Assembly (NCBI GenBank): GCA_903875445.1
Contig: CAIQWD010000116.1
Location: forward strand, 62,001-126,000
Source of the DNA: an uncultured delta proteobacterium
GTDB lineage: Bacteria > Desulfobacterota > Desulfobulbia > Desulfobulbales > Desulfocapsaceae
Length of the DNA: 64,000 nt
Direction of reading: 5' to 3'
Shown here: positions 1 through 64,000 of the stretch, one piece after another
Layout of the letters: each line of letters starts with the position of its first letter
How positions within the stretch are numbered: position 1 is the stretch's first letter
Made by a program: the position numbers and the translations under genes
The notes under the pieces: generated by a model
Told to the model about the DNA's origin: nothing
What the model saw: the letters and a program-made list of their open reading frames with translations, nothing else
The model's database searches: none

Positions 1-2
1 TT

Positions 3-728
3 CAAGCCGGAGTGGAAATTCGTCTCGGTTACCAGGTGATTTCCATTGATAGCCAAAATCTCCTCTGTGAAGACAGAGCAACCGGGAAAAAAGAGCAGCT
101 GACTTTCACCTCCCTCGTTGGTGCCGACGGTTCATCTTCTCTGGTGCGAAGGGCACTCGGACTAGCCATTAGCGACATCGGAATAGGGATAAATTATCAA
201 GTTCCTGGAGACTATCCTGAAATGCAATGGCATTTGGACAGTTCCTTATTTGCCAACGGCTATGCCTGGGTCTTCCCCCATCGGGATACCGCATCGATCG
301 GTGCCTATGTTGACTCGAAACGCATGAAGGCCAGTATCTTGAAGACCAATCTCCTCACCTGGGGGGACAAGTACGGTTATCCGTTACGTCGGCATAAGGC
401 CTCGGCGGAATTGATTAATTTTGATTTTCGCGGGTGGCATTTCGGCAACATCTTTCTCGTTGGTGACGCCGCCGGACTGGCCTCCGGCCTTACCGGCGAA
501 GGTATCTACCCGGCGATTGTTTCCGGGGAAACGGTGGGCCATTTTCTTGCCGATCCCCACTATGATACGACACCGCTCAGAAATCTTATTAAGAACCAGG
601 CAATTCACCGTAAGATGGTGACCCTTACCGGGAAAAACCGCATCCTTGCAACACTAGTCGCAGAGATTGTAACTTTCTGTCTAAGAACAAAAGCCCTTAA
701 TTTCAGCTCCATTGAGATGGCTCATTGA
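3..728 (+). CDS. Geranylgeranyl reductase family / FAD-dependent oxidoreductase, 5'-truncated by window edge
   Basis: ORF 12..728 open to the window start; contains GADGSSSLVRRALG and FLVGDAAGLASGLTGEGIYPAIVSG FAD-binding motifs. Confidence 0.8.
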   Translation, partial: QAGVEIRLGYQVISIDSQNLLCEDRATGKKEQLTFTSLVGADGSSSLVRRALGLAISDIGIGINYQVPGDYPEMQWHLDSSLFANGYAWVFPHRDTASIGAYVDSKRMKASILKTNLLTWGDKYGYPLRRHKASAELINFDFRGWHFGNIFLVGDAAGLASGLTGEGIYPAIVSGETVGHFLADPHYDTTPLRNLIKNQAIHRKMVTLTGKNRILATLVAEIVTFCLRTKALNFSSIEMAH

Positions 729-755
729 CTCTTTGTTGCAACAGATCACCTCGGA

Positions 756-1034
756 TTGACAATGCAGAAAAAAAGCCGAAAACAATTGGTACTGATTAAT
801 GTGATATTCACGGTCATCTGTGTCGGAATCCTTGTTTTTCTATTCAAAGCCCCGAAGGAAACGACCTCCCCTCTTCCCCACGATGATATTCACAACCCTT
901 TCTTTGCCATAGAAAGTAAAAAAGAGGCGGAACAATCTTGCCTTTCCTGTCATGACCAGGGCAAGGAGGCCCCGCTGCCGGAGAATCACCCCCCCAAATA
1001 TCGCTGCCTGTTTTGCCACAAGCGCAACCGATAA
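756..1034 (+). CDS. Small membrane-anchored diheme cytochrome c-like protein
   Basis: N-terminal hydrophobic segment followed by two CXXCH motifs (CLSCH, CLFCH). Confidence 0.7.
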   Translation: MTMQKKSRKQLVLINVIFTVICVGILVFLFKAPKETTSPLPHDDIHNPFFAIESKKEAEQSCLSCHDQGKEAPLPENHPPKYRCLFCHKRNR

Positions 1035-1067
1035 TTGTCAGAAGTTTTCTCTGTCTACTCTCTGTTT

Positions 1068-3698
1068 TCATCTGCTTTTATCTACTATTTCATATACATC
1101 TCTTGAAAGGTCTTGACTGCTGGCAATTCTCTCCAGTTGCCTTCGCATCAAGTCTTGTCGCTCCACGTCATAGCGTTTCCAATTAATCAGGGGTGCTACC
1201 AGACGGGCGGCAATCTGCGGATTGATGGTGTTGAGTACCAGGATTTTATCGGCAAGAAAAGTGTATCCGGCGCCACTTTTTTCATGAAATCGTACATGGT
1301 TACTGGTACAGAAGGCACCGATAAGGGCTCGCACCTTGTTTGGATTTTCTATTGAAAAACCCGGATTATCAGTAAGCAACGCAACATTTTCGAGAGTGTT
1401 CGGCAGGATGGAGAGGGCCTGGAGGGTAAACCACTTGTCGAGGACCAGCGGGTCGCTTGCCCATTTGCCATAAAAATCGTTAAGCACCTCCTGCCGTATC
1501 GTATGGTCGAGATTAACCAAATTGGTAAGCGCTGCTATGCAGTCGGTCATATTGGTCGCCGACCGGTACTGCTCAACACACAAGGTGAGATGCTCTTCGG
1601 GCAGCGGGTCGAGGGCCATGAGGTAAGCAAGAGCTACATTTTTCAAATTCCGCCGTCCCATTGCTTCGGCGGTAAGAAGATAGTCCCCCTTATCCCGGTT
1701 GCTTACATACAGCTCCATAAAGGCCGCAACGTTTTGCTGCACCAATTGACTTTTCACTAGTTGCCTGGCAATGTGCAGAGAATCGGGATCAACGGGATCC
1801 ATGTCTTGGGCCAGGGTCGTTTCTGGAGGCAGGGTCAGAGAGAGGGCCAAGAGTGCCGGGTCCTCGACTTTGCGCCTAAGGCTATGAAACACCGCATCCG
1901 CATAGTATTCATCAAGATCTGGAGAGACTTGCCGACCAAGTTGTGCGGCTGTTTCCAGAATTACCTCCCCGGCCAAACGGGCGGAGGCATCCCAGCGATT
2001 AAAGAGATTCGAGTCATGGCGCATGAGAAAGGCGAGTTGTTGCCGCGACTGAAACGGCGCAACCCTGACAGGTGCAGAAAAATCTCTTAAAAAAGAGACA
2101 ACCGGTGGTTCTTTAATCCCCGGAAAGACGAACTCTTGCTCCCTTTCCCGCAGCTGGAGAACAGCCGTACCCTGCGCTTTGTCTGCAAACAGATCCTTGC
2201 CAGCTGCCCCGAGAAGGCCAACGGCGAGAGGCATATGAAAGGGATGGGGAGGCGCCTGGCCAGGAGTATCTGCCAGCTCCTGCTTCACAACCAGTCGATA
2301 TTCTTTTTGGTTTTCATGCCACTCGCCTTGAACATGAAGAACAGGAGTCCCGGCTTGGCTGTACCAGTTTTTGAATTGGTCAAGATCTATTTCTGAGGCA
2401 TCAGCCATAGCAGCGGCGAAATCATCACAGGTTACCGCCTGCCCATCATGTCTGGCAAAATAGAGGTCCATACCCTTACGAAATTTTTCTTTACCAAGAA
2501 GCGTATGCATCATGCGAATGACTTCGGCCCCTTTGTTGTAGACCGTGGCGGTGTAAAAGTTATTGATTTCCATATAACAATCCGGTCGAACAGGATGGGC
2601 CATGGGGCCCGCATCTTCCTTAAACTGAAAATTTTTCAACTGCTGCACATCGTCGATTCTCTGCACTGCCGGGGAATTCATATCGGAGGAAAACTCCTGG
2701 TCACGAAATACCGTCAAGCCCTCCTTCAAGCTGAGTTGAAACCAGTCTCGGCAGGTCACCCGGTTACCGGTCCAATTATGAAAATATTCGTGGGCAATGA
2801 CACCTTCGATTCCCAAATAGTCTTGATCGGTGGCGGTTTCCGGGGAGGACAGGACATATTTGGCGTTGAAAACATTTAAGCCTTTATTCTCCATCGCCCC
2901 CATATTGAAGTCATCGACGGCAACAATCATGAAGGTATCAAGGTCATATTCCAGACCATACACCTGTTCGTCCCAAAGCATTGCTTTCTTCAGAGAATCC
3001 ATGGCGTGTCGGCACTTGTCCTGATTTCGTTCTTCAACAAAAATTTTTAGGGAGATTTTTTTATCGGATCTGGTCACAAACTCATCTTCTAAACTGACAA
3101 GCCGTCCGACAACCAGGGCGAAGAGATAACACGGTTTGGGAAACGGGTCCTGCCAGACGACATAATGACGGTTGCCGCCAAGGTTCCCGCTTTCCAGCAG
3201 ATTGCCGTTTGCCAGCATGACCGGGCAGCTTTGCCGATCAGCCTCAATCCGGGTGGTGAATCTGGTCAGAACATCAGGCCGATCCGGATAATAGGTTATC
3301 GTGCGAAAACCTTCGGCCTCGCATTGACTGCAATAGTTGCCGCTGGAACGATACAGGCCTTCCAGGGCGGTATTTTTTGCCGGATATATTCTGGTGACTA
3401 TGGTCAGGGTGAAGGCAGTCGGTGGATCGTTAAGGCGCAAACCTTTATCATCGACACAATAGCTGTCGGCGGGTAAATCCATGCCGTCCATACTGATTGC
3501 CAGGAGTTCCAGTTTCTCACCAAACAGCAACAAGGGTGGATGATCTTTTTTTGAAAGCGGATTCTTCCGGTATGCAGCTTGTGCAGTGACAATGGTCGCT
3601 TCTTCATAAAGTTCAAATTTCAGCTGCAAATATTCAGTTGTATAATCAAAAACGGCGTAATCCTTTCTATAGATCGGCATTTTTTTCACATCATTCAT
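1068..3698 (-). CDS. pepN: Aminopeptidase N (M1 family)
   Basis: 876 aa; GAMENKGLN and HEYFHNWTGNRVTCRDWFQLSLKEGLTVFRD motifs. Confidence 0.97.
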   Translation of the reverse strand: MNDVKKMPIYRKDYAVFDYTTEYLQLKFELYEEATIVTAQAAYRKNPLSKKDHPPLLLFGEKLELLAISMDGMDLPADSYCVDDKGLRLNDPPTAFTLTIVTRIYPAKNTALEGLYRSSGNYCSQCEAEGFRTITYYPDRPDVLTRFTTRIEADRQSCPVMLANGNLLESGNLGGNRHYVVWQDPFPKPCYLFALVVGRLVSLEDEFVTRSDKKISLKIFVEERNQDKCRHAMDSLKKAMLWDEQVYGLEYDLDTFMIVAVDDFNMGAMENKGLNVFNAKYVLSSPETATDQDYLGIEGVIAHEYFHNWTGNRVTCRDWFQLSLKEGLTVFRDQEFSSDMNSPAVQRIDDVQQLKNFQFKEDAGPMAHPVRPDCYMEINNFYTATVYNKGAEVIRMMHTLLGKEKFRKGMDLYFARHDGQAVTCDDFAAAMADASEIDLDQFKNWYSQAGTPVLHVQGEWHENQKEYRLVVKQELADTPGQAPPHPFHMPLAVGLLGAAGKDLFADKAQGTAVLQLREREQEFVFPGIKEPPVVSFLRDFSAPVRVAPFQSRQQLAFLMRHDSNLFNRWDASARLAGEVILETAAQLGRQVSPDLDEYYADAVFHSLRRKVEDPALLALSLTLPPETTLAQDMDPVDPDSLHIARQLVKSQLVQQNVAAFMELYVSNRDKGDYLLTAEAMGRRNLKNVALAYLMALDPLPEEHLTLCVEQYRSATNMTDCIAALTNLVNLDHTIRQEVLNDFYGKWASDPLVLDKWFTLQALSILPNTLENVALLTDNPGFSIENPNKVRALIGAFCTSNHVRFHEKSGAGYTFLADKILVLNTINPQIAARLVAPLINWKRYDVERQDLMRRQLERIASSQDLSRDVYEIVDKSR

Positions 3699-3850
3699 AA
3701 CGTAATCCCTTTACCCGGAATCATCCGGGAGCGTTAGTTGCTGGTTGACAGCAATCACCATTCAATTATATTTACAACAATACGTTCACCGTTTGCACTT
3801 CTTTAGCAACGTAACTCCTTTTCGTTATAAAACAACTGAGAAACCTATAA

Positions 3851-5080
3851 ATGATTACAATCAATGAGCATTACTTGAAGCTACAGGCTTCTTATCTGTT
3901 CTCCGATATCGCCAAACGTGTCGCCGTTTTTCAAAAAAATCATCCAGATCGTGATATCATTAAGCTAGGGATAGGAGATGTCACAAGAGGTTTGCCCGCC
4001 GCTTGCATTAAGGCCTTTCATAAAGCAGTCGATGAAATGGCCGAAGATGCAAGTTTTAAGGGTTATGGTCCCGAACAGGGTTATGAATTTCTCAGAGAGG
4101 CCATCGCTGCCAATGATTTTAGAAGCCGTGGAGCCGATATCTCCGCCGACGAGGTTTTCGTCAGCGATGGCGCCAAATGCGACACCGGCAACATTCAGGA
4201 ACTGTTTACCCAGGACATAAGAATTGCCATTTCTGACCCGGTCTATCCGGTTTATCTCGACACCAATGTGATGGCCGGTCGCACCGGCCATTTCACCGAC
4301 GGCAGATTTCAGGGAATTGTCTATCTCGAAAGCACCAAGGAAAATAATTTCGTCCCCTCCCTGCCAAATCAAGAGGTCGATCTGATCTATCTTTGTTTTC
4401 CCAATAACCCGACCGGTTCGACTATCTCTAAAGCCGAACTGACAAGATGGGTTGATTATGCGCACGAACACAAGGCACTTATCTTATTTGATGCCGCATA
4501 TGAGGCCTTTATCCGCGACGAGTCTCTGCCGAAATCGATTTTTGAAATCGAAGGGGCAAAAGAAGTTGCCATCGAGTTTCGCAGCTACTCGAAGAGTGCC
4601 GGTTTCACTGGCACACGGTGTGCGTACACCATCATTCCCAAACAGTGCCGGGCCTTCGATCAACAAGGGAATCCCCACTTTCTCCATGCCATGTGGAATC
4701 GCCGCCATTGCACCAAATTCAACGGTGTCTCCTATCCGGTGCAACGCGCCGCCGAGGCAGTATACAGTGTGGAGGGTAAGATACAGACAAAAGCCTTGAT
4801 CGATTACTACATGGCCAATGCCGACATGGTTTGCGCGACCATGGACAAATTGGGGTATGAGTACGTCGGAGGGAAAAATTCACCCTATATTTGGATCGAC
4901 GGTAGGATGGACTCGTGGGCGTTTTTTGACATGCTTCTCAATAAAGCAGGTGTCGTCTGTACTCCAGGGGCGGGTTTCGGCAAATGCGGCAGCGGCTATA
5001 TCAGGATTTCCGCATTTAACAGCCAGGAAAAAGTTCGAGAGGCCATGCAAAGATTAACGGATATGCTGTCGGCCAAATAA
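3851..5080 (+). CDS. dapL: LL-diaminopimelate aminotransferase
   Basis: 409 aa; IKLGIGDVTRGLP, FPNNPTGS and SYSKSAGFTGTRCAYT motifs. Confidence 0.95.
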   Translation: MITINEHYLKLQASYLFSDIAKRVAVFQKNHPDRDIIKLGIGDVTRGLPAACIKAFHKAVDEMAEDASFKGYGPEQGYEFLREAIAANDFRSRGADISADEVFVSDGAKCDTGNIQELFTQDIRIAISDPVYPVYLDTNVMAGRTGHFTDGRFQGIVYLESTKENNFVPSLPNQEVDLIYLCFPNNPTGSTISKAELTRWVDYAHEHKALILFDAAYEAFIRDESLPKSIFEIEGAKEVAIEFRSYSKSAGFTGTRCAYTIIPKQCRAFDQQGNPHFLHAMWNRRHCTKFNGVSYPVQRAAEAVYSVEGKIQTKALIDYYMANADMVCATMDKLGYEYVGGKNSPYIWIDGRMDSWAFFDMLLNKAGVVCTPGAGFGKCGSGYIRISAFNSQEKVREAMQRLTDMLSAK

Positions 5081-5157
5081 AAGCCCTCGTCGGGACAGAA
5101 AACAAGGCAAGCGATCGTGCGCTATCCTTTTCGTAGAAGGTGAAAGAATCTTTTCGG

Positions 5158-6087
5158 TCAGCAGGAAAGTAATGCCGGTTTGAAATGGATCTTTTCCTTG
5201 ATCCCATCCATCTCTATGACCTTGACTGTGCCGTAGGCCTGCAACCAGAGGATCACGCCATCAACAAGTCTTTCAGGGGCCGATGCCCCGGCGGTTATGC
5301 CGATTCTTTTTTTACCAAGAAGCCAGGTCGGATCAATATCTTGATAATCGTCGATGAGATACGCCTCGACTCCACACAAGGTTGCGACCTCTTTCAACCT
5401 GTTGGAATTCGAACTGTTCTTCGAACCGACGACAAAAAGCAGATCAGATTGGTCGGCTAGTTGTTTGACGGCATCCTGACGGTTTTGCGTGGCAAAACAG
5501 ATGTTTGATTTAGGTCCTTTAATTTTCGTAAAACGCCTTTTTAAAATCCTGACAATCCCTATAATATCATTGCTGTTGAGGGTTGTCTGGGTAACATAGG
5601 CTACTTTTTTAACATCGGCGACTACAACCGCCTCTGCCTCTAGTTCGGTGGCAATAATGTGCACTCGGCCGGCAACCCGACCGGCAGTCCCTTCGACCTC
5701 CGGATGCTTGTGGTGACCGATAATAAGCACGTCATATCCCATGGCATGGTATTTCTCCACCATTCCATGGACGCTGGTGACCAGGGGGCAGGTTGCATCG
5801 ACGGTGCGAAGTCCCAGCTCCCTCGCCTTTTGTTCGATGGCAAGAGATACCCCATGGGCACTGAAAATACATACCCCTCCTTGGGGGACATCCCCCAGGT
5901 TCTCTACAAAAACAGCACCCGACGCCGCCAACTCGGAGATAACATGCTTGTTATGGACGATCTCATGCAGGACATACACAGGCTTGCCGTATCGCCGCAA
6001 ACATAGTTTGACGGTTTCAATCGCTCGCTCCACACCAGCGCAAAAACCGCGTGGAGATGCAAGAAATACAGAAAATTCTTCAACCAT
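5158..6087 (-). CDS. ispH: 4-hydroxy-3-methylbut-2-enyl diphosphate reductase
   Basis: ASPRGFCAGVERAIE, HEIVHNKHV, SAHGVS, TCPLV, TQTTL motifs; start placed at MVEEFSV. Confidence 0.96.
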   Translation of the reverse strand: MVEEFSVFLASPRGFCAGVERAIETVKLCLRRYGKPVYVLHEIVHNKHVISELAASGAVFVENLGDVPQGGVCIFSAHGVSLAIEQKARELGLRTVDATCPLVTSVHGMVEKYHAMGYDVLIIGHHKHPEVEGTAGRVAGRVHIIATELEAEAVVVADVKKVAYVTQTTLNSNDIIGIVRILKRRFTKIKGPKSNICFATQNRQDAVKQLADQSDLLFVVGSKNSSNSNRLKEVATLCGVEAYLIDDYQDIDPTWLLGKKRIGITAGASAPERLVDGVILWLQAYGTVKVIEMDGIKEKIHFKPALLSC

Positions 6088-6294
6088 GAAATTTCCTTGG
6101 CCAGGAAAAAGAAACATTTTGGGCTATTTTTTTGAGGATTTGCAATCACCACAAAATGTCCTTCAGGTGCTCGCCCTCTAGTGGAACTACTTCATTATTC
6201 GGGCGTTATCTAAAAGAGGCGGAAACTCATCCAGCCATATCTCTGGAATGGGTGGAAATCCGCCGTTTTCTAAGAAAAGTAGCAGGACCCATCA

Positions 6295-6786
6295 TCAGAC
6301 ATTGGGAACGATCAATACCGGTATTCTTGCCAACCGGGCTACCCGCCTGGCGGAAGAACCCATCACTTTGCTCCCCAAGACCATTTTTGAAGACTGGCCC
6401 ATGATGATCATATCGGCTTTATAGGTTTCTGCGGCAGTAAGGATTTGTTCACTCGGTCGCCCGGCGATAACAATCATTTCTTTTACCGGAACGGTGTGAG
6501 GATCTTCCCCCTGACATTCATCATTATAAAATTGTTTTATTCGTTCTTTCATGGTGCTAATAACGTCTTTCATTCCCTCTTTCTGCAAATTATCAAGTGA
6601 AATTCCAGGCATATATGCAGCAATTACCGACCTCGCCGTATCGCCCAACGGTTCAACAACATTCAGCATAACAATTGAGGCATTATGCACCCTGGCTTGA
6701 TTAATGGCTTGGCGAAAAACGGGTCGAGTATTTGCCCCCAGGTCGGTTGCGTAAAGAATTGTGGAAATTTTGGGAATTGATTCCAT
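6295..6786 (-). CDS. Universal stress protein UspA family
   Basis: 163 aa; ILYATDLGANTRPVF start and MIIMGQSSKMVLGSKVMGSSARRVARLARIPVLIV nucleotide-binding tail. Confidence 0.9.
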   Translation of the reverse strand: MESIPKISTILYATDLGANTRPVFRQAINQARVHNASIVMLNVVEPLGDTARSVIAAYMPGISLDNLQKEGMKDVISTMKERIKQFYNDECQGEDPHTVPVKEMIVIAGRPSEQILTAAETYKADMIIMGQSSKMVLGSKVMGSSARRVARLARIPVLIVPNV

Positions 6787-6822
6787 AGTCGATCCTCCTT
6801 GTTAAAGAATGTCGTGGGGAGT

Positions 6823-6842
6823 TTCCGGCAATATCGCCGGAA
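6823..6842. repeat. Inverted repeat TTCCGGC-N6-GCCGGAA in the usp leader
   Basis: Perfect 7-bp arms (ttccggc/gccggaa) upstream of the usp start. Confidence 0.6.
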
Positions 6843-6915
6843 CCAAACTGAAATTTTTACGTTTTGTATTGTAGGTCGGAAAAATAAAAAAAGCCACAAG
6901 GCTGAAAAAATATAC

Positions 6916-6931
6916 TGCAAAAATGGCACCA
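6916..6931 (-). promoter_or_regulatory. Candidate sigma-54 (-24/-12) promoter for usp
   Basis: Minus strand TGGTGCCATTTTTGCA: GG-N10-GC spacing, matches TGGCACG-N4-TTGCA well. Confidence 0.55.
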
Positions 6932-6995
6932 TCTTGGCATCCACATATTTGATTCCTGAATTCTCCTCCTCCACTCATTGACCTTCAAAACGTTG

Positions 6996-7041
6996 GGTGG
7001 ATTTCCCCTTCCGTCACAAGACCTATTGGCGGAAATCCGCC
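6996..7041. promoter_or_regulatory. Candidate enhancer-binding site pair (GGTGGATTTCCCC and GGCGGAAATCCGCC)
   Basis: Perfect palindrome GGCGGA-AA-TCCGCC at 7028-7041 and a degenerate copy at 6996-7008, about 32 bp apart centre to centre, between two divergent sigma-54-like promoters. Confidence 0.45.
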
Positions 7042-7118
7042 CAATCGATAATTCAAAACTGGCAAAAAATCGTCTGTCATGATACGATTCCCCTGGATTT
7101 TACATATTTTTTCAGCAT

Positions 7119-7134
7119 TGGTCTTAATTTTGCT
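7119..7134 (+). promoter_or_regulatory. Candidate sigma-54 (-24/-12) promoter for the dctPQM TRAP operon
   Basis: TGGTCTTAATTTTGCT: GG-N10-GC exact spacing, about 115 nt upstream of the dctP ATG. Confidence 0.65.
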
Positions 7135-7249
7135 ACAAGTAATGTTTGAACCGAAGTTAGACTCATATTACCCTCACGATGATCGAGGAAGAGCACTTCG
7201 TTTGTATCGGCGACTCAACTTTTAACCCAACAGGTAATGGAGGAGAATC

Positions 7250-8254
7250 ATGTTTCAGTCAGTGACAAAGGCATTTACGGTACTCGGTATTTCTGCGGCC
7301 CTTTTGGCCACCCCGGTGTTTGCTGAACCGATTGTGATCAAATTCAGCCACGTTGTCGCTCTTGACACTCCGAAAGGCCAAGCTGCTGAATTTTTTAAGA
7401 AACGGGGCGAAGAATTGACCCAGGGCAAAGTAAAGATCGAAGTCTATGCCAACAGCTCGCTGTACAAAGACAAAGAAGAGATGGAAGCCCTGCAGCTGGG
7501 TGCCGTGCAAATGCTCGCCCCATCGCTTGCTAAGTTCGGCCCTCTGGGCGCCAAGGAATTTGAGGTGTTCGACTTACCTTTCATCTTCCACGATTATAAC
7601 GATCTCCACAAGGTTACCAAGGGACCGGTAGGCCAGAAACTTCTTGCCAAACTCGAACCGATGGGCATCAAGGGACTGGCATACTGGGACAACGGATTTA
7701 AATCTTTCTCCGCCAACCATCCTATCAAAACGCCGGATGATCTAAAAGCGAAGAAGCTTCGTATTCAGTCTTCTAAGGTCCTTGAAGAACAGATGCGGGA
7801 ACTCAAAGCTATACCGCAGACGATGGCCTTCTCAGAGGTTTACCAGGCCCTGCAGACCGGCGTAGTTGATGGTACCGAAAATCCTATCTCCAATTTTTAC
7901 ACCCAGAAAATGAATGAAGTCCAGAAGTATCTGACCATCACCGACCATGGCTACTTGGGTTATGCGGTTATCGTCAACAAGAAATTCTGGGAAGAACTGC
8001 CGGCCGATATTCGTGGACAGCTTGAAACTGCAATGGCAGAAGCGACCGATTATGCCAATAAGATCGCCAAGGATAAAAATGACCAAGACCTTGAAGCGGT
8101 TAAGGCTTCCGGCAAGACAGAAGTCACCGTTTTGACCCCGGAGGAACGAGCCGTTTGGCGGAAGGCGCTCATTCCAGTTCATGATAAAATGGCAAATCGT
8201 ATCGGCAAAGAGACCATTGAAGCGGTATACCAGGCTGTTGGTTTCGTCAAATAG
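7250..8254 (+). CDS. dctP: TRAP transporter substrate-binding protein (DctP family)
   Basis: 334 aa; signal peptide, VIKFSHVVALDTPKGQAAEFFKKRGEELTQGKVKIEVY. Confidence 0.95.
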   Translation: MFQSVTKAFTVLGISAALLATPVFAEPIVIKFSHVVALDTPKGQAAEFFKKRGEELTQGKVKIEVYANSSLYKDKEEMEALQLGAVQMLAPSLAKFGPLGAKEFEVFDLPFIFHDYNDLHKVTKGPVGQKLLAKLEPMGIKGLAYWDNGFKSFSANHPIKTPDDLKAKKLRIQSSKVLEEQMRELKAIPQTMAFSEVYQALQTGVVDGTENPISNFYTQKMNEVQKYLTITDHGYLGYAVIVNKKFWEELPADIRGQLETAMAEATDYANKIAKDKNDQDLEAVKASGKTEVTVLTPEERAVWRKALIPVHDKMANRIGKETIEAVYQAVGFVK

Positions 8255-8278
8255 CGGCACACTGATCTTAAGAAAAAA

Positions 8279-8308
8279 ATAGGGGTGGGCACTTCTCTAC
8301 ACCCCTAT
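8279..8308 (+). terminator. Intercistronic hairpin between dctP and dctQ (attenuator or mRNA stabiliser)
   Basis: ataggggtg ... cacccctat, perfect 9-bp stem, no strong T-run. Confidence 0.5.
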
Positions 8309-8402
8309 CCTATTCGTCCCAGGATGGATAGGTAGACCTGTCATTTTCAGCTGAATTCTGAATCACATACTGCTGTTTATTACACGCAGGAGAGAAAATC
8401 CT

Positions 8403-9047
8403 ATGTTGAAATTTCTTGATCATCTGGAGGAATGGATTATCACCTTTCTCATTGGTGCGGCAACAGTCATCATCTTTTTCGCCGTCCTTCACCGCTATAC
8501 ATCGACCCTTCCCATTCCGATCCTTCAAGACTGGCTGATTGGCCTAAATTTCGGTTGGGCGCAGGAACTCTGCATCTATATGTTTGTCTGGATGGCCAAA
8601 TTCGGAGCTGCCTACGGTGTGCGTTCCGGCATCCATGTGGGCGTGGACGTTCTGGTCAACCGTCTACCGAAAGACTGGCGCAAGAAAGCGGTGCTGCTCG
8701 CTCTCTTCGGCGGCGCCATCTTCACTGGCATTATCGGCACTTTAGGTGCGCGTTTCGTCTGGGAAAACGGTATGCACTATTTTGTATATACCTTGTTTGG
8801 CATAGCTACCGGCACTCTTCCTCACGGCCCTACCACACCGGATCTAGAGTGGCCGACCTGGTTCGTCTATTCTGCCGTGCCGATGGGTTCGTACTTGATG
8901 TGTTTCCGATTTCTCCAGGTGTCGTGGATCTTCATCCGCTTCGGAGATCTGCCACAACATAATCAAGCCCATGTAGACGGCCTGGACGATGAGGATCCGG
9001 TTTTTGAAGCAGAGATACTAAAGGAGGTCCGAAATGAGCACAGCTGA
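8403..9047 (+). CDS. dctQ: TRAP transporter small permease (DctQ family)
   Basis: 214 aa membrane protein between dctP and dctM; WAQELCIYMFVWMAKFGAAYGVRSGIHVGVD. Confidence 0.93.
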   Translation: MLKFLDHLEEWIITFLIGAATVIIFFAVLHRYTSTLPIPILQDWLIGLNFGWAQELCIYMFVWMAKFGAAYGVRSGIHVGVDVLVNRLPKDWRKKAVLLALFGGAIFTGIIGTLGARFVWENGMHYFVYTLFGIATGTLPHGPTTPDLEWPTWFVYSAVPMGSYLMCFRFLQVSWIFIRFGDLPQHNQAHVDGLDDEDPVFEAEILKEVRNEHS

Positions 9048-10425
9048 ACCTGTTACCTTTACACCTCCGATGTCGAAAACTCGTGCAGGTGTCTGGCTGA
9101 TCTCTCTCGCCTGTATCCTGCTTGCAGTAGGGTTTTTCGGCGGCAATGTCGGGATTGTCTTTGCATTGTTACTGGCGCTTATGTTGACCGGTATACCGGT
9201 TTCTATTGCGCTAGGACTGACCGTCTTGATGTTTCTTTTTCTGATGACGCACGTACCTATCGAAGCAGTAGCCCTAAAACTCTTCACCGGCATCGAAAAA
9301 TTTGAGATCATGGCGATCCCGTTCTTTATTCTCGCCGGCAACTTCCTGACCCATGGAGGTGTTGCCAAGCGAATGATCGCTTTTGCCACCAGCATGCTCG
9401 GCCACTGGCATGGCGGACTCGGCCTCGCCGGCATCCTGGCTTGCTCGATGTTTGCCCTGGTTTGCGGCTCGAGTGTTGCCACTGTTGTTGCCATTGGCTC
9501 GATCATCCTGCCGGCCATGGTAAAACAGGGTTACCCGATGCGTTTCGGCGCCGGCATCATCGTTTGCGCCGGTTCGCTTGGTATCCTCATGCTCCCCTCT
9601 ATCCCCAAAGTAATCTATGCCATCGCCACCAATACCTCGATCGGTGCACTCTTCGTAGCTGGTCTGTGTCCTGGGATTCTGCTCACGATTATGCTCTGCT
9701 CCGTCACCTGGTACATTGCCAAAAAGCGTGGCTACAAACGTCTGCCAAAATCAACCTGGAAGGAGCGCTGGACATCATTTCGTGCAAGCGTCTGGGGACT
9801 GATGCTGGTAGTAATCATTGTCGGCGGCATCTATTCCGGTATCTTCACGGCAACGGAAGCAGCGGCCATGTCCGCGGTGTATGCCTTCTTTATCTCGGTG
9901 TATATTTACAAAGATCTTACCCTCAGGGATGTCCCCAGGGTCCTCTTGGCGTCTGCCAACTTAAGCGCCATGTTGCTCTATATCATCACCAATGCTGTGC
10001 TTTTTTCTTTCCTGATGTCGCACGAAAACATCCCGCAAGCGATGGCCGACTGGATCCTCGGTAAGGATCTAGGCGTAGTGTCATTCCTGATGGTCGTCAA
10101 CGTTGTACTTCTGCTCGCCGGTAACGTCATGGAGCCGTCGTCGATTATCCTCATCTTTGCCCCAATCTTGTTCCCGGCCGCTATGCGCCTGGGTATCGAT
10201 CCGGTGCATTTCGGTATCCTGATCGACGCCAACATGGAAGTAGGCTTGTGTCACCCGCCGGTGGGACTGAATCTCTACGTGGCCAGCGGTATTTCGAAGC
10301 TCAGCATTACCGAACTCACCGTCGCGGTGGTACCGTGGCTCTCTACCATGGTGGTGTTTCTGGTAATCGTCACCTACTGGCCGACGCTGTCGATATGGCT
10401 GCCGAAGGCGATGGGTATGATGTAG
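9034..10425 (+). CDS. dctM: TRAP transporter large permease (DctM family)
   Basis: 463 aa multi-TM; MAIPFFILAGNFLTHGGVAKRMIAFA, PSIPKVIYAIATNTSIGALFVAG; overlaps dctQ by 14 nt. Confidence 0.96.
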   Translation: MSTAEPVTFTPPMSKTRAGVWLISLACILLAVGFFGGNVGIVFALLLALMLTGIPVSIALGLTVLMFLFLMTHVPIEAVALKLFTGIEKFEIMAIPFFILAGNFLTHGGVAKRMIAFATSMLGHWHGGLGLAGILACSMFALVCGSSVATVVAIGSIILPAMVKQGYPMRFGAGIIVCAGSLGILMLPSIPKVIYAIATNTSIGALFVAGLCPGILLTIMLCSVTWYIAKKRGYKRLPKSTWKERWTSFRASVWGLMLVVIIVGGIYSGIFTATEAAAMSAVYAFFISVYIYKDLTLRDVPRVLLASANLSAMLLYIITNAVLFSFLMSHENIPQAMADWILGKDLGVVSFLMVVNVVLLLAGNVMEPSSIILIFAPILFPAAMRLGIDPVHFGILIDANMEVGLCHPPVGLNLYVASGISKLSITELTVAVVPWLSTMVVFLVIVTYWPTLSIWLPKAMGMM

Positions 10426-10484
10426 TTCGGGTTCGGTACTGCCGTCCCATTCCAATTCTACAGCAAGAGTTTTTTGCATGCACT

Positions 10485-10513
10485 ATCCCCCTGAGGCCAT
10501 GCCTCGGGGGGAT
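10485..10513 (+). terminator. Rho-independent-like terminator after the TRAP operon
   Basis: atccccctgagg-ccatg-cctcggggggat, 12-bp stem with one G.T pair. Confidence 0.6.
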
Positions 10514-10569
10514 TTCCATTCCAAGGAAAGAGTGAAAAGCCGCTGCACATATTTCACAGGGAACTTCCT

Positions 10570-10932
10570 ATGTCCGACCAAGTTACTATTTATTTGATTG
10601 TCGCACTCAACACCGTTTGCCAGCTCATGCTTATCTGGCGGCAGCAACTTGCAAGCAAGGTGAAATGGAAATTCTGCTGTTTAGCCGCAGCTTTTCCAGT
10701 CTTGATTATGCTGTCGATGCGTCTCTTAATTGCCGGCGGGACAATCCATGGCCAGGTTGCCGACCAATCCTCGGTTGAACAATACCTTACCAAGGGCGCA
10801 AGTGTTTTGTTGATTGCCGGGCCTTGGTTGGTTACGCTCGCCGCAATTCTCACCAAGATAAAAAATCGGGCGAGATCCTCAGCGCAAGCAGATCGGAAAA
10901 CGGCAAGCGATGTACCGCCACGTTTACCATGA
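10570..10932 (+). CDS. Hypothetical small membrane protein
   Basis: 120 aa ORF, about three hydrophobic segments. Confidence 0.5.
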   Translation: MSDQVTIYLIVALNTVCQLMLIWRQQLASKVKWKFCCLAAAFPVLIMLSMRLLIAGGTIHGQVADQSSVEQYLTKGASVLLIAGPWLVTLAAILTKIKNRARSSAQADRKTASDVPPRLP

Positions 10933-10954
10933 TGACTGGGATTATAATCCTTTG

Positions 10955-12310
10955 CTATTTATAATCGCTCTTTTTCAAACCGTATTTCCGCATCTTGTCG
11001 TAGAGGGTCTTTCTCGGAATATCCAGTACGGTCATGACATCCTTGATGCTTCCACCGGAAGAAGTCAGGGCCTGTTCGATGAGACTCCTTTCAAAACAAT
11101 CGACCTGTTGAGGAAGAGAGCGATTCAGCGCCGATTCTTTTGCCGCTTGCATCTTTTCCAGAGACCAGTCGAATTGACGACCCAGCAAAACATAGCGTTC
11201 GGCAAAGTTTCTCAACTCCCGCACATTGCCAGGCCATGCATAGAACATCAAGGCATTCATCTGCGAGTTACTTGGCATAGATACCTCCTGTTGATACCTA
11301 TGCCCGGCAACAAGAAGGAAATGATGGAATAACAGGGGAATGTCTTCTCGTCTCTCCCGTAAGGGAGGAATTTTCAGGCTTACTACATTGAGGCGGTAAT
11401 ACAAGTCTTGCCGAAAGTTCCCCTGCTCTGCCGCATCCAATAAATCAACCTTGGATGCAGCAACAACTCGGAGATCAACGGGGATAATTCGGTTCGATCC
11501 AAGCCGCTCGATTGATCGCTCCTGCAGAACACGCAATAAATTAATCTGTAACCGCAAAGGCATCGATTCAATTTCATCGAGAAGAAGGGTGCCTCCATTG
11601 GCGTGTTCAAATTTACCGATACGCATCGATTTTGCATCGGTAAAGGCGCCGGCTTCATGGCCGAACAGTTCACTCTCCATAATTGACTCAGAGACCGCGC
11701 CGCAATTGATGGCAACAAAGTTTTTTTCCCTTCTATTGCTGTTCTCGTGCAGGGCTCTTGCCACCAACTCCTTGCCGGTGCCGGTTTCCCCAAGCACCAG
11801 AACGTCTGCCCTGGTATCGGCAACTTGGGCAATAGTACTTCGGAGCTTTTCCATGGCCGGTGTACGCCCTATTATTCTCGGTCCCGGGGCGCTGTGTAAT
11901 TCCAACTCTCGACGGAGATTGCGATTCTCCAGGGTCAGCTGTCGTTTTTCAAGACCACGCAATACGGTTTTCACCAGCCTTTCAGCGGAATACGGTTTTT
12001 CGATGAAATCATAGGCGCCATCACGCATCGCCTTGACGGCGATGGAAATATCACCGTGGCCGGTGATGAGAATGACCGGCAAATCTCGATCAATTTTTTG
12101 AACTTCGAGAAGAAACTGCAAGCCATCCATATTCGGAAGGCGAATATCGCAGACGACAATGCCGGGCCACTCACTGGTGAGAATCTCCAGTCCACGTTCT
12201 GCGCACTCTTCACAGATGACTTCAAGTTCTGCCAGTTCGAGGGTCTGTTTGTTTGCCTGTCGTATGTGCTTCTCATCATCGATAAAGAGCACCTTCACAT
12301 TTGCCGCCAT
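10955..12310 (-). CDS. dctD: Sigma-54-dependent response regulator, DctD-like
   Basis: REC domain, AAA+ with GETGTGKE Walker A, GAFTDA loop, GGTLLLDEIESM Walker B, C-terminal Fis-type HTH. Confidence 0.92.
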   Translation of the reverse strand: MAANVKVLFIDDEKHIRQANKQTLELAELEVICEECAERGLEILTSEWPGIVVCDIRLPNMDGLQFLLEVQKIDRDLPVILITGHGDISIAVKAMRDGAYDFIEKPYSAERLVKTVLRGLEKRQLTLENRNLRRELELHSAPGPRIIGRTPAMEKLRSTIAQVADTRADVLVLGETGTGKELVARALHENSNRREKNFVAINCGAVSESIMESELFGHEAGAFTDAKSMRIGKFEHANGGTLLLDEIESMPLRLQINLLRVLQERSIERLGSNRIIPVDLRVVAASKVDLLDAAEQGNFRQDLYYRLNVVSLKIPPLRERREDIPLLFHHFLLVAGHRYQQEVSMPSNSQMNALMFYAWPGNVRELRNFAERYVLLGRQFDWSLEKMQAAKESALNRSLPQQVDCFERSLIEQALTSSGGSIKDVMTVLDIPRKTLYDKMRKYGLKKSDYK

Positions 12311-12314
12311 AGCA

Positions 12315-13343
12315 CTATTTTGTTCGCTCTAAGGTAAATTCAAAGCGGGCCCCGCCCTTACTGCTGGCAAGACGTATCTGCCCACCAAAATCCCGTACAA
12401 TCCTATCACTGATGGTTAAACCAAGCCCTAAACCCTGTCCCGATTTTTTCGTCGTAAAAAAAGGTTCAAAGATATCTTGACGATGTTCTCCCGCAACCCC
12501 CGGACCGTTGTCTTCAACGGCAATCACCACTTTTCCGTCCTCGCCGGTGCATTCTACCTTTATTAATTTAGCCTCCTGCCCTTCCATGGCCTGCATGGCA
12601 TTCGAGATAAGATTCACCAGCACCTGCTGCAGCAGCACATGATTGGCACGAACCTCCAACTCTGGCGGATCTACCTTGATAGTCGTTACAATATTGGCCT
12701 TTTTTAAGCTCGGGTTTAAAATTTCCAAAGCGCCGTCTATGACCCCATGCAAAGGTACGGCAACTATCTGGCCGCTTGATTTCTTCGAGAAGAGTTTAAG
12801 CTGGAAACCGATTTGCGCCATCCGTTCCGTTAATTCGCCGATCTGTTCAAGATTCCACATAGCTTCTTCCATGCGCCCTTTCTCAAGGAATTGCTTGCCG
12901 TTATCCGCATAACTACGAATTGCCGCCAGGGGTTGATTGAGTTCATGATTGATTCCCGCAGACATCTGCCCGAGAACGGCGAGTTTGGCTGCGTGGATGA
13001 GTTCCTTGCGGGCTCTCTTCAGCTTGACTTCCGTCTGTTGCCTGTCGAGGATCTCCTGACGCAACAATTCGTTGGTCTTGGTAAGCTGCTGCGTTCGGTC
13101 AAGAACCCTTGATTCGAGCATTTCGTTGGCTTCCCGCAAGGCCTTCTTGCTTTCCTTCTCTATCCTGTCCAGTTCTGCCAGACGATGTTTTCGTTGAACA
13201 AGAAGGAGCGTCATAATGTAAAAAATTGTCAATCCCAGGGTAACCAGAATGTTTCCCAGCAGAACCCTCGTCTGAATTTCCCTGGTGTCCGACAGAATAT
13301 GAACATTCCAGCCAGCATGAGGCATCAATTGCGACTGTTTCAT
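12315..13343 (-). CDS. dctB: DctB-like sensor histidine kinase, C-terminal half (TM2, coiled coil, HisKA, HATPase)
   Basis: GINHELNQPLAAIRSYADNG H-box, VLVNLISNAMQAM N-box, GQGLGLGLTI G-box; starts inside what should be the end of the sensor domain. Confidence 0.85.
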   Translation of the reverse strand: MKQSQLMPHAGWNVHILSDTREIQTRVLLGNILVTLGLTIFYIMTLLLVQRKHRLAELDRIEKESKKALREANEMLESRVLDRTQQLTKTNELLRQEILDRQQTEVKLKRARKELIHAAKLAVLGQMSAGINHELNQPLAAIRSYADNGKQFLEKGRMEEAMWNLEQIGELTERMAQIGFQLKLFSKKSSGQIVAVPLHGVIDGALEILNPSLKKANIVTTIKVDPPELEVRANHVLLQQVLVNLISNAMQAMEGQEAKLIKVECTGEDGKVVIAVEDNGPGVAGEHRQDIFEPFFTTKKSGQGLGLGLTISDRIVRDFGGQIRLASSKGGARFEFTLERTK

Positions 13344-14161
13344 TATCCTCCTTTTTCCTTTACCTTGCCGCCGTCAATGGTGATGATCTGAATGTCATTT
13401 TCATAGGGAACTATAGATTCAGCAAGCGGGGTCAGGGGAGTATCCGGATATCTTCTGTTTTCCTCAATATTTTTCAAAACTGTCGGGGGCAAAGGCTGAA
13501 ATGTTTTATATCGCCACTCGGGATTGGTTGTAATGAAAACGACTCCATCCGGATCGCTCACCAAAAAACTCTCATCGCGGTCAGCCCATTTCTGCTCTAT
13601 AGAGTCAATATCGATTTTTATAGCCACAACGCCGAGGATATCCTCGTCTTTTTTGACCGGATAGGCAAAATAATAGCCGCGTTTGGAAGAAGTTGTGCCT
13701 ATGGCAAAATACCGTCCGAGCTTACCTCGCATCGCCTCTTGAAAATAGGGCCGATAACTGAAATTGTTGCCGATAAACGAGAGTTTTTCTTTCCAGTTGC
13801 TGGCAGCGATAGTTAAACCATCGTTATTCATGAGATAGGTGTCGAGGGTATCGCTCACTCGGTTAATGGTTTCCAAATATTTATTGAGAGCTTCAACACG
13901 ATTGGCATCCTGAGGATTGAGAAGCGTATAGAGCAAATTGTTGTCAATTGCCAATAGTTCCGGAAGACTTTCGTACTTGCCCAATATTCCATGAAGATAG
14001 TTGAAATACAGTTCAAGGCGAATATTGCCCTGTACTTTCAGTTCCACCAAGCCCCTCCTATAAATCCAAGTGGATACTACATTGAGTATAAGGATTAGGA
14101 GGATGAGAAACACGAGAAAACTGAGAATTCCTTTTTGCCTTTTCGTTACGACCAGTTGCAT
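13343..14161 (-). CDS. dctB: DctB-like N-terminal half (TM1 and periplasmic sensor domain)
   Basis: 272 aa; TM1 plus a dCache-like region (NNFSYRPYFQEAMRGKLGRYFAIGTTSSKRGYYFAYPV); stop TAA overlaps the ATG of the downstream half (TAATG). Confidence 0.85.
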   Translation of the reverse strand: MQLVVTKRQKGILSFLVFLILLILILNVVSTWIYRRGLVELKVQGNIRLELYFNYLHGILGKYESLPELLAIDNNLLYTLLNPQDANRVEALNKYLETINRVSDTLDTYLMNNDGLTIAASNWKEKLSFIGNNFSYRPYFQEAMRGKLGRYFAIGTTSSKRGYYFAYPVKKDEDILGVVAIKIDIDSIEQKWADRDESFLVSDPDGVVFITTNPEWRYKTFQPLPPTVLKNIEENRRYPDTPLTPLAESIVPYENDIQIITIDGGKVKEKGG

Positions 14162-14275
14162 ATGAGCTATTTATTTTCCAAGAGAAGTTTATGAACCTTC
14201 TTATTGAAGGACGAGCAAAAATCAATTACATATAAAAGAGACACCAATCGACACTCTCCAGACGATGAGCCAATA

Positions 14276-14920
14276 ATGAATCTTTTCCCACACGCCATCC
14301 TTCTTCGTTCACAACCGAAACCTTTTTTTATCGTTTTCCTCCTCTTGATTTCTCTCTGTTCCTGTGCTTCATATACAAACCACTATTTCCCTGTAAATAA
14401 TCGGGAACAACGGGCGAGCACTCTCGGTTTTTCCATAGCCCCGCCATCCGGGATCAACTGGTACGAAAAACTGAATGATAACAGCTTATATTATCTAAAA
14501 AAAATTCAAACTGCTGACTATTCAATTTACACCAAGGCTACCGAAATACATCTGGAGGGCACAGAGCTTGAGGCCGGCAAATTTTTACAATATGTGAAAA
14601 ACAACAAAAAGCTTAATACCACATCGGGGGATTACAGAAATATCTCTTTTCGCTACACCCTAGACAAAGAGCTCTCTCCTCTGTGTATCCGGTATGTTCA
14701 AGATTATGAGGATCACGGGATCAAGAACCTGAAAAAGGATGAATTTATCAAAGTCCAAAAAAACGGCTTGGTGTGCATGCATCCGGAAACTCCGGAAAAC
14801 GGCGTAGATATGTTCTATGTCGAGAGTGTCAAACAATCACCAAAGCAACAAGATCAATCCTATAAAGACGAAGGTGAATTTTTTCTCAGCAGCTTGAAAT
14901 TCTATCCAGTCGGTGGCTGA
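14276..14920 (+). CDS. Hypothetical lipoprotein
   Basis: Hydrophobic N-terminus with lipobox-like LLISLCSC; ORF 14204..14920. Confidence 0.6.
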   Translation: MNLFPHAILLRSQPKPFFIVFLLLISLCSCASYTNHYFPVNNREQRASTLGFSIAPPSGINWYEKLNDNSLYYLKKIQTADYSIYTKATEIHLEGTELEAGKFLQYVKNNKKLNTTSGDYRNISFRYTLDKELSPLCIRYVQDYEDHGIKNLKKDEFIKVQKNGLVCMHPETPENGVDMFYVESVKQSPKQQDQSYKDEGEFFLSSLKFYPVGG

Positions 14921-14984
14921 GAAGGGAAAACCATTTGCCGGTGCAGTGCGTGCAAAAAATTACAACATGACGATCCACCGGCAC

Positions 14985-16580
14985 CTATCTTGTCACAATC
15001 CCAACCGCACTGACAGCATCCTTAACTTCTGAAATGGTCACCTCTTTCCTGTGAAAAATTCCCGCAGCTAGAGCGGCATCAGTCGAAGTTCCTTGAAAGA
15101 CATCAACAAAATGCGAGGCTCTGCCGGCCCCGCTTGAGGCAATAACGGGAATGGATACCGACTGTTTTACCAGGTTTATCAACTCCAAATCAAAACCACT
15201 GTTGGTGCCATCCCGGTCGATACAATTCAGTAATATTTCACCAGCGCCTAATGTCTCACAACTCTTGACTAATTGCACAACATCAACATCCCGTCCTTCC
15301 CTGCCTCCCTTCACCGTGCATTGATACCAGCAATACTGTTCGCCGCCGGGTCCCGGAGAGGCCGTCGCTATGGTCGCATGGACAGTCTCCTTCGGGGAAT
15401 GAACATACACGCGACGCGGGTCAACTGAGATCACCACAGCCTGCGCGCCGTAAACGACCGATATCTGTTCAATTGCGCTTTTCCCCGTTTTTTCCCCTGT
15501 TCTCAGATAATCCTCCACCGCATACACAGCATCACTGCCGATCGAGACCTTGTCGGCACCGGAACGAAAATAGGCGGACGCAACATCAAGAGAAGTCGAG
15601 GTCTTGCCGGCGGCGTCGGTGAATTCCCGTATCCCGCCACCGATGGTGAGGGGAACGAAGACATTTTCCGAGGTTCTTTCCAATACCTCCAGCATGGGTT
15701 GGTCTTGAAGTGGATAATCCCTAAATCCGGTGATATTGAGAAAGGTGATTTCGTCGGCGCCCTCTTCATAGTATCTTCGTGCCAATTCAACCGGTTTGCC
15801 GAGATTTCTCACCTCACCTTCATGGCGGACATCGTATTGATCCCCTTTGGTGACCACGAGATCGCCATGGTCATTGCTGCGAACGTCGAGACAGGCAATG
15901 ATTCTTTTGGCAATTTTTGTCTCCTCTGGCTGGTTGGCAGGTTTTTGTGTAAAAATCAACGGTATTCCGGTCCCTTGTGCTAGAAAATTGCCCAGGATTT
16001 TCAACCCTGCCGCACCACTTTTTTCCGGATGAAATTGAAATGCGCTGATATTTCCTCTTTCCACAGCTGAAACAAATTCTCTGCCATAGTCGGTGACCGC
16101 CAGTAGCCATTCCGGTCCGGTATTTTCAACCTTTGCGTGGTAGGAATGGACAAAGTACAGTTTTTCATTTTTATAACCATTGAGGAGAGCGGAATCTTTC
16201 TGCAGCTTGATACCGTTCCAGCCAATTTGCGGCACAGAATAGGCCTTGTCGGAAAACCGTACCACCTGGCCGGGAATAATCCCCAACCCTGAGATACCGG
16301 GGGATTCCTCGCTCCCTTCATAGAGGGCCTGCAGAGCCACGCAAATACCGAGAAAAGGCTTGTTTTCCGATATCCGTTTTTTCAACGGTTCGATGTACCC
16401 TCTTTCTTGCAAACGAGTCATAACGAGGCCGAAGCTGCCGACTCCGGGGAAAATCAATTTTTCCGCAGTGACAATATCCTCCGGAGACTGAACATCTTGT
16501 ACAGTATAGCCGAGTTTACGGATTGCGTTTCGGACGCTTCGCACATTACCGGCACCATAATCTAACAGAGTTATCTGCAT
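14985..16580 (-). CDS. hisHF: Fused imidazole glycerol phosphate synthase (HisH glutaminase plus HisF cyclase)
   Basis: 531 aa; HisH half (LDYGAGNVRSVRNA, GICVALQ, FQFHPEKSG) linked to HisF half (RIIACLDV, LTIGGGIREF, ADKVSIGSDAV, VIASSGAGRASHF). Confidence 0.93.
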   Translation of the reverse strand: MQITLLDYGAGNVRSVRNAIRKLGYTVQDVQSPEDIVTAEKLIFPGVGSFGLVMTRLQERGYIEPLKKRISENKPFLGICVALQALYEGSEESPGISGLGIIPGQVVRFSDKAYSVPQIGWNGIKLQKDSALLNGYKNEKLYFVHSYHAKVENTGPEWLLAVTDYGREFVSAVERGNISAFQFHPEKSGAAGLKILGNFLAQGTGIPLIFTQKPANQPEETKIAKRIIACLDVRSNDHGDLVVTKGDQYDVRHEGEVRNLGKPVELARRYYEEGADEITFLNITGFRDYPLQDQPMLEVLERTSENVFVPLTIGGGIREFTDAAGKTSTSLDVASAYFRSGADKVSIGSDAVYAVEDYLRTGEKTGKSAIEQISVVYGAQAVVISVDPRRVYVHSPKETVHATIATASPGPGGEQYCWYQCTVKGGREGRDVDVVQLVKSCETLGAGEILLNCIDRDGTNSGFDLELINLVKQSVSIPVIASSGAGRASHFVDVFQGTSTDAALAAGIFHRKEVTISEVKDAVSAVGIVTR

Positions 16581-16643
16581 CCCCTTCCACCTTTCTCAAT
16601 CGAACTTCCCAATATTTTTAACGAATCTTCACAAGATTGCCAA

Positions 16644-17246
16644 TTATTCATGGGCGGTAACTTCATCAATCTTTGCATAATAGCGCCCACGCGCACAATT
16701 GCGACATACGACCTTTCCCGCCGATATCTCATCCCGGCCGTCTTGTACCCAATCGGAACAGCTTTCACATTGCACGCGCCGCAACGGCCTTCCGGGTAAA
16801 TCCTCAGGGGGAATTACAAGAGATACCGGTTCGATGCGGAACAATTCCTGCTCCGGCATGATTTTATACGCTTCGAGTTGCCGGGCGTATTTATCGGTAA
16901 TTTCAGAACAGTATCCTTTTGCAAGGTCACGGGCTTCCTCAAGGGCGGTGATGCGCACAGCCTTGCCCGACAAAAGATTCACAAAAGTTGCCGCCATAAT
17001 CCCGTGATCAAGCCACTTCATGGATCTTTTTCCAAGGCTGCAACCGGTGACCGATTGGATAGCATCGGTCGCGCAGCGATCAATTTCAACAATAACGTAG
17101 AGCTTTTTGCGATCTACACCTTGAGGTTCATGTATTCCCAGAAGGGTCAAGGCCAACATGCTCATGCGCACACCAATAACTTGTCCGGCGCAGATATGAC
17201 CGTGAATACGTGTCGATACCTCCAATAACTCTTCAAAGGATTTCAT
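16644..17246 (-). CDS. FmdE family protein with C-terminal zinc ribbon
   Basis: HGHICAGQVIGVRMSMLAL motif and C-terminal CESC...CRNC zinc ribbon; start placed at MKSFEELLE. Confidence 0.85.
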   Translation of the reverse strand: MKSFEELLEVSTRIHGHICAGQVIGVRMSMLALTLLGIHEPQGVDRKKLYVIVEIDRCATDAIQSVTGCSLGKRSMKWLDHGIMAATFVNLLSGKAVRITALEEARDLAKGYCSEITDKYARQLEAYKIMPEQELFRIEPVSLVIPPEDLPGRPLRRVQCESCSDWVQDGRDEISAGKVVCRNCARGRYYAKIDEVTAHE

Positions 17247-17420
17247 TGCACCTTTCCTTTTTGCAACCATAGTATGTTAGCAACAGGTCTAGCTTTCCTG
17301 TTTTCATAACTTCATCAATAAAAGTCTTGTAAGATTACTTGTCGAGAAACGGAGGTGTCAATAAATAACATGAGTCTCTTAGAAAAGAGTCTCGTTTATC
17401 AGGGTCAGGAAAAATAAAAA

Positions 17421-17449
17421 AAGGCCGTTCCTAAAAACGGAACGGCCTT
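17421..17449 (-). terminator. Rho-independent terminator for the HU gene
   Basis: aaggccgttcc-taaaaac-ggaacggcctt, perfect 11-bp stem; T-run follows on the minus strand. Confidence 0.85.
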
Positions 17450-17633
17450 AAAGGGCGATACAAACTATCAAGCTATGCCTAGCAACACTGCCACACTGTC
17501 TAAATATCCACCTTTGCTATGCCATCTCATCCTTGTAAGCATTCGAACAGACACTATAACCTTTTGAAAAGTTTCTGTTGCGCCAGCACATTAACAGTTA
17601 CCGTATCTTTATGATAACAAGACCAAACAGGGA

Positions 17634-17906
17634 TTAGTTTATAGCCTCAGACAATTTGCTGCCAGCTTTGAACTTTACAACTTTTTTTGCAGGAATTTTA
17701 ATGGCCTTTCCTGTTTGTGGATTTCTACCCTGACGAGCATCCCGTTTGGAAACAGAGAACGTGCCAAAACCTACCAAGGTTACCTTGCCCCCCTTGTTCA
17801 GGCTCTCAGCAATCGCTGCAAGAGTGCCGTTCAGTGCTTTTTCGGCAGCTGCCTTACTGATATCAGCTGCACCTGCGATGCTTTCAATGAGTTCCTTCTT
17901 GTTCAT
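17634..17906 (-). CDS. hup: HU family DNA-binding protein
   Basis: 90 aa; VTLVGFGTFSVSKRDARQGRNPQTGKAIKIPAKKVVKFKAG. Confidence 0.97.
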   Translation of the reverse strand: MNKKELIESIAGAADISKAAAEKALNGTLAAIAESLNKGGKVTLVGFGTFSVSKRDARQGRNPQTGKAIKIPAKKVVKFKAGSKLSEAIN

Positions 17907-18176
17907 GAATTCCTCCCTGCTTAATCTTTCTTTACAAGTCTAACAGAGTAGCGTGTGCTGCTCTCTTTCCCCTGAAGATGATGCTTTACCTAAACTCTTC
18001 TCAATTGTCAAAAAGAAACTCTCAAAAAAATGCTTTTCGACGAAAAAACCGGAATGCTACAACCCTTTATATTCAGGGTATTACATCCATAACAAGGCAC
18101 CATAATTGAATCGGAAATGAGAATCAAGTAATAATTCGCTGACTTTTTAATAAGTTTGCTCTTTCAGAAGAGAAAT

Positions 18177-18965
18177 TCACCGTCCTTTAAGGCTGAGCAC
18201 AATCGGGCCAAGACATAAACTATGAAAATACGCTTGTACTTGTGCCCTATTCGTCTGCTCTACAAAAGCCACAAGATCCTTCTCCTGAACCTCCACTATG
18301 GCACAGAAGCGCTGCACCCTGACCCGACAACCCAAAAAACCGAGATTATGGAGAAAATGTTCCGCCAATTCAATGACTCGTAACGTCTTTTCGACAATAG
18401 GAATATTGTGAGATATCCTCGTTGCCAAGCAGGAATTGGAATGCAAATCATGGTTCGACAGAGCGAATTTTTTGGCCAATCGCCGCACCTCCGATTTTGT
18501 CAAACCGGCATCCGCCAAAGGAGTAATGACCTGCAATTCACTGACGGCCCGTAGGCCAGGCCGCCCATCTTGTTGATCATCACTATTGGTACCGTCTGCA
18601 AGCGTTGTGCAACCGGCTACCGCCATACTTTCTTGCAGAGCGGTATACATCCTTTTCTTACAGTAGTAACAGCGGTTCTCGTCATTTGCGACGAATTCCT
18701 GCCAAGATAAAGGCGAGAGTGTTATTTCTCGCATAGCCGCTTGTGGAAAATTCTTTGCGAATACTTCATGGCTTCCTGCCACCGATGTCGCCGAATTCAA
18801 GATCGAGCGAGCATGAAGGGTTATAACATTTTCCGGCCCCAAGGCGGTCATTGCTGCGTGCAACAAAAGAGTCGAATCGACTCCCCCGGAGAAAGCAATT
18901 GCTACCTTTCGATATTGTCGAAGTGCTAGAAGGAGTAAATCAAATTTGTTTTCACCGGACAGCAT
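18177..18965 (-). CDS. larE: LarE-like ATP-dependent sulfur transferase (PP-loop)
   Basis: AFSGGVDSTLLLHAA PP-loop, NRCYYCKKRMY, SCLATRI; internal start MLSGENKFD avoids overlap with the upstream gene. Confidence 0.85.
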   Translation of the reverse strand: MLSGENKFDLLLLALRQYRKVAIAFSGGVDSTLLLHAAMTALGPENVITLHARSILNSATSVAGSHEVFAKNFPQAAMREITLSPLSWQEFVANDENRCYYCKKRMYTALQESMAVAGCTTLADGTNSDDQQDGRPGLRAVSELQVITPLADAGLTKSEVRRLAKKFALSNHDLHSNSCLATRISHNIPIVEKTLRVIELAEHFLHNLGFLGCRVRVQRFCAIVEVQEKDLVAFVEQTNRAQVQAYFHSLCLGPIVLSLKGR

Positions 18966-18975
18966 GGAAAAGATA

Positions 18976-20154
18976 TCACTCTTGTCCGTCCGGCAGAAGC
19001 TCAGCCGGTGGATTGAGCAAAAATTTGCCGTCGACAATTCTTTTCTGTAGTATCTCGGCAATCTCACGGGCCTTGACCACACTTGAAAGGGGTGCAGTCC
19101 GTACTTTTTTGCCGTTCACCTCGATCTCTCCCGATTTCAGCTGCGCATAACTGACTTCACCATAACTTCTGGCAATACCGTTGGTGTAGTCGTAACCATA
19201 GTCGACCACCTGAGTAAAAATTTCTGCATCGGAGACCCCGGTATACGCAGCCATCTCTGCATCGAGAATCGGAATGGGAATGCCGAGGCCGAGGGCCAGG
19301 GAGTTTCCGTAACCAAGGATAGAAACACCGCGCAGCCACTCCGGTGACATAAGCTTCAGGTCGCCCTGCACCATGATTGTCCCGGCCGGTTTTCGCGGCA
19401 CCCCGTTTTTGCCCCGGGGGGCTTTGGGATTATGCTGGGTTCCTCTCCAAGTCACATAGCCGTTTGCCCCGCCAAGAAAAATCCGTGTTCCGACACCAAT
19501 TGTTCTATAATACGGGTCGTTCAATAAAGGGCTTAACTCTCCGGCACTGCAGAAATTGGCATTGCGACAATTCGGTTTCAACATTCCCATATAGGTATAT
19601 ACCGCCTTATCGGAAAGATTTACGGCACAGTTGTAGTTCTGGTAACCGTTTCGAGGATTGCAAAGCAAGGCATAGGGAAGATCCTCCAGCCCTACTTCTT
19701 TCTTCATTTTTTTGCCGGCATAACAATCGGTACCGTAGGCCTTGGCTTCAAGCAGCAGTTTTTTACCCCGCAGCAAATCTTCAATGACATGCCCTCCACC
19801 ATACCTGAACTCACCGGGATAGATTTTGTTGAGAGGATCATCCTCGGCCGGCTCGGTGGCTCCCAGATAGGCATCAACGGCGGCAAGACCGGCATAGGCG
19901 GGAACCTTGTTGATCCAGACTTTAGCGGCCTTGATTGTCGGTATCATCTGCCCGAAATTAAAAAACATCCCGGAGGAACACATCGGCGCAAAGGTGCCGG
20001 TGGTAACGACATCGACCTTTCTCGCAGCCCCTTCCGGGCCATTTTCTTTGACAATTCCGACCATTTCTTCAGCCGTCACGACAACTGCTTCGCCTGCTTT
20101 GATTCTGGCGTTAATTTCTTCATAGGTTTTTTGAATTTTCTTCTCACTCATCAT
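18976..20154 (-). CDS. Homocysteine biosynthesis protein, DUF39 family
   Basis: 392 aa; DVVTTGTFAPMCSSGMFFNFGQ and GTRIFLGGANGYVTWRGTQHNP. Confidence 0.88.
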   Translation of the reverse strand: MMSEKKIQKTYEEINARIKAGEAVVVTAEEMVGIVKENGPEGAARKVDVVTTGTFAPMCSSGMFFNFGQMIPTIKAAKVWINKVPAYAGLAAVDAYLGATEPAEDDPLNKIYPGEFRYGGGHVIEDLLRGKKLLLEAKAYGTDCYAGKKMKKEVGLEDLPYALLCNPRNGYQNYNCAVNLSDKAVYTYMGMLKPNCRNANFCSAGELSPLLNDPYYRTIGVGTRIFLGGANGYVTWRGTQHNPKAPRGKNGVPRKPAGTIMVQGDLKLMSPEWLRGVSILGYGNSLALGLGIPIPILDAEMAAYTGVSDAEIFTQVVDYGYDYTNGIARSYGEVSYAQLKSGEIEVNGKKVRTAPLSSVVKAREIAEILQKRIVDGKFLLNPPAELLPDGQE

Positions 20155-20343
20155 GTAATCCCACGTTATTATTTTTAAAATAACAAAATAGTAGTATAGT
20201 ATCGGTAGCTTTCATTACCCTGCCCGGTTGACTATAACTCTCTTTTACACCTTGACATAGCCATTTCTTTGGCCTAATTTATTTGCTCTTTGTCCGTTCA
20301 GTCAACATCAAACTTTTTCACATTACAAATATCAAGGAGCAGT

Positions 20344-21444
20344 ATGGAATCCGAGCAGAAAAAAGCAATTGTATCCGGACGTGATAAAATCGATGCAATT
20401 GATACCAATATACTGTCTCTGCTCAAGGAACGACTTGCCTATGCCAAAGAAATAGGCAAGTTGAAAGACGAAGGAAACCGTGCCAAATGGGATCCCCTCC
20501 GGGAGCGACAGATCTATGAACGGCTGTTAAGGGATAATAACGAGGTCTTCCCCAATGATGCCTTGAAATCCATTTTTCATGAAATCATCACTACCTGCAG
20601 ATTGTCGCAGAGAAAAGCGGTTGTCGCCTTTCTCGGACCCGAGGCCACCTTCAGTCACCTGGCAGGAGTAAAATACTTTGGTCATTCAGCCGACTACAAG
20701 GCGATGGAAACCATTGACGATGTCTTTGCCGAGGTCGATAAAGGACGAACCAGATACGGTATCGTGCCGGTTGAAAACTCTATCGAGGGTGCAGTCTTCT
20801 CTACCCTTGATTGTTTTATGAAATATAAAGTGCAGATTTGTGGCGAGGTGCAACTTGAAATCAGCCACAATCTCGTTTGCAAGTCCGGGAATATAGAAGA
20901 TATTCAGACTGTTGCATCCCATTCGCAACCCCTGGCTCAATGCCGGGAATGGTTGCGAAAGCATCTCCCGGCCATCCCTACCCTGCCGGTATTCTCAACA
21001 GGTGCAGCGGCACAAATGGCGGCTAACAACCCGAATATCGGAGCTATTGCCTCCTCGCTGGCCATTACTACCTATCAACTTCAGGTCGTTGTCCAGGGGA
21101 TTGAAGACTATCGCGGCAACACCACCAGATTTCTCATTATCGGCAAAAAATCACCGTCGAGAAGCGGGCTGGACAGGACATCCCTTTTAATCGGAACGAT
21201 GGACCGTCCTGGATCCCTGAACGAGGTCCTCACCGCGCTCTCGGAAGAGGACATTAATCTTGCAAAAATCGAATCCCGACCGATTAAAGGTAAGCAGTGG
21301 AAGTATTTATTTTTCTTAGATATGCTCGGACATATTGAGGACACTAAAATTCAACGGGGCTGCGACAGGCTGAAGGCCATGTGTTCCTATTTCGAATGGC
21401 TCGGTTCCTATCCACAGAGTGAAGATTTAACCACCGATTCTTGA
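20344..21444 (+). CDS. pheA: Bifunctional chorismate mutase / prephenate dehydratase
   Basis: Chorismate mutase N-terminus (DKIDAIDTNILSLLKERLAYAKEIG), prephenate dehydratase (VAFLGPEATFSHLA, NTTRFLIIG) and ACT (ESRP); SD aaggag before ATG. Confidence 0.96.
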   Translation: MESEQKKAIVSGRDKIDAIDTNILSLLKERLAYAKEIGKLKDEGNRAKWDPLRERQIYERLLRDNNEVFPNDALKSIFHEIITTCRLSQRKAVVAFLGPEATFSHLAGVKYFGHSADYKAMETIDDVFAEVDKGRTRYGIVPVENSIEGAVFSTLDCFMKYKVQICGEVQLEISHNLVCKSGNIEDIQTVASHSQPLAQCREWLRKHLPAIPTLPVFSTGAAAQMAANNPNIGAIASSLAITTYQLQVVVQGIEDYRGNTTRFLIIGKKSPSRSGLDRTSLLIGTMDRPGSLNEVLTALSEEDINLAKIESRPIKGKQWKYLFFLDMLGHIEDTKIQRGCDRLKAMCSYFEWLGSYPQSEDLTTDS

Positions 21445-22482
21445 CATTTGCCCGGAACAGGATTGTCGCTCTGGTGCCTGAAACTCTTGGTCCAGGACAT
21501 GGCCTTGTGGCTTATCCATAATGGTCTGACGAATAGCGGCTATGAGAGCCTCATCGGAAGCCCCACCACGAAGGAGGACTTTCAGGTCGGTTTCCCTGTC
21601 ATTTAACAAACATGCCCGCAGTTTTCCCTCGGAGGTCAAGCGCAGTCTATTGCACTGATCACAAAAATGATGACTTATCGGGCTGATAAAGCCGACAATC
21701 CCCTTTTTTCCTTCAGGGGTCGAAAGGTCATACATCCGAGCCGGGCCCTCACCGTGCCTTTTTTGAAAAGGTGTCAGTGTCCCGACCCCGGAAATCATGG
21801 CTTTGATCTCTTTTGAACTGATAAATTGCTCTTTCTGCCATGTGCTTTTCTCGCCAACCGGCATAAACTCGATAAATCGAATCTGAAATGGCTGTTCGAC
21901 GGCCATACGGGCAAAGTCGAGGAATTCATCATCATTTACCCCCTTCATGGCGACTACATTAATTTTAATCTTGAAACCGAGACGTTTGGCCTCAAGAAGT
22001 CCGGCCCAAACCTTGGGGAAATATTCTCTCCCGGTGATTTTTGTAAACTTGTCGGCAACAAGGGTGTCCAACGACACATTGAGGTGGCGGATTCCGGTAT
22101 TGTAAAGCCTCTGCGCATATTCGGCCAACAGCACGCCATTGGTGGTCAAACGTACCTCGGTCAGGCCTTTGAGAAGGAATAATTGTTGAATAAATTCAAG
22201 AATTCCTCTCCTGACCAAAGGTTCCCCACCGGTCAGGCGTAACTTGTTCATGCCCTGAGAAACAGCAAGACGCACCACTCGCAATAATTCTTCATAACTC
22301 AGGAGTTCGCTGTGCTGTAAAAATCTTCCGGTTTTTACCTGACCGTCTCTGTCCTGTTCTTCCTGCGGCATGCAATACATGCATCGCAGGTTGCAGCGAT
22401 CCGTCAAAGACAGTCGCAGATAGGTAATTGTCCGGGAAAACTGATCGATAAGGAGAGATGCTGGGGAGCTATTTTTGGTCAC
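21427..22482 (-). CDS. moaA: GTP 3',8-cyclase
   Basis: LRLSLTDRCNLRCMYCMP radical SAM motif, LRLTGGEPLVRRG, FCDQCNRLRLTSEGKLRACLL. Confidence 0.96.
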   Translation of the reverse strand: MTKNSSPASLLIDQFSRTITYLRLSLTDRCNLRCMYCMPQEEQDRDGQVKTGRFLQHSELLSYEELLRVVRLAVSQGMNKLRLTGGEPLVRRGILEFIQQLFLLKGLTEVRLTTNGVLLAEYAQRLYNTGIRHLNVSLDTLVADKFTKITGREYFPKVWAGLLEAKRLGFKIKINVVAMKGVNDDEFLDFARMAVEQPFQIRFIEFMPVGEKSTWQKEQFISSKEIKAMISGVGTLTPFQKRHGEGPARMYDLSTPEGKKGIVGFISPISHHFCDQCNRLRLTSEGKLRACLLNDRETDLKVLLRGGASDEALIAAIRQTIMDKPQGHVLDQEFQAPERQSCSGQMSRIGG

Positions 22483-22624
22483 TGGACGCTACTTTCAAAG
22501 GAATTATAAGAAATGTGCAAACATTGACTTTCAACCGCGCCATCTATATACTGACGAACGCTTTCTTGGAAGAATACTATTAACACAATCAACATTACAT
22601 ACAACCTGAAAAAGACATTTCCTT

Positions 22625-23626
22625 ATGCTTGTTCTTGGCATTGAGAGTTCCTGCGATGATACAGCGGCGGCAGTTCTCGAAGATAACCGAATTCTCTCAA
22701 ACGTCCTCAATTGCCAGGACTCCGTCCACGCCAAATTCGGTGGCGTGGTTCCGGAGCTTGCATCACGGAAACATCTACAATCGATTCATCCGGTTGTGGA
22801 AAAAGCGCTGGCTAGCGCCAATGTTCAACTTTCCGACATACACCTGATCGCCGCAACCCAAGGACCCGGTTTGATCGGTTCGCTGCTCGTCGGCTTTTCC
22901 TACGCCAAGGCCCTCGCCCATGTGCGGGGAATACCTTTGGTGGGTGTTGATCATATGGCTGGGCATATTCTCTCGGTCTTCCTCAGTGAGGAAAAACCGT
23001 CTTTCCCCTATCTTGCCCTGATTGTTTCCGGCGGAACATCCTCCATCTTTCTTGCTGAAGAATTTCACCGGTTTCGTTTGCTTGGTCGTACCCGAGACGA
23101 TGCCGCCGGTGAGGCCTTCGACAAGGTGGCGAAGTTACTGGGACTGACTTATCCCGGCGGTCCCCAAGTTGCTGCTACCGCCATTACCGGAGATCCCCGT
23201 TATGTGCGTTTCCCCCGAGCCTGGCTTACGGAACAATCTTTTGATTTTAGTTTCAGTGGTTTGAAGACGGCGGTTCTGAATCACGTCAACCAACAAAAGA
23301 TGACGAATGCAGGGTTGCAACTCAATGATATTTGCGCCTCTTTTCAGGAGGCGGTGGTTGACGTTCTGGTTGAAAAATCGCTCCTTGCGGCTCGCACCCA
23401 CAATATTTCCACTTTGGTGGTTGGTGGTGGCGTCTCTGCTAACAAAAGATTACGGGAAGTTTTCACTAAAAGATGCCAAGAAGAAGGGATCGCATTTTAT
23501 GCTCCGGCGCCTCAATATTGTACAGATAATGCAGCAATGATTGCTTTCGCAGGCTTTCATAAATTCAGCAAATATGGAGCGCATGCAAGGGATGAGGATG
23601 TCTACTCCCGGTCCCGGCTCGGCTGA
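22625..23626 (+). CDS. tsaD: tRNA N6-threonylcarbamoyladenosine transferase TsaD
   Basis: GIESSCDDTAAAVL, VDHMAGHILS, VVGGGVSANKRLRE. Confidence 0.97.
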   Translation: MLVLGIESSCDDTAAAVLEDNRILSNVLNCQDSVHAKFGGVVPELASRKHLQSIHPVVEKALASANVQLSDIHLIAATQGPGLIGSLLVGFSYAKALAHVRGIPLVGVDHMAGHILSVFLSEEKPSFPYLALIVSGGTSSIFLAEEFHRFRLLGRTRDDAAGEAFDKVAKLLGLTYPGGPQVAATAITGDPRYVRFPRAWLTEQSFDFSFSGLKTAVLNHVNQQKMTNAGLQLNDICASFQEAVVDVLVEKSLLAARTHNISTLVVGGGVSANKRLREVFTKRCQEEGIAFYAPAPQYCTDNAAMIAFAGFHKFSKYGAHARDEDVYSRSRLG

Positions 23627-23651
23627 CACATTCTTTTTCAACCAGGTGCAA

Positions 23652-24554
23652 ATGACAAAATACGAAAGCCAAACCCGGAATACGCTCAAGAGTCATCAAC
23701 TCGCCCCGAAAAAACGACTTGGCCAGAACTTCCTTGTGAATAAACACACCGCGGAAGCTATTGTCCGAGCCGGCAATGTCTTGGCCACGGACACTGTTCT
23801 TGAAGTCGGAGTTGGATTAGGGGCGCTTACCACCCCTCTTGCTGCAGCAGCACACCATGTTTATGGATATGAAATCGATCGGGGCATTATCAGGTTTCAC
23901 GAAGATGAAGGTGATCTCCCGGACAATGTGACACTCGTCCACCAAGATATTCTCACCGCTGATTTCCAACAAATTGCCGAATTATGCGGGGGTTCACTGA
24001 AAATTCTCGCCAACCTGCCCTACTCTATCTCCAATCCCTTTATCTTTAAATTAATCGACAACGCCTCGCTTATTGATAGCGCCACCATTATGCTGCAAAA
24101 AGAGGTCGCGGACCGCCTGACGGCGCAGCCCTCGACAAAAGAGTACGGGGTACCGACAGTTCTGCTTGCCTGTTGCGCCACAGTAAAAAAAATTATGACC
24201 CTGAAGCCGGCAGAATTTCACCCTCGTCCAAAAATTGATTCAGTGGTCATTACCATTGATTTTACCGGTAAGAATAACAGACAGGAAAACAGCGAGACAC
24301 CTCGCTACGATTTCAGTTTTTTGAAACAAATCGTCAAAACAACATTCAATCAGAGACGAAAAACCATTCTTAATACGCTAAGTGCCGGCGGCTGGTTTGA
24401 TGCCTCAGGTAAAAACACCCAGTCGGCAATCAAGACTTTGACTGAAGCGGCAATACAGAGCGCCGATCTTTCCCCAGCCGCCCGACCGGAGACACTTACG
24501 GTAGCCGATTTTATCTCTTTAACCCGAGCCATACAGCAGCTGCAAATACAATGA
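23652..24554 (+). CDS. rsmA: 16S rRNA dimethyladenosine transferase
   Basis: KKRLGQNFLVN, VLEVGVGLGALT, ILANLPYSIS; start placed at MTKYESQTRN. Confidence 0.95.
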   Translation: MTKYESQTRNTLKSHQLAPKKRLGQNFLVNKHTAEAIVRAGNVLATDTVLEVGVGLGALTTPLAAAAHHVYGYEIDRGIIRFHEDEGDLPDNVTLVHQDILTADFQQIAELCGGSLKILANLPYSISNPFIFKLIDNASLIDSATIMLQKEVADRLTAQPSTKEYGVPTVLLACCATVKKIMTLKPAEFHPRPKIDSVVITIDFTGKNNRQENSETPRYDFSFLKQIVKTTFNQRRKTILNTLSAGGWFDASGKNTQSAIKTLTEAAIQSADLSPAARPETLTVADFISLTRAIQQLQIQ

Positions 24555-24615
24555 GGAGCAGTGAGCTAAAGAACGTCAAATACTGTTATATCATTTGAAG
24601 CCACACCCGGTTGCA

Positions 24616-24644
24616 GCTGCTCACCCGCAGCGGGGTGACGCAGC
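24616..24644 (+). terminator. Hairpin downstream of rsmA
   Basis: gctgctcaccc-gcagcg-gggtga(c)gcagc, 11-bp stem with one bulge; no strong T-run. Confidence 0.4.
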
Positions 24645-24770
24645 GGATGATGTTTTTCACCATCTAAAGACTTTGACACATGGTATTTTTTGCAAAACTA
24701 CTAAAAATATGTTCATAGAGATGACAGGAGATACTGTTGACTCTCGCACAATGACGATTATTACCAATGT

Positions 24771-25202
24771 ATGAATATGAAAAGCCCCGACACGGATCTT
24801 GACACCTTGTCACCGGAAACGGTGTCAAAGCCCGTTAAATACATGATCTACAGCCACGAGCAAGCCTTCCGCCACATGACTCTGTTGCGATCGGACAAGG
24901 AACAGCAGCTGTATATGATCACCGATGAAGTTTTATTTAATGTCTGGGATGCACTTAGCCTGTCGATAGATCAAGAACACCGAGAAGTCTATTTTCCATA
25001 TCTTCCCCATGTTTTTGACCTGCTGACCGAAACTGAGAACGGTTATGAAATCTGCGATTATCTGACTTTCATCGAAGAAACCGGAATGGGTGCAGTAAAA
25101 AGCGATACCCTCGCCAAGAGAAGGGCTTGGCGGGTGGTCGATATCTTGTTGGAATACCGTGCAGCCATTTTAGCCGAACCGGAGAACACCGATGCAACTT
25201 GA
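24771..25202 (+). CDS. Hypothetical protein
   Basis: 143 aa ORF with plausible composition, between rsmA and nadA; no recognised motif. Confidence 0.55.
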
Positions 25203-25285
25203 AGTCGGCTCCTCTTAACACTCGCCATTTCTCCGGATTACCTTCCATGCGCAGTAGCCCCTCCAACCCCTACCAAGATAAAACC

Positions 25286-26344
25286 ATGATCCCCGATCCA
25301 CAAAAAACACGTATCATTCCTGCTATTCCCGAGGTCATTGTCCCTCCCCATCCTCAGTGGCCAAACCTTTCAGCTCATGAGTTCGCCGCCTTGAGGGAAA
25401 GGATTAAAATGCTCTTAAAGAAACGGAACGCAGTCCTTGTCGCCCACTATTATACGGACGGCGCCTTGCAGGATCTGGCAGAAGAAACCGGCGGTTGTGT
25501 TGCCGACAGTCTGGAAATGGCGCGTTTCGGCACCACCCATCCTGCCGACACCCTGGTTGTTGCCGGGGTTCGCTTTATGGGGGAGACCTCCAAAATACTC
25601 AACAACGAAAAACGGGTACTGATGCCCGATCTCGGTGCTACGTGTTCTCTAGACGAAGGCTGTCCATATGAACTGTTTGCATCCTTTTGCGATCAATATG
25701 CCGATCACACGGTGGTCGTTTACGCCAATACCAGTGCCCAGGTCAAGGCGCGCTCCGACTGGGTGGTGACTTCGGGAATTGCCTTGCCGATAATCCGGCA
25801 CCTGGCCGACCGGGGAGAAAAAATCCTCTGGGCGCCAGACAAACATCTTGGCCATTATGTACAAAACCTGACCGGTGCGGAAATGATTTTTTGGCCTGGA
25901 GCCTGTGTTGTCCACGAAGAATTCCGGGCGGTTGCCCTTGAACGGTTGCGGAAACTCCACCCGAATGCCGCTATCCTTGTCCACCCCGAATCCCCAGAGG
26001 CGGTTATCGCCCAGGCGGATGTGGTCGGATCAACGACTGCTCTGATCAATGCGGTAGCCACCCTGCCAAACCAAGAGTTTATAGTTGCAACGGATAAAGG
26101 CATCTTCAACAAGATGCGCCAGGTCGCCCCCGGAAAAACCCTTCTTGAGGCACCAACCGTGGGTGAAGGGGCAACATGTCAGAGTTGCGCCAATTGTCCG
26201 TGGATGGGCATGAACTCCCTCCACAACCTGGTGGAGGTTTTGGAAACCGGAAAAAACGAGATACTTGTCAGCCCCGAACTGGCGGCCAAGGCTCGAATTC
26301 CTATCCGCAGGATGCTTGATTTTGCAGCAAACTTGAAAAAATAA
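25286..26344 (+). CDS. nadA: Quinolinate synthase A
   Basis: [55 protein letters not shown]; start placed at MIPDPQK. Confidence 0.95.
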
Positions 26345-26347
26345 CAG

Positions 26348-27502
26348 CTACTTGTTGGTGATTGCTAGCCGAGCACAAAGATCTGCAGGCGGGGTCTGCA
26401 GGCAATCCGCCCTCGCATCCTCCAGCAGCCATTGTGAATATCGAGGGGCAAGATTTCTCCAGCTGAACCTGTCGGTAATGGCATGTGCCTTTTCGGTGGG
26501 CAGTCGGCGACTGTGCAGGAGCGCCTGTGCCAGTTTCTCGACCAACTTGCTTTCCCTATAAAGATACTCTTTGGCAAAAAGCTCCGGATAGACCAACCGA
26601 TCCGGCAACAGCGGCACACATCCGGCGCGAACGGCTTCAATAATGGCGATACCAAAAAATTCATGCAAAGCCGTCGACACCACCACATCACCTCGGCAAA
26701 GCAGGGCGATGTAGTCCGCATAGGAGGCGGCATAGCCATAATGAATGACTCTTTCGCCAAAAGTGCTTCGGGCGTCGGCAAAACATTGCGGGCTATTGGG
26801 AAAAGTCTTGCCGAGAACAATGAGGCGAAAAGCGATCCCGGCGGCAGATATCTCGGTTAAGGCCTGGAAAAAACGGTCCGGATTCTTATCGTGTTCCCAG
26901 CGATGATTCCAGAGTATGACCGGCGGGCCAGGATCGGATTCTTTACTCTGCCGATCGATGGGAGTAAAATCAATACCCGGAAAGAGGATGCTGCTCCTGC
27001 CCCTCAGTTCACTCATGGTCCCCAACAGCTCCATTTCCGCAGCTGCTTGCAGATACCTCCGGCATCCGGAAAAAAAGGTCTCGGCATTAAAGGAGGAATT
27101 AAAGGCGATTTTATCCGAGGCAAGGGCGGAATGAAAATTGATTGCCGCAAATTGAAAACTTTGCGGAATGGCCTGCCTTTCCGGATAGAGCATCTGGTTT
27201 TCATGGAAATAGGTGCAAAGCCTCACTGCCTGGTTCCATCCTTTTACCCTTGCAAGCAAGGCGCGGAGGACCGCAACATCGACAAAGGAAGAACAGAGGA
27301 CGGTATCAAACCGGCGTTCGCCAAGAGGCAGTTTTTTGATTTTCTCGATGCACCAAAGAGCCGAGAGTTGCATCCGCATCTTCCACTTCCTGGCCGGCAA
27401 GGTAAAGAGGATGTACTCAGCCGAAACATGGGTCTGCAACCCTTCCAGAAAGAATCGGTGTGAACCTCCATAATAGGGTTCGAGGATGAGTATGCGCTTC
27501 AT
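26348..27502 (-). CDS. DUF3524/GT4-type glycosyltransferase, tRNA-queuosine alpha-mannosyltransferase-like
   Basis: N-terminus MKRILILEPYYGGSHRFFLEGL...LPARKWKMRM; C-terminal GT4-like ALHEFFGIAIIEAVRAGCVPLLP. Confidence 0.75.
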   Translation of the reverse strand: MKRILILEPYYGGSHRFFLEGLQTHVSAEYILFTLPARKWKMRMQLSALWCIEKIKKLPLGERRFDTVLCSSFVDVAVLRALLARVKGWNQAVRLCTYFHENQMLYPERQAIPQSFQFAAINFHSALASDKIAFNSSFNAETFFSGCRRYLQAAAEMELLGTMSELRGRSSILFPGIDFTPIDRQSKESDPGPPVILWNHRWEHDKNPDRFFQALTEISAAGIAFRLIVLGKTFPNSPQCFADARSTFGERVIHYGYAASYADYIALLCRGDVVVSTALHEFFGIAIIEAVRAGCVPLLPDRLVYPELFAKEYLYRESKLVEKLAQALLHSRRLPTEKAHAITDRFSWRNLAPRYSQWLLEDARADCLQTPPADLCARLAITNK

Positions 27503-27581
27503 TTTTATCTATAGACAACCATATTGAGAAACGGTATTAACGGTAACATTACGATTACCCGACCTTCGGAGAAAAGAACTG

Positions 27582-28058
27582 ATGATCAATTCCCCCTTAT
27601 GCCCGTGTGGCAGCAATCTCCCCTGCACAACCTGTTGTCTGCCGATTCTTGATGACCACCATCGGGCCGAAACGGCCGAGGCGCTTATGCGATCCCGGTA
27701 CACCGCCTTTGTTCACAAGCATGAGCAGCACATCCTCGCCAGTTGGCAGAAAAAAAACCGACCGGAGAAGCTCAACTTCGACGATCATCCGGTAGTATGG
27801 CTGGGGCTTGAGATCCACGAAGTTCGGGACGGTGCGAAAAATGACATAACCGGCAGTGTCGATTTCACCTCGACCTACCTGGAAAACGGGCAAATTTCCA
27901 GACTGAGAGAAAACAGCCAGTTCGTTCGCGAGGATGGTCTCTGGTACTACCTGGGCGGTGAATGCAATGTAAAGAGGCAAAAGATCGAACGCAATGGCCC
28001 CTGCCCCTGTGGTTCCGGAAAAAAATTCAAGCGTTGCTGTCTACAGGGAAATCTGTGA
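27582..28058 (+). CDS. YchJ family SEC-C metal-binding protein
   Basis: N-terminal CPCGSNLPCTTCCLP and C-terminal NGPCPCGSGKKFKRCC; ALMRSRYTAFV. Confidence 0.93.
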   Translation: MINSPLCPCGSNLPCTTCCLPILDDHHRAETAEALMRSRYTAFVHKHEQHILASWQKKNRPEKLNFDDHPVVWLGLEIHEVRDGAKNDITGSVDFTSTYLENGQISRLRENSQFVREDGLWYYLGGECNVKRQKIERNGPCPCGSGKKFKRCCLQGNL

Positions 28059-28089
28059 AAATAACAAGTACATTATCACCGCGAACAGC

Positions 28090-29301
28090 CTAAGGCTTCT
28101 CGCCAACAAGCTGACGCACTCTGTCCAAGAGCAGGTCGGCGGAGTGGAGCTTCGTGGTATGCGGCAATGTCTCCGCCCCTGAAGCGGAAATCAACAGGAT
28201 TTGATTGGATTCGGTCTCGAAGCCGGTGGTGTCACCGCTTATATCGTTGACCGCGATAAGATCGAGATTCTTGCTCAGGAGTTTTCTTTTTCCTTCTGCC
28301 AGAAGATTGGTGCTTTCCGCCGCAAAACCGACGAGCACTTGTCCCACCTTTTTTCTTTTCCCAAGTTCCAGGAGAATATCCGGGTTGCGTTCCAAAATCA
28401 GCTCTTTGGCGATATTCTCTTTTTTTACCTTGTGCTCATACACAGTTTCCGGTCGATAGTCGGCAACGGCCGCGGCTTTGATGATCACCGTTGAGTCTGC
28501 TGCATGGGCGAGCACCGCATCGTACATTTCCCGGGCGGTCTGGACCTTCACAAGAGTCACCCCCCGTGGACAGGTTAGGAAGCTGGGACCGCTGATAAGC
28601 AGCACCTGGGCGCCACGCCGACAAGCGGCCTGCGCCAGGGCATAGCCCATTTTTCCAGAGGAACGATTACTTAAAAACCGCGCCGGATCAAGGGGTTCTC
28701 GAGTCGGACCGGCGGTAACCAGGATCTTTACCCCTCGCAGATCTTGGGGGCTGAGACTATGCGCCAACAGCTCCTTAACACCATCCCATTCGGCAAGACG
28801 CCCCTCGCCTTCCTCCTTACAGGCCATCATGCCGCAGGCAGGATCGATTATGTCATACCCAAGTTCTTTTAGTATCTTGAGATTTTTCTGGGTTGCCGGA
28901 TGACTATACATCCGGTTGTTCATGGCCGGACAAACAAGGACCTTTGCCCTTGTCGCAAGCACCATGGTGGTAAGAAGATCGTCGGCTATGCCGCTGGCCA
29001 GCTTGGCGATAATATTAGCTGTTGCCGGAGCAATCACCACAAGATCGACATCTCTGCCGAGGCTGATGTGGGTCATCGGATCTTCTTTGCCCTGGCCGAA
29101 CATGCCGGTATGAACATCGTTGCCCGACAAGGCTGCAAAGGTAAGCGGAGTGACGAATTCGGCGGCTGAGGAGGTCATTACCACCGAGACCCTCGCCTCT
29201 TCCTTGGCGAGATCGCTCACCCACCCGGCAACCTTGAAAGCGGCTATTGATCCGGAGACACCGATGACGATCTTTTTACCGGCAAAAATATTCTGCACCA
29301 T
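28090..29301 (-). CDS. coaBC: Bifunctional phosphopantothenoylcysteine decarboxylase / phosphopantothenate-cysteine ligase
   Basis: GVSGSIAAFKVAGWVSDL, CPAMNNRMY, TAGPTREPLDPARFLSNRSSGKMGYALA. Confidence 0.96.
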   Translation of the reverse strand: MVQNIFAGKKIVIGVSGSIAAFKVAGWVSDLAKEEARVSVVMTSSAAEFVTPLTFAALSGNDVHTGMFGQGKEDPMTHISLGRDVDLVVIAPATANIIAKLASGIADDLLTTMVLATRAKVLVCPAMNNRMYSHPATQKNLKILKELGYDIIDPACGMMACKEEGEGRLAEWDGVKELLAHSLSPQDLRGVKILVTAGPTREPLDPARFLSNRSSGKMGYALAQAACRRGAQVLLISGPSFLTCPRGVTLVKVQTAREMYDAVLAHAADSTVIIKAAAVADYRPETVYEHKVKKENIAKELILERNPDILLELGKRKKVGQVLVGFAAESTNLLAEGKRKLLSKNLDLIAVNDISGDTTGFETESNQILLISASGAETLPHTTKLHSADLLLDRVRQLVGEKP

Positions 29302-29310
29302 ATGTCCTCT

Positions 29311-30720
29311 CTAATACGCCCCATTTCCCTTAAGCATGCAGTATACGGTTTTGATGATAATTTTAATATCGGTCCAGAGAGAATAATTGAGAATATACCA
29401 ATCATCCATTTTCACTCTCTCTTCATATTCATCGACATTGGAACGCCGCCCAACCTGCCATGGACCGGTTACTCCAGGTTTCATAGAACAGTACCTGCCG
29501 GCGCTTTCCTTGTAAAATTCATTCAATTCGTTGCCGACAATCGGACGGGCGCCAACGACACTCATATCGCCACGGATGACGTTGATAAACTGAGGAAACT
29601 CATCAAGGCTCGTTCTTCTTAGGAACCGCCCGATGGGTGTTATCCGAGGATCGTTTTTCAATTTATAACTTTGCGCCCATTCCCTGCACAGTTCCTCGTT
29701 CTCCGCGAGAAGCCTCTGCAATTCCCGGTCCGCACCCACCCGCATGGTTCGAAATTTCAAACAATTGAAGGTCTTACCGGCGGCAGTTATCCGCTTGTGC
29801 CGATAAAAGACCGGTCCGCCGTCACTCAGTTTAACCAGCAGAGCTATCATTAGGGTAAGGGGCAGAGAACAAAGGAGCACCGCCAAGGAAAAAGCCACAT
29901 CGAAGCTTCGTTTCCACTCGGTATTAGGATTGAAATTGAGAATGAGAAAATCCCCAAGTGACTGAATTTCCGCATGGTGCAGACCATAAACATACAAATC
30001 CGGCACCAAGTAAATGCGAGCCCCGAGAGAGCGACATTCCCGGAGAATTCGGAAAATTTTCTTTTCTGCACGCATCGGCAGGGCGATATAGACATAATCG
30101 ATATCGTGCAGCTCAAGATACTCATTAATTGCCGCAGTATTGCCAAGAATCGGCTTACCTTGGACTTCAGTCACTACTTCCTCATCGATTTTATCGTCGA
30201 AAAAGCCAATCACATGAATCCCGGCCCAAGGCATGGTTTCAACCTGCTTCAGCAGATTGACGCCAAGATCACCGGCTCCTACGATAACCGCCCGCCTGAC
30301 ATTCTTGCCATTTTGACGAATCATGCGAAGCGTCTTTCTGACTACAACATGAACAATAAAAATGAGTAGGGGTGTGGTGATCGACCAGATGAGAATTGCC
30401 ACCCGGGAATAGGCTACGGAAATTTTTAAGATAAAAAAATAAAACAACAAAAATCCGACAACCGTACCCCAGGCCTTAAGGATAACCAAAAACTCGAGAA
30501 AATATTTCCAGCCGCGCCAGGACCGATAAAGCTGGAAGGATTGAAAGGTGATAAAACACAGGACAAAAGTAATAAGCACCAGACGCGTGTAATAGGGACT
30601 CCAGGGGACTCTGTACCAGAAAACGAGCAGCGAGAGATAGCCCACCGCCAGCAGACAATCAAAGAGATGGAGGAATCTGGCAATGCGAGAACTCTGTTCC
30701 CGGAGATTAATTGACAGCAT
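29311..30720 (-). CDS. Undecaprenyl-phosphate hexose-1-phosphate transferase (WcaJ type)
   Basis: Five N-terminal TMs, Rossmann segment, C-terminal transferase (FDVAFSLAVLLCSLPL, LKFRTMRVGAD, RRTSLDEFPQFINVIRGDMSVVGARP). Confidence 0.93.
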   Translation of the reverse strand: MLSINLREQSSRIARFLHLFDCLLAVGYLSLLVFWYRVPWSPYYTRLVLITFVLCFITFQSFQLYRSWRGWKYFLEFLVILKAWGTVVGFLLFYFFILKISVAYSRVAILIWSITTPLLIFIVHVVVRKTLRMIRQNGKNVRRAVIVGAGDLGVNLLKQVETMPWAGIHVIGFFDDKIDEEVVTEVQGKPILGNTAAINEYLELHDIDYVYIALPMRAEKKIFRILRECRSLGARIYLVPDLYVYGLHHAEIQSLGDFLILNFNPNTEWKRSFDVAFSLAVLLCSLPLTLMIALLVKLSDGGPVFYRHKRITAAGKTFNCLKFRTMRVGADRELQRLLAENEELCREWAQSYKLKNDPRITPIGRFLRRTSLDEFPQFINVIRGDMSVVGARPIVGNELNEFYKESAGRYCSMKPGVTGPWQVGRRSNVDEYEERVKMDDWYILNYSLWTDIKIIIKTVYCMLKGNGAY

Positions 30721-30781
30721 ATTTCACTTAAAGTAATCGACGGCTGCGGCAGCGCATCATGCGCAATACTCCACAGTGTGT

Positions 30782-31756
30782 CTATTTCAATTGGTGTCTC
30801 CGCCACCACAGCCTGTGCATACTGAGTAGAGGCCGCCAAGAAGCAGGGAGTTGTTTGTAGTATCTTCCAAGCATATAACCGATCATCTTCAGTCCGCTTC
30901 GCAGAAGGCAATCGGGTATCAGAAGGTATCTTTTTTCCTTCAACAAGGTGGAAAATAATGATCGAATATATGTTACACCGACACCCTCCGCCCCGCCGTA
31001 GGTATCAAGCAACCATTTTTCAGAGCTGTGCAGCACACCAATATCAAAAGATCGCCGCAATTCTTGCCCTAGGGAATAGTTATGACTATGGTATACCGCC
31101 GCCTCGGCAACGTAAGCTACCTCATGTCCGGCGGTAAGGAGCCTCCCCAAGGTACAAGTATCTTCTCCAAAAATCAAACCGTTCTTGAAATAGTCGCATT
31201 CACTTAGGCGATCCTTTTTATACGCCGCAAAGGAATTGGAGATAAAGATTGTCTTTAAACCGTATTGGCAGCGATCGGCGTAGGTGCGCACCGAGGATTC
31301 GGGTGGATAATTAAACAGTCGCAGGTGTGCGGCAACAGGGCTGGCATTCTTCCCGGGTAACTGCCGACCGTAAGCGCATGCCACCTGGTCATGGAGAAGA
31401 AGCGGCGCAACGAGACACTCAAGAGCGTCTCGTGTGGCAAGAATGGCGTCCTGGGTAAAAAAAACAAGGATGGCGCCACGAGCCTGTTTCGCAAGCTCGG
31501 TTCTGGTTCCACCATGATCAAATGCCTCTCTTTTGAGGATGCTGATCTTGGCGCCGGCCGCCTGGCAAATGGCTACGGTCTGATCCTCTGACGAGGAATC
31601 TCCCACGAGAATTTCATCGGGCTGCAGGTGTTGTCTCTTCAGAGCGGCAAAAAATTCACCAAGCGTGTCTGCCCCGTTAAGGGTGGGAACAATAACGGAG
31701 ATGGTATGGTCGGTCCTTTTATTGCTCATACAGCAAACGATCCGGTTGCGGCGCAA
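30782..31756 (-). CDS. Glycosyltransferase family 2
   Basis: ISVIVPTLNGADTLGEFFAALKRQHLQPDEILVGDSSSEDQT. Confidence 0.88.
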   Translation of the reverse strand: MRRNRIVCCMSNKRTDHTISVIVPTLNGADTLGEFFAALKRQHLQPDEILVGDSSSEDQTVAICQAAGAKISILKREAFDHGGTRTELAKQARGAILVFFTQDAILATRDALECLVAPLLLHDQVACAYGRQLPGKNASPVAAHLRLFNYPPESSVRTYADRCQYGLKTIFISNSFAAYKKDRLSECDYFKNGLIFGEDTCTLGRLLTAGHEVAYVAEAAVYHSHNYSLGQELRRSFDIGVLHSSEKWLLDTYGGAEGVGVTYIRSLFSTLLKEKRYLLIPDCLLRSGLKMIGYMLGRYYKQLPASWRPLLSMHRLWWRRHQLK

Positions 31757-31768
31757 TCCTGTACGACT

Positions 31769-32590
31769 CTAAAGATGAAAGATCTGCACTAAAAACAGTT
31801 TCAACAAGGCCCACGCCATTGCCGGCCCCGGATGTTTACGATACAGCAGAACTTCATTTTTCGCCGCCATCAGGCGAAGGTCATAACTCATTTTCTGCCG
31901 TTTTCTGGCCCAGCCGCGGCAATGGTGAGCAATCAGCCGAGGATCGTAGACCAGCGTCCAGCCTGCTGCCCTTAAGCGAAGACAGAGCTCAATATCCTCT
32001 TTATAAAGAAAAAAGTCCGAATCGAAAACATCTCCTTTAAACGGATACAGGGCTCTGAGGCGACAACACATAAGAGCCCCGCAGAGAGCCGGCGGGGTAG
32101 CTATAAGATCATACTGCCCCCGGTCTTTCTCGCCTTGTCCCCGATCATACCAACGCCCGTACCAGTGTCTGAAAATTCCGGTCGAATCGATCTTTCCCGA
32201 CGGTTTCATGGCGCTAAGGTCGTATCCGAGAAGTTTCCCGGAAACCACCGCAGCGCCAGGATTTTCGTTCAAAATATTGACAGCCTGAGCGAGATAATCC
32301 GGGGAAAGAAAAGTGTCAGGATTCATAAAGACGACCATCCCTTCCCGATCAGCGACTATCTGTTGAAAACCGATATTGTTGGCGCGAGAATAACCGATAT
32401 TTTCCGTCGTTATGATTTTCATTCCCGCCAATTGCTGGAGATCGTCGAGAAATTGCGGATCAGCCGAACCACTGTCAACGATTGCCACACCCTTGATCGG
32501 CACGGTCTGTTTTTCCAGGTGGGCGAGGCAGATATCCAGTTCTTCGGCGGAATTATGGGTTACTATAACTATATATACCGGTATAGCCAT
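31769..32590 (-). CDS. Glycosyltransferase family 2 (rhamnosyltransferase-like)
   Basis: VYIVIVTHNSAEELDICLAHLEKQTVPIKGVAIVDSGSAD, FFLYKEDIELCLRLRAAG. Confidence 0.9.
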   Translation of the reverse strand: MAIPVYIVIVTHNSAEELDICLAHLEKQTVPIKGVAIVDSGSADPQFLDDLQQLAGMKIITTENIGYSRANNIGFQQIVADREGMVVFMNPDTFLSPDYLAQAVNILNENPGAAVVSGKLLGYDLSAMKPSGKIDSTGIFRHWYGRWYDRGQGEKDRGQYDLIATPPALCGALMCCRLRALYPFKGDVFDSDFFLYKEDIELCLRLRAAGWTLVYDPRLIAHHCRGWARKRQKMSYDLRLMAAKNEVLLYRKHPGPAMAWALLKLFLVQIFHL

Positions 32591-32607
32591 TCTCTATGCG
32601 CTGGTGA

Positions 32608-33720
32608 TTATGAAAAGAAAATTTTACAATAACAGGATAACAAAAAGTTGTTTTTCCCGGCAGCGACCCTTCTAGCCATAATGGAGCCGACGGCCTCCCT
32701 TTCCGCAGTTGTAATCATAGAGGCGAAGATATCCGGAGGCACCAAATCACCACTTTTTTGCAAGGCCAGACCCTTCTTGTGAAAGTGAGGAAACATTCGC
32801 AGTCCCTCATATACCCCGGTCAAGTATGGCAAAAACATGCCTTTTTTTACACAAAAAAACAGCCAAGCCACCTGATAAATGCAAATAGCCGGCAAAAATC
32901 GTAAAAATAATCTGAGAGGATAATTCTTTGCCAGTACGAGAATGTTGTTACGCGTCGACAGACGGACGGTCAGCCGGTTTATCTTCGAGCCGGAACTGGC
33001 ACTGCCGATATGATAGATGACCGCTGCGGCGATAAACATGCATCGTAACCCATGCCGTCTGGCCCGCATATTCAGATCAACATCCTCAAGGTAGGCGAAG
33101 AAATCAGCATCGAAAAGACCTACCTTTTCAAAATAACATCTGCTGTAAATCGCCGCCCCGGCACATGCCCCAAAAGATTCCCGATCCTGCCGGTATTCCT
33201 CGCTATCCCGCTCCATTGTCCCGATACGATACCCGACTCCTCCCCTGAGCACCGCGTCCCCGGCCCCGTCGATAAACTGACGCTGATGAAAATTCATCAT
33301 TTTCAGGGCAAACACATGAAAATGCGGATATTGCTCGATTGCCAACCGGAGTTTTTCCAAGCAATCCTTCGCCACTTCCATGTCATTATTAAGGAGCAGC
33401 AGCCAAGGTGCGACACTGGCTTCAATACCCGTGTTTACCGCAACACTAAATCCGGTGTTATGATGCAGCCGGATCAGCTTGACTTCCGGAAAAGAAGTTT
33501 CAAGCAGCTCGATCGAACCATCGCTGGAACCATTATCGACCACAATGACCCGAAAATCGGAAGAGGTCTGCTGCCGGAGTGACAACAAACAATTTTCCAG
33601 CATAGGCTTGCCATTCCAATTGGGAATAATGATCTCAATTAGCGGCTCATGACCAACTATAGGTCCCGCCAACCCTGATGTTTTATTCTCAAATCGATAT
33701 ATTTTCTTGATTTGGTCCAC
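32608..33720 (-). CDS. Glycosyltransferase family 2
   Basis: IEIIIPNWNGKPMLENCLLSLRQQTSSDFRVIVVDNGSSDGS, FFAYLEDVDLNMRARRHG. Confidence 0.92.
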   Translation of the reverse strand: MDQIKKIYRFENKTSGLAGPIVGHEPLIEIIIPNWNGKPMLENCLLSLRQQTSSDFRVIVVDNGSSDGSIELLETSFPEVKLIRLHHNTGFSVAVNTGIEASVAPWLLLLNNDMEVAKDCLEKLRLAIEQYPHFHVFALKMMNFHQRQFIDGAGDAVLRGGVGYRIGTMERDSEEYRQDRESFGACAGAAIYSRCYFEKVGLFDADFFAYLEDVDLNMRARRHGLRCMFIAAAVIYHIGSASSGSKINRLTVRLSTRNNILVLAKNYPLRLFLRFLPAICIYQVAWLFFCVKKGMFLPYLTGVYEGLRMFPHFHKKGLALQKSGDLVPPDIFASMITTAEREAVGSIMARRVAAGKNNFLLSCYCKIFFS

Positions 33721-34169
33721 AAGTTTATTTTGCGATTTGTGTTACGTTCGAGCTTGATTATTTTTTTGAGGGATCCGACAATGTTGTAATGAGGGCTCTC
33801 AGTATACATTAAAAAAATTCCCTCATACCATATCTGTCCCAAATGACCAAGAAGAAGTCCTCTTTAAAAAATATTTCGAAAAACTCTTTACAACGGATGT
33901 TCGAGCTATATAAAATAGTTAAAAAGATACATGCTAAACTCAAAACTGATTTCCGAAAAATAGTATTAAAACAAGCACATTGTCCGGATATTCGGAAAAC
34001 AAGAGAATAAATTACTATTCTCTCTAATCGTAAAAACGTGGAGGTTCCATCTAACCATTCGCCCTTGAACCAAGGCTCCCATTGCAACTCTGCATAATTA
34101 GGTTTTTTCAATATTAAATTTAAGAGTTAAAACGTAGTATCACTGCATGTGTCAGATGCAAGTTCTATT

Positions 34170-34185
34170 TGGCCCAGAAATTGCA
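34170..34185 (+). promoter_or_regulatory. Candidate sigma-54 (-24/-12) promoter for the PEP-CTERM gene
   Basis: TGGCCCAGAAATTGCA versus consensus TGGCACG-N4-TTGCA; exact GG-N10-GC spacing, about 110 nt upstream of ATG. Confidence 0.7.
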
Positions 34186-34296
34186 GTTAAGAGATGAAAC
34201 GCATAATTTGTTTTCTGAATTGGTCAAGTCTCACCCTACCAATTGTCATTACAATTTTAAATAACTATAAAAAATCTCCTTGAAAGGTCGAGTATT

Positions 34297-34983
34297 ATGA
34301 ATTGCAAAACTAAGAGAGTGTTAACGCTATTTCTCTTTTCAGTTTTTATGGCATTTGCTGTTAAAGGCCAGGCGAGCAGTATACCTGCTACCTTGGAGGT
34401 GAGTTATGATTTCACCAAAAACGTTTACTATGGAGCAGTTAAGGAACCTGCAACTGAGTTTGACATTAATTTAACGTCTACGGGTTTAAAGTTAACTAGC
34501 TATAATACATACGGCTATTGCGTTGAACTTACCCAGGAGATCGGTAACGGTACCTATTCCTTTAATTTGGTGAATATTTTTGATTTTACTGATACTACAA
34601 AACGGGATAACTATTTCAAAGCAGCATGGCTGATGGACACATATGCCCCTGGCCAAGGAACCGGGATGTCGTCTGACAACCAATACAAGGCTACTGCAGT
34701 TCAAGGGCTCATCTGGGAATTAACACAAGGTACAGGCCCGGTAACAAATAGTGGGACTATTGGCTCGTATTACTCCACATATAAAAACGCTTTGAGTGGC
34801 CTGACTCTCACTGACACATTAAAAAACCATCTTAACGATACCTTCAGGATTGCTCAAAATTCAACTGCTCAAGACCTTATCGTGGAAGTACCTGGATCTC
34901 CTGTCCCAGAGCCGGCCACCCTGCTCCTTTTCGGAACAGGTCTTGTCGGCCTTGCCGGGCTACGCAGAAAGAAAAAAGCATAA
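34297..34983 (+). CDS. PEP-CTERM sorting domain protein with putative thioester domain
   Basis: Signal peptide; C-terminal VPEPATLLLFGTGLVGLAGLRRKKKA; YCVEL (C75) and AVQGLIWEL (Q136) resemble the thioester-domain Cys/Gln motifs. Confidence 0.9.
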   Translation: MNCKTKRVLTLFLFSVFMAFAVKGQASSIPATLEVSYDFTKNVYYGAVKEPATEFDINLTSTGLKLTSYNTYGYCVELTQEIGNGTYSFNLVNIFDFTDTTKRDNYFKAAWLMDTYAPGQGTGMSSDNQYKATAVQGLIWELTQGTGPVTNSGTIGSYYSTYKNALSGLTLTDTLKNHLNDTFRIAQNSTAQDLIVEVPGSPVPEPATLLLFGTGLVGLAGLRRKKKA

Positions 34984-35007
34984 GCAGCAAAATCTAAACA
35001 AACACAC

Positions 35008-35044
35008 AAGGGGCGCTACTTCCTGATACGAAGTGGCGCCCCTT
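35008..35044 (+). terminator. Rho-independent terminator of the PEP-CTERM gene
   Basis: aaggggcgctactt-N9-aagtggcgcccctt, 14-bp stem with one G.T pair. Confidence 0.75.
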
Positions 35045-35070
35045 GTTGCGTTTATACCTATCACTAGTGC

Positions 35071-35280
35071 TTATGTCTCACTATCAGCTTTCTTCGCCTT
35101 TATCCAACCCACCCTTATAAAATACTGCTGCCCGCTATCCCGCCATCGAGAACATTGGTCGTCAGTTCGTTTTTGCGGATAGTTTGTCGACCCTCCCTTA
35201 TCTACGCGACAAACCCCTGAGTCTATGTCGTCGAGGCGATAAAACTTACAGCTTAGGCAGTAACCTTTGGCATCCTTCAT
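35071..35280 (-). CDS. Small Cys-rich hypothetical protein (putative metal-binding)
   Basis: 69 aa with four Cys (CLSC...C...C); 24 nt downstream of bioD on the same strand. Confidence 0.6.
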   Translation of the reverse strand: MKDAKGYCLSCKFYRLDDIDSGVCRVDKGGSTNYPQKRTDDQCSRWRDSGQQYFIRVGWIKAKKADSET

Positions 35281-35303
35281 TTTGACCCATCCATTGCATG
35301 GAG

Positions 35304-36020
35304 TTACACCCTCATGCCTGCATTTCTATTTGAAAAATATTGAAAAAAATCTGGGTGTTCTCCGGTCTGTTCATAAAATTTAATAGGCAACAAGTCGATA
35401 ATTGGCCCAAGAAAACCATATTTCTTCAGATATCTGCCAAACACCTCTCGTGAATCTTCGATTATTCTTGGATCGGTTTCTGCCAATCGATTATAGATAA
35501 TCGCTATGACTTCGATCTTTCGGTGGCTAGCAAGTTCCAGAGCACTCAAGGTATGATTTATCGACCCAAGCCGTGAACTGGTCACCAGAATCAAGGGATA
35601 TTTTTCTGCTTCCAGATAATCGAGCAATGTAAAATCTTCGACAAGAGGCACAGCAAGGCCCCCAGCCCCCTCCAGGAAGACGACATCGTAAAGCGTCATA
35701 AGTTTGGCTGTGCTTTGCCGGAGCACAGTACAGTCTATAGTTCGCCCTTCCAGCTTTGCCGCAAGATGTGGGGAACAGGGCACGGGAAAAACATACGGAC
35801 AGGTAAGACCGCGATGATCCACGGGTAAAAGTTCGATGTCCATGAGTTGCCGGTGACGAATAATGTCTTCACTTATGCCGACACAACCGGTTTGCACGAT
35901 TTTCTGGGTGATGGTTTTTATACCGTGGTCTGCAAATGAACGCGCCAGAAGTCCGGTGGCAATGGTTTTACCGATATCGGTATCGATTCCGCAGACACAG
36001 TATACTTTGGCAAGAGTCAT
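35304..36020 (-). CDS. bioD: Dethiobiotin synthase
   Basis: VCGIDTDIGKTIATG P-loop, FLEGAGGLAVPL; overlaps the bioC stop (ATGA). Confidence 0.95.
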   Translation of the reverse strand: MTLAKVYCVCGIDTDIGKTIATGLLARSFADHGIKTITQKIVQTGCVGISEDIIRHRQLMDIELLPVDHRGLTCPYVFPVPCSPHLAAKLEGRTIDCTVLRQSTAKLMTLYDVVFLEGAGGLAVPLVEDFTLLDYLEAEKYPLILVTSSRLGSINHTLSALELASHRKIEVIAIIYNRLAETDPRIIEDSREVFGRYLKKYGFLGPIIDLLPIKFYEQTGEHPDFFQYFSNRNAGMRV

Positions 36021-36811
36021 ACGCACCTCTTCCTCTTTTTCTCGGCAATAACGAAGGTGGAAATATATGTGAGAGGAAGACCATCGTCGGATGAAAACTG
36101 CTCAACGTAGCGCCGTTCAAATTCTTTCAGTTGTCCGAGATTCCATCTCTCGCGATCCACCCCTCCTACCCCGGTTTGCCGGATGTGACGCAATACCGCC
36201 CTAACTGAAGGGAAAAAGAGGCACCTGCTTTCCGAATGCATGCTTATCACCTGAAAGTGGTCGGTGAGCATGGTGGCAAGCTCTTCGTTCGTATGATACC
36301 TAAGGCCTCGACCGGTAAGGGCACTTATCTCCTTCATGGTTCCCGGGCTGAAAATGGAAAAGGCCAGATGGCTCCCATCCTTTAATGCCGTCGCTATATT
36401 TCCGAGAAGAACTGGCAAATCGGCCATCCACTGAAAGGTCGATGAGGAGATCACCAGATCGAGATTTTTCGGTAAGAGAGCCCTTTCGATATCGCCGGTA
36501 AGGATCTGCACCCGTCCGACCTGCTTTGCTATGCGCTTCTCGGTAAGCGTGCAAAAATCGGCAACGAGGTCATTAATAAAGAGAGTGTCGATCGGCACCG
36601 ATTCACTCAGAATTTCGGTGAGATTGCCGGTGCAGCAGCCTATTTCCAGCACTCGTGAAGAGTCGACATGGGTAAAGCGTTGAAGAATCGCGATGAGTTG
36701 CCGACTGATCTCTTTCTGGACAATGGCACTCTCTTCATAGGTCGCCGCACTGGCCTGAAAACAGCTGGCAACGTGTTCTTTATCAAGATTATCCGAATGG
36801 CCTTTTTCCAA
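36017..36811 (-). CDS. bioC: Malonyl-ACP O-methyltransferase
   Basis: VASCFQASAATYEESAIVQKEISRQL, VLEIGCCTGNLTEIL SAM motif, in bio operon. Confidence 0.93.
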   Translation of the reverse strand: MEKGHSDNLDKEHVASCFQASAATYEESAIVQKEISRQLIAILQRFTHVDSSRVLEIGCCTGNLTEILSESVPIDTLFINDLVADFCTLTEKRIAKQVGRVQILTGDIERALLPKNLDLVISSSTFQWMADLPVLLGNIATALKDGSHLAFSIFSPGTMKEISALTGRGLRYHTNEELATMLTDHFQVISMHSESRCLFFPSVRAVLRHIRQTGVGGVDRERWNLGQLKEFERRYVEQFSSDDGLPLTYISTFVIAEKKRKRCV

Positions 36812-36835
36812 AATACAGCACCAGTGTCCTTGGTT

Positions 36836-37519
36836 TTAAAATTGGGTTGCAGAATCGGCAGAAAGCAGCAAATGATCCCAGCTTTGCCAAAGATAAAAGA
36901 GAAAATGGAATCCGGCAATTTCCGTTATCTGCTTCCCGGACCAGAACCGTCGCTGGTTTTCCGAAGGCACAATCCAATCGTACTCGGCAATGATAATCTT
37001 ATCGTATATTGATCGCTTGACCGAAATGCATTCAACGGCCTTTTGCAGGGCGGCCAATTCATCACACTGTTCGACCGGCGAGCGCTGGGGTTGTCGCATT
37101 AAAAACATCTTCAGATTGGTATTCTCCCGACACATCCGTCGATAGAATTTCATCCTGGTGGTCTCATTAAAGCCGGAAAGCGTCTCGGCAAATATCTTCT
37201 CCGGAATACCCAACTTGTCATCGACCGGACAAAGTGTACCATTTATAGCGATGGCACGATGCAAAAGTCCGGCCGATTCGGAAAAAAGCTTTTGACCAAC
37301 CCAGACTCCCATCGACCAGCTTATCAGCGCCACTTGCCGATAGCCATGTATAATGTCTTCAATAGGCTGCGGAGGGATAAGGTCACGATAATCGTAGAAC
37401 ATATACACATCATACTCACTGCTTGTCAGCGGTTGAAAGGGGGTGCCATCCATTCCCCAGCCATTGCAAAAAATTATGAGCTTCTCCCTTCCCGCCTTGT
37501 GCAACCACGATCCTTTCAT
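36836..37519 (-). CDS. bioG: Pimeloyl-ACP methyl ester esterase BioG type (DUF452)
   Basis: LIIFCNGWGMDGTPF, LISWSMGVWVG nucleophile elbow, AINGTLCPVDD. Confidence 0.92.
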   Translation of the reverse strand: MKGSWLHKAGREKLIIFCNGWGMDGTPFQPLTSSEYDVYMFYDYRDLIPPQPIEDIIHGYRQVALISWSMGVWVGQKLFSESAGLLHRAIAINGTLCPVDDKLGIPEKIFAETLSGFNETTRMKFYRRMCRENTNLKMFLMRQPQRSPVEQCDELAALQKAVECISVKRSIYDKIIIAEYDWIVPSENQRRFWSGKQITEIAGFHFLFYLWQSWDHLLLSADSATQF

Positions 37520-38718
37520 GATTTTGCTGAAAACTTGTTGTGAGACCTTTGCATAAGGCCCGCCAGATCGGAAGCGATCAATGCTATGTCGGCCTCTTTC
37601 ATATCCGCAGTCAGCGACAAGCGGAAACGCGATGTCCCTTCCGGCACCGTCGGCGGCCTAACCGGAAAAATCAAATAGCCCATCTCCTGCATTGCCTCGG
37701 CGAGAACCACCGCCAACGCATCATCGCCTAACATTACCGGCACGATATTCGTCGATCCTGCGGTAACCAGATGGTTGTCTCTGAGGTTTTGCCGCAAGAT
37801 CGATGCAAGGGCCTTGAGGACGGTTCTCCGTGCACCGCAGGTGAGCATCTCTTGAAAAATGAAATGGTTCCAGAACAACACCACGGGCGGCAGCGCCGTG
37901 GTAAAAATGAGGGAACGGCTATGGTTGATGAGGTACTCCCGAAGTGTCGCCGTACAGAGAACAAAGGCGCCAACCGAAGCCAAAGCCTTACCGAAGGTCC
38001 CGACCAGAAAATCAATATCCGCCAGCTGGCCCTGTTCCTCGGCCATCCCGAGACCCAAGTTGCCATACAGACCGATGGCATGGGCTTCGTCAAGGTACAG
38101 CAAACAGTCGAAGCGTTCCTTCAAGGCAACCAACTGGGCAAGATCGGCGACATCGCCGTCCATACTGAAAACCGATTCGCTGACGATCACCACCCGGTGA
38201 AATGCCTTGCGGTACTTATCCAGGAGACCTGCCAGGTGGTCATAGTCACAATGGCGATAGCGCTTATGCTGTGCCTGACAAAGACGCATGCCGTCCATAA
38301 TCGAGGCGTGGTTCAGTTTGTCGGACAGGATGAGATCGTTTTTACCGAGCAGGGCCGGCAGGATGCCGATATTGGCATGGTAGCCGGAATTAAACAAAAG
38401 ACAGGCTTCCTTACCATAGGTGGTTCGCAAGGTTTCTTCTAGGATGTGGGCAGTTGCGCTGTCGCCGGTGAGCAACCTAGAAGATGCCGAGCCCAGACCG
38501 AAGTTATCGAGGATATTATCCGCATGCATAGCGGCATAAAATTTTTGGTGTAATTGCCTGTCACCGGCCAATCCGAGATAATCGTTGGAAGTGAGATTGA
38601 GCATTTCACGGCCCTTGTAGACAATCCGACAACCATTCCGGCCAACCAGCGGTTTCAGAGTGCGAAGGCGCCCGCCGGCCGCGAGTTGTTCAAGAGAATC
38701 CGCATAATAATCATTCAT
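37516..38718 (-). CDS. bioF: 8-amino-7-oxononanoate synthase
   Basis: NLTSNDYLGLAGD, LFNSGYHANIG, DEAHAIGLYG, VGTFGKALASVGAFV. Confidence 0.96.
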   Translation of the reverse strand: MNDYYADSLEQLAAGGRLRTLKPLVGRNGCRIVYKGREMLNLTSNDYLGLAGDRQLHQKFYAAMHADNILDNFGLGSASSRLLTGDSATAHILEETLRTTYGKEACLLFNSGYHANIGILPALLGKNDLILSDKLNHASIMDGMRLCQAQHKRYRHCDYDHLAGLLDKYRKAFHRVVIVSESVFSMDGDVADLAQLVALKERFDCLLYLDEAHAIGLYGNLGLGMAEEQGQLADIDFLVGTFGKALASVGAFVLCTATLREYLINHSRSLIFTTALPPVVLFWNHFIFQEMLTCGARRTVLKALASILRQNLRDNHLVTAGSTNIVPVMLGDDALAVVLAEAMQEMGYLIFPVRPPTVPEGTSRFRLSLTADMKEADIALIASDLAGLMQRSHNKFSAKS

Positions 38719-40061
38719 ACCGACACTTCCAATGCTACTACCCGGCAAAGTGCAGCTGTTAGGGTGCGGAGATCCGCATCATTGATAATATAGGGCGGCA
38801 TGACATAGACTAAGCGCCCGAAAGGTCGTATCCATACCCCGTTTTCGACAAAGAGGTTCTGAATCCTCGCCATGACAACCGGTCGGTCAAGCTCCACCAC
38901 GCCGATTGCCCCGAGAACCCTGACATCACTTACTCCCGGAAGATTTCGGCAGGGTTCAAGACCTTGGCGGAGACCCTCTTCAATGCGGGTGATGTTGTTT
39001 TTCCAGTCCCCGTCGAGAAGCAATTGGATGGAGCGGATAGCGACGCTGCAGGCAAGCGGATTAGCCATAAATGTCGGGCCATGCATAAAGACCCCGGGCT
39101 CACCCTGGGAAATCACATGGCCAATCTCTTCCGTTGCTAGTACCGCAGCAAGCGTCATGTAGCCGCCGGTCAAGGCCTTGCCCAGGCACAGGATATCGGG
39201 GGAAATTCCGGCATGGTCACAGCCGAACATCCTCCCGCTTCGGCCAAAGCCGGTGGCAATTTCATCGGCAATCAGCAAAACTTGGTATTCGTCGCAAAGC
39301 CTGCGTACCTTTTTCAGATACTCTGGATGATAAAACCGCATGCCGCCTGCGCCCTGAACAATGGGTTCGAGAATGACCGCACAAATCGACCGGTGATGGG
39401 TTGCCAAGAGACTCTCAAAGGAATGAATATCCGCCTCATCCCACTCATCCGTGAAACGACACCGCGGCATCTCAGCGAAAAAATATCGCGGCAGGATACC
39501 CTGATAGATCCGGTGCATACCCCCTTCCGGGTCGCATACCGCCATGGCGTGAAAGGTGTCGCCATGGTAACCGGAACGGATGGTAAGAAAGCGATTCTTG
39601 CCGGAAAGCCCCCTGGCAAAGGCATGCTGAATCGCCATTTTCATTGCCACCTCCACCGCCACCGAGCCGGAATCACAAAAGAACACCCGGTTTAGTCCGG
39701 CCGGTACGAGACCGATCAGCAACTGCGCCAGTTCGATGGCCGGACCATGCGTGAGCCCGCCGAACATGACATGGGAAAGGCGTCCCGCCTGCTCCTGCAA
39801 GGTGAGGGTGAGATGCGGATTGTTGTAACCATGGATCACCGACCACCAGGATGCCATGCCGTCAATGAGCTGACGCCCGTCACTGAGGCGAATTCGTACC
39901 CCTTCGGCAGACTCGACGAAAAAAACAGGCAGTGGATGGTCGATGGAGGTATAGGGATGCCAGATGTGGTCCCGGTCGAACTGCAGCAACTCGGCAATTT
40001 TTTTTTGATCCACGCAGCTCCTACTCTTTACCCTTTTCGTCTTCAGCCAGATCAAAACCAA
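38715..40061 (-). CDS. bioA: Adenosylmethionine-8-amino-7-oxononanoate aminotransferase
   Basis: HIWHPYTSIDHPLPV, DGMASWWSVIHGYNNP, LIADEIATGFGRSG, LGKALTGGYMTLAAVL. Confidence 0.96.
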   Translation of the reverse strand: MVLIWLKTKRVKSRSCVDQKKIAELLQFDRDHIWHPYTSIDHPLPVFFVESAEGVRIRLSDGRQLIDGMASWWSVIHGYNNPHLTLTLQEQAGRLSHVMFGGLTHGPAIELAQLLIGLVPAGLNRVFFCDSGSVAVEVAMKMAIQHAFARGLSGKNRFLTIRSGYHGDTFHAMAVCDPEGGMHRIYQGILPRYFFAEMPRCRFTDEWDEADIHSFESLLATHHRSICAVILEPIVQGAGGMRFYHPEYLKKVRRLCDEYQVLLIADEIATGFGRSGRMFGCDHAGISPDILCLGKALTGGYMTLAAVLATEEIGHVISQGEPGVFMHGPTFMANPLACSVAIRSIQLLLDGDWKNNITRIEEGLRQGLEPCRNLPGVSDVRVLGAIGVVELDRPVVMARIQNLFVENGVWIRPFGRLVYVMPPYIINDADLRTLTAALCRVVALEVSV

Positions 40062-41034
40062 GGGACCGGAACATGGCGATATCCTCAGTGAGGCTGTTGC
40101 CGATGGTGGTCAGATAGTTGCCGACAATCGAGCCGTTGGCCCCGGAGGTAAAACAGCGGTGTTGCTCATCACCCAAAAGATTTCTGCCGCCGGCAAGACG
40201 AATTATCGCCAAGGGGTTGATCAACCTGAACATTGCCACACAGGTCAGCACTTCGCCGACACTGAGCGGCGTGAGGTCGGCAAACGGGGTATCCTTGATG
40301 GGAGTGAGGATATTCAAGGGGATGGAAAGAATACCCAATTCCCGTAATTCAAAGGCCATTTTTAGCCGCTGGGCAAGGCTTTCGCCCATGCCGATGATAC
40401 CGCCGGAACAGACTTCCAGGCCGGCATCTTGGGCGATTTTGATGGTTGCAACCTTTTCATCCCAGGTGTGGGTAGTGCATACCTCGGGGAAGTAGCTCCG
40501 CGCCGTCTCAAGATTACAATGGTATCTGGTTACGCCCATGTCTTTCAATTGCCGGGCCTTTTCCTTGGTAAGAAAACCCATGGAGGCGCAGAACGACAGC
40601 TTGGTTTCTTGCCGCAGCTGTTGGTAAATGTATCTAAATTCTTCGAGATTTTTCTCGGCCACCGTTCGCCCGGCAGTCACCAGGGAAAAACGCTGAACGC
40701 CATGCTGTTCATTTTCCTTGGCAAGGAAAACGGCCTTTTCTCTGTCAACCACCTCATAGCTTGCCACTTCGACATCGTAGTGGGAGGATTGCGCGCAAAA
40801 CTTGCAATCTTCACTGCATGTTCCCGATTTTGCGTTGACGATGGAGCACAGGTCGAGCCGGTTGCTGTGCAGTTTTCGACGCAATTCATCGGCGGCCTGA
40901 AACAACTCCGTTGGCTCGGCTTGCTGCACCAGTGCCATAGCTTCAGCAAATTGCAAATTCTTGCCGGATAAGATCTGCTGTAATACTTTTTTAATCACCC
41001 CGATTCTACCCACTAAATTGTATTTCAGTACCAC
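40021..41034 (-). CDS. bioB: Biotin synthase
   Basis: VNAKSGTCSEDCKFCAQSSHY radical SAM motif; ANGSIVGNYLTT. Confidence 0.97.
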   Translation of the reverse strand: MVLKYNLVGRIGVIKKVLQQILSGKNLQFAEAMALVQQAEPTELFQAADELRRKLHSNRLDLCSIVNAKSGTCSEDCKFCAQSSHYDVEVASYEVVDREKAVFLAKENEQHGVQRFSLVTAGRTVAEKNLEEFRYIYQQLRQETKLSFCASMGFLTKEKARQLKDMGVTRYHCNLETARSYFPEVCTTHTWDEKVATIKIAQDAGLEVCSGGIIGMGESLAQRLKMAFELRELGILSIPLNILTPIKDTPFADLTPLSVGEVLTCVAMFRLINPLAIIRLAGGRNLLGDEQHRCFTSGANGSIVGNYLTTIGNSLTEDIAMFRSLGFDLAEDEKGKE

Positions 41035-41068
41035 ATTCGCATTAGTCTATTGCCAACGATTTGCCCCT

Positions 41069-42022
41069 TTACAGTTCCTTGTTGATATGTTCGAGACAAC
41101 TAAGCAAGGTAGCCGGCGAGTCAAGTTGCAAGGCGGTGACCTTTGTTCCCCTCGGGATGATTTTCTTCATCATCCCTTTCAAGACTGTTTTGGGACCAAC
41201 TTCAATGAAGGTATCCACCCCATCGGCAAGCATGGCCTCGATGATTTCACACCAGCGAACCCGTGAACCGATTTGCCTGGCCATCATCTCCTTGATTTTC
41301 AGAGGGTCGCTTTCCGGGCTTGCAGAAACGTTAAAATACACCGGAATGGAAGGAACCTTGAATTCGATATTGGCCATGAAATCGGTAAAATCGGGAATAG
41401 CCGCAGCCACCAGCGGACTGTGATTGGCAACACTGACATTTAAGGGGATAACCTTTGCCCCTTTTTCTTCCGCCAACCGGCTTACTCCTTCAAGGCCGGC
41501 AAACGAGCCGGAAATAACAATCTGCTCCGGAGTATTGTGGTTAGCGGTGGTAACTACTCCCTCGCCCCGGTAACCGTCTATGATCGCATCAAGGGTCTTG
41601 ATATCGAGACCAAGAACTGCTCGCATGCCGCCGGGATTTCTCGTTCCTTCTCGTTCCATAAGGGCGCCGCGTTTACTGACCAGGCGAACGGTATCTTCGA
41701 TACTCAGTACTCCGGCGGCACAAAGTGCCGAATACTCGCCAAGGCTGTGCCCTGCCAAATAGCTTACCGCAACTTTATCCCTCAGTTCTTCCTGAAACCT
41801 CCGCCAGCAAATGAGATTTGTTATGGTTATCGCCGGTTGCAGATTGGTTGCCCGAATCAATTCCTCCATTGGCCCATCGGCACAGAGAGCACCCAAACAT
41901 ATCTCGCAAGCCGCTTCGGCCATTGCCATAAGAGCGGCGCTTGTCGTGTTTTCGTTGATAAATTCCTGTCCCATGCCCAAGAATTGTGACCCTTGGCCGG
42001 GAAACAGAACCGCTATCTTCAT
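41069..42022 (-). CDS. fabD: Malonyl-CoA:ACP transacylase
   Basis: VLFPGQGSQFLGMGQE, LAGHSLGEYSALCAAG, VGPKTVLKGMMKKI. Confidence 0.97.
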   Translation of the reverse strand: MKIAVLFPGQGSQFLGMGQEFINENTTSAALMAMAEAACEICLGALCADGPMEELIRATNLQPAITITNLICWRRFQEELRDKVAVSYLAGHSLGEYSALCAAGVLSIEDTVRLVSKRGALMEREGTRNPGGMRAVLGLDIKTLDAIIDGYRGEGVVTTANHNTPEQIVISGSFAGLEGVSRLAEEKGAKVIPLNVSVANHSPLVAAAIPDFTDFMANIEFKVPSIPVYFNVSASPESDPLKIKEMMARQIGSRVRWCEIIEAMLADGVDTFIEVGPKTVLKGMMKKIIPRGTKVTALQLDSPATLLSCLEHINKEL

Positions 42023-42504
42023 TATTGTTCCCTCACTTCCTGATGTCTGACTTCAAAGATGTTTAAAATAAGAAACAAAACCGCGCCGATACAGATCGCC
42101 GAATCGGCAACATTGAATGCCGGCCAGTGGTAACGACCGACATACAGGTCGAGAAAGTCGATAACCGCCCCGAAACGCAGCCGATCAATGAGATTACCGG
42201 CAGCACCTCCGGCAATGAGAGCCAAGGCCAAAGAGTAGTACCTGTTGACCTTGCGTAACTTCAGGTAAGCTATGGTAAGACCGACCATGGCCAGCCCCCC
42301 GATGCCGAGGAAAAAATAATGCCGCCACGGTGAATCGACGTTTGCCAGTAAACTGAAGGCCGCGCCATTATTGGTGACATGCACTAAATTAAAAAAATTC
42401 GGAACAATCTCCACCGATTCATATAAGCGTAAGGAACCTACGATCCAGGCTTTGACCAGTTGATCGAAGACAATTGTACAGAGTATGACGACGAAAAATA
42501 CCAC
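42022..42504 (-). CDS. lspA: Lipoprotein signal peptidase
   Basis: 160 aa, VTNNGAAFS, GGAAGNLIDRLRFGAVIDF, PAFNVADSAICIGA. Confidence 0.97.
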   Translation of the reverse strand: MVFFVVILCTIVFDQLVKAWIVGSLRLYESVEIVPNFFNLVHVTNNGAAFSLLANVDSPWRHYFFLGIGGLAMVGLTIAYLKLRKVNRYYSLALALIAGGAAGNLIDRLRFGAVIDFLDLYVGRYHWPAFNVADSAICIGAVLFLILNIFEVRHQEVREQ

Positions 42505-42519
42505 GTTCTTCTTCCCTGT

Positions 42520-45330
42520 TTATAACTTCAGTGCCGCAAGCACACCGGCGCACCGATCACAAATTGCCGGATGGGCTGCAATTGTTCCGACCGATGTGGA
42601 CCGTGTCCAGCACCGCTCACACTTCTCGCCCCGAGCAGGTTGCACCTGAATAATCATGCCCGGTATCTCTTCACTGGTAAAGCGTACGCCGGCAACCGGG
42701 GTATCTTGCTGTAAAACGGTCAATTCGGAAATGATCGATATCTCTTTGATGGTGTTCCATTCACCGGCCATAAAACTCTCCAGCTCGCCACCGACGGTCA
42801 TCAGTACTTCCGCTTCCAGGGGATGGCCTATGACTTTTTCACGCCGTGCCATTTCCAGAGCCTTGGTTATTTCTGAACGGACCCTGAGGAGTTTTGTCCA
42901 TTTTTCCATCATCTGCGCATCACAGGTAATGTCTTTCGGCGGTGCAAACTCGACGAAATGGATCTCCTGCTCAATGGGGCCATTTTCACCAAGACCGTTC
43001 AAGGCATTCCACGCCTCTGCGGCGGTGAAGCAAAGGATGGGGCTCATCAGACGCAGCAGGCCGTCGAGAATTGCATACAAGGCCGTCTGCGCCGAACGTC
43101 TTGCATGCGAATCGGCGGCAGAGGTATAAAGTCGATCTTTCAGAATATCGAGATAAAAGGCACTCATGGTGGTGCCGCAAAAATAATTCAAACCATGATA
43201 AATGGCGTGAAACTCATACCTTTCATAGTGTTGCCGCAATTTGCCCTTCAGCTCTTCGAATTTGGCCAGAGCCCAGCGATCGATCTCCAGAAGGTCACTG
43301 TCGGCAACCAGGTGTTTTTCCGGCTGAAAGTCATTCAAGTTACTGAGCAGGTAGCGAATGGTATTACGAATTTTCCGATAGGCATCGGAAACCTGTTTGA
43401 GAATTTCGTCGGAGACCTTGACGTCATCGCGGTAATCCTCACTCGCCACCCACAGTCGGAGAATTTCGGCACCGTATTTTTCGATGACCTCTCCCGGAGC
43501 GACGACATTCCCCACCGATTTGGACATCTTGCGACCCTGGCCGTCAACCACATAGCCATGGGTCAGGACCCCTTTGAAGGGCGCCCTCTCCCTGGTGCCG
43601 GTCGAGGTCAGGAGCGAGCTGTGGAACCAGCCCCGGTGTTGGTCACTGCCTTCCAGGTAAAGATCGGCCGGCGAACGGAGTTCTGCACGTTCTTCAAGCA
43701 CTGCGGCATGGCTTACCCCGGAATCAAACCATACGTCGAGAATGTCTTCCTCTTTGATAAAATCCTTAGCTCCGCATTTCAAACAGGTTGTGCCCGCACC
43801 TATAAAATCCTCCACAGGGTGGCTGAACCAGGCGTCGGCTCCTTCTTTCTTAAAGAGTTCATCTATCTTCTCAACAAGTGTCTTGGATGTGACTATCTCT
43901 CCACAAGATCGACAGCTGACAACGGTGAGAGGCACCCCCCAGCTCCGCTGACGCGACAGACACCAGTCGGGTCGTCCCTCAATCATCGAATAGATGCGTT
44001 GCATGCCCCATGCCGGAGTCCATTGCACCGTCTCAATGGCGGCCAAAGCCTTTGTTCGCAGGCCATTATTTTCCATGGAGATAAACCATTGCGGAGTGGC
44101 TCGGTACATAACCGGTTCTTTACACCTCCAGCAATGCGGGTAACTGTGGCGGATGGAGCTATCCGCAAGCAAGACTCCGGAAGCAGCCATATCGGCGGTT
44201 ATTACCTTGTTTACCTGGGGAATCCGTTGACCGGCATAGGGACCGGCATCTTTGGTGTACACCCCTTGGTCGTCAACGGGTGAAAGGATATCCAAACCGT
44301 ATCTCAGACCGGTCAGGTAGTCATCCGCGCCATGGCCAGGGGCGGTATGTACACAACCGGTGCCGGCATCGGCGGTGACATAATCGGCGAGGACCAACAG
44401 GGAATCCCTGTCCATGAAAGGATGTCGGCATTTGCGGTTTTCAAATGGCCTGGCGGCAAAGGTCCCGAGAATAGAATAGTCTTTCACCTCTGTTGCAGCC
44501 ATAACGCTTTCCACGAGATCTTTCGCGATAATCCAGATCTCGTCGCCAACTGCCACGGCAGCATAGATAAAATCCGGGTTCAAGGCGATAGCCAGATTCG
44601 CCGGCAAGGTCCAGGGAGTCGTCGTCCAGATGACAAAGGCCACCTTGCCGGTAAGAGATGGGTGGATATCCGAGAAATCCTCAGCCGCGGCAAACTTCAC
44701 ATAGATAGAAGGCGAGGTATGATCAGCGTACTCGACCTCAGCCTCTGCCAGAGCGGTGGTACAGGTAGAGCACCAATACACCGGTTTACGGTTGCGGATA
44801 ACCGCACCGGACAGGAGAAATTTATTAAACTCCCTGGCAATCGTCGCTTCGTAGGAATAATCGATAGTCAAATACGGCGTGTCCCAGTCTCCAAGGACCC
44901 CAAGTCGCTTAAACTGCTCTTTTTGAGTTTTTATCCACTTATTGGCGTATTTACGACAGGCACTCCGCTTGGCCAGTTTCGGAATAGTGTTCTTTTTTTC
45001 GCCGAGTTCTTTATCGACATTATGTTCTATGGGCAAGCCGTGGCAATCCCACCCTGGAACGTACGGGGCATTGAAGCCGGCAAGTCTTTTCGATCGCAGG
45101 ATAATATCTTTAAGAATCTTATTAAAAGCAGTGCCGAGATGAATATTGCCGTTGGCGTAAGGAGGGCCGTCATGAAGAATAAAGAGGGGTTTGCCCTTGG
45201 CATTTTCCTGGACGCGCTGGTAGAGTTTTTCCTTTTCCCATCGCTTCAGGGTCTGGGGTTCCTTCTGGGCGAGGTTCGCCTTCATATTGAACCCGGTTTG
45301 CGGTAGATTAAGGGTATCCCTATAATCCAT
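42520..45330 (-). CDS. ileS: Isoleucyl-tRNA synthetase
   Basis: DGPPYANGNIHLGTAFNKILKD, GYVVDGQGRKMSKSVGNVV, C-terminal CERCW...CDRC zinc site; start at MDYRDTLNLPQTG. Confidence 0.97.
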   Translation of the reverse strand: MDYRDTLNLPQTGFNMKANLAQKEPQTLKRWEKEKLYQRVQENAKGKPLFILHDGPPYANGNIHLGTAFNKILKDIILRSKRLAGFNAPYVPGWDCHGLPIEHNVDKELGEKKNTIPKLAKRSACRKYANKWIKTQKEQFKRLGVLGDWDTPYLTIDYSYEATIAREFNKFLLSGAVIRNRKPVYWCSTCTTALAEAEVEYADHTSPSIYVKFAAAEDFSDIHPSLTGKVAFVIWTTTPWTLPANLAIALNPDFIYAAVAVGDEIWIIAKDLVESVMAATEVKDYSILGTFAARPFENRKCRHPFMDRDSLLVLADYVTADAGTGCVHTAPGHGADDYLTGLRYGLDILSPVDDQGVYTKDAGPYAGQRIPQVNKVITADMAASGVLLADSSIRHSYPHCWRCKEPVMYRATPQWFISMENNGLRTKALAAIETVQWTPAWGMQRIYSMIEGRPDWCLSRQRSWGVPLTVVSCRSCGEIVTSKTLVEKIDELFKKEGADAWFSHPVEDFIGAGTTCLKCGAKDFIKEEDILDVWFDSGVSHAAVLEERAELRSPADLYLEGSDQHRGWFHSSLLTSTGTRERAPFKGVLTHGYVVDGQGRKMSKSVGNVVAPGEVIEKYGAEILRLWVASEDYRDDVKVSDEILKQVSDAYRKIRNTIRYLLSNLNDFQPEKHLVADSDLLEIDRWALAKFEELKGKLRQHYERYEFHAIYHGLNYFCGTTMSAFYLDILKDRLYTSAADSHARRSAQTALYAILDGLLRLMSPILCFTAAEAWNALNGLGENGPIEQEIHFVEFAPPKDITCDAQMMEKWTKLLRVRSEITKALEMARREKVIGHPLEAEVLMTVGGELESFMAGEWNTIKEISIISELTVLQQDTPVAGVRFTSEEIPGMIIQVQPARGEKCERCWTRSTSVGTIAAHPAICDRCAGVLAALKL

Positions 45331-45445
45331 GTTATTGTCCTCCAAATAATTCTCCAATCGGGGCCAGGGCCTCTCGGCACACAAAGTCCGACACATTTAT
45401 CTAGCTATTGTCACCGGTCGTAACTGCGAAACCCATAAGAATAAC

Positions 45446-45485
45446 AACTGCTAGCCAAGTTGCAAGAGTAAATTGGCTAGCAGTT
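45446..45485. repeat. Perfect 13-bp inverted repeat AACTGCTAGCCAA-N14-TTGGCTAGCAGTT
   Basis: Direct reading of arms at 45446-45458 and 45473-45485. Confidence 0.85.
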
Positions 45486-45788
45486 CGCAAGCGCTACGAA
45501 AACTCCGAAATCTCCCTCTTGCTCTGTAAAAACCGTACAAAACATTCTTCTGTTTGTATATTTTCGCTTATCAACCATCTGATAGATTGCGTTTCTTCGG
45601 GAAATACTTTATGTTTTTGCAGATTTTACTTAATGATGCGAAACTTTCGTAATATCAAGCCGACAATCGCGCCACTAACTCAATCTATTGGTTATTTTAT
45701 TTCTCGGTGCGGCGGCTACCGCAGGATTTTTATTATTTGTTTGCTACGGTCATAAATGAAAACAAAATCAAACAACGGCTTGGAGACA

Positions 45789-46460
45789 ATGATCGAACTG
45801 ATCAAAGTATCCAAAGAATACCCTCCTGACGTTGTTGCCTTGAAGGATCTTTCCTTGTCGATCGCCAGTGGCGAGATGTTCTTCGTCATCGGCATGAGCG
45901 GGGCCGGAAAAACGACCTTGCTGAAACTCCTTTGCAGTATGGAAATACCCAGCAGCGGCCTCATCGAAATTTCCGGGAAACCGATCAGCCAGCTAAAAGG
46001 CCACCATCTCGCCAGACTCCGACAAAAAATAGGTGTCGCATATCAAGACTTCAAGTTGCTCAATGATCGAACCACGGCTGAAAATGTCGCCATTTCCATG
46101 GAGGTATCGTACAAGAAACCGCAAATAATAAAAAAAAGGGTCCGCGACCTGCTTGAGCAGCTCGGTCTTGCCGACAAACACGACACCATTACCGGCGAAC
46201 TTTCGCGTGGGGAACAACAACGGGTAACCCTGGCTCGGGCTATAGCCAACTCACCAACCATGATTTTAGTCGACGAACCGACCGGTAATCTTGATGCAGT
46301 AACCACGGAAATGGTGATGAACCTGTTAAACAAGTGCAACAAGGCCGGAGCGACTGTAGTTATCGCCACCCACGACGACTCAATTTATCGCCACACCTCT
46401 CACAGGGTTATGGAACTTCGCAAAGGTCGTTTCCATATGATGACCGGAGGTATTTTATGA
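45789..46460 (+). CDS. ftsE: Cell division ATP-binding protein FtsE
   Basis: GMSGAGKTTLLKLL Walker A, LSRGEQQRVTLARAI signature, ILVDEPTGNLD; likely start MIELIKVSK. Confidence 0.95.
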   Translation: MIELIKVSKEYPPDVVALKDLSLSIASGEMFFVIGMSGAGKTTLLKLLCSMEIPSSGLIEISGKPISQLKGHHLARLRQKIGVAYQDFKLLNDRTTAENVAISMEVSYKKPQIIKKRVRDLLEQLGLADKHDTITGELSRGEQQRVTLARAIANSPTMILVDEPTGNLDAVTTEMVMNLLNKCNKAGATVVIATHDDSIYRHTSHRVMELRKGRFHMMTGGIL

Positions 46461-47344
46461 GTTTCTGGTTAACCGTCTTTAGGCAGGTTGGCCGCAATAT
46501 TCGCCAAACCTGGGCCTCCCAGTTGATGACTCTCCTTACCGTCAGTCTCTCGGTGTTGATCTTTGCTTTTTTTTATCTCATTTATGCCAACATGTTGACT
46601 TTCGGAGAAAAACTCGGAGATGATCTCAGTCTCATTGTTTATCTTGAAGACGAACCCGGCCCTGAACTGCAGCTGCAGCTGACTAAGAAAATTACCACCT
46701 TCGACGAGGTCGAAAAAATCCGTTTCATTTCACGCGCAGAAGCATATCAGCGCTTTGCTCGCCAGCTCGGCCAGAATCAGGATGTTTTAAATGACATGCC
46801 GAAGGACTTTCTCCCCCCTTCGATTGAAGTCGTCCCCTTGAAAAACCTGCGGAGCCTTAATCAGGTGAAACTCTTTTCAGCATATCTGTCTCGCCTCCCG
46901 GGAACTCTCAAGGTGCAATACGGACAAGACTGGGTTGAAAGATTTTATTATTTTACAAAACTCCTTTCAATTATCGTCCTGCTCAGCGGTACGCTCCTTA
47001 TTTTGACGACCATTTTCATGGTCGCCTACACCATTCGTCTCACTATCCTCGGCCGACAGGCAGAACTCGAACTCCTCAAACTTGTTGGGGCAACCAACAA
47101 TTACATCAGGACTCCTTTCTTACTTGAAGGCCTTCTTCAGGGAATTATCGGCTCTTCGCTTGGAATCGTTTCCCTGTATGCCCTGTATGAGTGGATCAAA
47201 TTGAGGTTTTCCGGACCCGGTTTCTTGAATCTTTTTGAGTTTTCCTTCTTTTCACCTGTGGTCAGTATTACTATTATCTGCGTTTCCATACTCCTCTGCA
47301 CCCTAGGCAGTTATTCGACCATGCAGAAGTTTTTACGTATTTGA
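46457..47344 (+). CDS. ftsX: Cell division protein FtsX
   Basis: Start MSFWLTVFRQVGRNIRQ in an ATGA overlap with ftsE; four TMs, VGATNNYIRTPFLLEGLLQGIIG. Confidence 0.94.
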   Translation: MSFWLTVFRQVGRNIRQTWASQLMTLLTVSLSVLIFAFFYLIYANMLTFGEKLGDDLSLIVYLEDEPGPELQLQLTKKITTFDEVEKIRFISRAEAYQRFARQLGQNQDVLNDMPKDFLPPSIEVVPLKNLRSLNQVKLFSAYLSRLPGTLKVQYGQDWVERFYYFTKLLSIIVLLSGTLLILTTIFMVAYTIRLTILGRQAELELLKLVGATNNYIRTPFLLEGLLQGIIGSSLGIVSLYALYEWIKLRFSGPGFLNLFEFSFFSPVVSITIICVSILLCTLGSYSTMQKFLRI

Positions 47345-48678
47345 TCCAACTTCTTCTTATTTTTCTTCGGACTATGAGATTCAGCGTTTTTTGCATCACC
47401 ATGGGCATTAGCCGAATCTCCCACATCCGGCAAAAACACGCCCATGTTCTGCACCTCCTTATAGTCCTATTCATATTTGCCTTGCAATGTCTCCCGACAC
47501 ACCCCCTTATCGCCGCTGAAACTGCCGCCACAGACTCGGAAGGAAAGGACGTCAGCAGCTTCAGAATAAAAATCCGTCGTCTGCAACAGGGAATTTTGCA
47601 TAAAGAAGACCAGATCTCCGAGACCGAATCCAAGGAACAGAATATTCTCTCTGAGTTGGAAATTCTGGATAAAAAAATTGTCCAGCAACAAGGGAATCTC
47701 TCGACGCTGGAAACAAAAATGCAAAAACAACAAACGCTGATTAATAAAGAAGAAACTGCACTGGCAAAAATTAAAGGGGAAAAAAACATAGTCGAAGATC
47801 ATTTGAAAAAAAGAATAGCCGCCTATTATACTATGGGTGATATCGGTCTCTTAAATGTAACTTTTTCGACGCAAACCCTATCCGAACTGCTCACCTTCCA
47901 CGACGCTTTTGATGTTCTTATCAAGTACGATCAGGATGTCATCAAGGTGTACAGAGAAACCATTAAGGAAATGGAGCGAGCAAAGTCGGCACTCGAATTA
48001 GAAAAATCAATTTTTCAGGAGTTTATCAACCAGACAGTTGCAGAAAAGGAAATACTCGAGAACACCAAAGCTGAAAAACATATTCTTCTTACCCAGGTTC
48101 GCACCCAGACAAAGTTGCATAAACAGGCGGTAGAAGAGATGCAGCAGGCCTCGGACGATCTCACCAAGTCAATTGTCGCCATAAAGAACAAAAACCAGGT
48201 AGAAGACCAGGGGTTTCTTGCCGACAAAGGCAATCTCCGACCACCGGTAGACGGGGTGCTCGTCACTCTCTTTCAACAGGAGAAGGTCAATAAATTAGGA
48301 ATATCCAGAAAGTCTCTGGGCATTGAACTACAGGCTCCGGATGGTACCAATATAGTCGCTGTTGGCGATGGCGAAGTTATTTTTTCAGGTTATTTACGTG
48401 GTTACGGAAATACGGTTATAATACACCACGGCTTTCAGTATTATACAGTAACATCGAGAATTGAAAAAATTCTAGTTGCCAAAGGCCAGAAAGTAAAAAG
48501 AGAGGAAGCCATAGGAATAATGGGTGGTACCGCCACTCTCTTTGACGATGGTATCTATTTCGAAATTCGTCATGGAAACCAATCCCAAGACCCACTCATC
48601 TGGCTAAATCCAAACAGATTACGAACTTCACACGAACATTCCGGTGAACTGCCGACTACGAGCAGTTCCGTTCAATAA
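47341..48678 (+). CDS. envC: EnvC-like murein hydrolase activator (coiled coil plus M23 domain)
   Basis: Long coiled coil, C-terminal degenerate LytM (GDGEVIFSGYLRGYGNTVIIHHGFQYYTV), position after ftsEX. Confidence 0.88.
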   Translation: MIQLLLIFLRTMRFSVFCITMGISRISHIRQKHAHVLHLLIVLFIFALQCLPTHPLIAAETAATDSEGKDVSSFRIKIRRLQQGILHKEDQISETESKEQNILSELEILDKKIVQQQGNLSTLETKMQKQQTLINKEETALAKIKGEKNIVEDHLKKRIAAYYTMGDIGLLNVTFSTQTLSELLTFHDAFDVLIKYDQDVIKVYRETIKEMERAKSALELEKSIFQEFINQTVAEKEILENTKAEKHILLTQVRTQTKLHKQAVEEMQQASDDLTKSIVAIKNKNQVEDQGFLADKGNLRPPVDGVLVTLFQQEKVNKLGISRKSLGIELQAPDGTNIVAVGDGEVIFSGYLRGYGNTVIIHHGFQYYTVTSRIEKILVAKGQKVKREEAIGIMGGTATLFDDGIYFEIRHGNQSQDPLIWLNPNRLRTSHEHSGELPTTSSSVQ

Positions 48679-48704
48679 CACGTATTACAGATTCGAGGAA
48701 TTTC

Positions 48705-50024
48705 ATGCTTACCTCAATAAAGCAACACCTGTTCCCTTTCTCCTGCTTATTATTAGCCATTTTCTTTATTTGCCCTCCGATTTCAGCCGAAATTTCCCAG
48801 GCTGACAAAGAGGCCACCTATAAGCAACTGGAACTCTTTTCCAATATTTTGAGCATTCTCCAAGAGAATTATGTGGAAGAAATCAACACCAAAGAGGCCC
48901 TGAACGGGGCAATTCGCGGGCTTCTTTATTCTCTTGATCCCCACTCCTCATATCTGCCCCCTGAAAGCTTCAAAGATCTTCAGGACGAGACCCGTGGTTC
49001 GTTTTCCGGTATTGGGATTGAGGTAACGATTAAAAACGATCTTTTGACAATTGTCAGCCCCATAGCCGATACCCCGGCTGACCTGGCCGGTCTCAAAGCA
49101 AATGACGTAATCCTGGAAATCGAGGGGAATAAGACGAAAAACATAGGCCCATATGAGGCTATTGAAAAACTTCGCGGACCGGCAGGTTCATCGGTGACTC
49201 TTTCAATCCATAGGGAAGGTTGGGAAGAGCCGAAGAAAATGACTATAAAAAGGGAGGTAATTCCCATTCAGTCGGTCAAGGCGGAATTTCTTTCTCCCGG
49301 TTTTGTTTACTCGCGAATCACCAAATTTCAAAGTCATACAAGCAGTGAATTTAAAACAAAACTCCAGCAACTGAAGACGGAACAGCAAATTAACGGTTTG
49401 ATTCTTGATCTTCGCAACAACCCCGGAGGCTTGCTGCATCAAGCGGTAAGTGTTGCCGATATTTTCATTGAGAAAGGCAAAATTGTTTATACCAAAGGTC
49501 GAAGACCCGATCAAAATACCGTATTTACGGCCCATGCCAGCGGAGAAAAACGTCACTATCCTCTGGTAATTCTAGTTAATGAAGGATCTGCGAGCGCGGC
49601 GGAGATCGTCGCCGGGGCAATTCAGGCACATAAACGAGGTATCATTGTCGGCATGCAAACTTTTGGCAAGGGTTCTGTGCAGACCATTATTCCCCTACCG
49701 GACGGTGCCGGTTTGCGGATGACAACGGCGACCTACTACACGCCTGATGACCGCTCCATCCAAGCCCTGGGGATAACCCCTGACGTCGAAGTACCCTTCG
49801 TAGCCTATGCACCACCGGAAAAACTGAAAAACGAGAAAAAACTGGTGAAAGAGGCTGATCTTACCAACCATCTTCCGGGAACAAAACAGGAGAAAGCAAA
49901 AAAAGCGGACAATGAAGCGTCAAAATTGGAGGAACGACTACAACAGGATAACCAGTTGCGAACCGCTTACAATATTGTCAAAAGCCTCAATCTTTTCACG
50001 GGTTACAATAAAAATGACGACTAA
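48705..50024 (+). CDS. ctpA: S41 carboxyl-terminal processing protease
   Basis: PDZ domain, LDLRNNPGGLLHQAV, LVNEGSASAAEIVAGAIQ, FGKGSVQTI catalytic motifs. Confidence 0.96.
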   Translation: MLTSIKQHLFPFSCLLLAIFFICPPISAEISQADKEATYKQLELFSNILSILQENYVEEINTKEALNGAIRGLLYSLDPHSSYLPPESFKDLQDETRGSFSGIGIEVTIKNDLLTIVSPIADTPADLAGLKANDVILEIEGNKTKNIGPYEAIEKLRGPAGSSVTLSIHREGWEEPKKMTIKREVIPIQSVKAEFLSPGFVYSRITKFQSHTSSEFKTKLQQLKTEQQINGLILDLRNNPGGLLHQAVSVADIFIEKGKIVYTKGRRPDQNTVFTAHASGEKRHYPLVILVNEGSASAAEIVAGAIQAHKRGIIVGMQTFGKGSVQTIIPLPDGAGLRMTTATYYTPDDRSIQALGITPDVEVPFVAYAPPEKLKNEKKLVKEADLTNHLPGTKQEKAKKADNEASKLEERLQQDNQLRTAYNIVKSLNLFTGYNKNDD

Positions 50025-50938
50025 TTTCGATTAAGTTCCTTGAGAAAATATTTATCCTGTTGCCAGTTTCTGTGGACCTTGACCCACAGTTTTAAGAGGA
50101 CCTTTGTGCCAAGAAGTGACTCGATGTCTTTTCGGGCAGCAGTTCCTATACTTTTCAACTTTTGCCCACCTTTGCCGATAACGATACCCTTCTGCGAATC
50201 TCTGTCAACAACAATGGCGGCGTGAATGGTAACCAGATGTTTGTCCTCATCTTCTTTGAACGATTCAATAAGAACCGCTGTGGAATAAGGAATTTCCTGC
50301 CCGGTCAGGAGAAAGACCTTTTCCCTGATGATCTCCGCACAGAGAAACCTCTCGGTGGCATCCGTTGGAATATCGTCAGGAAATAGCCGTGGTCCTAGAG
50401 GCAACAGCTCAAGAATCTCCTTTCGCAGACTATCTAAACCGTCATCACGCAGGGCGGAAACCGGAATAATCGCCTTAAAAGGAAACAAGGCGGTGTAGGC
50501 TTCAATCATCGGCAGAAGCAGTTTGCGGTCTATGAGATCGACTTTATTCAGGACCATGATAGCGGGCCCCTTGATTTGCCGGAAATAGGAAACCAGTTCG
50601 GCCTGCCTCTCTTCTTTTAACTTATTGGGGAGGGGGAGAGAGACATCGACCAGAAAAAGGACCAGGTCGACCTCCGCAAGGCTGTCCATGGCAATCTTCA
50701 CCATCTCGATATTAAGCGGTTCACGGGATTGGTGCAGCCCAGGGGTGTCGAGGAAAACTATTTGATATTCCTGTTCACTTACAATCCCGGCAATCCGGTT
50801 ACGAGTAGTTTGCGGTTTCGGGGTGACAATGGAGATTTTCTGGCCGAGAAAATGATTCATCAAGGTTGATTTCCCGGCATTTGGCGGGCCAACAATTGCT
50901 ACCATACCTGATTTGACTGGCTTGCCTAAAAGATTCAT
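50021..50938 (-). CDS. era: GTPase Era
   Basis: IVGPPNAGKSTLMNHFLGQKISIVTPKPQTTRNRI, DTPGLH, KH domain VIGKGGQKLKSIG. Confidence 0.97.
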   Translation of the reverse strand: MNLLGKPVKSGMVAIVGPPNAGKSTLMNHFLGQKISIVTPKPQTTRNRIAGIVSEQEYQIVFLDTPGLHQSREPLNIEMVKIAMDSLAEVDLVLFLVDVSLPLPNKLKEERQAELVSYFRQIKGPAIMVLNKVDLIDRKLLLPMIEAYTALFPFKAIIPVSALRDDGLDSLRKEILELLPLGPRLFPDDIPTDATERFLCAEIIREKVFLLTGQEIPYSTAVLIESFKEDEDKHLVTIHAAIVVDRDSQKGIVIGKGGQKLKSIGTAARKDIESLLGTKVLLKLWVKVHRNWQQDKYFLKELNRN

Positions 50939-51150
50939 AGAAGAAAATTAATAATACTGAGAGAAGGAGAATAATAAGTGTGGGCAAAATTTCATTCCAC
51001 ACTATACTGTCTGACGTTTATCCGATAGGCATGGACAAAAACCTAAAATTACAACTATAATATGCCCTGACGCTAGTACTTATACCATTTCCGAGATATG
51101 CGGAATAGAAATAATACTTTTGGGCAAAAAGGCTTGAAACGGTTAGCTGC

Positions 51151-53154
51151 TTGATGATTGTTGCGGGAAAACTCATAGAATATCTCGATAATGGCAAGTT
51201 TGTTTGCGCTTTGGTGATCGAAAGCCAACCGAAACGACTCCGACTTATCAACCAGAACGGCAGGGAAGTTAATCTCCCGACATCGCGTGTCATCCATTGT
51301 TCAAACCAAACCCACTCTACCACTGTCGGCAGAGATGCTCTCACAAAACAACTGCGCGAAACCACTGAAAAACGCTGTTCCCTGATGAAAGACCTCAATT
51401 TGCAAGAGATCTGGGAACTGACCGCTGAAGATGGTTCCCATTCTTTTACGCCTGCCTTTCTCTCTGAACTTGCCTTTGGTGAAATTGCCAACGACGATTC
51501 CATTTCTGCTTTCCTCCGCTGTGTGTTTGAAGACAAACTGTTTTTCAAATACAAAGAAGGCCTCATCCTTGCCAACCACCCTGAGAAAGTTGAACAGCTT
51601 CAGATCCAATTTGCCAAGGAAAGAAAACGAGAACAACTCATTGAAGAGGGAGCAGCCTTCATTATCGGAATCCTCTCTGCCAACTCTCCCCCGGAACAAC
51701 TCGGTGCCGTGGAGGAGGAGACTCTGAGAATTCTCCGCGACTATTATCTTTTTGGCAGTGAATCAACCGAAGCTGATCTCGCCCAGAAGTTATTAAAAAC
51801 AGCGGGACTCCACAAGCCTCACGATCCTTTTCATCTGCTGGTCAAAACCGGCATCTGGTCGGCCAATGAGAACATCCCTCTTCTTCGGCATGAACTTCCC
51901 GTCAATTTCTCGCTGGCCGCAAGGCAGCAGGCAGAACTCATTCTGCAGCGTAGTCAGGAGGAACTTTTTAGTGATCCCGGCAGGACTAATCTCACGCATC
52001 TTCACCCTATTACCATTGACGGTCCCACCACCCTTGACTTTGATGATGCCCTCACGGTTCAGGAACAAGAGGGCAACTATCTGGTCGGTATACATATCTC
52101 CGATGTAGCCCATTATGTCCGCCCCGGCGACCCGCTGTTTCTGGAAACGATGCGCAGAGGCACCTCCATCTATTTTCCCGAGGGGCAGATTCCCATGCTG
52201 CCCCGCCACCTTTCCCAAGGGATCTGCAGTCTTATTCAGGACGAAACACGCGCCACCTTGAGTTTTATGGTACTGCTTTCAGCCGACGCAGAAGTGTTGA
52301 AAGTAAGGATATTCCCGTCAATCATCAAGGTAAAGAGGCGTCTCACCTATGAAGAGGTTGACAGGATGCTGGACACCGATCCGGAAATACGGTTGCTGGA
52401 TATCTTGCGCCGCAAGCTGCGGGCTCGACGTCTGCAAAACGGCGCACTCCTGTTGCCATTTCCCGATGTAAATATCTTTATCGATCATCAGGGCAAAGTT
52501 CACGTCAATCTCAGCAAAAGTGACACCCCCTCCAGAACTATAGTGTCGGAAATGATGATCCTGGCTAACAGCGAAGCCGCAAAATATGTGGCTGATCGCA
52601 TGGTTCCCGGCCTATTCAGATCGCAGCCGGTACTCCAGAACAGAATTGTTTTCGGGGAAGATGACGACCTTTTCCAAAACACTTTACAACGGAAAAATAT
52701 CCCTCGCGGAGAACTCTCCACTTCAGCCAAATCGCACAGTGGGCTAGGGGTTTCACACTATACAACGGTCACTTCGCCTATTCGTCGGTTGCTTGACTTG
52801 GTCATGCAGCATCAACTTAATTCCATCATCCGCCGTCAAGAACCCAGCTTTACCGAAGAAATGTGCAAGGATTTCACTTCGGTCCTTACCCGCACCCTGA
52901 CGACCGCACAAATTGTTCGGCAACAACGCCAGCGATACTGGTTGCTCAAGTATTTGGCTGACCGGCAAGGCCAATATATCGATGCCCTTGTGATCCAGGC
53001 CGGTCCCAAGCGAATCAATCTGCTTCTTACCGACATTCTCATGGATATTGATCTGCCTCCACCGGGAGGAAAAAACATGAGCCCAAACACTTTGGTTAAA
53101 GTGCAAATCGTCAAATCCGATCCGCTTGACAACATCATTCGCTTTGATTGGTGA
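51151..53154 (+). CDS. RNB-domain exoribonuclease (RNase II/R family)
   Basis: ITIDGPTTLDFDDALTVQEQEGNYLVGIHISDVAHYVRPGDPL; HYTTVTSPIRRLLDLVMQHQL. Confidence 0.93.
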   Translation: MMIVAGKLIEYLDNGKFVCALVIESQPKRLRLINQNGREVNLPTSRVIHCSNQTHSTTVGRDALTKQLRETTEKRCSLMKDLNLQEIWELTAEDGSHSFTPAFLSELAFGEIANDDSISAFLRCVFEDKLFFKYKEGLILANHPEKVEQLQIQFAKERKREQLIEEGAAFIIGILSANSPPEQLGAVEEETLRILRDYYLFGSESTEADLAQKLLKTAGLHKPHDPFHLLVKTGIWSANENIPLLRHELPVNFSLAARQQAELILQRSQEELFSDPGRTNLTHLHPITIDGPTTLDFDDALTVQEQEGNYLVGIHISDVAHYVRPGDPLFLETMRRGTSIYFPEGQIPMLPRHLSQGICSLIQDETRATLSFMVLLSADAEVLKVRIFPSIIKVKRRLTYEEVDRMLDTDPEIRLLDILRRKLRARRLQNGALLLPFPDVNIFIDHQGKVHVNLSKSDTPSRTIVSEMMILANSEAAKYVADRMVPGLFRSQPVLQNRIVFGEDDDLFQNTLQRKNIPRGELSTSAKSHSGLGVSHYTTVTSPIRRLLDLVMQHQLNSIIRRQEPSFTEEMCKDFTSVLTRTLTTAQIVRQQRQRYWLLKYLADRQGQYIDALVIQAGPKRINLLLTDILMDIDLPPPGGKNMSPNTLVKVQIVKSDPLDNIIRFDW

Positions 53155-53260
53155 TCAGAAGTTGGTAAACTCCCCAAGGTGGTGCCTTTACCAATTTGCG
53201 AATAATTCCCTGAAAAGGACAGGTCCGACATTGCGCTATAATTCCTTTGTAAGCCGATGT

Positions 53261-54670
53261 ATGCAAGAAACCCTCAGCGGTCTGCGAGATGGGTTGTCCC
53301 GTTTTTCCGGGCCCAGCCGTTCAGCAATTATTTTTGCTCTGAAAAAGAATGACGCCTTGCAGATATACGATCCTCAAAATCTGTTGCACGGCCATGAACC
53401 GAAATTGCAGACCATGTATTTCCCTGGTGAGGGTTGGTGCAAACCGCTCGACACCAAATTCTTTAAAAACATGTATAACTACATTGAGCCGCAAGCCAAT
53501 CTACAGCTCGACGGACTGATATCCAACGGGGGGAGTTCCGGTCCGGTTTACTATCAAATGTGGTTTACCGAACACCATCCGAACATTTGCTCGATATTGC
53601 CAATTGAGTGCTGGCTAGAGCATGCCGTTTTACGATTTTCCCACGACATGGCTAAAGAGAGCAATCTTTATACAGGAATTTCAGGTAGTTTTTTGCGTGA
53701 ATATGCCACGCACGCTGTCCACGACTGCATTGTCGATAAGGCGGGACGGTTTCTCGGTCTCGACTTTCAAATCCATATCTACCCGGTTCTCGAAGCAATT
53801 CTCGGCATCTCAAAAACCAACGAAGAAGGAGTACGGCCTTACGGTGCATTGACTTTCATTGAACCGCGGTTTCTGCAAGATATCCGATTTCTCGCAAGAT
53901 TCAAGACGTCGGAACAGCCAATGCTCAGCAATTTCAAACACGTAAGAAAATTACTCCAAGCGGTGGAGCACTCAGACAGGACTCTGATTTCTGAAGGAAA
54001 AAATATTGTCGGCATTGCCGACAAGCATATCCCTCATTTTCATATAACCGCTGATTACAGCGGGAAATTAGGGTTCTTATCGGCTGGAGAAGAAACCCTT
54101 TGCAGTTTTCATGATGGCAGCTACAGCTCCAAGACCCACAGAGCCAAGCTCTTTGAAGTGGAAGAAGCCTTGCTGGATTTTGATCTGGCACCTTCCATAG
54201 GTAGTGACATGTTTCAGATCATTGCCACGCTGGTGCATAACGCCGAAGACAAAAAATTCGGCTGCACCTTTGTCATCGATCTAGCACCGGTTCCAACCGC
54301 TACCGCTGGACAGGCATTAACCCCGCCGATCAATTTGCGACAATCACGGGAATTAGCTCTTGCCGCCGCACTCTCAAAAGTGGACGGCGCACTCCATATT
54401 CGCGCCGATCTACACTTGTACGCCTTTGCCTGTCTGTTGGACGGGCACAGGGTTGCCAATGAGGACAGGTCGCGTGGCGCCCGTTACAACTCCGCTTTGC
54501 GTTTCACTTCCCAGCATCCGCAAACCATTGTCGTCGTGGTGTCTGCCGACCGACCGGCATCAATTTTCCAACAAGGAAAAGAACTTAAGAATAGCTACGA
54601 CGACAACCTTTCTTCGCGGTGTGACCTTTTCCCCATGCCGCTCGAGGAATGGCTAAAAACGACGGATTAA
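53261..54670 (+). CDS. Divergent DAC (DisA_N-like) domain protein with a large N-terminal, probably sensory, region
   Basis: C-terminal KVDGALHIRADLHLYAFACLLDG...RSRGARYNSALRFTSQHPQTIVVVVSAD aligns by eye with the DAC core (DGA...GTRHRAA...IVVS); internal start MQETLSGLRDGL. Confidence 0.65.
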   Translation: MQETLSGLRDGLSRFSGPSRSAIIFALKKNDALQIYDPQNLLHGHEPKLQTMYFPGEGWCKPLDTKFFKNMYNYIEPQANLQLDGLISNGGSSGPVYYQMWFTEHHPNICSILPIECWLEHAVLRFSHDMAKESNLYTGISGSFLREYATHAVHDCIVDKAGRFLGLDFQIHIYPVLEAILGISKTNEEGVRPYGALTFIEPRFLQDIRFLARFKTSEQPMLSNFKHVRKLLQAVEHSDRTLISEGKNIVGIADKHIPHFHITADYSGKLGFLSAGEETLCSFHDGSYSSKTHRAKLFEVEEALLDFDLAPSIGSDMFQIIATLVHNAEDKKFGCTFVIDLAPVPTATAGQALTPPINLRQSRELALAAALSKVDGALHIRADLHLYAFACLLDGHRVANEDRSRGARYNSALRFTSQHPQTIVVVVSADRPASIFQQGKELKNSYDDNLSSRCDLFPMPLEEWLKTTD

Positions 54671-54701
54671 GAAACTCTCGAAACAGGATCAGAATCCCTT
54701 C

Positions 54702-54956
54702 TTACAGTTCATGAACCCAAGCAGGTATCCGATTGAGGATGTAATTCTGAACTGCTTCTTTTTTTTGACCTGCGTCAACCTTGCCAACAGCCGCCATTAC
54801 TTCTTCGAAGTCAAACCAACAGAGTTCCTTATCGTCCAAACTGTAAACCATTAAAATGCGTTTTTCAGGTGTATCGACATCCTCTTCTTCTTGAATGGCC
54901 CCTACAAGTTTTACCGCCTCGTGGTAACTTATGAATTTTATTTCCTCTGCGCTCAT
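54702..54956 (-). CDS. Small conserved-looking acidic hypothetical protein
   Basis: 84 aa ORF downstream of the rpmB terminator; no recognised motif. Confidence 0.55.
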   Translation of the reverse strand: MSAEEIKFISYHEAVKLVGAIQEEEDVDTPEKRILMVYSLDDKELCWFDFEEVMAAVGKVDAGQKKEAVQNYILNRIPAWVHEL

Positions 54957-55021
54957 GGATAACTCCTCTTCTCGAAAAACCGAACACGTACTTTCATCCA
55001 GCGAATCAGTATAAACACAAA

Positions 55022-55052
55022 AAGGCGAGGAGGAACATGTTCCTCTCGCCTT
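55022..55052 (-). terminator. Terminator of rpmB
   Basis: aaggcgaggaggaa-catg-ttcctctcgcctt stem with one bulge, T-rich on minus strand. Confidence 0.75.
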
Positions 55053-55073
55053 CAGTAGTAACCATTATTTTTC

Positions 55074-55268
55074 TCAGGCTGCTTTTACAACCGCTCCAGA
55101 TCTGATGCATCTGGTGCACACCCTGGTTTTTTTGGTGTTTCCGCCGGCGCTTGCCATATGCACGGTTTTTAAATTGGGAAGCCAACGTCTTTTGGTCTTG
55201 TTATGAGCATGGGAAACATTGTTGCCCGTTACTGGTCCCTTGCCACAGATTTCGCATACTTTCGCCAT
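55074..55268 (-). CDS. rpmB: 50S ribosomal protein L28
   Basis: [29 protein letters not shown]. Confidence 0.97.
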
Positions 55269-55539
55269 GTTTTTCTCCTTCTATCCCCTCCCCTGCCCAA
55301 TTACAGACAAATGGGGAATGCATGAATGGTTTGCTAGCAAATAATGAATCAGAATCTGCCTTATTAACCTCTTTTATGATGATTGGCAAGTATTTTTACA
55401 TCGATCCCGGTCATGAAAATTGTGGTGCTGTTGCGAAAAAATGTTTAACATCAAATAACTTTTTTGTGCCGCTGGACATTTCAATTTTACTGCCTGGTCG
55501 GCATACCTCACTCACTTCTTCTTACCTTTCTTCTCCGGA

Positions 55540-56874
55540 ATGAAACTGATCAACCACCTTTGGGCCTTCTTTGCTTCCGTGCAATTGGCCATTTTGACCC
55601 TCAGCTCCATTGCCATAACATCTATTATTGGCACTCTCATTCCCCAAGGAGAATCGCATGCCTTTTATGTGGACAAATTCGGTGCCAAAACCGCCATGTT
55701 TTTCCAGATTCTCGACATTCCCGCCATGTATTCTTCATGGTGGTTTTACGGACTCCTCGGATTACTCAGCGCCAATCTAATAATTTGCAGCTGTGACAGA
55801 TTTCCAGCTGTTTGGCAGATCATTACCGCCGACAACCTAGCAATTCCCCTCGAACGTGTTGAAAAAATGAGTTCTTTCCAGCAGTGGTCAACATCTTCCG
55901 AAAGGTTTGACAGCATCGACTGGCCGGTCGCATTGGCCACTTGCGGATGGCGCTGGCACACGAAAAACCTCGGAAAAAATTCATTCTCCTTCGCTCAGAA
56001 GGGGCGCTGGAGCCGAGTTGGCGTTTATATCGTCCATGGGTCGATTCTGATTATTTTCGTTGGTGCTATCATCGGGCATTTCTTTGGTTTCAAAGGCAGC
56101 GTTATGATTCCGGAATTGCACAGCACAGAGAAGATATATACTCATCTCAATTCCATGCCGATTGACCTCGGTTTTACAATCCGTAATGACGCCTTTGGTA
56201 TCGAATTTTATGACAACGGTATGCCTAAGGAATACAAAAGCACTCTGACGATCCTGGAAAACGGCAGGGAAATTTTCCAAAAAGATATTAAGGTGAACAA
56301 CCCGCTGAGCCATAAAGGCATCACCTTCTATCAATCCAGTTACCAGGGACATCAGGAATTCCTGATGCGAATCACCGACACAGCCACCAGTGAAAGTCGA
56401 CAATTTTCGTTACCATTTCAGCAACAACTCTCCTGGGATGATAAAAACCTGCGTTTCGGGATCATCAACGCCGAGGCAACCGGACAGAGAGTGCTTCGTG
56501 CCAAAGTCTGGTTCAAAGGAGGCGAGGAACCGGCCATTACAGAATGGCTTACCAATAACGGGATTATCTCAATCACCAGCGGCGGGAAAAACTATTCTCT
56601 GCAAGTCAAACAGTTGTATTCAACAGGCCTGCAGGTGGCCAAGGATCCGGGTGTATGGATAGTTTATGCAGGCTGCGGACTCCTTCTTCTCGGTTTATAT
56701 ATGGCCTTTTTCTTATCCCACAAAAGAATTTGGCTGTATCAGCAGGTTACTGCCACTGGAGTGTCGGTGTTTCTGGCCGGTTCTTCTAATAAAAACAAAC
56801 CGGCTTTCGCAAAAGTGTTCACCAGACTTGAAGATCTTATCAGTCAGACCATTGGTCATCATGACAGGGAATAA
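55540..56874 (+). CDS. resB: Cytochrome c biogenesis protein ResB
   Basis: FASVQLAILTLSSIAITSIIGTLIPQ, NPLSHKGITFYQSSY, DPGVWIVYAGCGLLLLGLYMAFF. Confidence 0.94.
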   Translation: MKLINHLWAFFASVQLAILTLSSIAITSIIGTLIPQGESHAFYVDKFGAKTAMFFQILDIPAMYSSWWFYGLLGLLSANLIICSCDRFPAVWQIITADNLAIPLERVEKMSSFQQWSTSSERFDSIDWPVALATCGWRWHTKNLGKNSFSFAQKGRWSRVGVYIVHGSILIIFVGAIIGHFFGFKGSVMIPELHSTEKIYTHLNSMPIDLGFTIRNDAFGIEFYDNGMPKEYKSTLTILENGREIFQKDIKVNNPLSHKGITFYQSSYQGHQEFLMRITDTATSESRQFSLPFQQQLSWDDKNLRFGIINAEATGQRVLRAKVWFKGGEEPAITEWLTNNGIISITSGGKNYSLQVKQLYSTGLQVAKDPGVWIVYAGCGLLLLGLYMAFFLSHKRIWLYQQVTATGVSVFLAGSSNKNKPAFAKVFTRLEDLISQTIGHHDRE

Positions 56875-56924
56875 TTCTGAACGGAAAATGGCGAAGGCTA
56901 CGAGAAAGCACACGGAGTAAAGGT

Positions 56925-57779
56925 ATGGATAGCTCTCAATTACTTGGAATCACAACATTCACCTACTTGTTTTCGACACTGCTCTACGTCTTTTTATTGG
57001 TGTTTAAGACGCCTCGACTGGGCCCAATTACCACTTTTTTCACGGTCGTAGCATTCCTTATACAAACGGCAGGCATCGCCTTACGTTGGGTTGAATCATA
57101 CCAGATGGGAATTGGTCATGCCCCTCTTACCAATATGTACGAATCAGTAGTGTTCTTTGCCTGGACAATTATTGCTCTCTATTTGGCAATTGAATGGATA
57201 TTCAATACCAGGATGATTGGAGCCTTTGCAGTTCCTCTCGCCTTTCTTGCCATGGCCTATGCCTCGTTTGCCGGCAATATCGGTAAAAGCATCTCGCCCT
57301 TGGTTCCGGCCTTACAATCCAATTGGCTGATTGCTCACGTAATCACCTGTTTTGTCGGTTATGCGGCGTTTGCCGTGGCTGCCGGCCTGGGAATAATGTA
57401 TCTCCTGAAGAACCAATCACAAGCCGCCGGAGAATCATTGACTGCCAAAACAGACCACCTTCCTTCTTTATCCTTCATTGACGATCTCATCCATAAGACC
57501 ATGATTTTCGGTTTCATCTGGTTGAGCGCCGGGATTATTACCGGAGCCATCTGGGCGAATTCTGCTTGGGGAACGTATTGGAGTTGGGATCCGAAGGAAA
57601 CATGGTCACTTATTACCTGGTTTTTTTATGCCATAACCCTGCACGCAAGATACACCAGAGGATGGGCAGGCAAACGAATCGCCTTGCTGGCCATTCTGGG
57701 AATTGTTTCTGTATTGTTTACCTATTATGGAGTCAATTTTCTCCTCTCCGGGCTGCACAGCTACGGTTCCGGCTCATGA
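56925..57779 (+). CDS. ccsA: Cytochrome c biogenesis protein CcsA/ResC (heme handling, WWD)
   Basis: GHAPLTNMYESVVFFAW, WANSAWGTYWSWDPKETWSLITWFFYAITLHAR. Confidence 0.95.
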   Translation: MDSSQLLGITTFTYLFSTLLYVFLLVFKTPRLGPITTFFTVVAFLIQTAGIALRWVESYQMGIGHAPLTNMYESVVFFAWTIIALYLAIEWIFNTRMIGAFAVPLAFLAMAYASFAGNIGKSISPLVPALQSNWLIAHVITCFVGYAAFAVAAGLGIMYLLKNQSQAAGESLTAKTDHLPSLSFIDDLIHKTMIFGFIWLSAGIITGAIWANSAWGTYWSWDPKETWSLITWFFYAITLHARYTRGWAGKRIALLAILGIVSVLFTYYGVNFLLSGLHSYGSGS

Positions 57780-57924
57780 TTCAACTTCAGCCGAGTGATT
57801 TTCTTATGTTAACAGCGGGTTAAGATGTTTGACAAAGTCGCCTGAAAACTGTATATATAGCAAGTTTAAGTCACAGAGGTGTTGCCATAACTCAATTCAT
57901 TTAACCAAGAGAGGAAAGAACAAG

Positions 57925-58344
57925 ATGAAGAAGATTATTGCCTGCAGTTTTGTGTCGTTATGCATGTTGCTTGGAACAGTTATTTTCACTCTTGCTGCCG
58001 GTAATACCGGACCTGCCGATATCACCCTTGACGAAGGCGGCAAGAAGCCTGCTCAATTTACGCATAAAAATCACCAGGACAGGCTCAAATGTGGGGAATG
58101 CCACCACCAAATGACCGCTGACGGCAAACAAAGTCCTTATGTCGAAGGTCAGGAAATTAAAAAATGTGTTACCTGCCATAATTCTACCGTTCTTGCAGGC
58201 AGAATGAAGGACAAACTGGCTCTCGACACCTTTAAAGGTGCCGGCCATGGGAATTGCCTTGAGTGCCACAAAGCTAAAAAAGACGAACCGGCTATCAAGG
58301 ATAAGAAGATTGATAAGTGTGAAAATTGTCATCCAAAGAAATAA
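57925..58344 (+). CDS. Tetraheme cytochrome c3 (class III)
   Basis: Signal peptide; four CXXCH (CGECH, CVTCH, CLECH, CENCH) plus FTHKNH ligand region; SD before ATG 57925. Confidence 0.93.
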   Translation: MKKIIACSFVSLCMLLGTVIFTLAAGNTGPADITLDEGGKKPAQFTHKNHQDRLKCGECHHQMTADGKQSPYVEGQEIKKCVTCHNSTVLAGRMKDKLALDTFKGAGHGNCLECHKAKKDEPAIKDKKIDKCENCHPKK

Positions 58345-58375
58345 TAATTTGACAATAGCTTCGTTTGAAAAAAAT

Positions 58376-58408
58376 AAAAAAGGGTGTTCGATTGAACACC
58401 CTTTTTTA
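58376..58408 (+). terminator. Rho-independent terminator after cytochrome c3
   Basis: aaaaaagggtgttc-gatt-gaacaccctttttt, A/T-flanked, could act on both strands. Confidence 0.88.
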
Positions 58409-58434
58409 TTGATCGGAAGTGAAGAGTAAGAGGA

Positions 58435-60510
58435 TCAGTTATCCTGAAGGAGCGAGATATCGCCAATCTGGAGGATTAGATCTCCCAAAACCGTTAATAG
58501 ATTGAGCCGATTCTGCCGTATTGTCTGATCTTCCGCCATAACCATTACCCCCTCAAAGAAAGCGTCAACGGGCTCCTTCATCTTCAGCATACCTTCAAGG
58601 GCTTTTATATATTCTTTGTCGGCAATGCATTTTCCCATTTCCGCACGCACTTCCAGATAGAGATTGTAGAGATTCTTTTCCGTTTGCTGTTCAAAGAGGC
58701 TGACGTTCACCGTTGTTTCCCGGTTATTCTTGATTATGTTCTTCACTCTTTTGTATGAAGCGGCAAGCACCTTGAACGCCGGTTCTTCGCGAAGCTTGCG
58801 AATAGCATTGATGCGCAGCAGACAATCGTTAATATCGTCAAAGTTCACGGAAACAGCTGCCTCGACCACCTCGGCTGCCAGGCCGCGACTGATGCAGTCA
58901 TTGGCAAACCGTCCCTTAATGAAATTGACAACGGCGACAACCGTGTCATTGCCACCCGCCACCTTATTGCCATACAGGGCAAGGGCCTTGTGGACGATTT
59001 CATGCAGCGAAAAGGAGTAACCCTTCCCCTCTATAATATGCAGAATGGCCAGGGAAATACGCCTCAAGCCAAAGGGATCGGTGGTTCCGGTAGGCACTTG
59101 ACCAATTCCAAAACATCCGGCCAAGGTGTCGAATCGGTCGGCCAGAGCAAGCAAGGCCCCAAGATCGGTCGAGGGAATCTCAGCCCCGGCCCGCCTTGGC
59201 ATATAATGTTCAGTAATTGCCGTGGCGACACTTTTTGTCTCACCATCGTACAAGGCATAGGCTCCACCCATTATCCCCTGCAGAGTCGGAAATTCCCCCA
59301 CCATATTTGATAACAGGTCTGCCTTACAAAGAAACGCCGCCCGACAGCCATCGCCCGCTAAAGCCGGGTCGACCTTATCCGCCAGGGTTTTGACCAGTTT
59401 CACCAGTCTCTCTTTTTTTTCCAACATGGTTCCGAGTTTTGCCTGAAAGATAATGCCGTTCAGGTTGGTCGTGCGGTCTTCAAGGCGAATTTCTCGGTCA
59501 GTATTGAAGAAGAATAAGGCGTCTTCCAGTCTTGCCCGCAAAACACGCTGATGGCCTTTACGGGTAATGGCGGTGTCATTCACTTTGGTATTATTGACGG
59601 CAACAAAGCCCGGCAGTAATTGACCCGAGGAATTAACCACCGGGAAATATTTCTGATGCTCACGCATCGAGGTAATAAGTACTTCGGCCGGAAGTTGCAA
59701 AAATTTCTCGTCAAATAACCCGCAAATGCCGTATGGCATTTCAACGAGATTGGTAACTGTATCAACCAGGGCTTCATCAATTGCTACATGGCCATCCTCC
59801 AAATCAGAAGCTTGAGCAACGGCTTGCTTGATTTCCGATACCACCCGCGCTCTTCTCTTGACGGGATCAACCAGCACGAATCGAGCAGCCAATTGCTGCT
59901 CATAAGTTGCAAGAGAGTCAACCAGGAAACGTTCCTTGGCAAGAAACCTGTGCCCACCACTGCTGTTCGAGGTTTCGATTCCCTCATGAGTGAATCGTAT
60001 CACCTCGTCACCAAAAATTGCCGCCAGCCACTGAATGGGTCTGGCGAAAGCGTGACGGTTATCACCCCAACGCATCGATTTGGGAAACGACAGATCAAGA
60101 ATCAAGCCGTGCAAAAGTGCCGGCAACAGTGTTGCGGTTGCTACACCTTTTTGCTGCCGCAGCAGCATAAGGTATTCGCCCTTTGGAGTAGAAACCACCC
60201 GCAAATCACCGACATCCGCACCCTTGGATTTGGCGAATCCTTCTGCCGCCTTCGTCGCTTTTCCATTGGCATCAAAGCCGGCATTCTTTGACGGGCCAAG
60301 CAGTTCTTCGGTGATATCTTCCTGTTTCTCGGCAACATCTTTGACCATAAGTGTGAGACGCCTTGGCGTTCCCATGACCGTCGGAGAGCCACAAGCAATC
60401 TTCAGTTCCGACGCCTTCTCGGCGAACCTGTTTCGCAAATGAGTAAGCGCCGGTTCAAGAAAACTTGCCGGTATCTCTTCCATTCCAATTTCAAAGAGTA
60501 GATCTCGCAT
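58435..60510 (-). CDS. glyS: Glycyl-tRNA synthetase beta subunit
   Basis: LLFEIGMEEIPASFLEPAL, LVEMPYGICGLFDEKFLQLPAEVLITSMREHQKYFPV, DPFGLRR. Confidence 0.97.
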   Translation of the reverse strand: MRDLLFEIGMEEIPASFLEPALTHLRNRFAEKASELKIACGSPTVMGTPRRLTLMVKDVAEKQEDITEELLGPSKNAGFDANGKATKAAEGFAKSKGADVGDLRVVSTPKGEYLMLLRQQKGVATATLLPALLHGLILDLSFPKSMRWGDNRHAFARPIQWLAAIFGDEVIRFTHEGIETSNSSGGHRFLAKERFLVDSLATYEQQLAARFVLVDPVKRRARVVSEIKQAVAQASDLEDGHVAIDEALVDTVTNLVEMPYGICGLFDEKFLQLPAEVLITSMREHQKYFPVVNSSGQLLPGFVAVNNTKVNDTAITRKGHQRVLRARLEDALFFFNTDREIRLEDRTTNLNGIIFQAKLGTMLEKKERLVKLVKTLADKVDPALAGDGCRAAFLCKADLLSNMVGEFPTLQGIMGGAYALYDGETKSVATAITEHYMPRRAGAEIPSTDLGALLALADRFDTLAGCFGIGQVPTGTTDPFGLRRISLAILHIIEGKGYSFSLHEIVHKALALYGNKVAGGNDTVVAVVNFIKGRFANDCISRGLAAEVVEAAVSVNFDDINDCLLRINAIRKLREEPAFKVLAASYKRVKNIIKNNRETTVNVSLFEQQTEKNLYNLYLEVRAEMGKCIADKEYIKALEGMLKMKEPVDAFFEGVMVMAEDQTIRQNRLNLLTVLGDLILQIGDISLLQDN

Positions 60511-60552
60511 GAGAATATGTTGTAAAAAGGTTTATTGGTAATAAACGCCGGC

Positions 60553-61278
60553 CTAACAGGATTCCATGGCTGCAAAAGTTGAACATTCATCCCCGAAGTT
60601 ATGAATGCGCACTGAAAACCACTTGACAGCCTGTATTTTCTCAAGAAGCCCCCCGACTCTCCTGGTAAGTGCTTCAACTGAAAGAACTTTTCGGTCTTTC
60701 GCGGCAAGGCTCCCCAATTCTTCTTCCACCGCTTCTTCGATGAGCAGAATTATATCTTCAATCCAATAAAACTGACGAAATCGCAAGCTCACTTCGGCTT
60801 TTCCCCATCTCCCCAGAGATCCGGGCAGTCGATGCGGTGTTTTGTCGGCTATAGGCAGACTGATCGGCACCTCAACACTGAGCTTCAGATCATCGTCTTT
60901 TTCCAGGGAACCATGCATCTGACAGCGATAATGCGCCAGGTGTCCCGCTTCACCGTTCCTTGCCTTGTGAAGAAAATAGGGGAAGTCAATTTCCAAATGG
61001 GAGGCTTCGGCCTCAAGACGATCCTTCATTTTGCCAAGGACCATGTGAAAGCTTTTTACATCAATTTCCCCGTGAAATTCGTTGAGTATCTCAACAAATC
61101 TGCTCATATGCGTACCCTTGAATTTGTGCGGCAAATTGACATACATATTCACCGTGGCCACGGTGTGTTGTCTCTTTTGCGCCTTGTCACGCACAGTGAT
61201 CGGGTAGGAAATGGTCTTGACGCCGACTTTCTTGATGTTGATTTTCCGGCTATCGCGTTGACTTTGAATATCTTTCAT
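60553..61278 (-). CDS. folE2: GTP cyclohydrolase FolE2 (type IB)
   Basis: KVGVKTISYPITVRDKAQKRQHTVATVNMYVNLPHKFKGTHMSRFVEIL; start either MHRMKD or MKD. Confidence 0.93.
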   Translation of the reverse strand: MKDIQSQRDSRKINIKKVGVKTISYPITVRDKAQKRQHTVATVNMYVNLPHKFKGTHMSRFVEILNEFHGEIDVKSFHMVLGKMKDRLEAEASHLEIDFPYFLHKARNGEAGHLAHYRCQMHGSLEKDDDLKLSVEVPISLPIADKTPHRLPGSLGRWGKAEVSLRFRQFYWIEDIILLIEEAVEEELGSLAAKDRKVLSVEALTRRVGGLLEKIQAVKWFSVRIHNFGDECSTFAAMESC

Positions 61279-61361
61279 TCGATGCAAACCACAATATCCT
61301 GCTTTTTCCGGGATACAGTCAAAAGGGAGGTAACTGCAAATTGGCCAAGGATGAAAAACTT

Positions 61362-61718
61362 CTAAGCCTCTTTTAAGAGCCGCCGAACAGTACCTTTGAG
61401 ATCGTCAAGATTGCCCGATTTGACGACGTATTCATCGGAGGCCCAAGTGCCGAGATCACGTTTGAACCCCTGGTAGGCACTGCTGAGAATAACCGGTACC
61501 GAAGGGTTGAGCATCTTCATTTGGCGAAGGACTTCAACACCGTTCAGACCGGGCATTTGAATATCAAGAATGACCAAATCCGGATTCTCTTCCTTGAATT
61601 TATCAAGACCGCTTTGACCATCCATGGCAGATATTACCTGATAACCATCCCCTTCGAACTCTTCGCGGTAGACCATCTGAATTGCTTCTTCATCATCGAC
61701 CAGGAGCAGCTTTTTCAC
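61362..61718 (-). CDS. Single-domain response regulator (CheY-like)
   Basis: KKLLLVDDEEAIQMVYREEFEGDGYQV, LVILDIQMPGLNGVEVL; likely GTG start at 61718. Confidence 0.9.
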   Translation of the reverse strand: MKKLLLVDDEEAIQMVYREEFEGDGYQVISAMDGQSGLDKFKEENPDLVILDIQMPGLNGVEVLRQMKMLNPSVPVILSSAYQGFKRDLGTWASDEYVVKSGNLDDLKGTVRRLLKEA

Positions 61719-61731
61719 CGTTTCCTCCTTT

Positions 61732-62736
61732 TCAAGATATCGGCAGAGATTCACGTAAAAATAATGCAGCCTCTTCCGGTGGCAAAGGGTTGATATAAAA
61801 ACCGGATCCCCACTCAAAACCCGCTATGGATGTCAATTTAGGCACAATTTCAAAATGCCAGTGGAAATACTCAAGCCCACCCGAACGAAGTGGATCGGTA
61901 TGAAGCACATAATTATAAGGAACATTGGGAATGCATTTACAGAGTCTTTGCAGGGATTCGGAGAAAAGTTCCGCCAAGGCATGAAGTTCACCGTCATCTT
62001 GCGCATAAAACGTTGAAGAATGGCGTTTTGGCAAGATCCACATCTCAAAAGGTGTTCGCGGCGCAAACGGTATTATGGTGATAAATCGATCATTTTGACA
62101 GACGATCCGTTCTTTTTGCTGGATCTCCTGGCGAATAATATCACAGAATATGCATCGTTCCTTGTACTTAAAATGAGACCGCGCACCTTCAAGTTCCGAG
62201 ACAATCATCCGCGGCAGAATTGGCAAGGCTATAAGTTGGGAGTGAGAGTGTTCCAGCGATGCCCCAGCCGCCCGACCATGGTTCTTGAAGACCATGACAT
62301 ATTTAAAACGTTGATCTTTTTCAAGATCAATAATTCTCTCTTTATAGGCCTTGAAGACCAAGGCAATTTCCGTCGGGGTAAAATCGGCAAAATTATGGTC
62401 GTGGTTGGGGGTCTCGATGATCACCTCATGAGCGCCGATGCCGTTCATACGATCATAGAGTCCTAATCCCTCTTTTGAGAGTTCACCTTCGATGATCAGT
62501 GCCGGAAATTTATTGGGCACCACCCTTACGTTCCACCCAGTCCCATTGGCCGGCTGCCCGCCATACCGGAAAGCCAGAACCTCCGGGGGGGTAAAAGATT
62601 CATTGCCCGGACAAAGAGGACAAAAGCCGCCAAGCCCGGTTGCAACCTCAACCGGGAAGTCAGTGGGCCTTTTCCTTCTCTCCTTGGAAATGATTATCCA
62701 TCGTCCGAGGACAGGGTCTTTGCGTAATTCCGGCAT
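61732..62736 (-). CDS. galT: Galactose-1-phosphate uridylyltransferase
   Basis: RKDPVLGRWIIISKERRKRPTDF, HSHSQLIALP, YFHWHFEIVPKL. Confidence 0.95.
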   Translation of the reverse strand: MPELRKDPVLGRWIIISKERRKRPTDFPVEVATGLGGFCPLCPGNESFTPPEVLAFRYGGQPANGTGWNVRVVPNKFPALIIEGELSKEGLGLYDRMNGIGAHEVIIETPNHDHNFADFTPTEIALVFKAYKERIIDLEKDQRFKYVMVFKNHGRAAGASLEHSHSQLIALPILPRMIVSELEGARSHFKYKERCIFCDIIRQEIQQKERIVCQNDRFITIIPFAPRTPFEMWILPKRHSSTFYAQDDGELHALAELFSESLQRLCKCIPNVPYNYVLHTDPLRSGGLEYFHWHFEIVPKLTSIAGFEWGSGFYINPLPPEEAALFLRESLPIS

Positions 62737-62742
62737 ACGGAT

Positions 62743-63105
62743 TTATTGTCCCACGGATTTTTCTCGAGTTTCCTGGATGGTTTTGCAATCAATGCACAAG
62801 GTGGTTACCGGTCTCGCCTCCAAGCGTTTCAGCCCGATTTCTTCACCACAATCTTCGCAAACCCCATAACTCCCCTCATCAATTCGGGCAATGGCCTCGT
62901 CGATTTTTGTCAGGAGTTTCCGCTCCCTGTCGCGGATTCTCAGCTCGAAGCTTCTTCCCGATTCCAAGGTGGCTCTGTCGTTTGGGTCAGGCACATTGGT
63001 GGTCTGATCGGTCATCTCCGTCATGGTTTTTCCGGCATCCGTCAGAATTTCCTGCTTTTTCAGCAAGAGCTGCGTCCGAAACAGTTCGAGTTGCGTTTTG
63101 TCCAT
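62743..63105 (-). CDS. dksA: DksA/TraR family zinc finger regulator
   Basis: YGVCEDCGEEIGLKRLEARPVTTLCIDCK. Confidence 0.94.
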   Translation of the reverse strand: MDKTQLELFRTQLLLKKQEILTDAGKTMTEMTDQTTNVPDPNDRATLESGRSFELRIRDRERKLLTKIDEAIARIDEGSYGVCEDCGEEIGLKRLEARPVTTLCIDCKTIQETREKSVGQ

Positions 63106-63153
63106 AGAAAATCTCCTTCATACACTTAAATATCACTCAAATACCATCCGGAG

Positions 63154-63648
63154 TCAACTACTCCGAACGTAGGTACCACTTTTTCCACCGGTCTTCTTGA
63201 GAAGGCGAATATTACTGATAACCATCGATTTATCAACAGCTTTACACATATCGTAAATAGTTAAGGCAGCAATGGAAACAGCCGTAAGAGCCTCCATTTC
63301 CACGCCGGTTTTTCCGCTGATACCGACTGTTGCAAAGATATCGATGGAAGAATCCTCGGAACAAAGTGCAAAGGAAATATCGACCTTAGTGATCAGCAGC
63401 GGATGGGTCAAGGGAATAAGCGCATCAACCTTTTTTGCTGCCATGATACCGGCGACCCTGGCTATCCCCAGGACATCCCCCTTGGCCATTGAACCGCTTT
63501 TCACAAGATCAAAAGCCTGCTCAGACATTTTAATATTGCCGGAGGCCTCAGCAACACGTACGGTTTCAGTCTTCCCGCTGACATCCACCATCCGGGCATT
63601 GCCTTCTGTATCAAAATGTGTAAGGACTGCCTTATTTTCGTCGGCCAT
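63154..63648 (-). CDS. moaC: Cyclic pyranopterin monophosphate synthase
   Basis: [55 protein letters not shown]. Confidence 0.97.
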
Positions 63649-63668
63649 CTTTATCAGTTTCCAAAAAC

Positions 63669-64000
63669 TCAGTTTTTACCAAGCACCTCATTAAACAGCT
63701 TTTTGAAAAACCCCTCTTCCTCCTGGTGCTGACCATGCTTTATGCTCAGTGTGTCGAATTCCCGCAACATCTTTTTTTGTTCCTCGCACAGATTGGTTGG
63801 CGTTAATACCTGAAGCTCAACTACCATGTCGCCTCTGGATCGTCCGCGCAGATTGGGAACCCCTTCATTACGCAAGGTAAAGAGTTCGCCGGACTGACTT
63901 CCGGCAGGTATATCAAGAGTTTTTTTACCATGCACGGTCGGGATTTCGACAGTCGTGCCAAGAGCGGCTTTAGCCATGGAAACCGGATACCGGCAATAAA
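63669..64000 (-). CDS. dnaJ: Chaperone DnaJ, C-terminal part (truncated by window edge)
   Basis: [59 protein letters not shown]; frame open to the window end. Confidence 0.92.

Follow-up and report, generated by a model that had tools for sequence, protein, structure and literature searches.

The stretch of DNA analysed here (64,000 nucleotides from a bacterium of the sulfate-reducer type, hereafter the window) carries, at 53261-54670 of the forward strand, an open reading frame whose translation yields a protein of 469 amino acids (P0001), downstream of a gene for an RNB-domain exoribonuclease that lies on the same strand and ends at position 53154. Both this frame and the C-terminal sequence quoted in an earlier, sequence-only reading were borne out by the translation, as was the gap of about 107 nt given there between the RNB gene and position 53261. 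However, the start assumed in that reading (53261) is less likely than a TTG at 53231. Since an F-x-x-R-C motif is conserved in relatives just ahead of the first methionine of P0001 (alignment A3), and a TTG occupies the same position in several of them (e.g., L034, L046, L048, L109 and L110), in most cases with an AGG-type ribosome site upstream, the gene probably begins at TTG 53231 and would encode about 479 amino acids, 76 nt after the RNB gene. In three relatives (L007, L014 and L032), the DACND-DAC frame is broken into at least two open reading frames, representing either pseudogenes or assembly errors.

Table 1. Features of the DACND-DACNH-DAC gene in the window (residues numbered as in P0001).
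Feature	Position	Strand	Remarks
DACND-DACNH-DAC gene, probable full extent	53231..54670	+	TTG start, about 479 aa; conserved F-x-x-R-C ahead of M1
DACND, probable sensor domain, residues 3-166	53267..53758	+	Pfam PF21749, E 1.5e-69
DACNH domain, residues 174-279	53780..54097	+	Pfam PF21750, E 2.2e-29
DAC (DisA_N) domain, residues 325-440	54233..54580	+	Pfam PF02457, E 8.6e-12; Foldseek to CdaA/DacA/CdaM, prob 1.00
DGA motif, residues 375-377	54383..54391	+	D375 and G376 in 63/63 sequences
L-L-D-G replacing canonical L-P loop, residues 392-395	54434..54445	+	G395 63/63, D394 58/63; ILDG in DACNG-DACs
R-G-A-R-Y-N replacing G-T-R-H-R, residues 405-410	54473..54490	+	R408, N410 63/63; Y409 = 41 Y, 22 F (ratio biased by sampling, see text)
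V-S-A-D, equivalent of (V/I)SEE, residues 427-430	54539..54550	+	S428, D430 63/63

Three Pfam domains were detected in P0001, all above the cut-off of 27 bits: DACND (233 bits), DACNH (102 bits) and DAC (45.1 bits). The roughly 370 residues in which no motif had been recognised contain DACND and DACNH, two of the DACN* sensor domains which the sequence-only reading had put forward as possible companions of the DAC domain. The protein has the same domains in the same order as the Pfam architecture DACND + DACNH + DAC, with no difference at the domain level, and is a member of it. A 2023 study by Galperin (J Bacteriol 205:e00023-23) probably deals with this architecture.

An AlphaFold2 model built with 63 homologues reached a mean pLDDT of 85.7 and a pTM of 0.70. 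All of its top 50 Foldseek matches in the PDB were DACs of the CdaA, DacA, CdaM or CdaS type (E 6.5e-7 to 3.7e-5, prob 1.00), which upholds the original DAC assignment; a sequence-profile search of the PDB gave no relevant match. When modelled alone, the sensor part also folded well (pLDDT 84), and a structure search with this model retrieved no PDB match for DACND at E <= 0.001. Weak matches to LOV/phytochrome modules and to longin/roadblock-like proteins (at prob about 0.2-0.35: TRAPP subunits, SEDL, Sec22b and MglC) recurred; they hint at a profilin-like fold, but are not strong enough for one to be claimed.

Active-site motifs and relation to other DACs

In alignment A3 (63 rows), positions D375, G376, G406, A407, R408, N410, S428 and D430 are invariant. 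The DGA motif is intact, as had been noted from the window protein. The classical G-x-R-H-R-x-A motif reads G-A-R-[YF]-N-S-A in the family, and (V/I)SEE reads VS[SA]D (within VVSAD, residues 426-430 of P0001), the serine being kept, the second glutamate replaced by aspartate and the first one lost. Sequences for A3 were partly picked with RGARYNSAL, one of two contig-scan patterns, which biases the Y:F ratio at position 409. The sets sampled by means of the DACND and DACNH models do not share this bias: every DACND-model relative with a readable DAC region carried G-A-R-[YF]-N-S-[AS], and so did the 18 DACNH loci (18/18) of a phylum-wide draw. Judged by these alignments, R-[YF]-N is a clade-wide signature and not a defect; the altered RHR described earlier stands, but it is not peculiar to the window protein.

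Comparison with characterised enzymes shows which part of the pocket has changed. For Listeria CdaA, ten ATP-site residues are listed, to which Thr102 and His104 contribute their side chains (PMC7288161). The family keeps the Asp, Gly, Arg and Ser of this site, whereas Glu124 is replaced by Asp, Thr102 by Ala and His104 by Tyr or Phe. Further, Asn replaces the second Arg of RHR, the position of Leu31 in the GALI motif is occupied by Thr, Ser or Ala, and the loop after the Leu88 equivalent is L-D-G instead of L-P. In Leptospira CdaA, alanine mutants of D172 and R203 are dead and an S222 mutant is reduced to about half (PMC12974146); these residues correspond by position to D375, R408 and S428. 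In M. tuberculosis DacA, changing RHR to AAA kills both ATP binding and activity (PMC3328451). Since the essential Arg is retained in the window protein, loss of the RHR string need not entail loss of function. Overall, the protein shares with CdaA/DacA (TIGR00159) and other classical DACs the fold, DGA, the first Arg of RHR and the Ser of (V/I)SEE, but differs from CdaA/DacA in having no transmembrane CdaA_N domain and no His before DGA, as well as in the substitutions described above.

The R-[YF]-N motif extends to DACs with DACNG-DACNH or only DACNH in Bacillus, Priestia, Dyadobacter, Gluconobacter and Citrobacter plasmids, while a Phycisphaera DAC has R-L-N. In a DAC-domain tree based on a small sample with long joining branches, the R-[YF]-N set, including the Phycisphaera sequence, was split from the three CdaA types sampled at 100/100. 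The window DAC profile matched DACNH-linked DACs better than the CdaA of its own genome.

A known member of this wider group is the DAC of the phage-defence system DS-2. The NCBIfam model NF053872 (DS2_3_antiphage) matched the window protein with 66.1 bits over residues 178-434 only (DACNH + DAC), below its equivalog cut-off of 630. By comparison, a Citrobacter plasmid protein with R-[YF]-N scored 804 bits, and its gene comes after two others that encode a patatin-like phospholipase and a nucleotidyltransferase; DS-2 has been described with this same set of genes. According to one report (PMC13092281), mutating two predicted catalytic residues of the DAC abolished phage defence by the CBASS-linked DS-2, a test that does not separate binding from catalysis; there, the DAC-CBASS association is credited to Galperin 2023. 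The window protein resembles the DS-2 DAC in its DACNH and DAC domains and in the R-[YF]-N, L-D-G and S-x-D motifs. It differs in having DACND in place of DACNG, and its gene is flanked by RNB and ResB/CcsA genes instead of a patatin-like phospholipase or CD-NTase partner. Two other plasmid DACNH-DAC genes were observed, one next to restriction-modification genes in Priestia (L114:4362-5876) and one divergent from patatin and nucleotidyltransferase genes in Gluconobacter (L127:4353-6125).

Distribution, gene neighbourhood and c-di-AMP setting

A DAC match was found in all 58 relatives searched, and DACND in 29 of them. DACND was also detected in 19 of 298 genomes sampled evenly across the phylum and in about a third of those of the class (96/265), with essentially one full copy of the gene per genome. 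The named relatives that carry it, among them the cultured Desulforhopalus singaporensis (L042), belong to the Desulfobulbales and Desulfobacterales, across which the family is retained at 49-85% identity with a constant pocket.

Within the immediate family, the DAC gene precedes ResB/CcsA. In the window, as in L041, L043, L044 and L048, the RNB gene adjoins it on the same strand, but in some immediate-family loci the two are separated by an XRE-type regulator and further genes, and intervening genes are found in many close relatives (L035, L037, L046, L047, L056 and L098). In the Desulfobacterales, RNB is not nearby and the neighbours are mostly ordinary ones (GlnE, isocitrate/isopropylmalate dehydrogenase, histidine kinase). 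No defence-island or CBASS context was found at the DAC loci, no defence partner is conserved there, PADLOC gave no match, and no SMODS nucleotidyltransferase was found in the genome. The gene is a stably kept, stand-alone gene among housekeeping genes, belonging neither to an RNB operon nor to a defence island. Phage or plasmid mobility was considered and discarded (no phage match and one distant plasmid match only). Two further observations concern the neighbourhood: in a single case, Desulfobacter latus (L110:3810-6749), a TOTE-type primase/helicase/PLD-like gene lies just upstream of DACND-DAC on the same strand, and a conserved 84-aa protein without a Pfam match, encoded at 54702-54956 on the reverse strand of the window, is oriented towards the DAC gene at some 19 loci.

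The genome encodes three DAC proteins, namely a CdaA above its NCBIfam cut-off and with RHR present, a CdaA_N-DAC-YbbR fusion (L002:1117-2592; G000:C68) in which G-T-R-H-H-A-A alters RHR to R-H-H, and the window protein. DAC matches in frames of a length similar to that of the fusion recur in many relatives. The genome also has a pair of c-di-AMP riboswitches, scoring 90 and 87 bits, which point to a classical c-di-AMP regulon in a member of the Desulfobacterota (regions L152:1913-3889 and L151:2100-2675; G000:C41 and C94): one lies directly before a Kup-type K+ transporter gene (K_trans) and the other near an SLT transglycosylase gene. No PgpH-type phosphodiesterase (PF07698) was found in the genome.

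Proposed function and alternatives

With middling confidence, we propose that the window protein is a signal-gated cyclic-dinucleotide synthase, with c-di-AMP as the favoured product. In the likeliest mechanism, a soluble protein would sense some cue through DACND, and DACNH would pass it on; two DAC domains would then pair face to face, linking two NTPs, presumably ATP, that are held by Asp375, Arg408, Ser428 and Asp430 together with a divalent metal. As the genome contains other DACs and c-di-AMP riboswitches, c-di-AMP is the simplest product to propose, and it would feed the existing circuit of two CdaA-type cyclases and riboswitches. The domains, the DAC fold, the invariant D375, R408 and S428, the R-[YF]-N motif in common with the DS-2 DAC family, the retention of the gene with a constant pocket and the riboswitches all support this proposal. 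Against it stand the Ala and Tyr/Phe at the Thr102 and His104 equivalents, the Asn at the second Arg of RHR, together with the dead AAA variant of M. tuberculosis DacA, and the canonical CdaA already present, which makes a further source of c-di-AMP redundant. No measured product for any R-[YF]-N DAC was found in the literature, as far as could be ascertained.

The sequence-only reading had offered a choice between a non-canonical cyclase and an inactive sensor. The altered motif on which it rested is real, but R-Y-N is not idiosyncratic: the occurrence of R-[YF]-N throughout the family and in that of DS-2, whose predicted catalytic mutants lose defence in the report cited above, favours an active site in use. 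This site might, however, make something else. A cyclase that is active but yields another product (c-di-GMP, a cGAMP-like molecule, or a mixed or oligomeric cyclic nucleotide), its pocket rebuilt by A407, Y/F409, N410 and the L-D-G loop, seems to us a serious but rather unlikely possibility. The substitutions are fixed across the clade, not decayed, and with two CdaA-type enzymes present another maker of c-di-AMP would be redundant. Moreover, the residue after the equivalent of Leu88, which is listed with its main chain for the ATP site of CdaA (PMC7288161), is Asp in 58/63 sequences, and an acidic side chain at this point could read guanine. A contact to adenine through the main chain, on the other hand, means that a side-chain change need not alter the choice of base, and the riboswitches in the genome are of the c-di-AMP type.

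We regard as unlikely, too, and as somewhat harder to maintain, a catalytically dead DAC that serves as a sensor of nucleotides or cyclic dinucleotides and signals via DACND/DACNH. A nucleotide pocket could outlast the loss of chemistry, and the broken RHR and the missing ATP-site Thr and His would fit such a history; yet no variation is seen in the Asp of DGA, the Arg, the Ser or the final acidic residue, and defence by the related DS-2 DAC depends on its predicted catalytic residues, with the reservation on binding and catalysis made above. A phage-defence role like that of DS-2 is improbable: the common DACNH and DAC domains (66 bits) and the plasmid DACNH-type DACs beside patatin and nucleotidyltransferase or restriction genes are outweighed by the distance to the cut-off, DACND in place of DACNG, the single copy per genome, the housekeeping context and the missing defence partners. 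Finally, a functional partnership with the RNB exoribonuclease, to which the earlier reading had drawn attention because the two genes are neighbours on one strand, is rejected by synteny, given the intervening genes and its absence outside the immediate family, and we consider it very improbable.

Returning to the proposed signal-gated synthase, what appeared to be an active-site defect becomes a clade-wide signature that also marks a DAC whose part in phage defence is supported by experiment. This raises one biochemical question, namely which product the R-[YF]-N DACs make. Quite tentatively, the R-[YF]-N/L-D-G DACs, both DACND- and DACNG-linked, might even be an enzyme class of their own among proteins with the DAC fold, one whose signal, other than c-di-AMP, would serve phage defence in DS-2 and some response in Desulfobacterota. 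Most work on c-di-AMP has been done in Gram-positive bacteria, to which the Desulfobacterota do not belong; here, a lineage of that phylum has three DAC proteins together with riboswitches for c-di-AMP, of which one sits at the gene for a K+ transporter.
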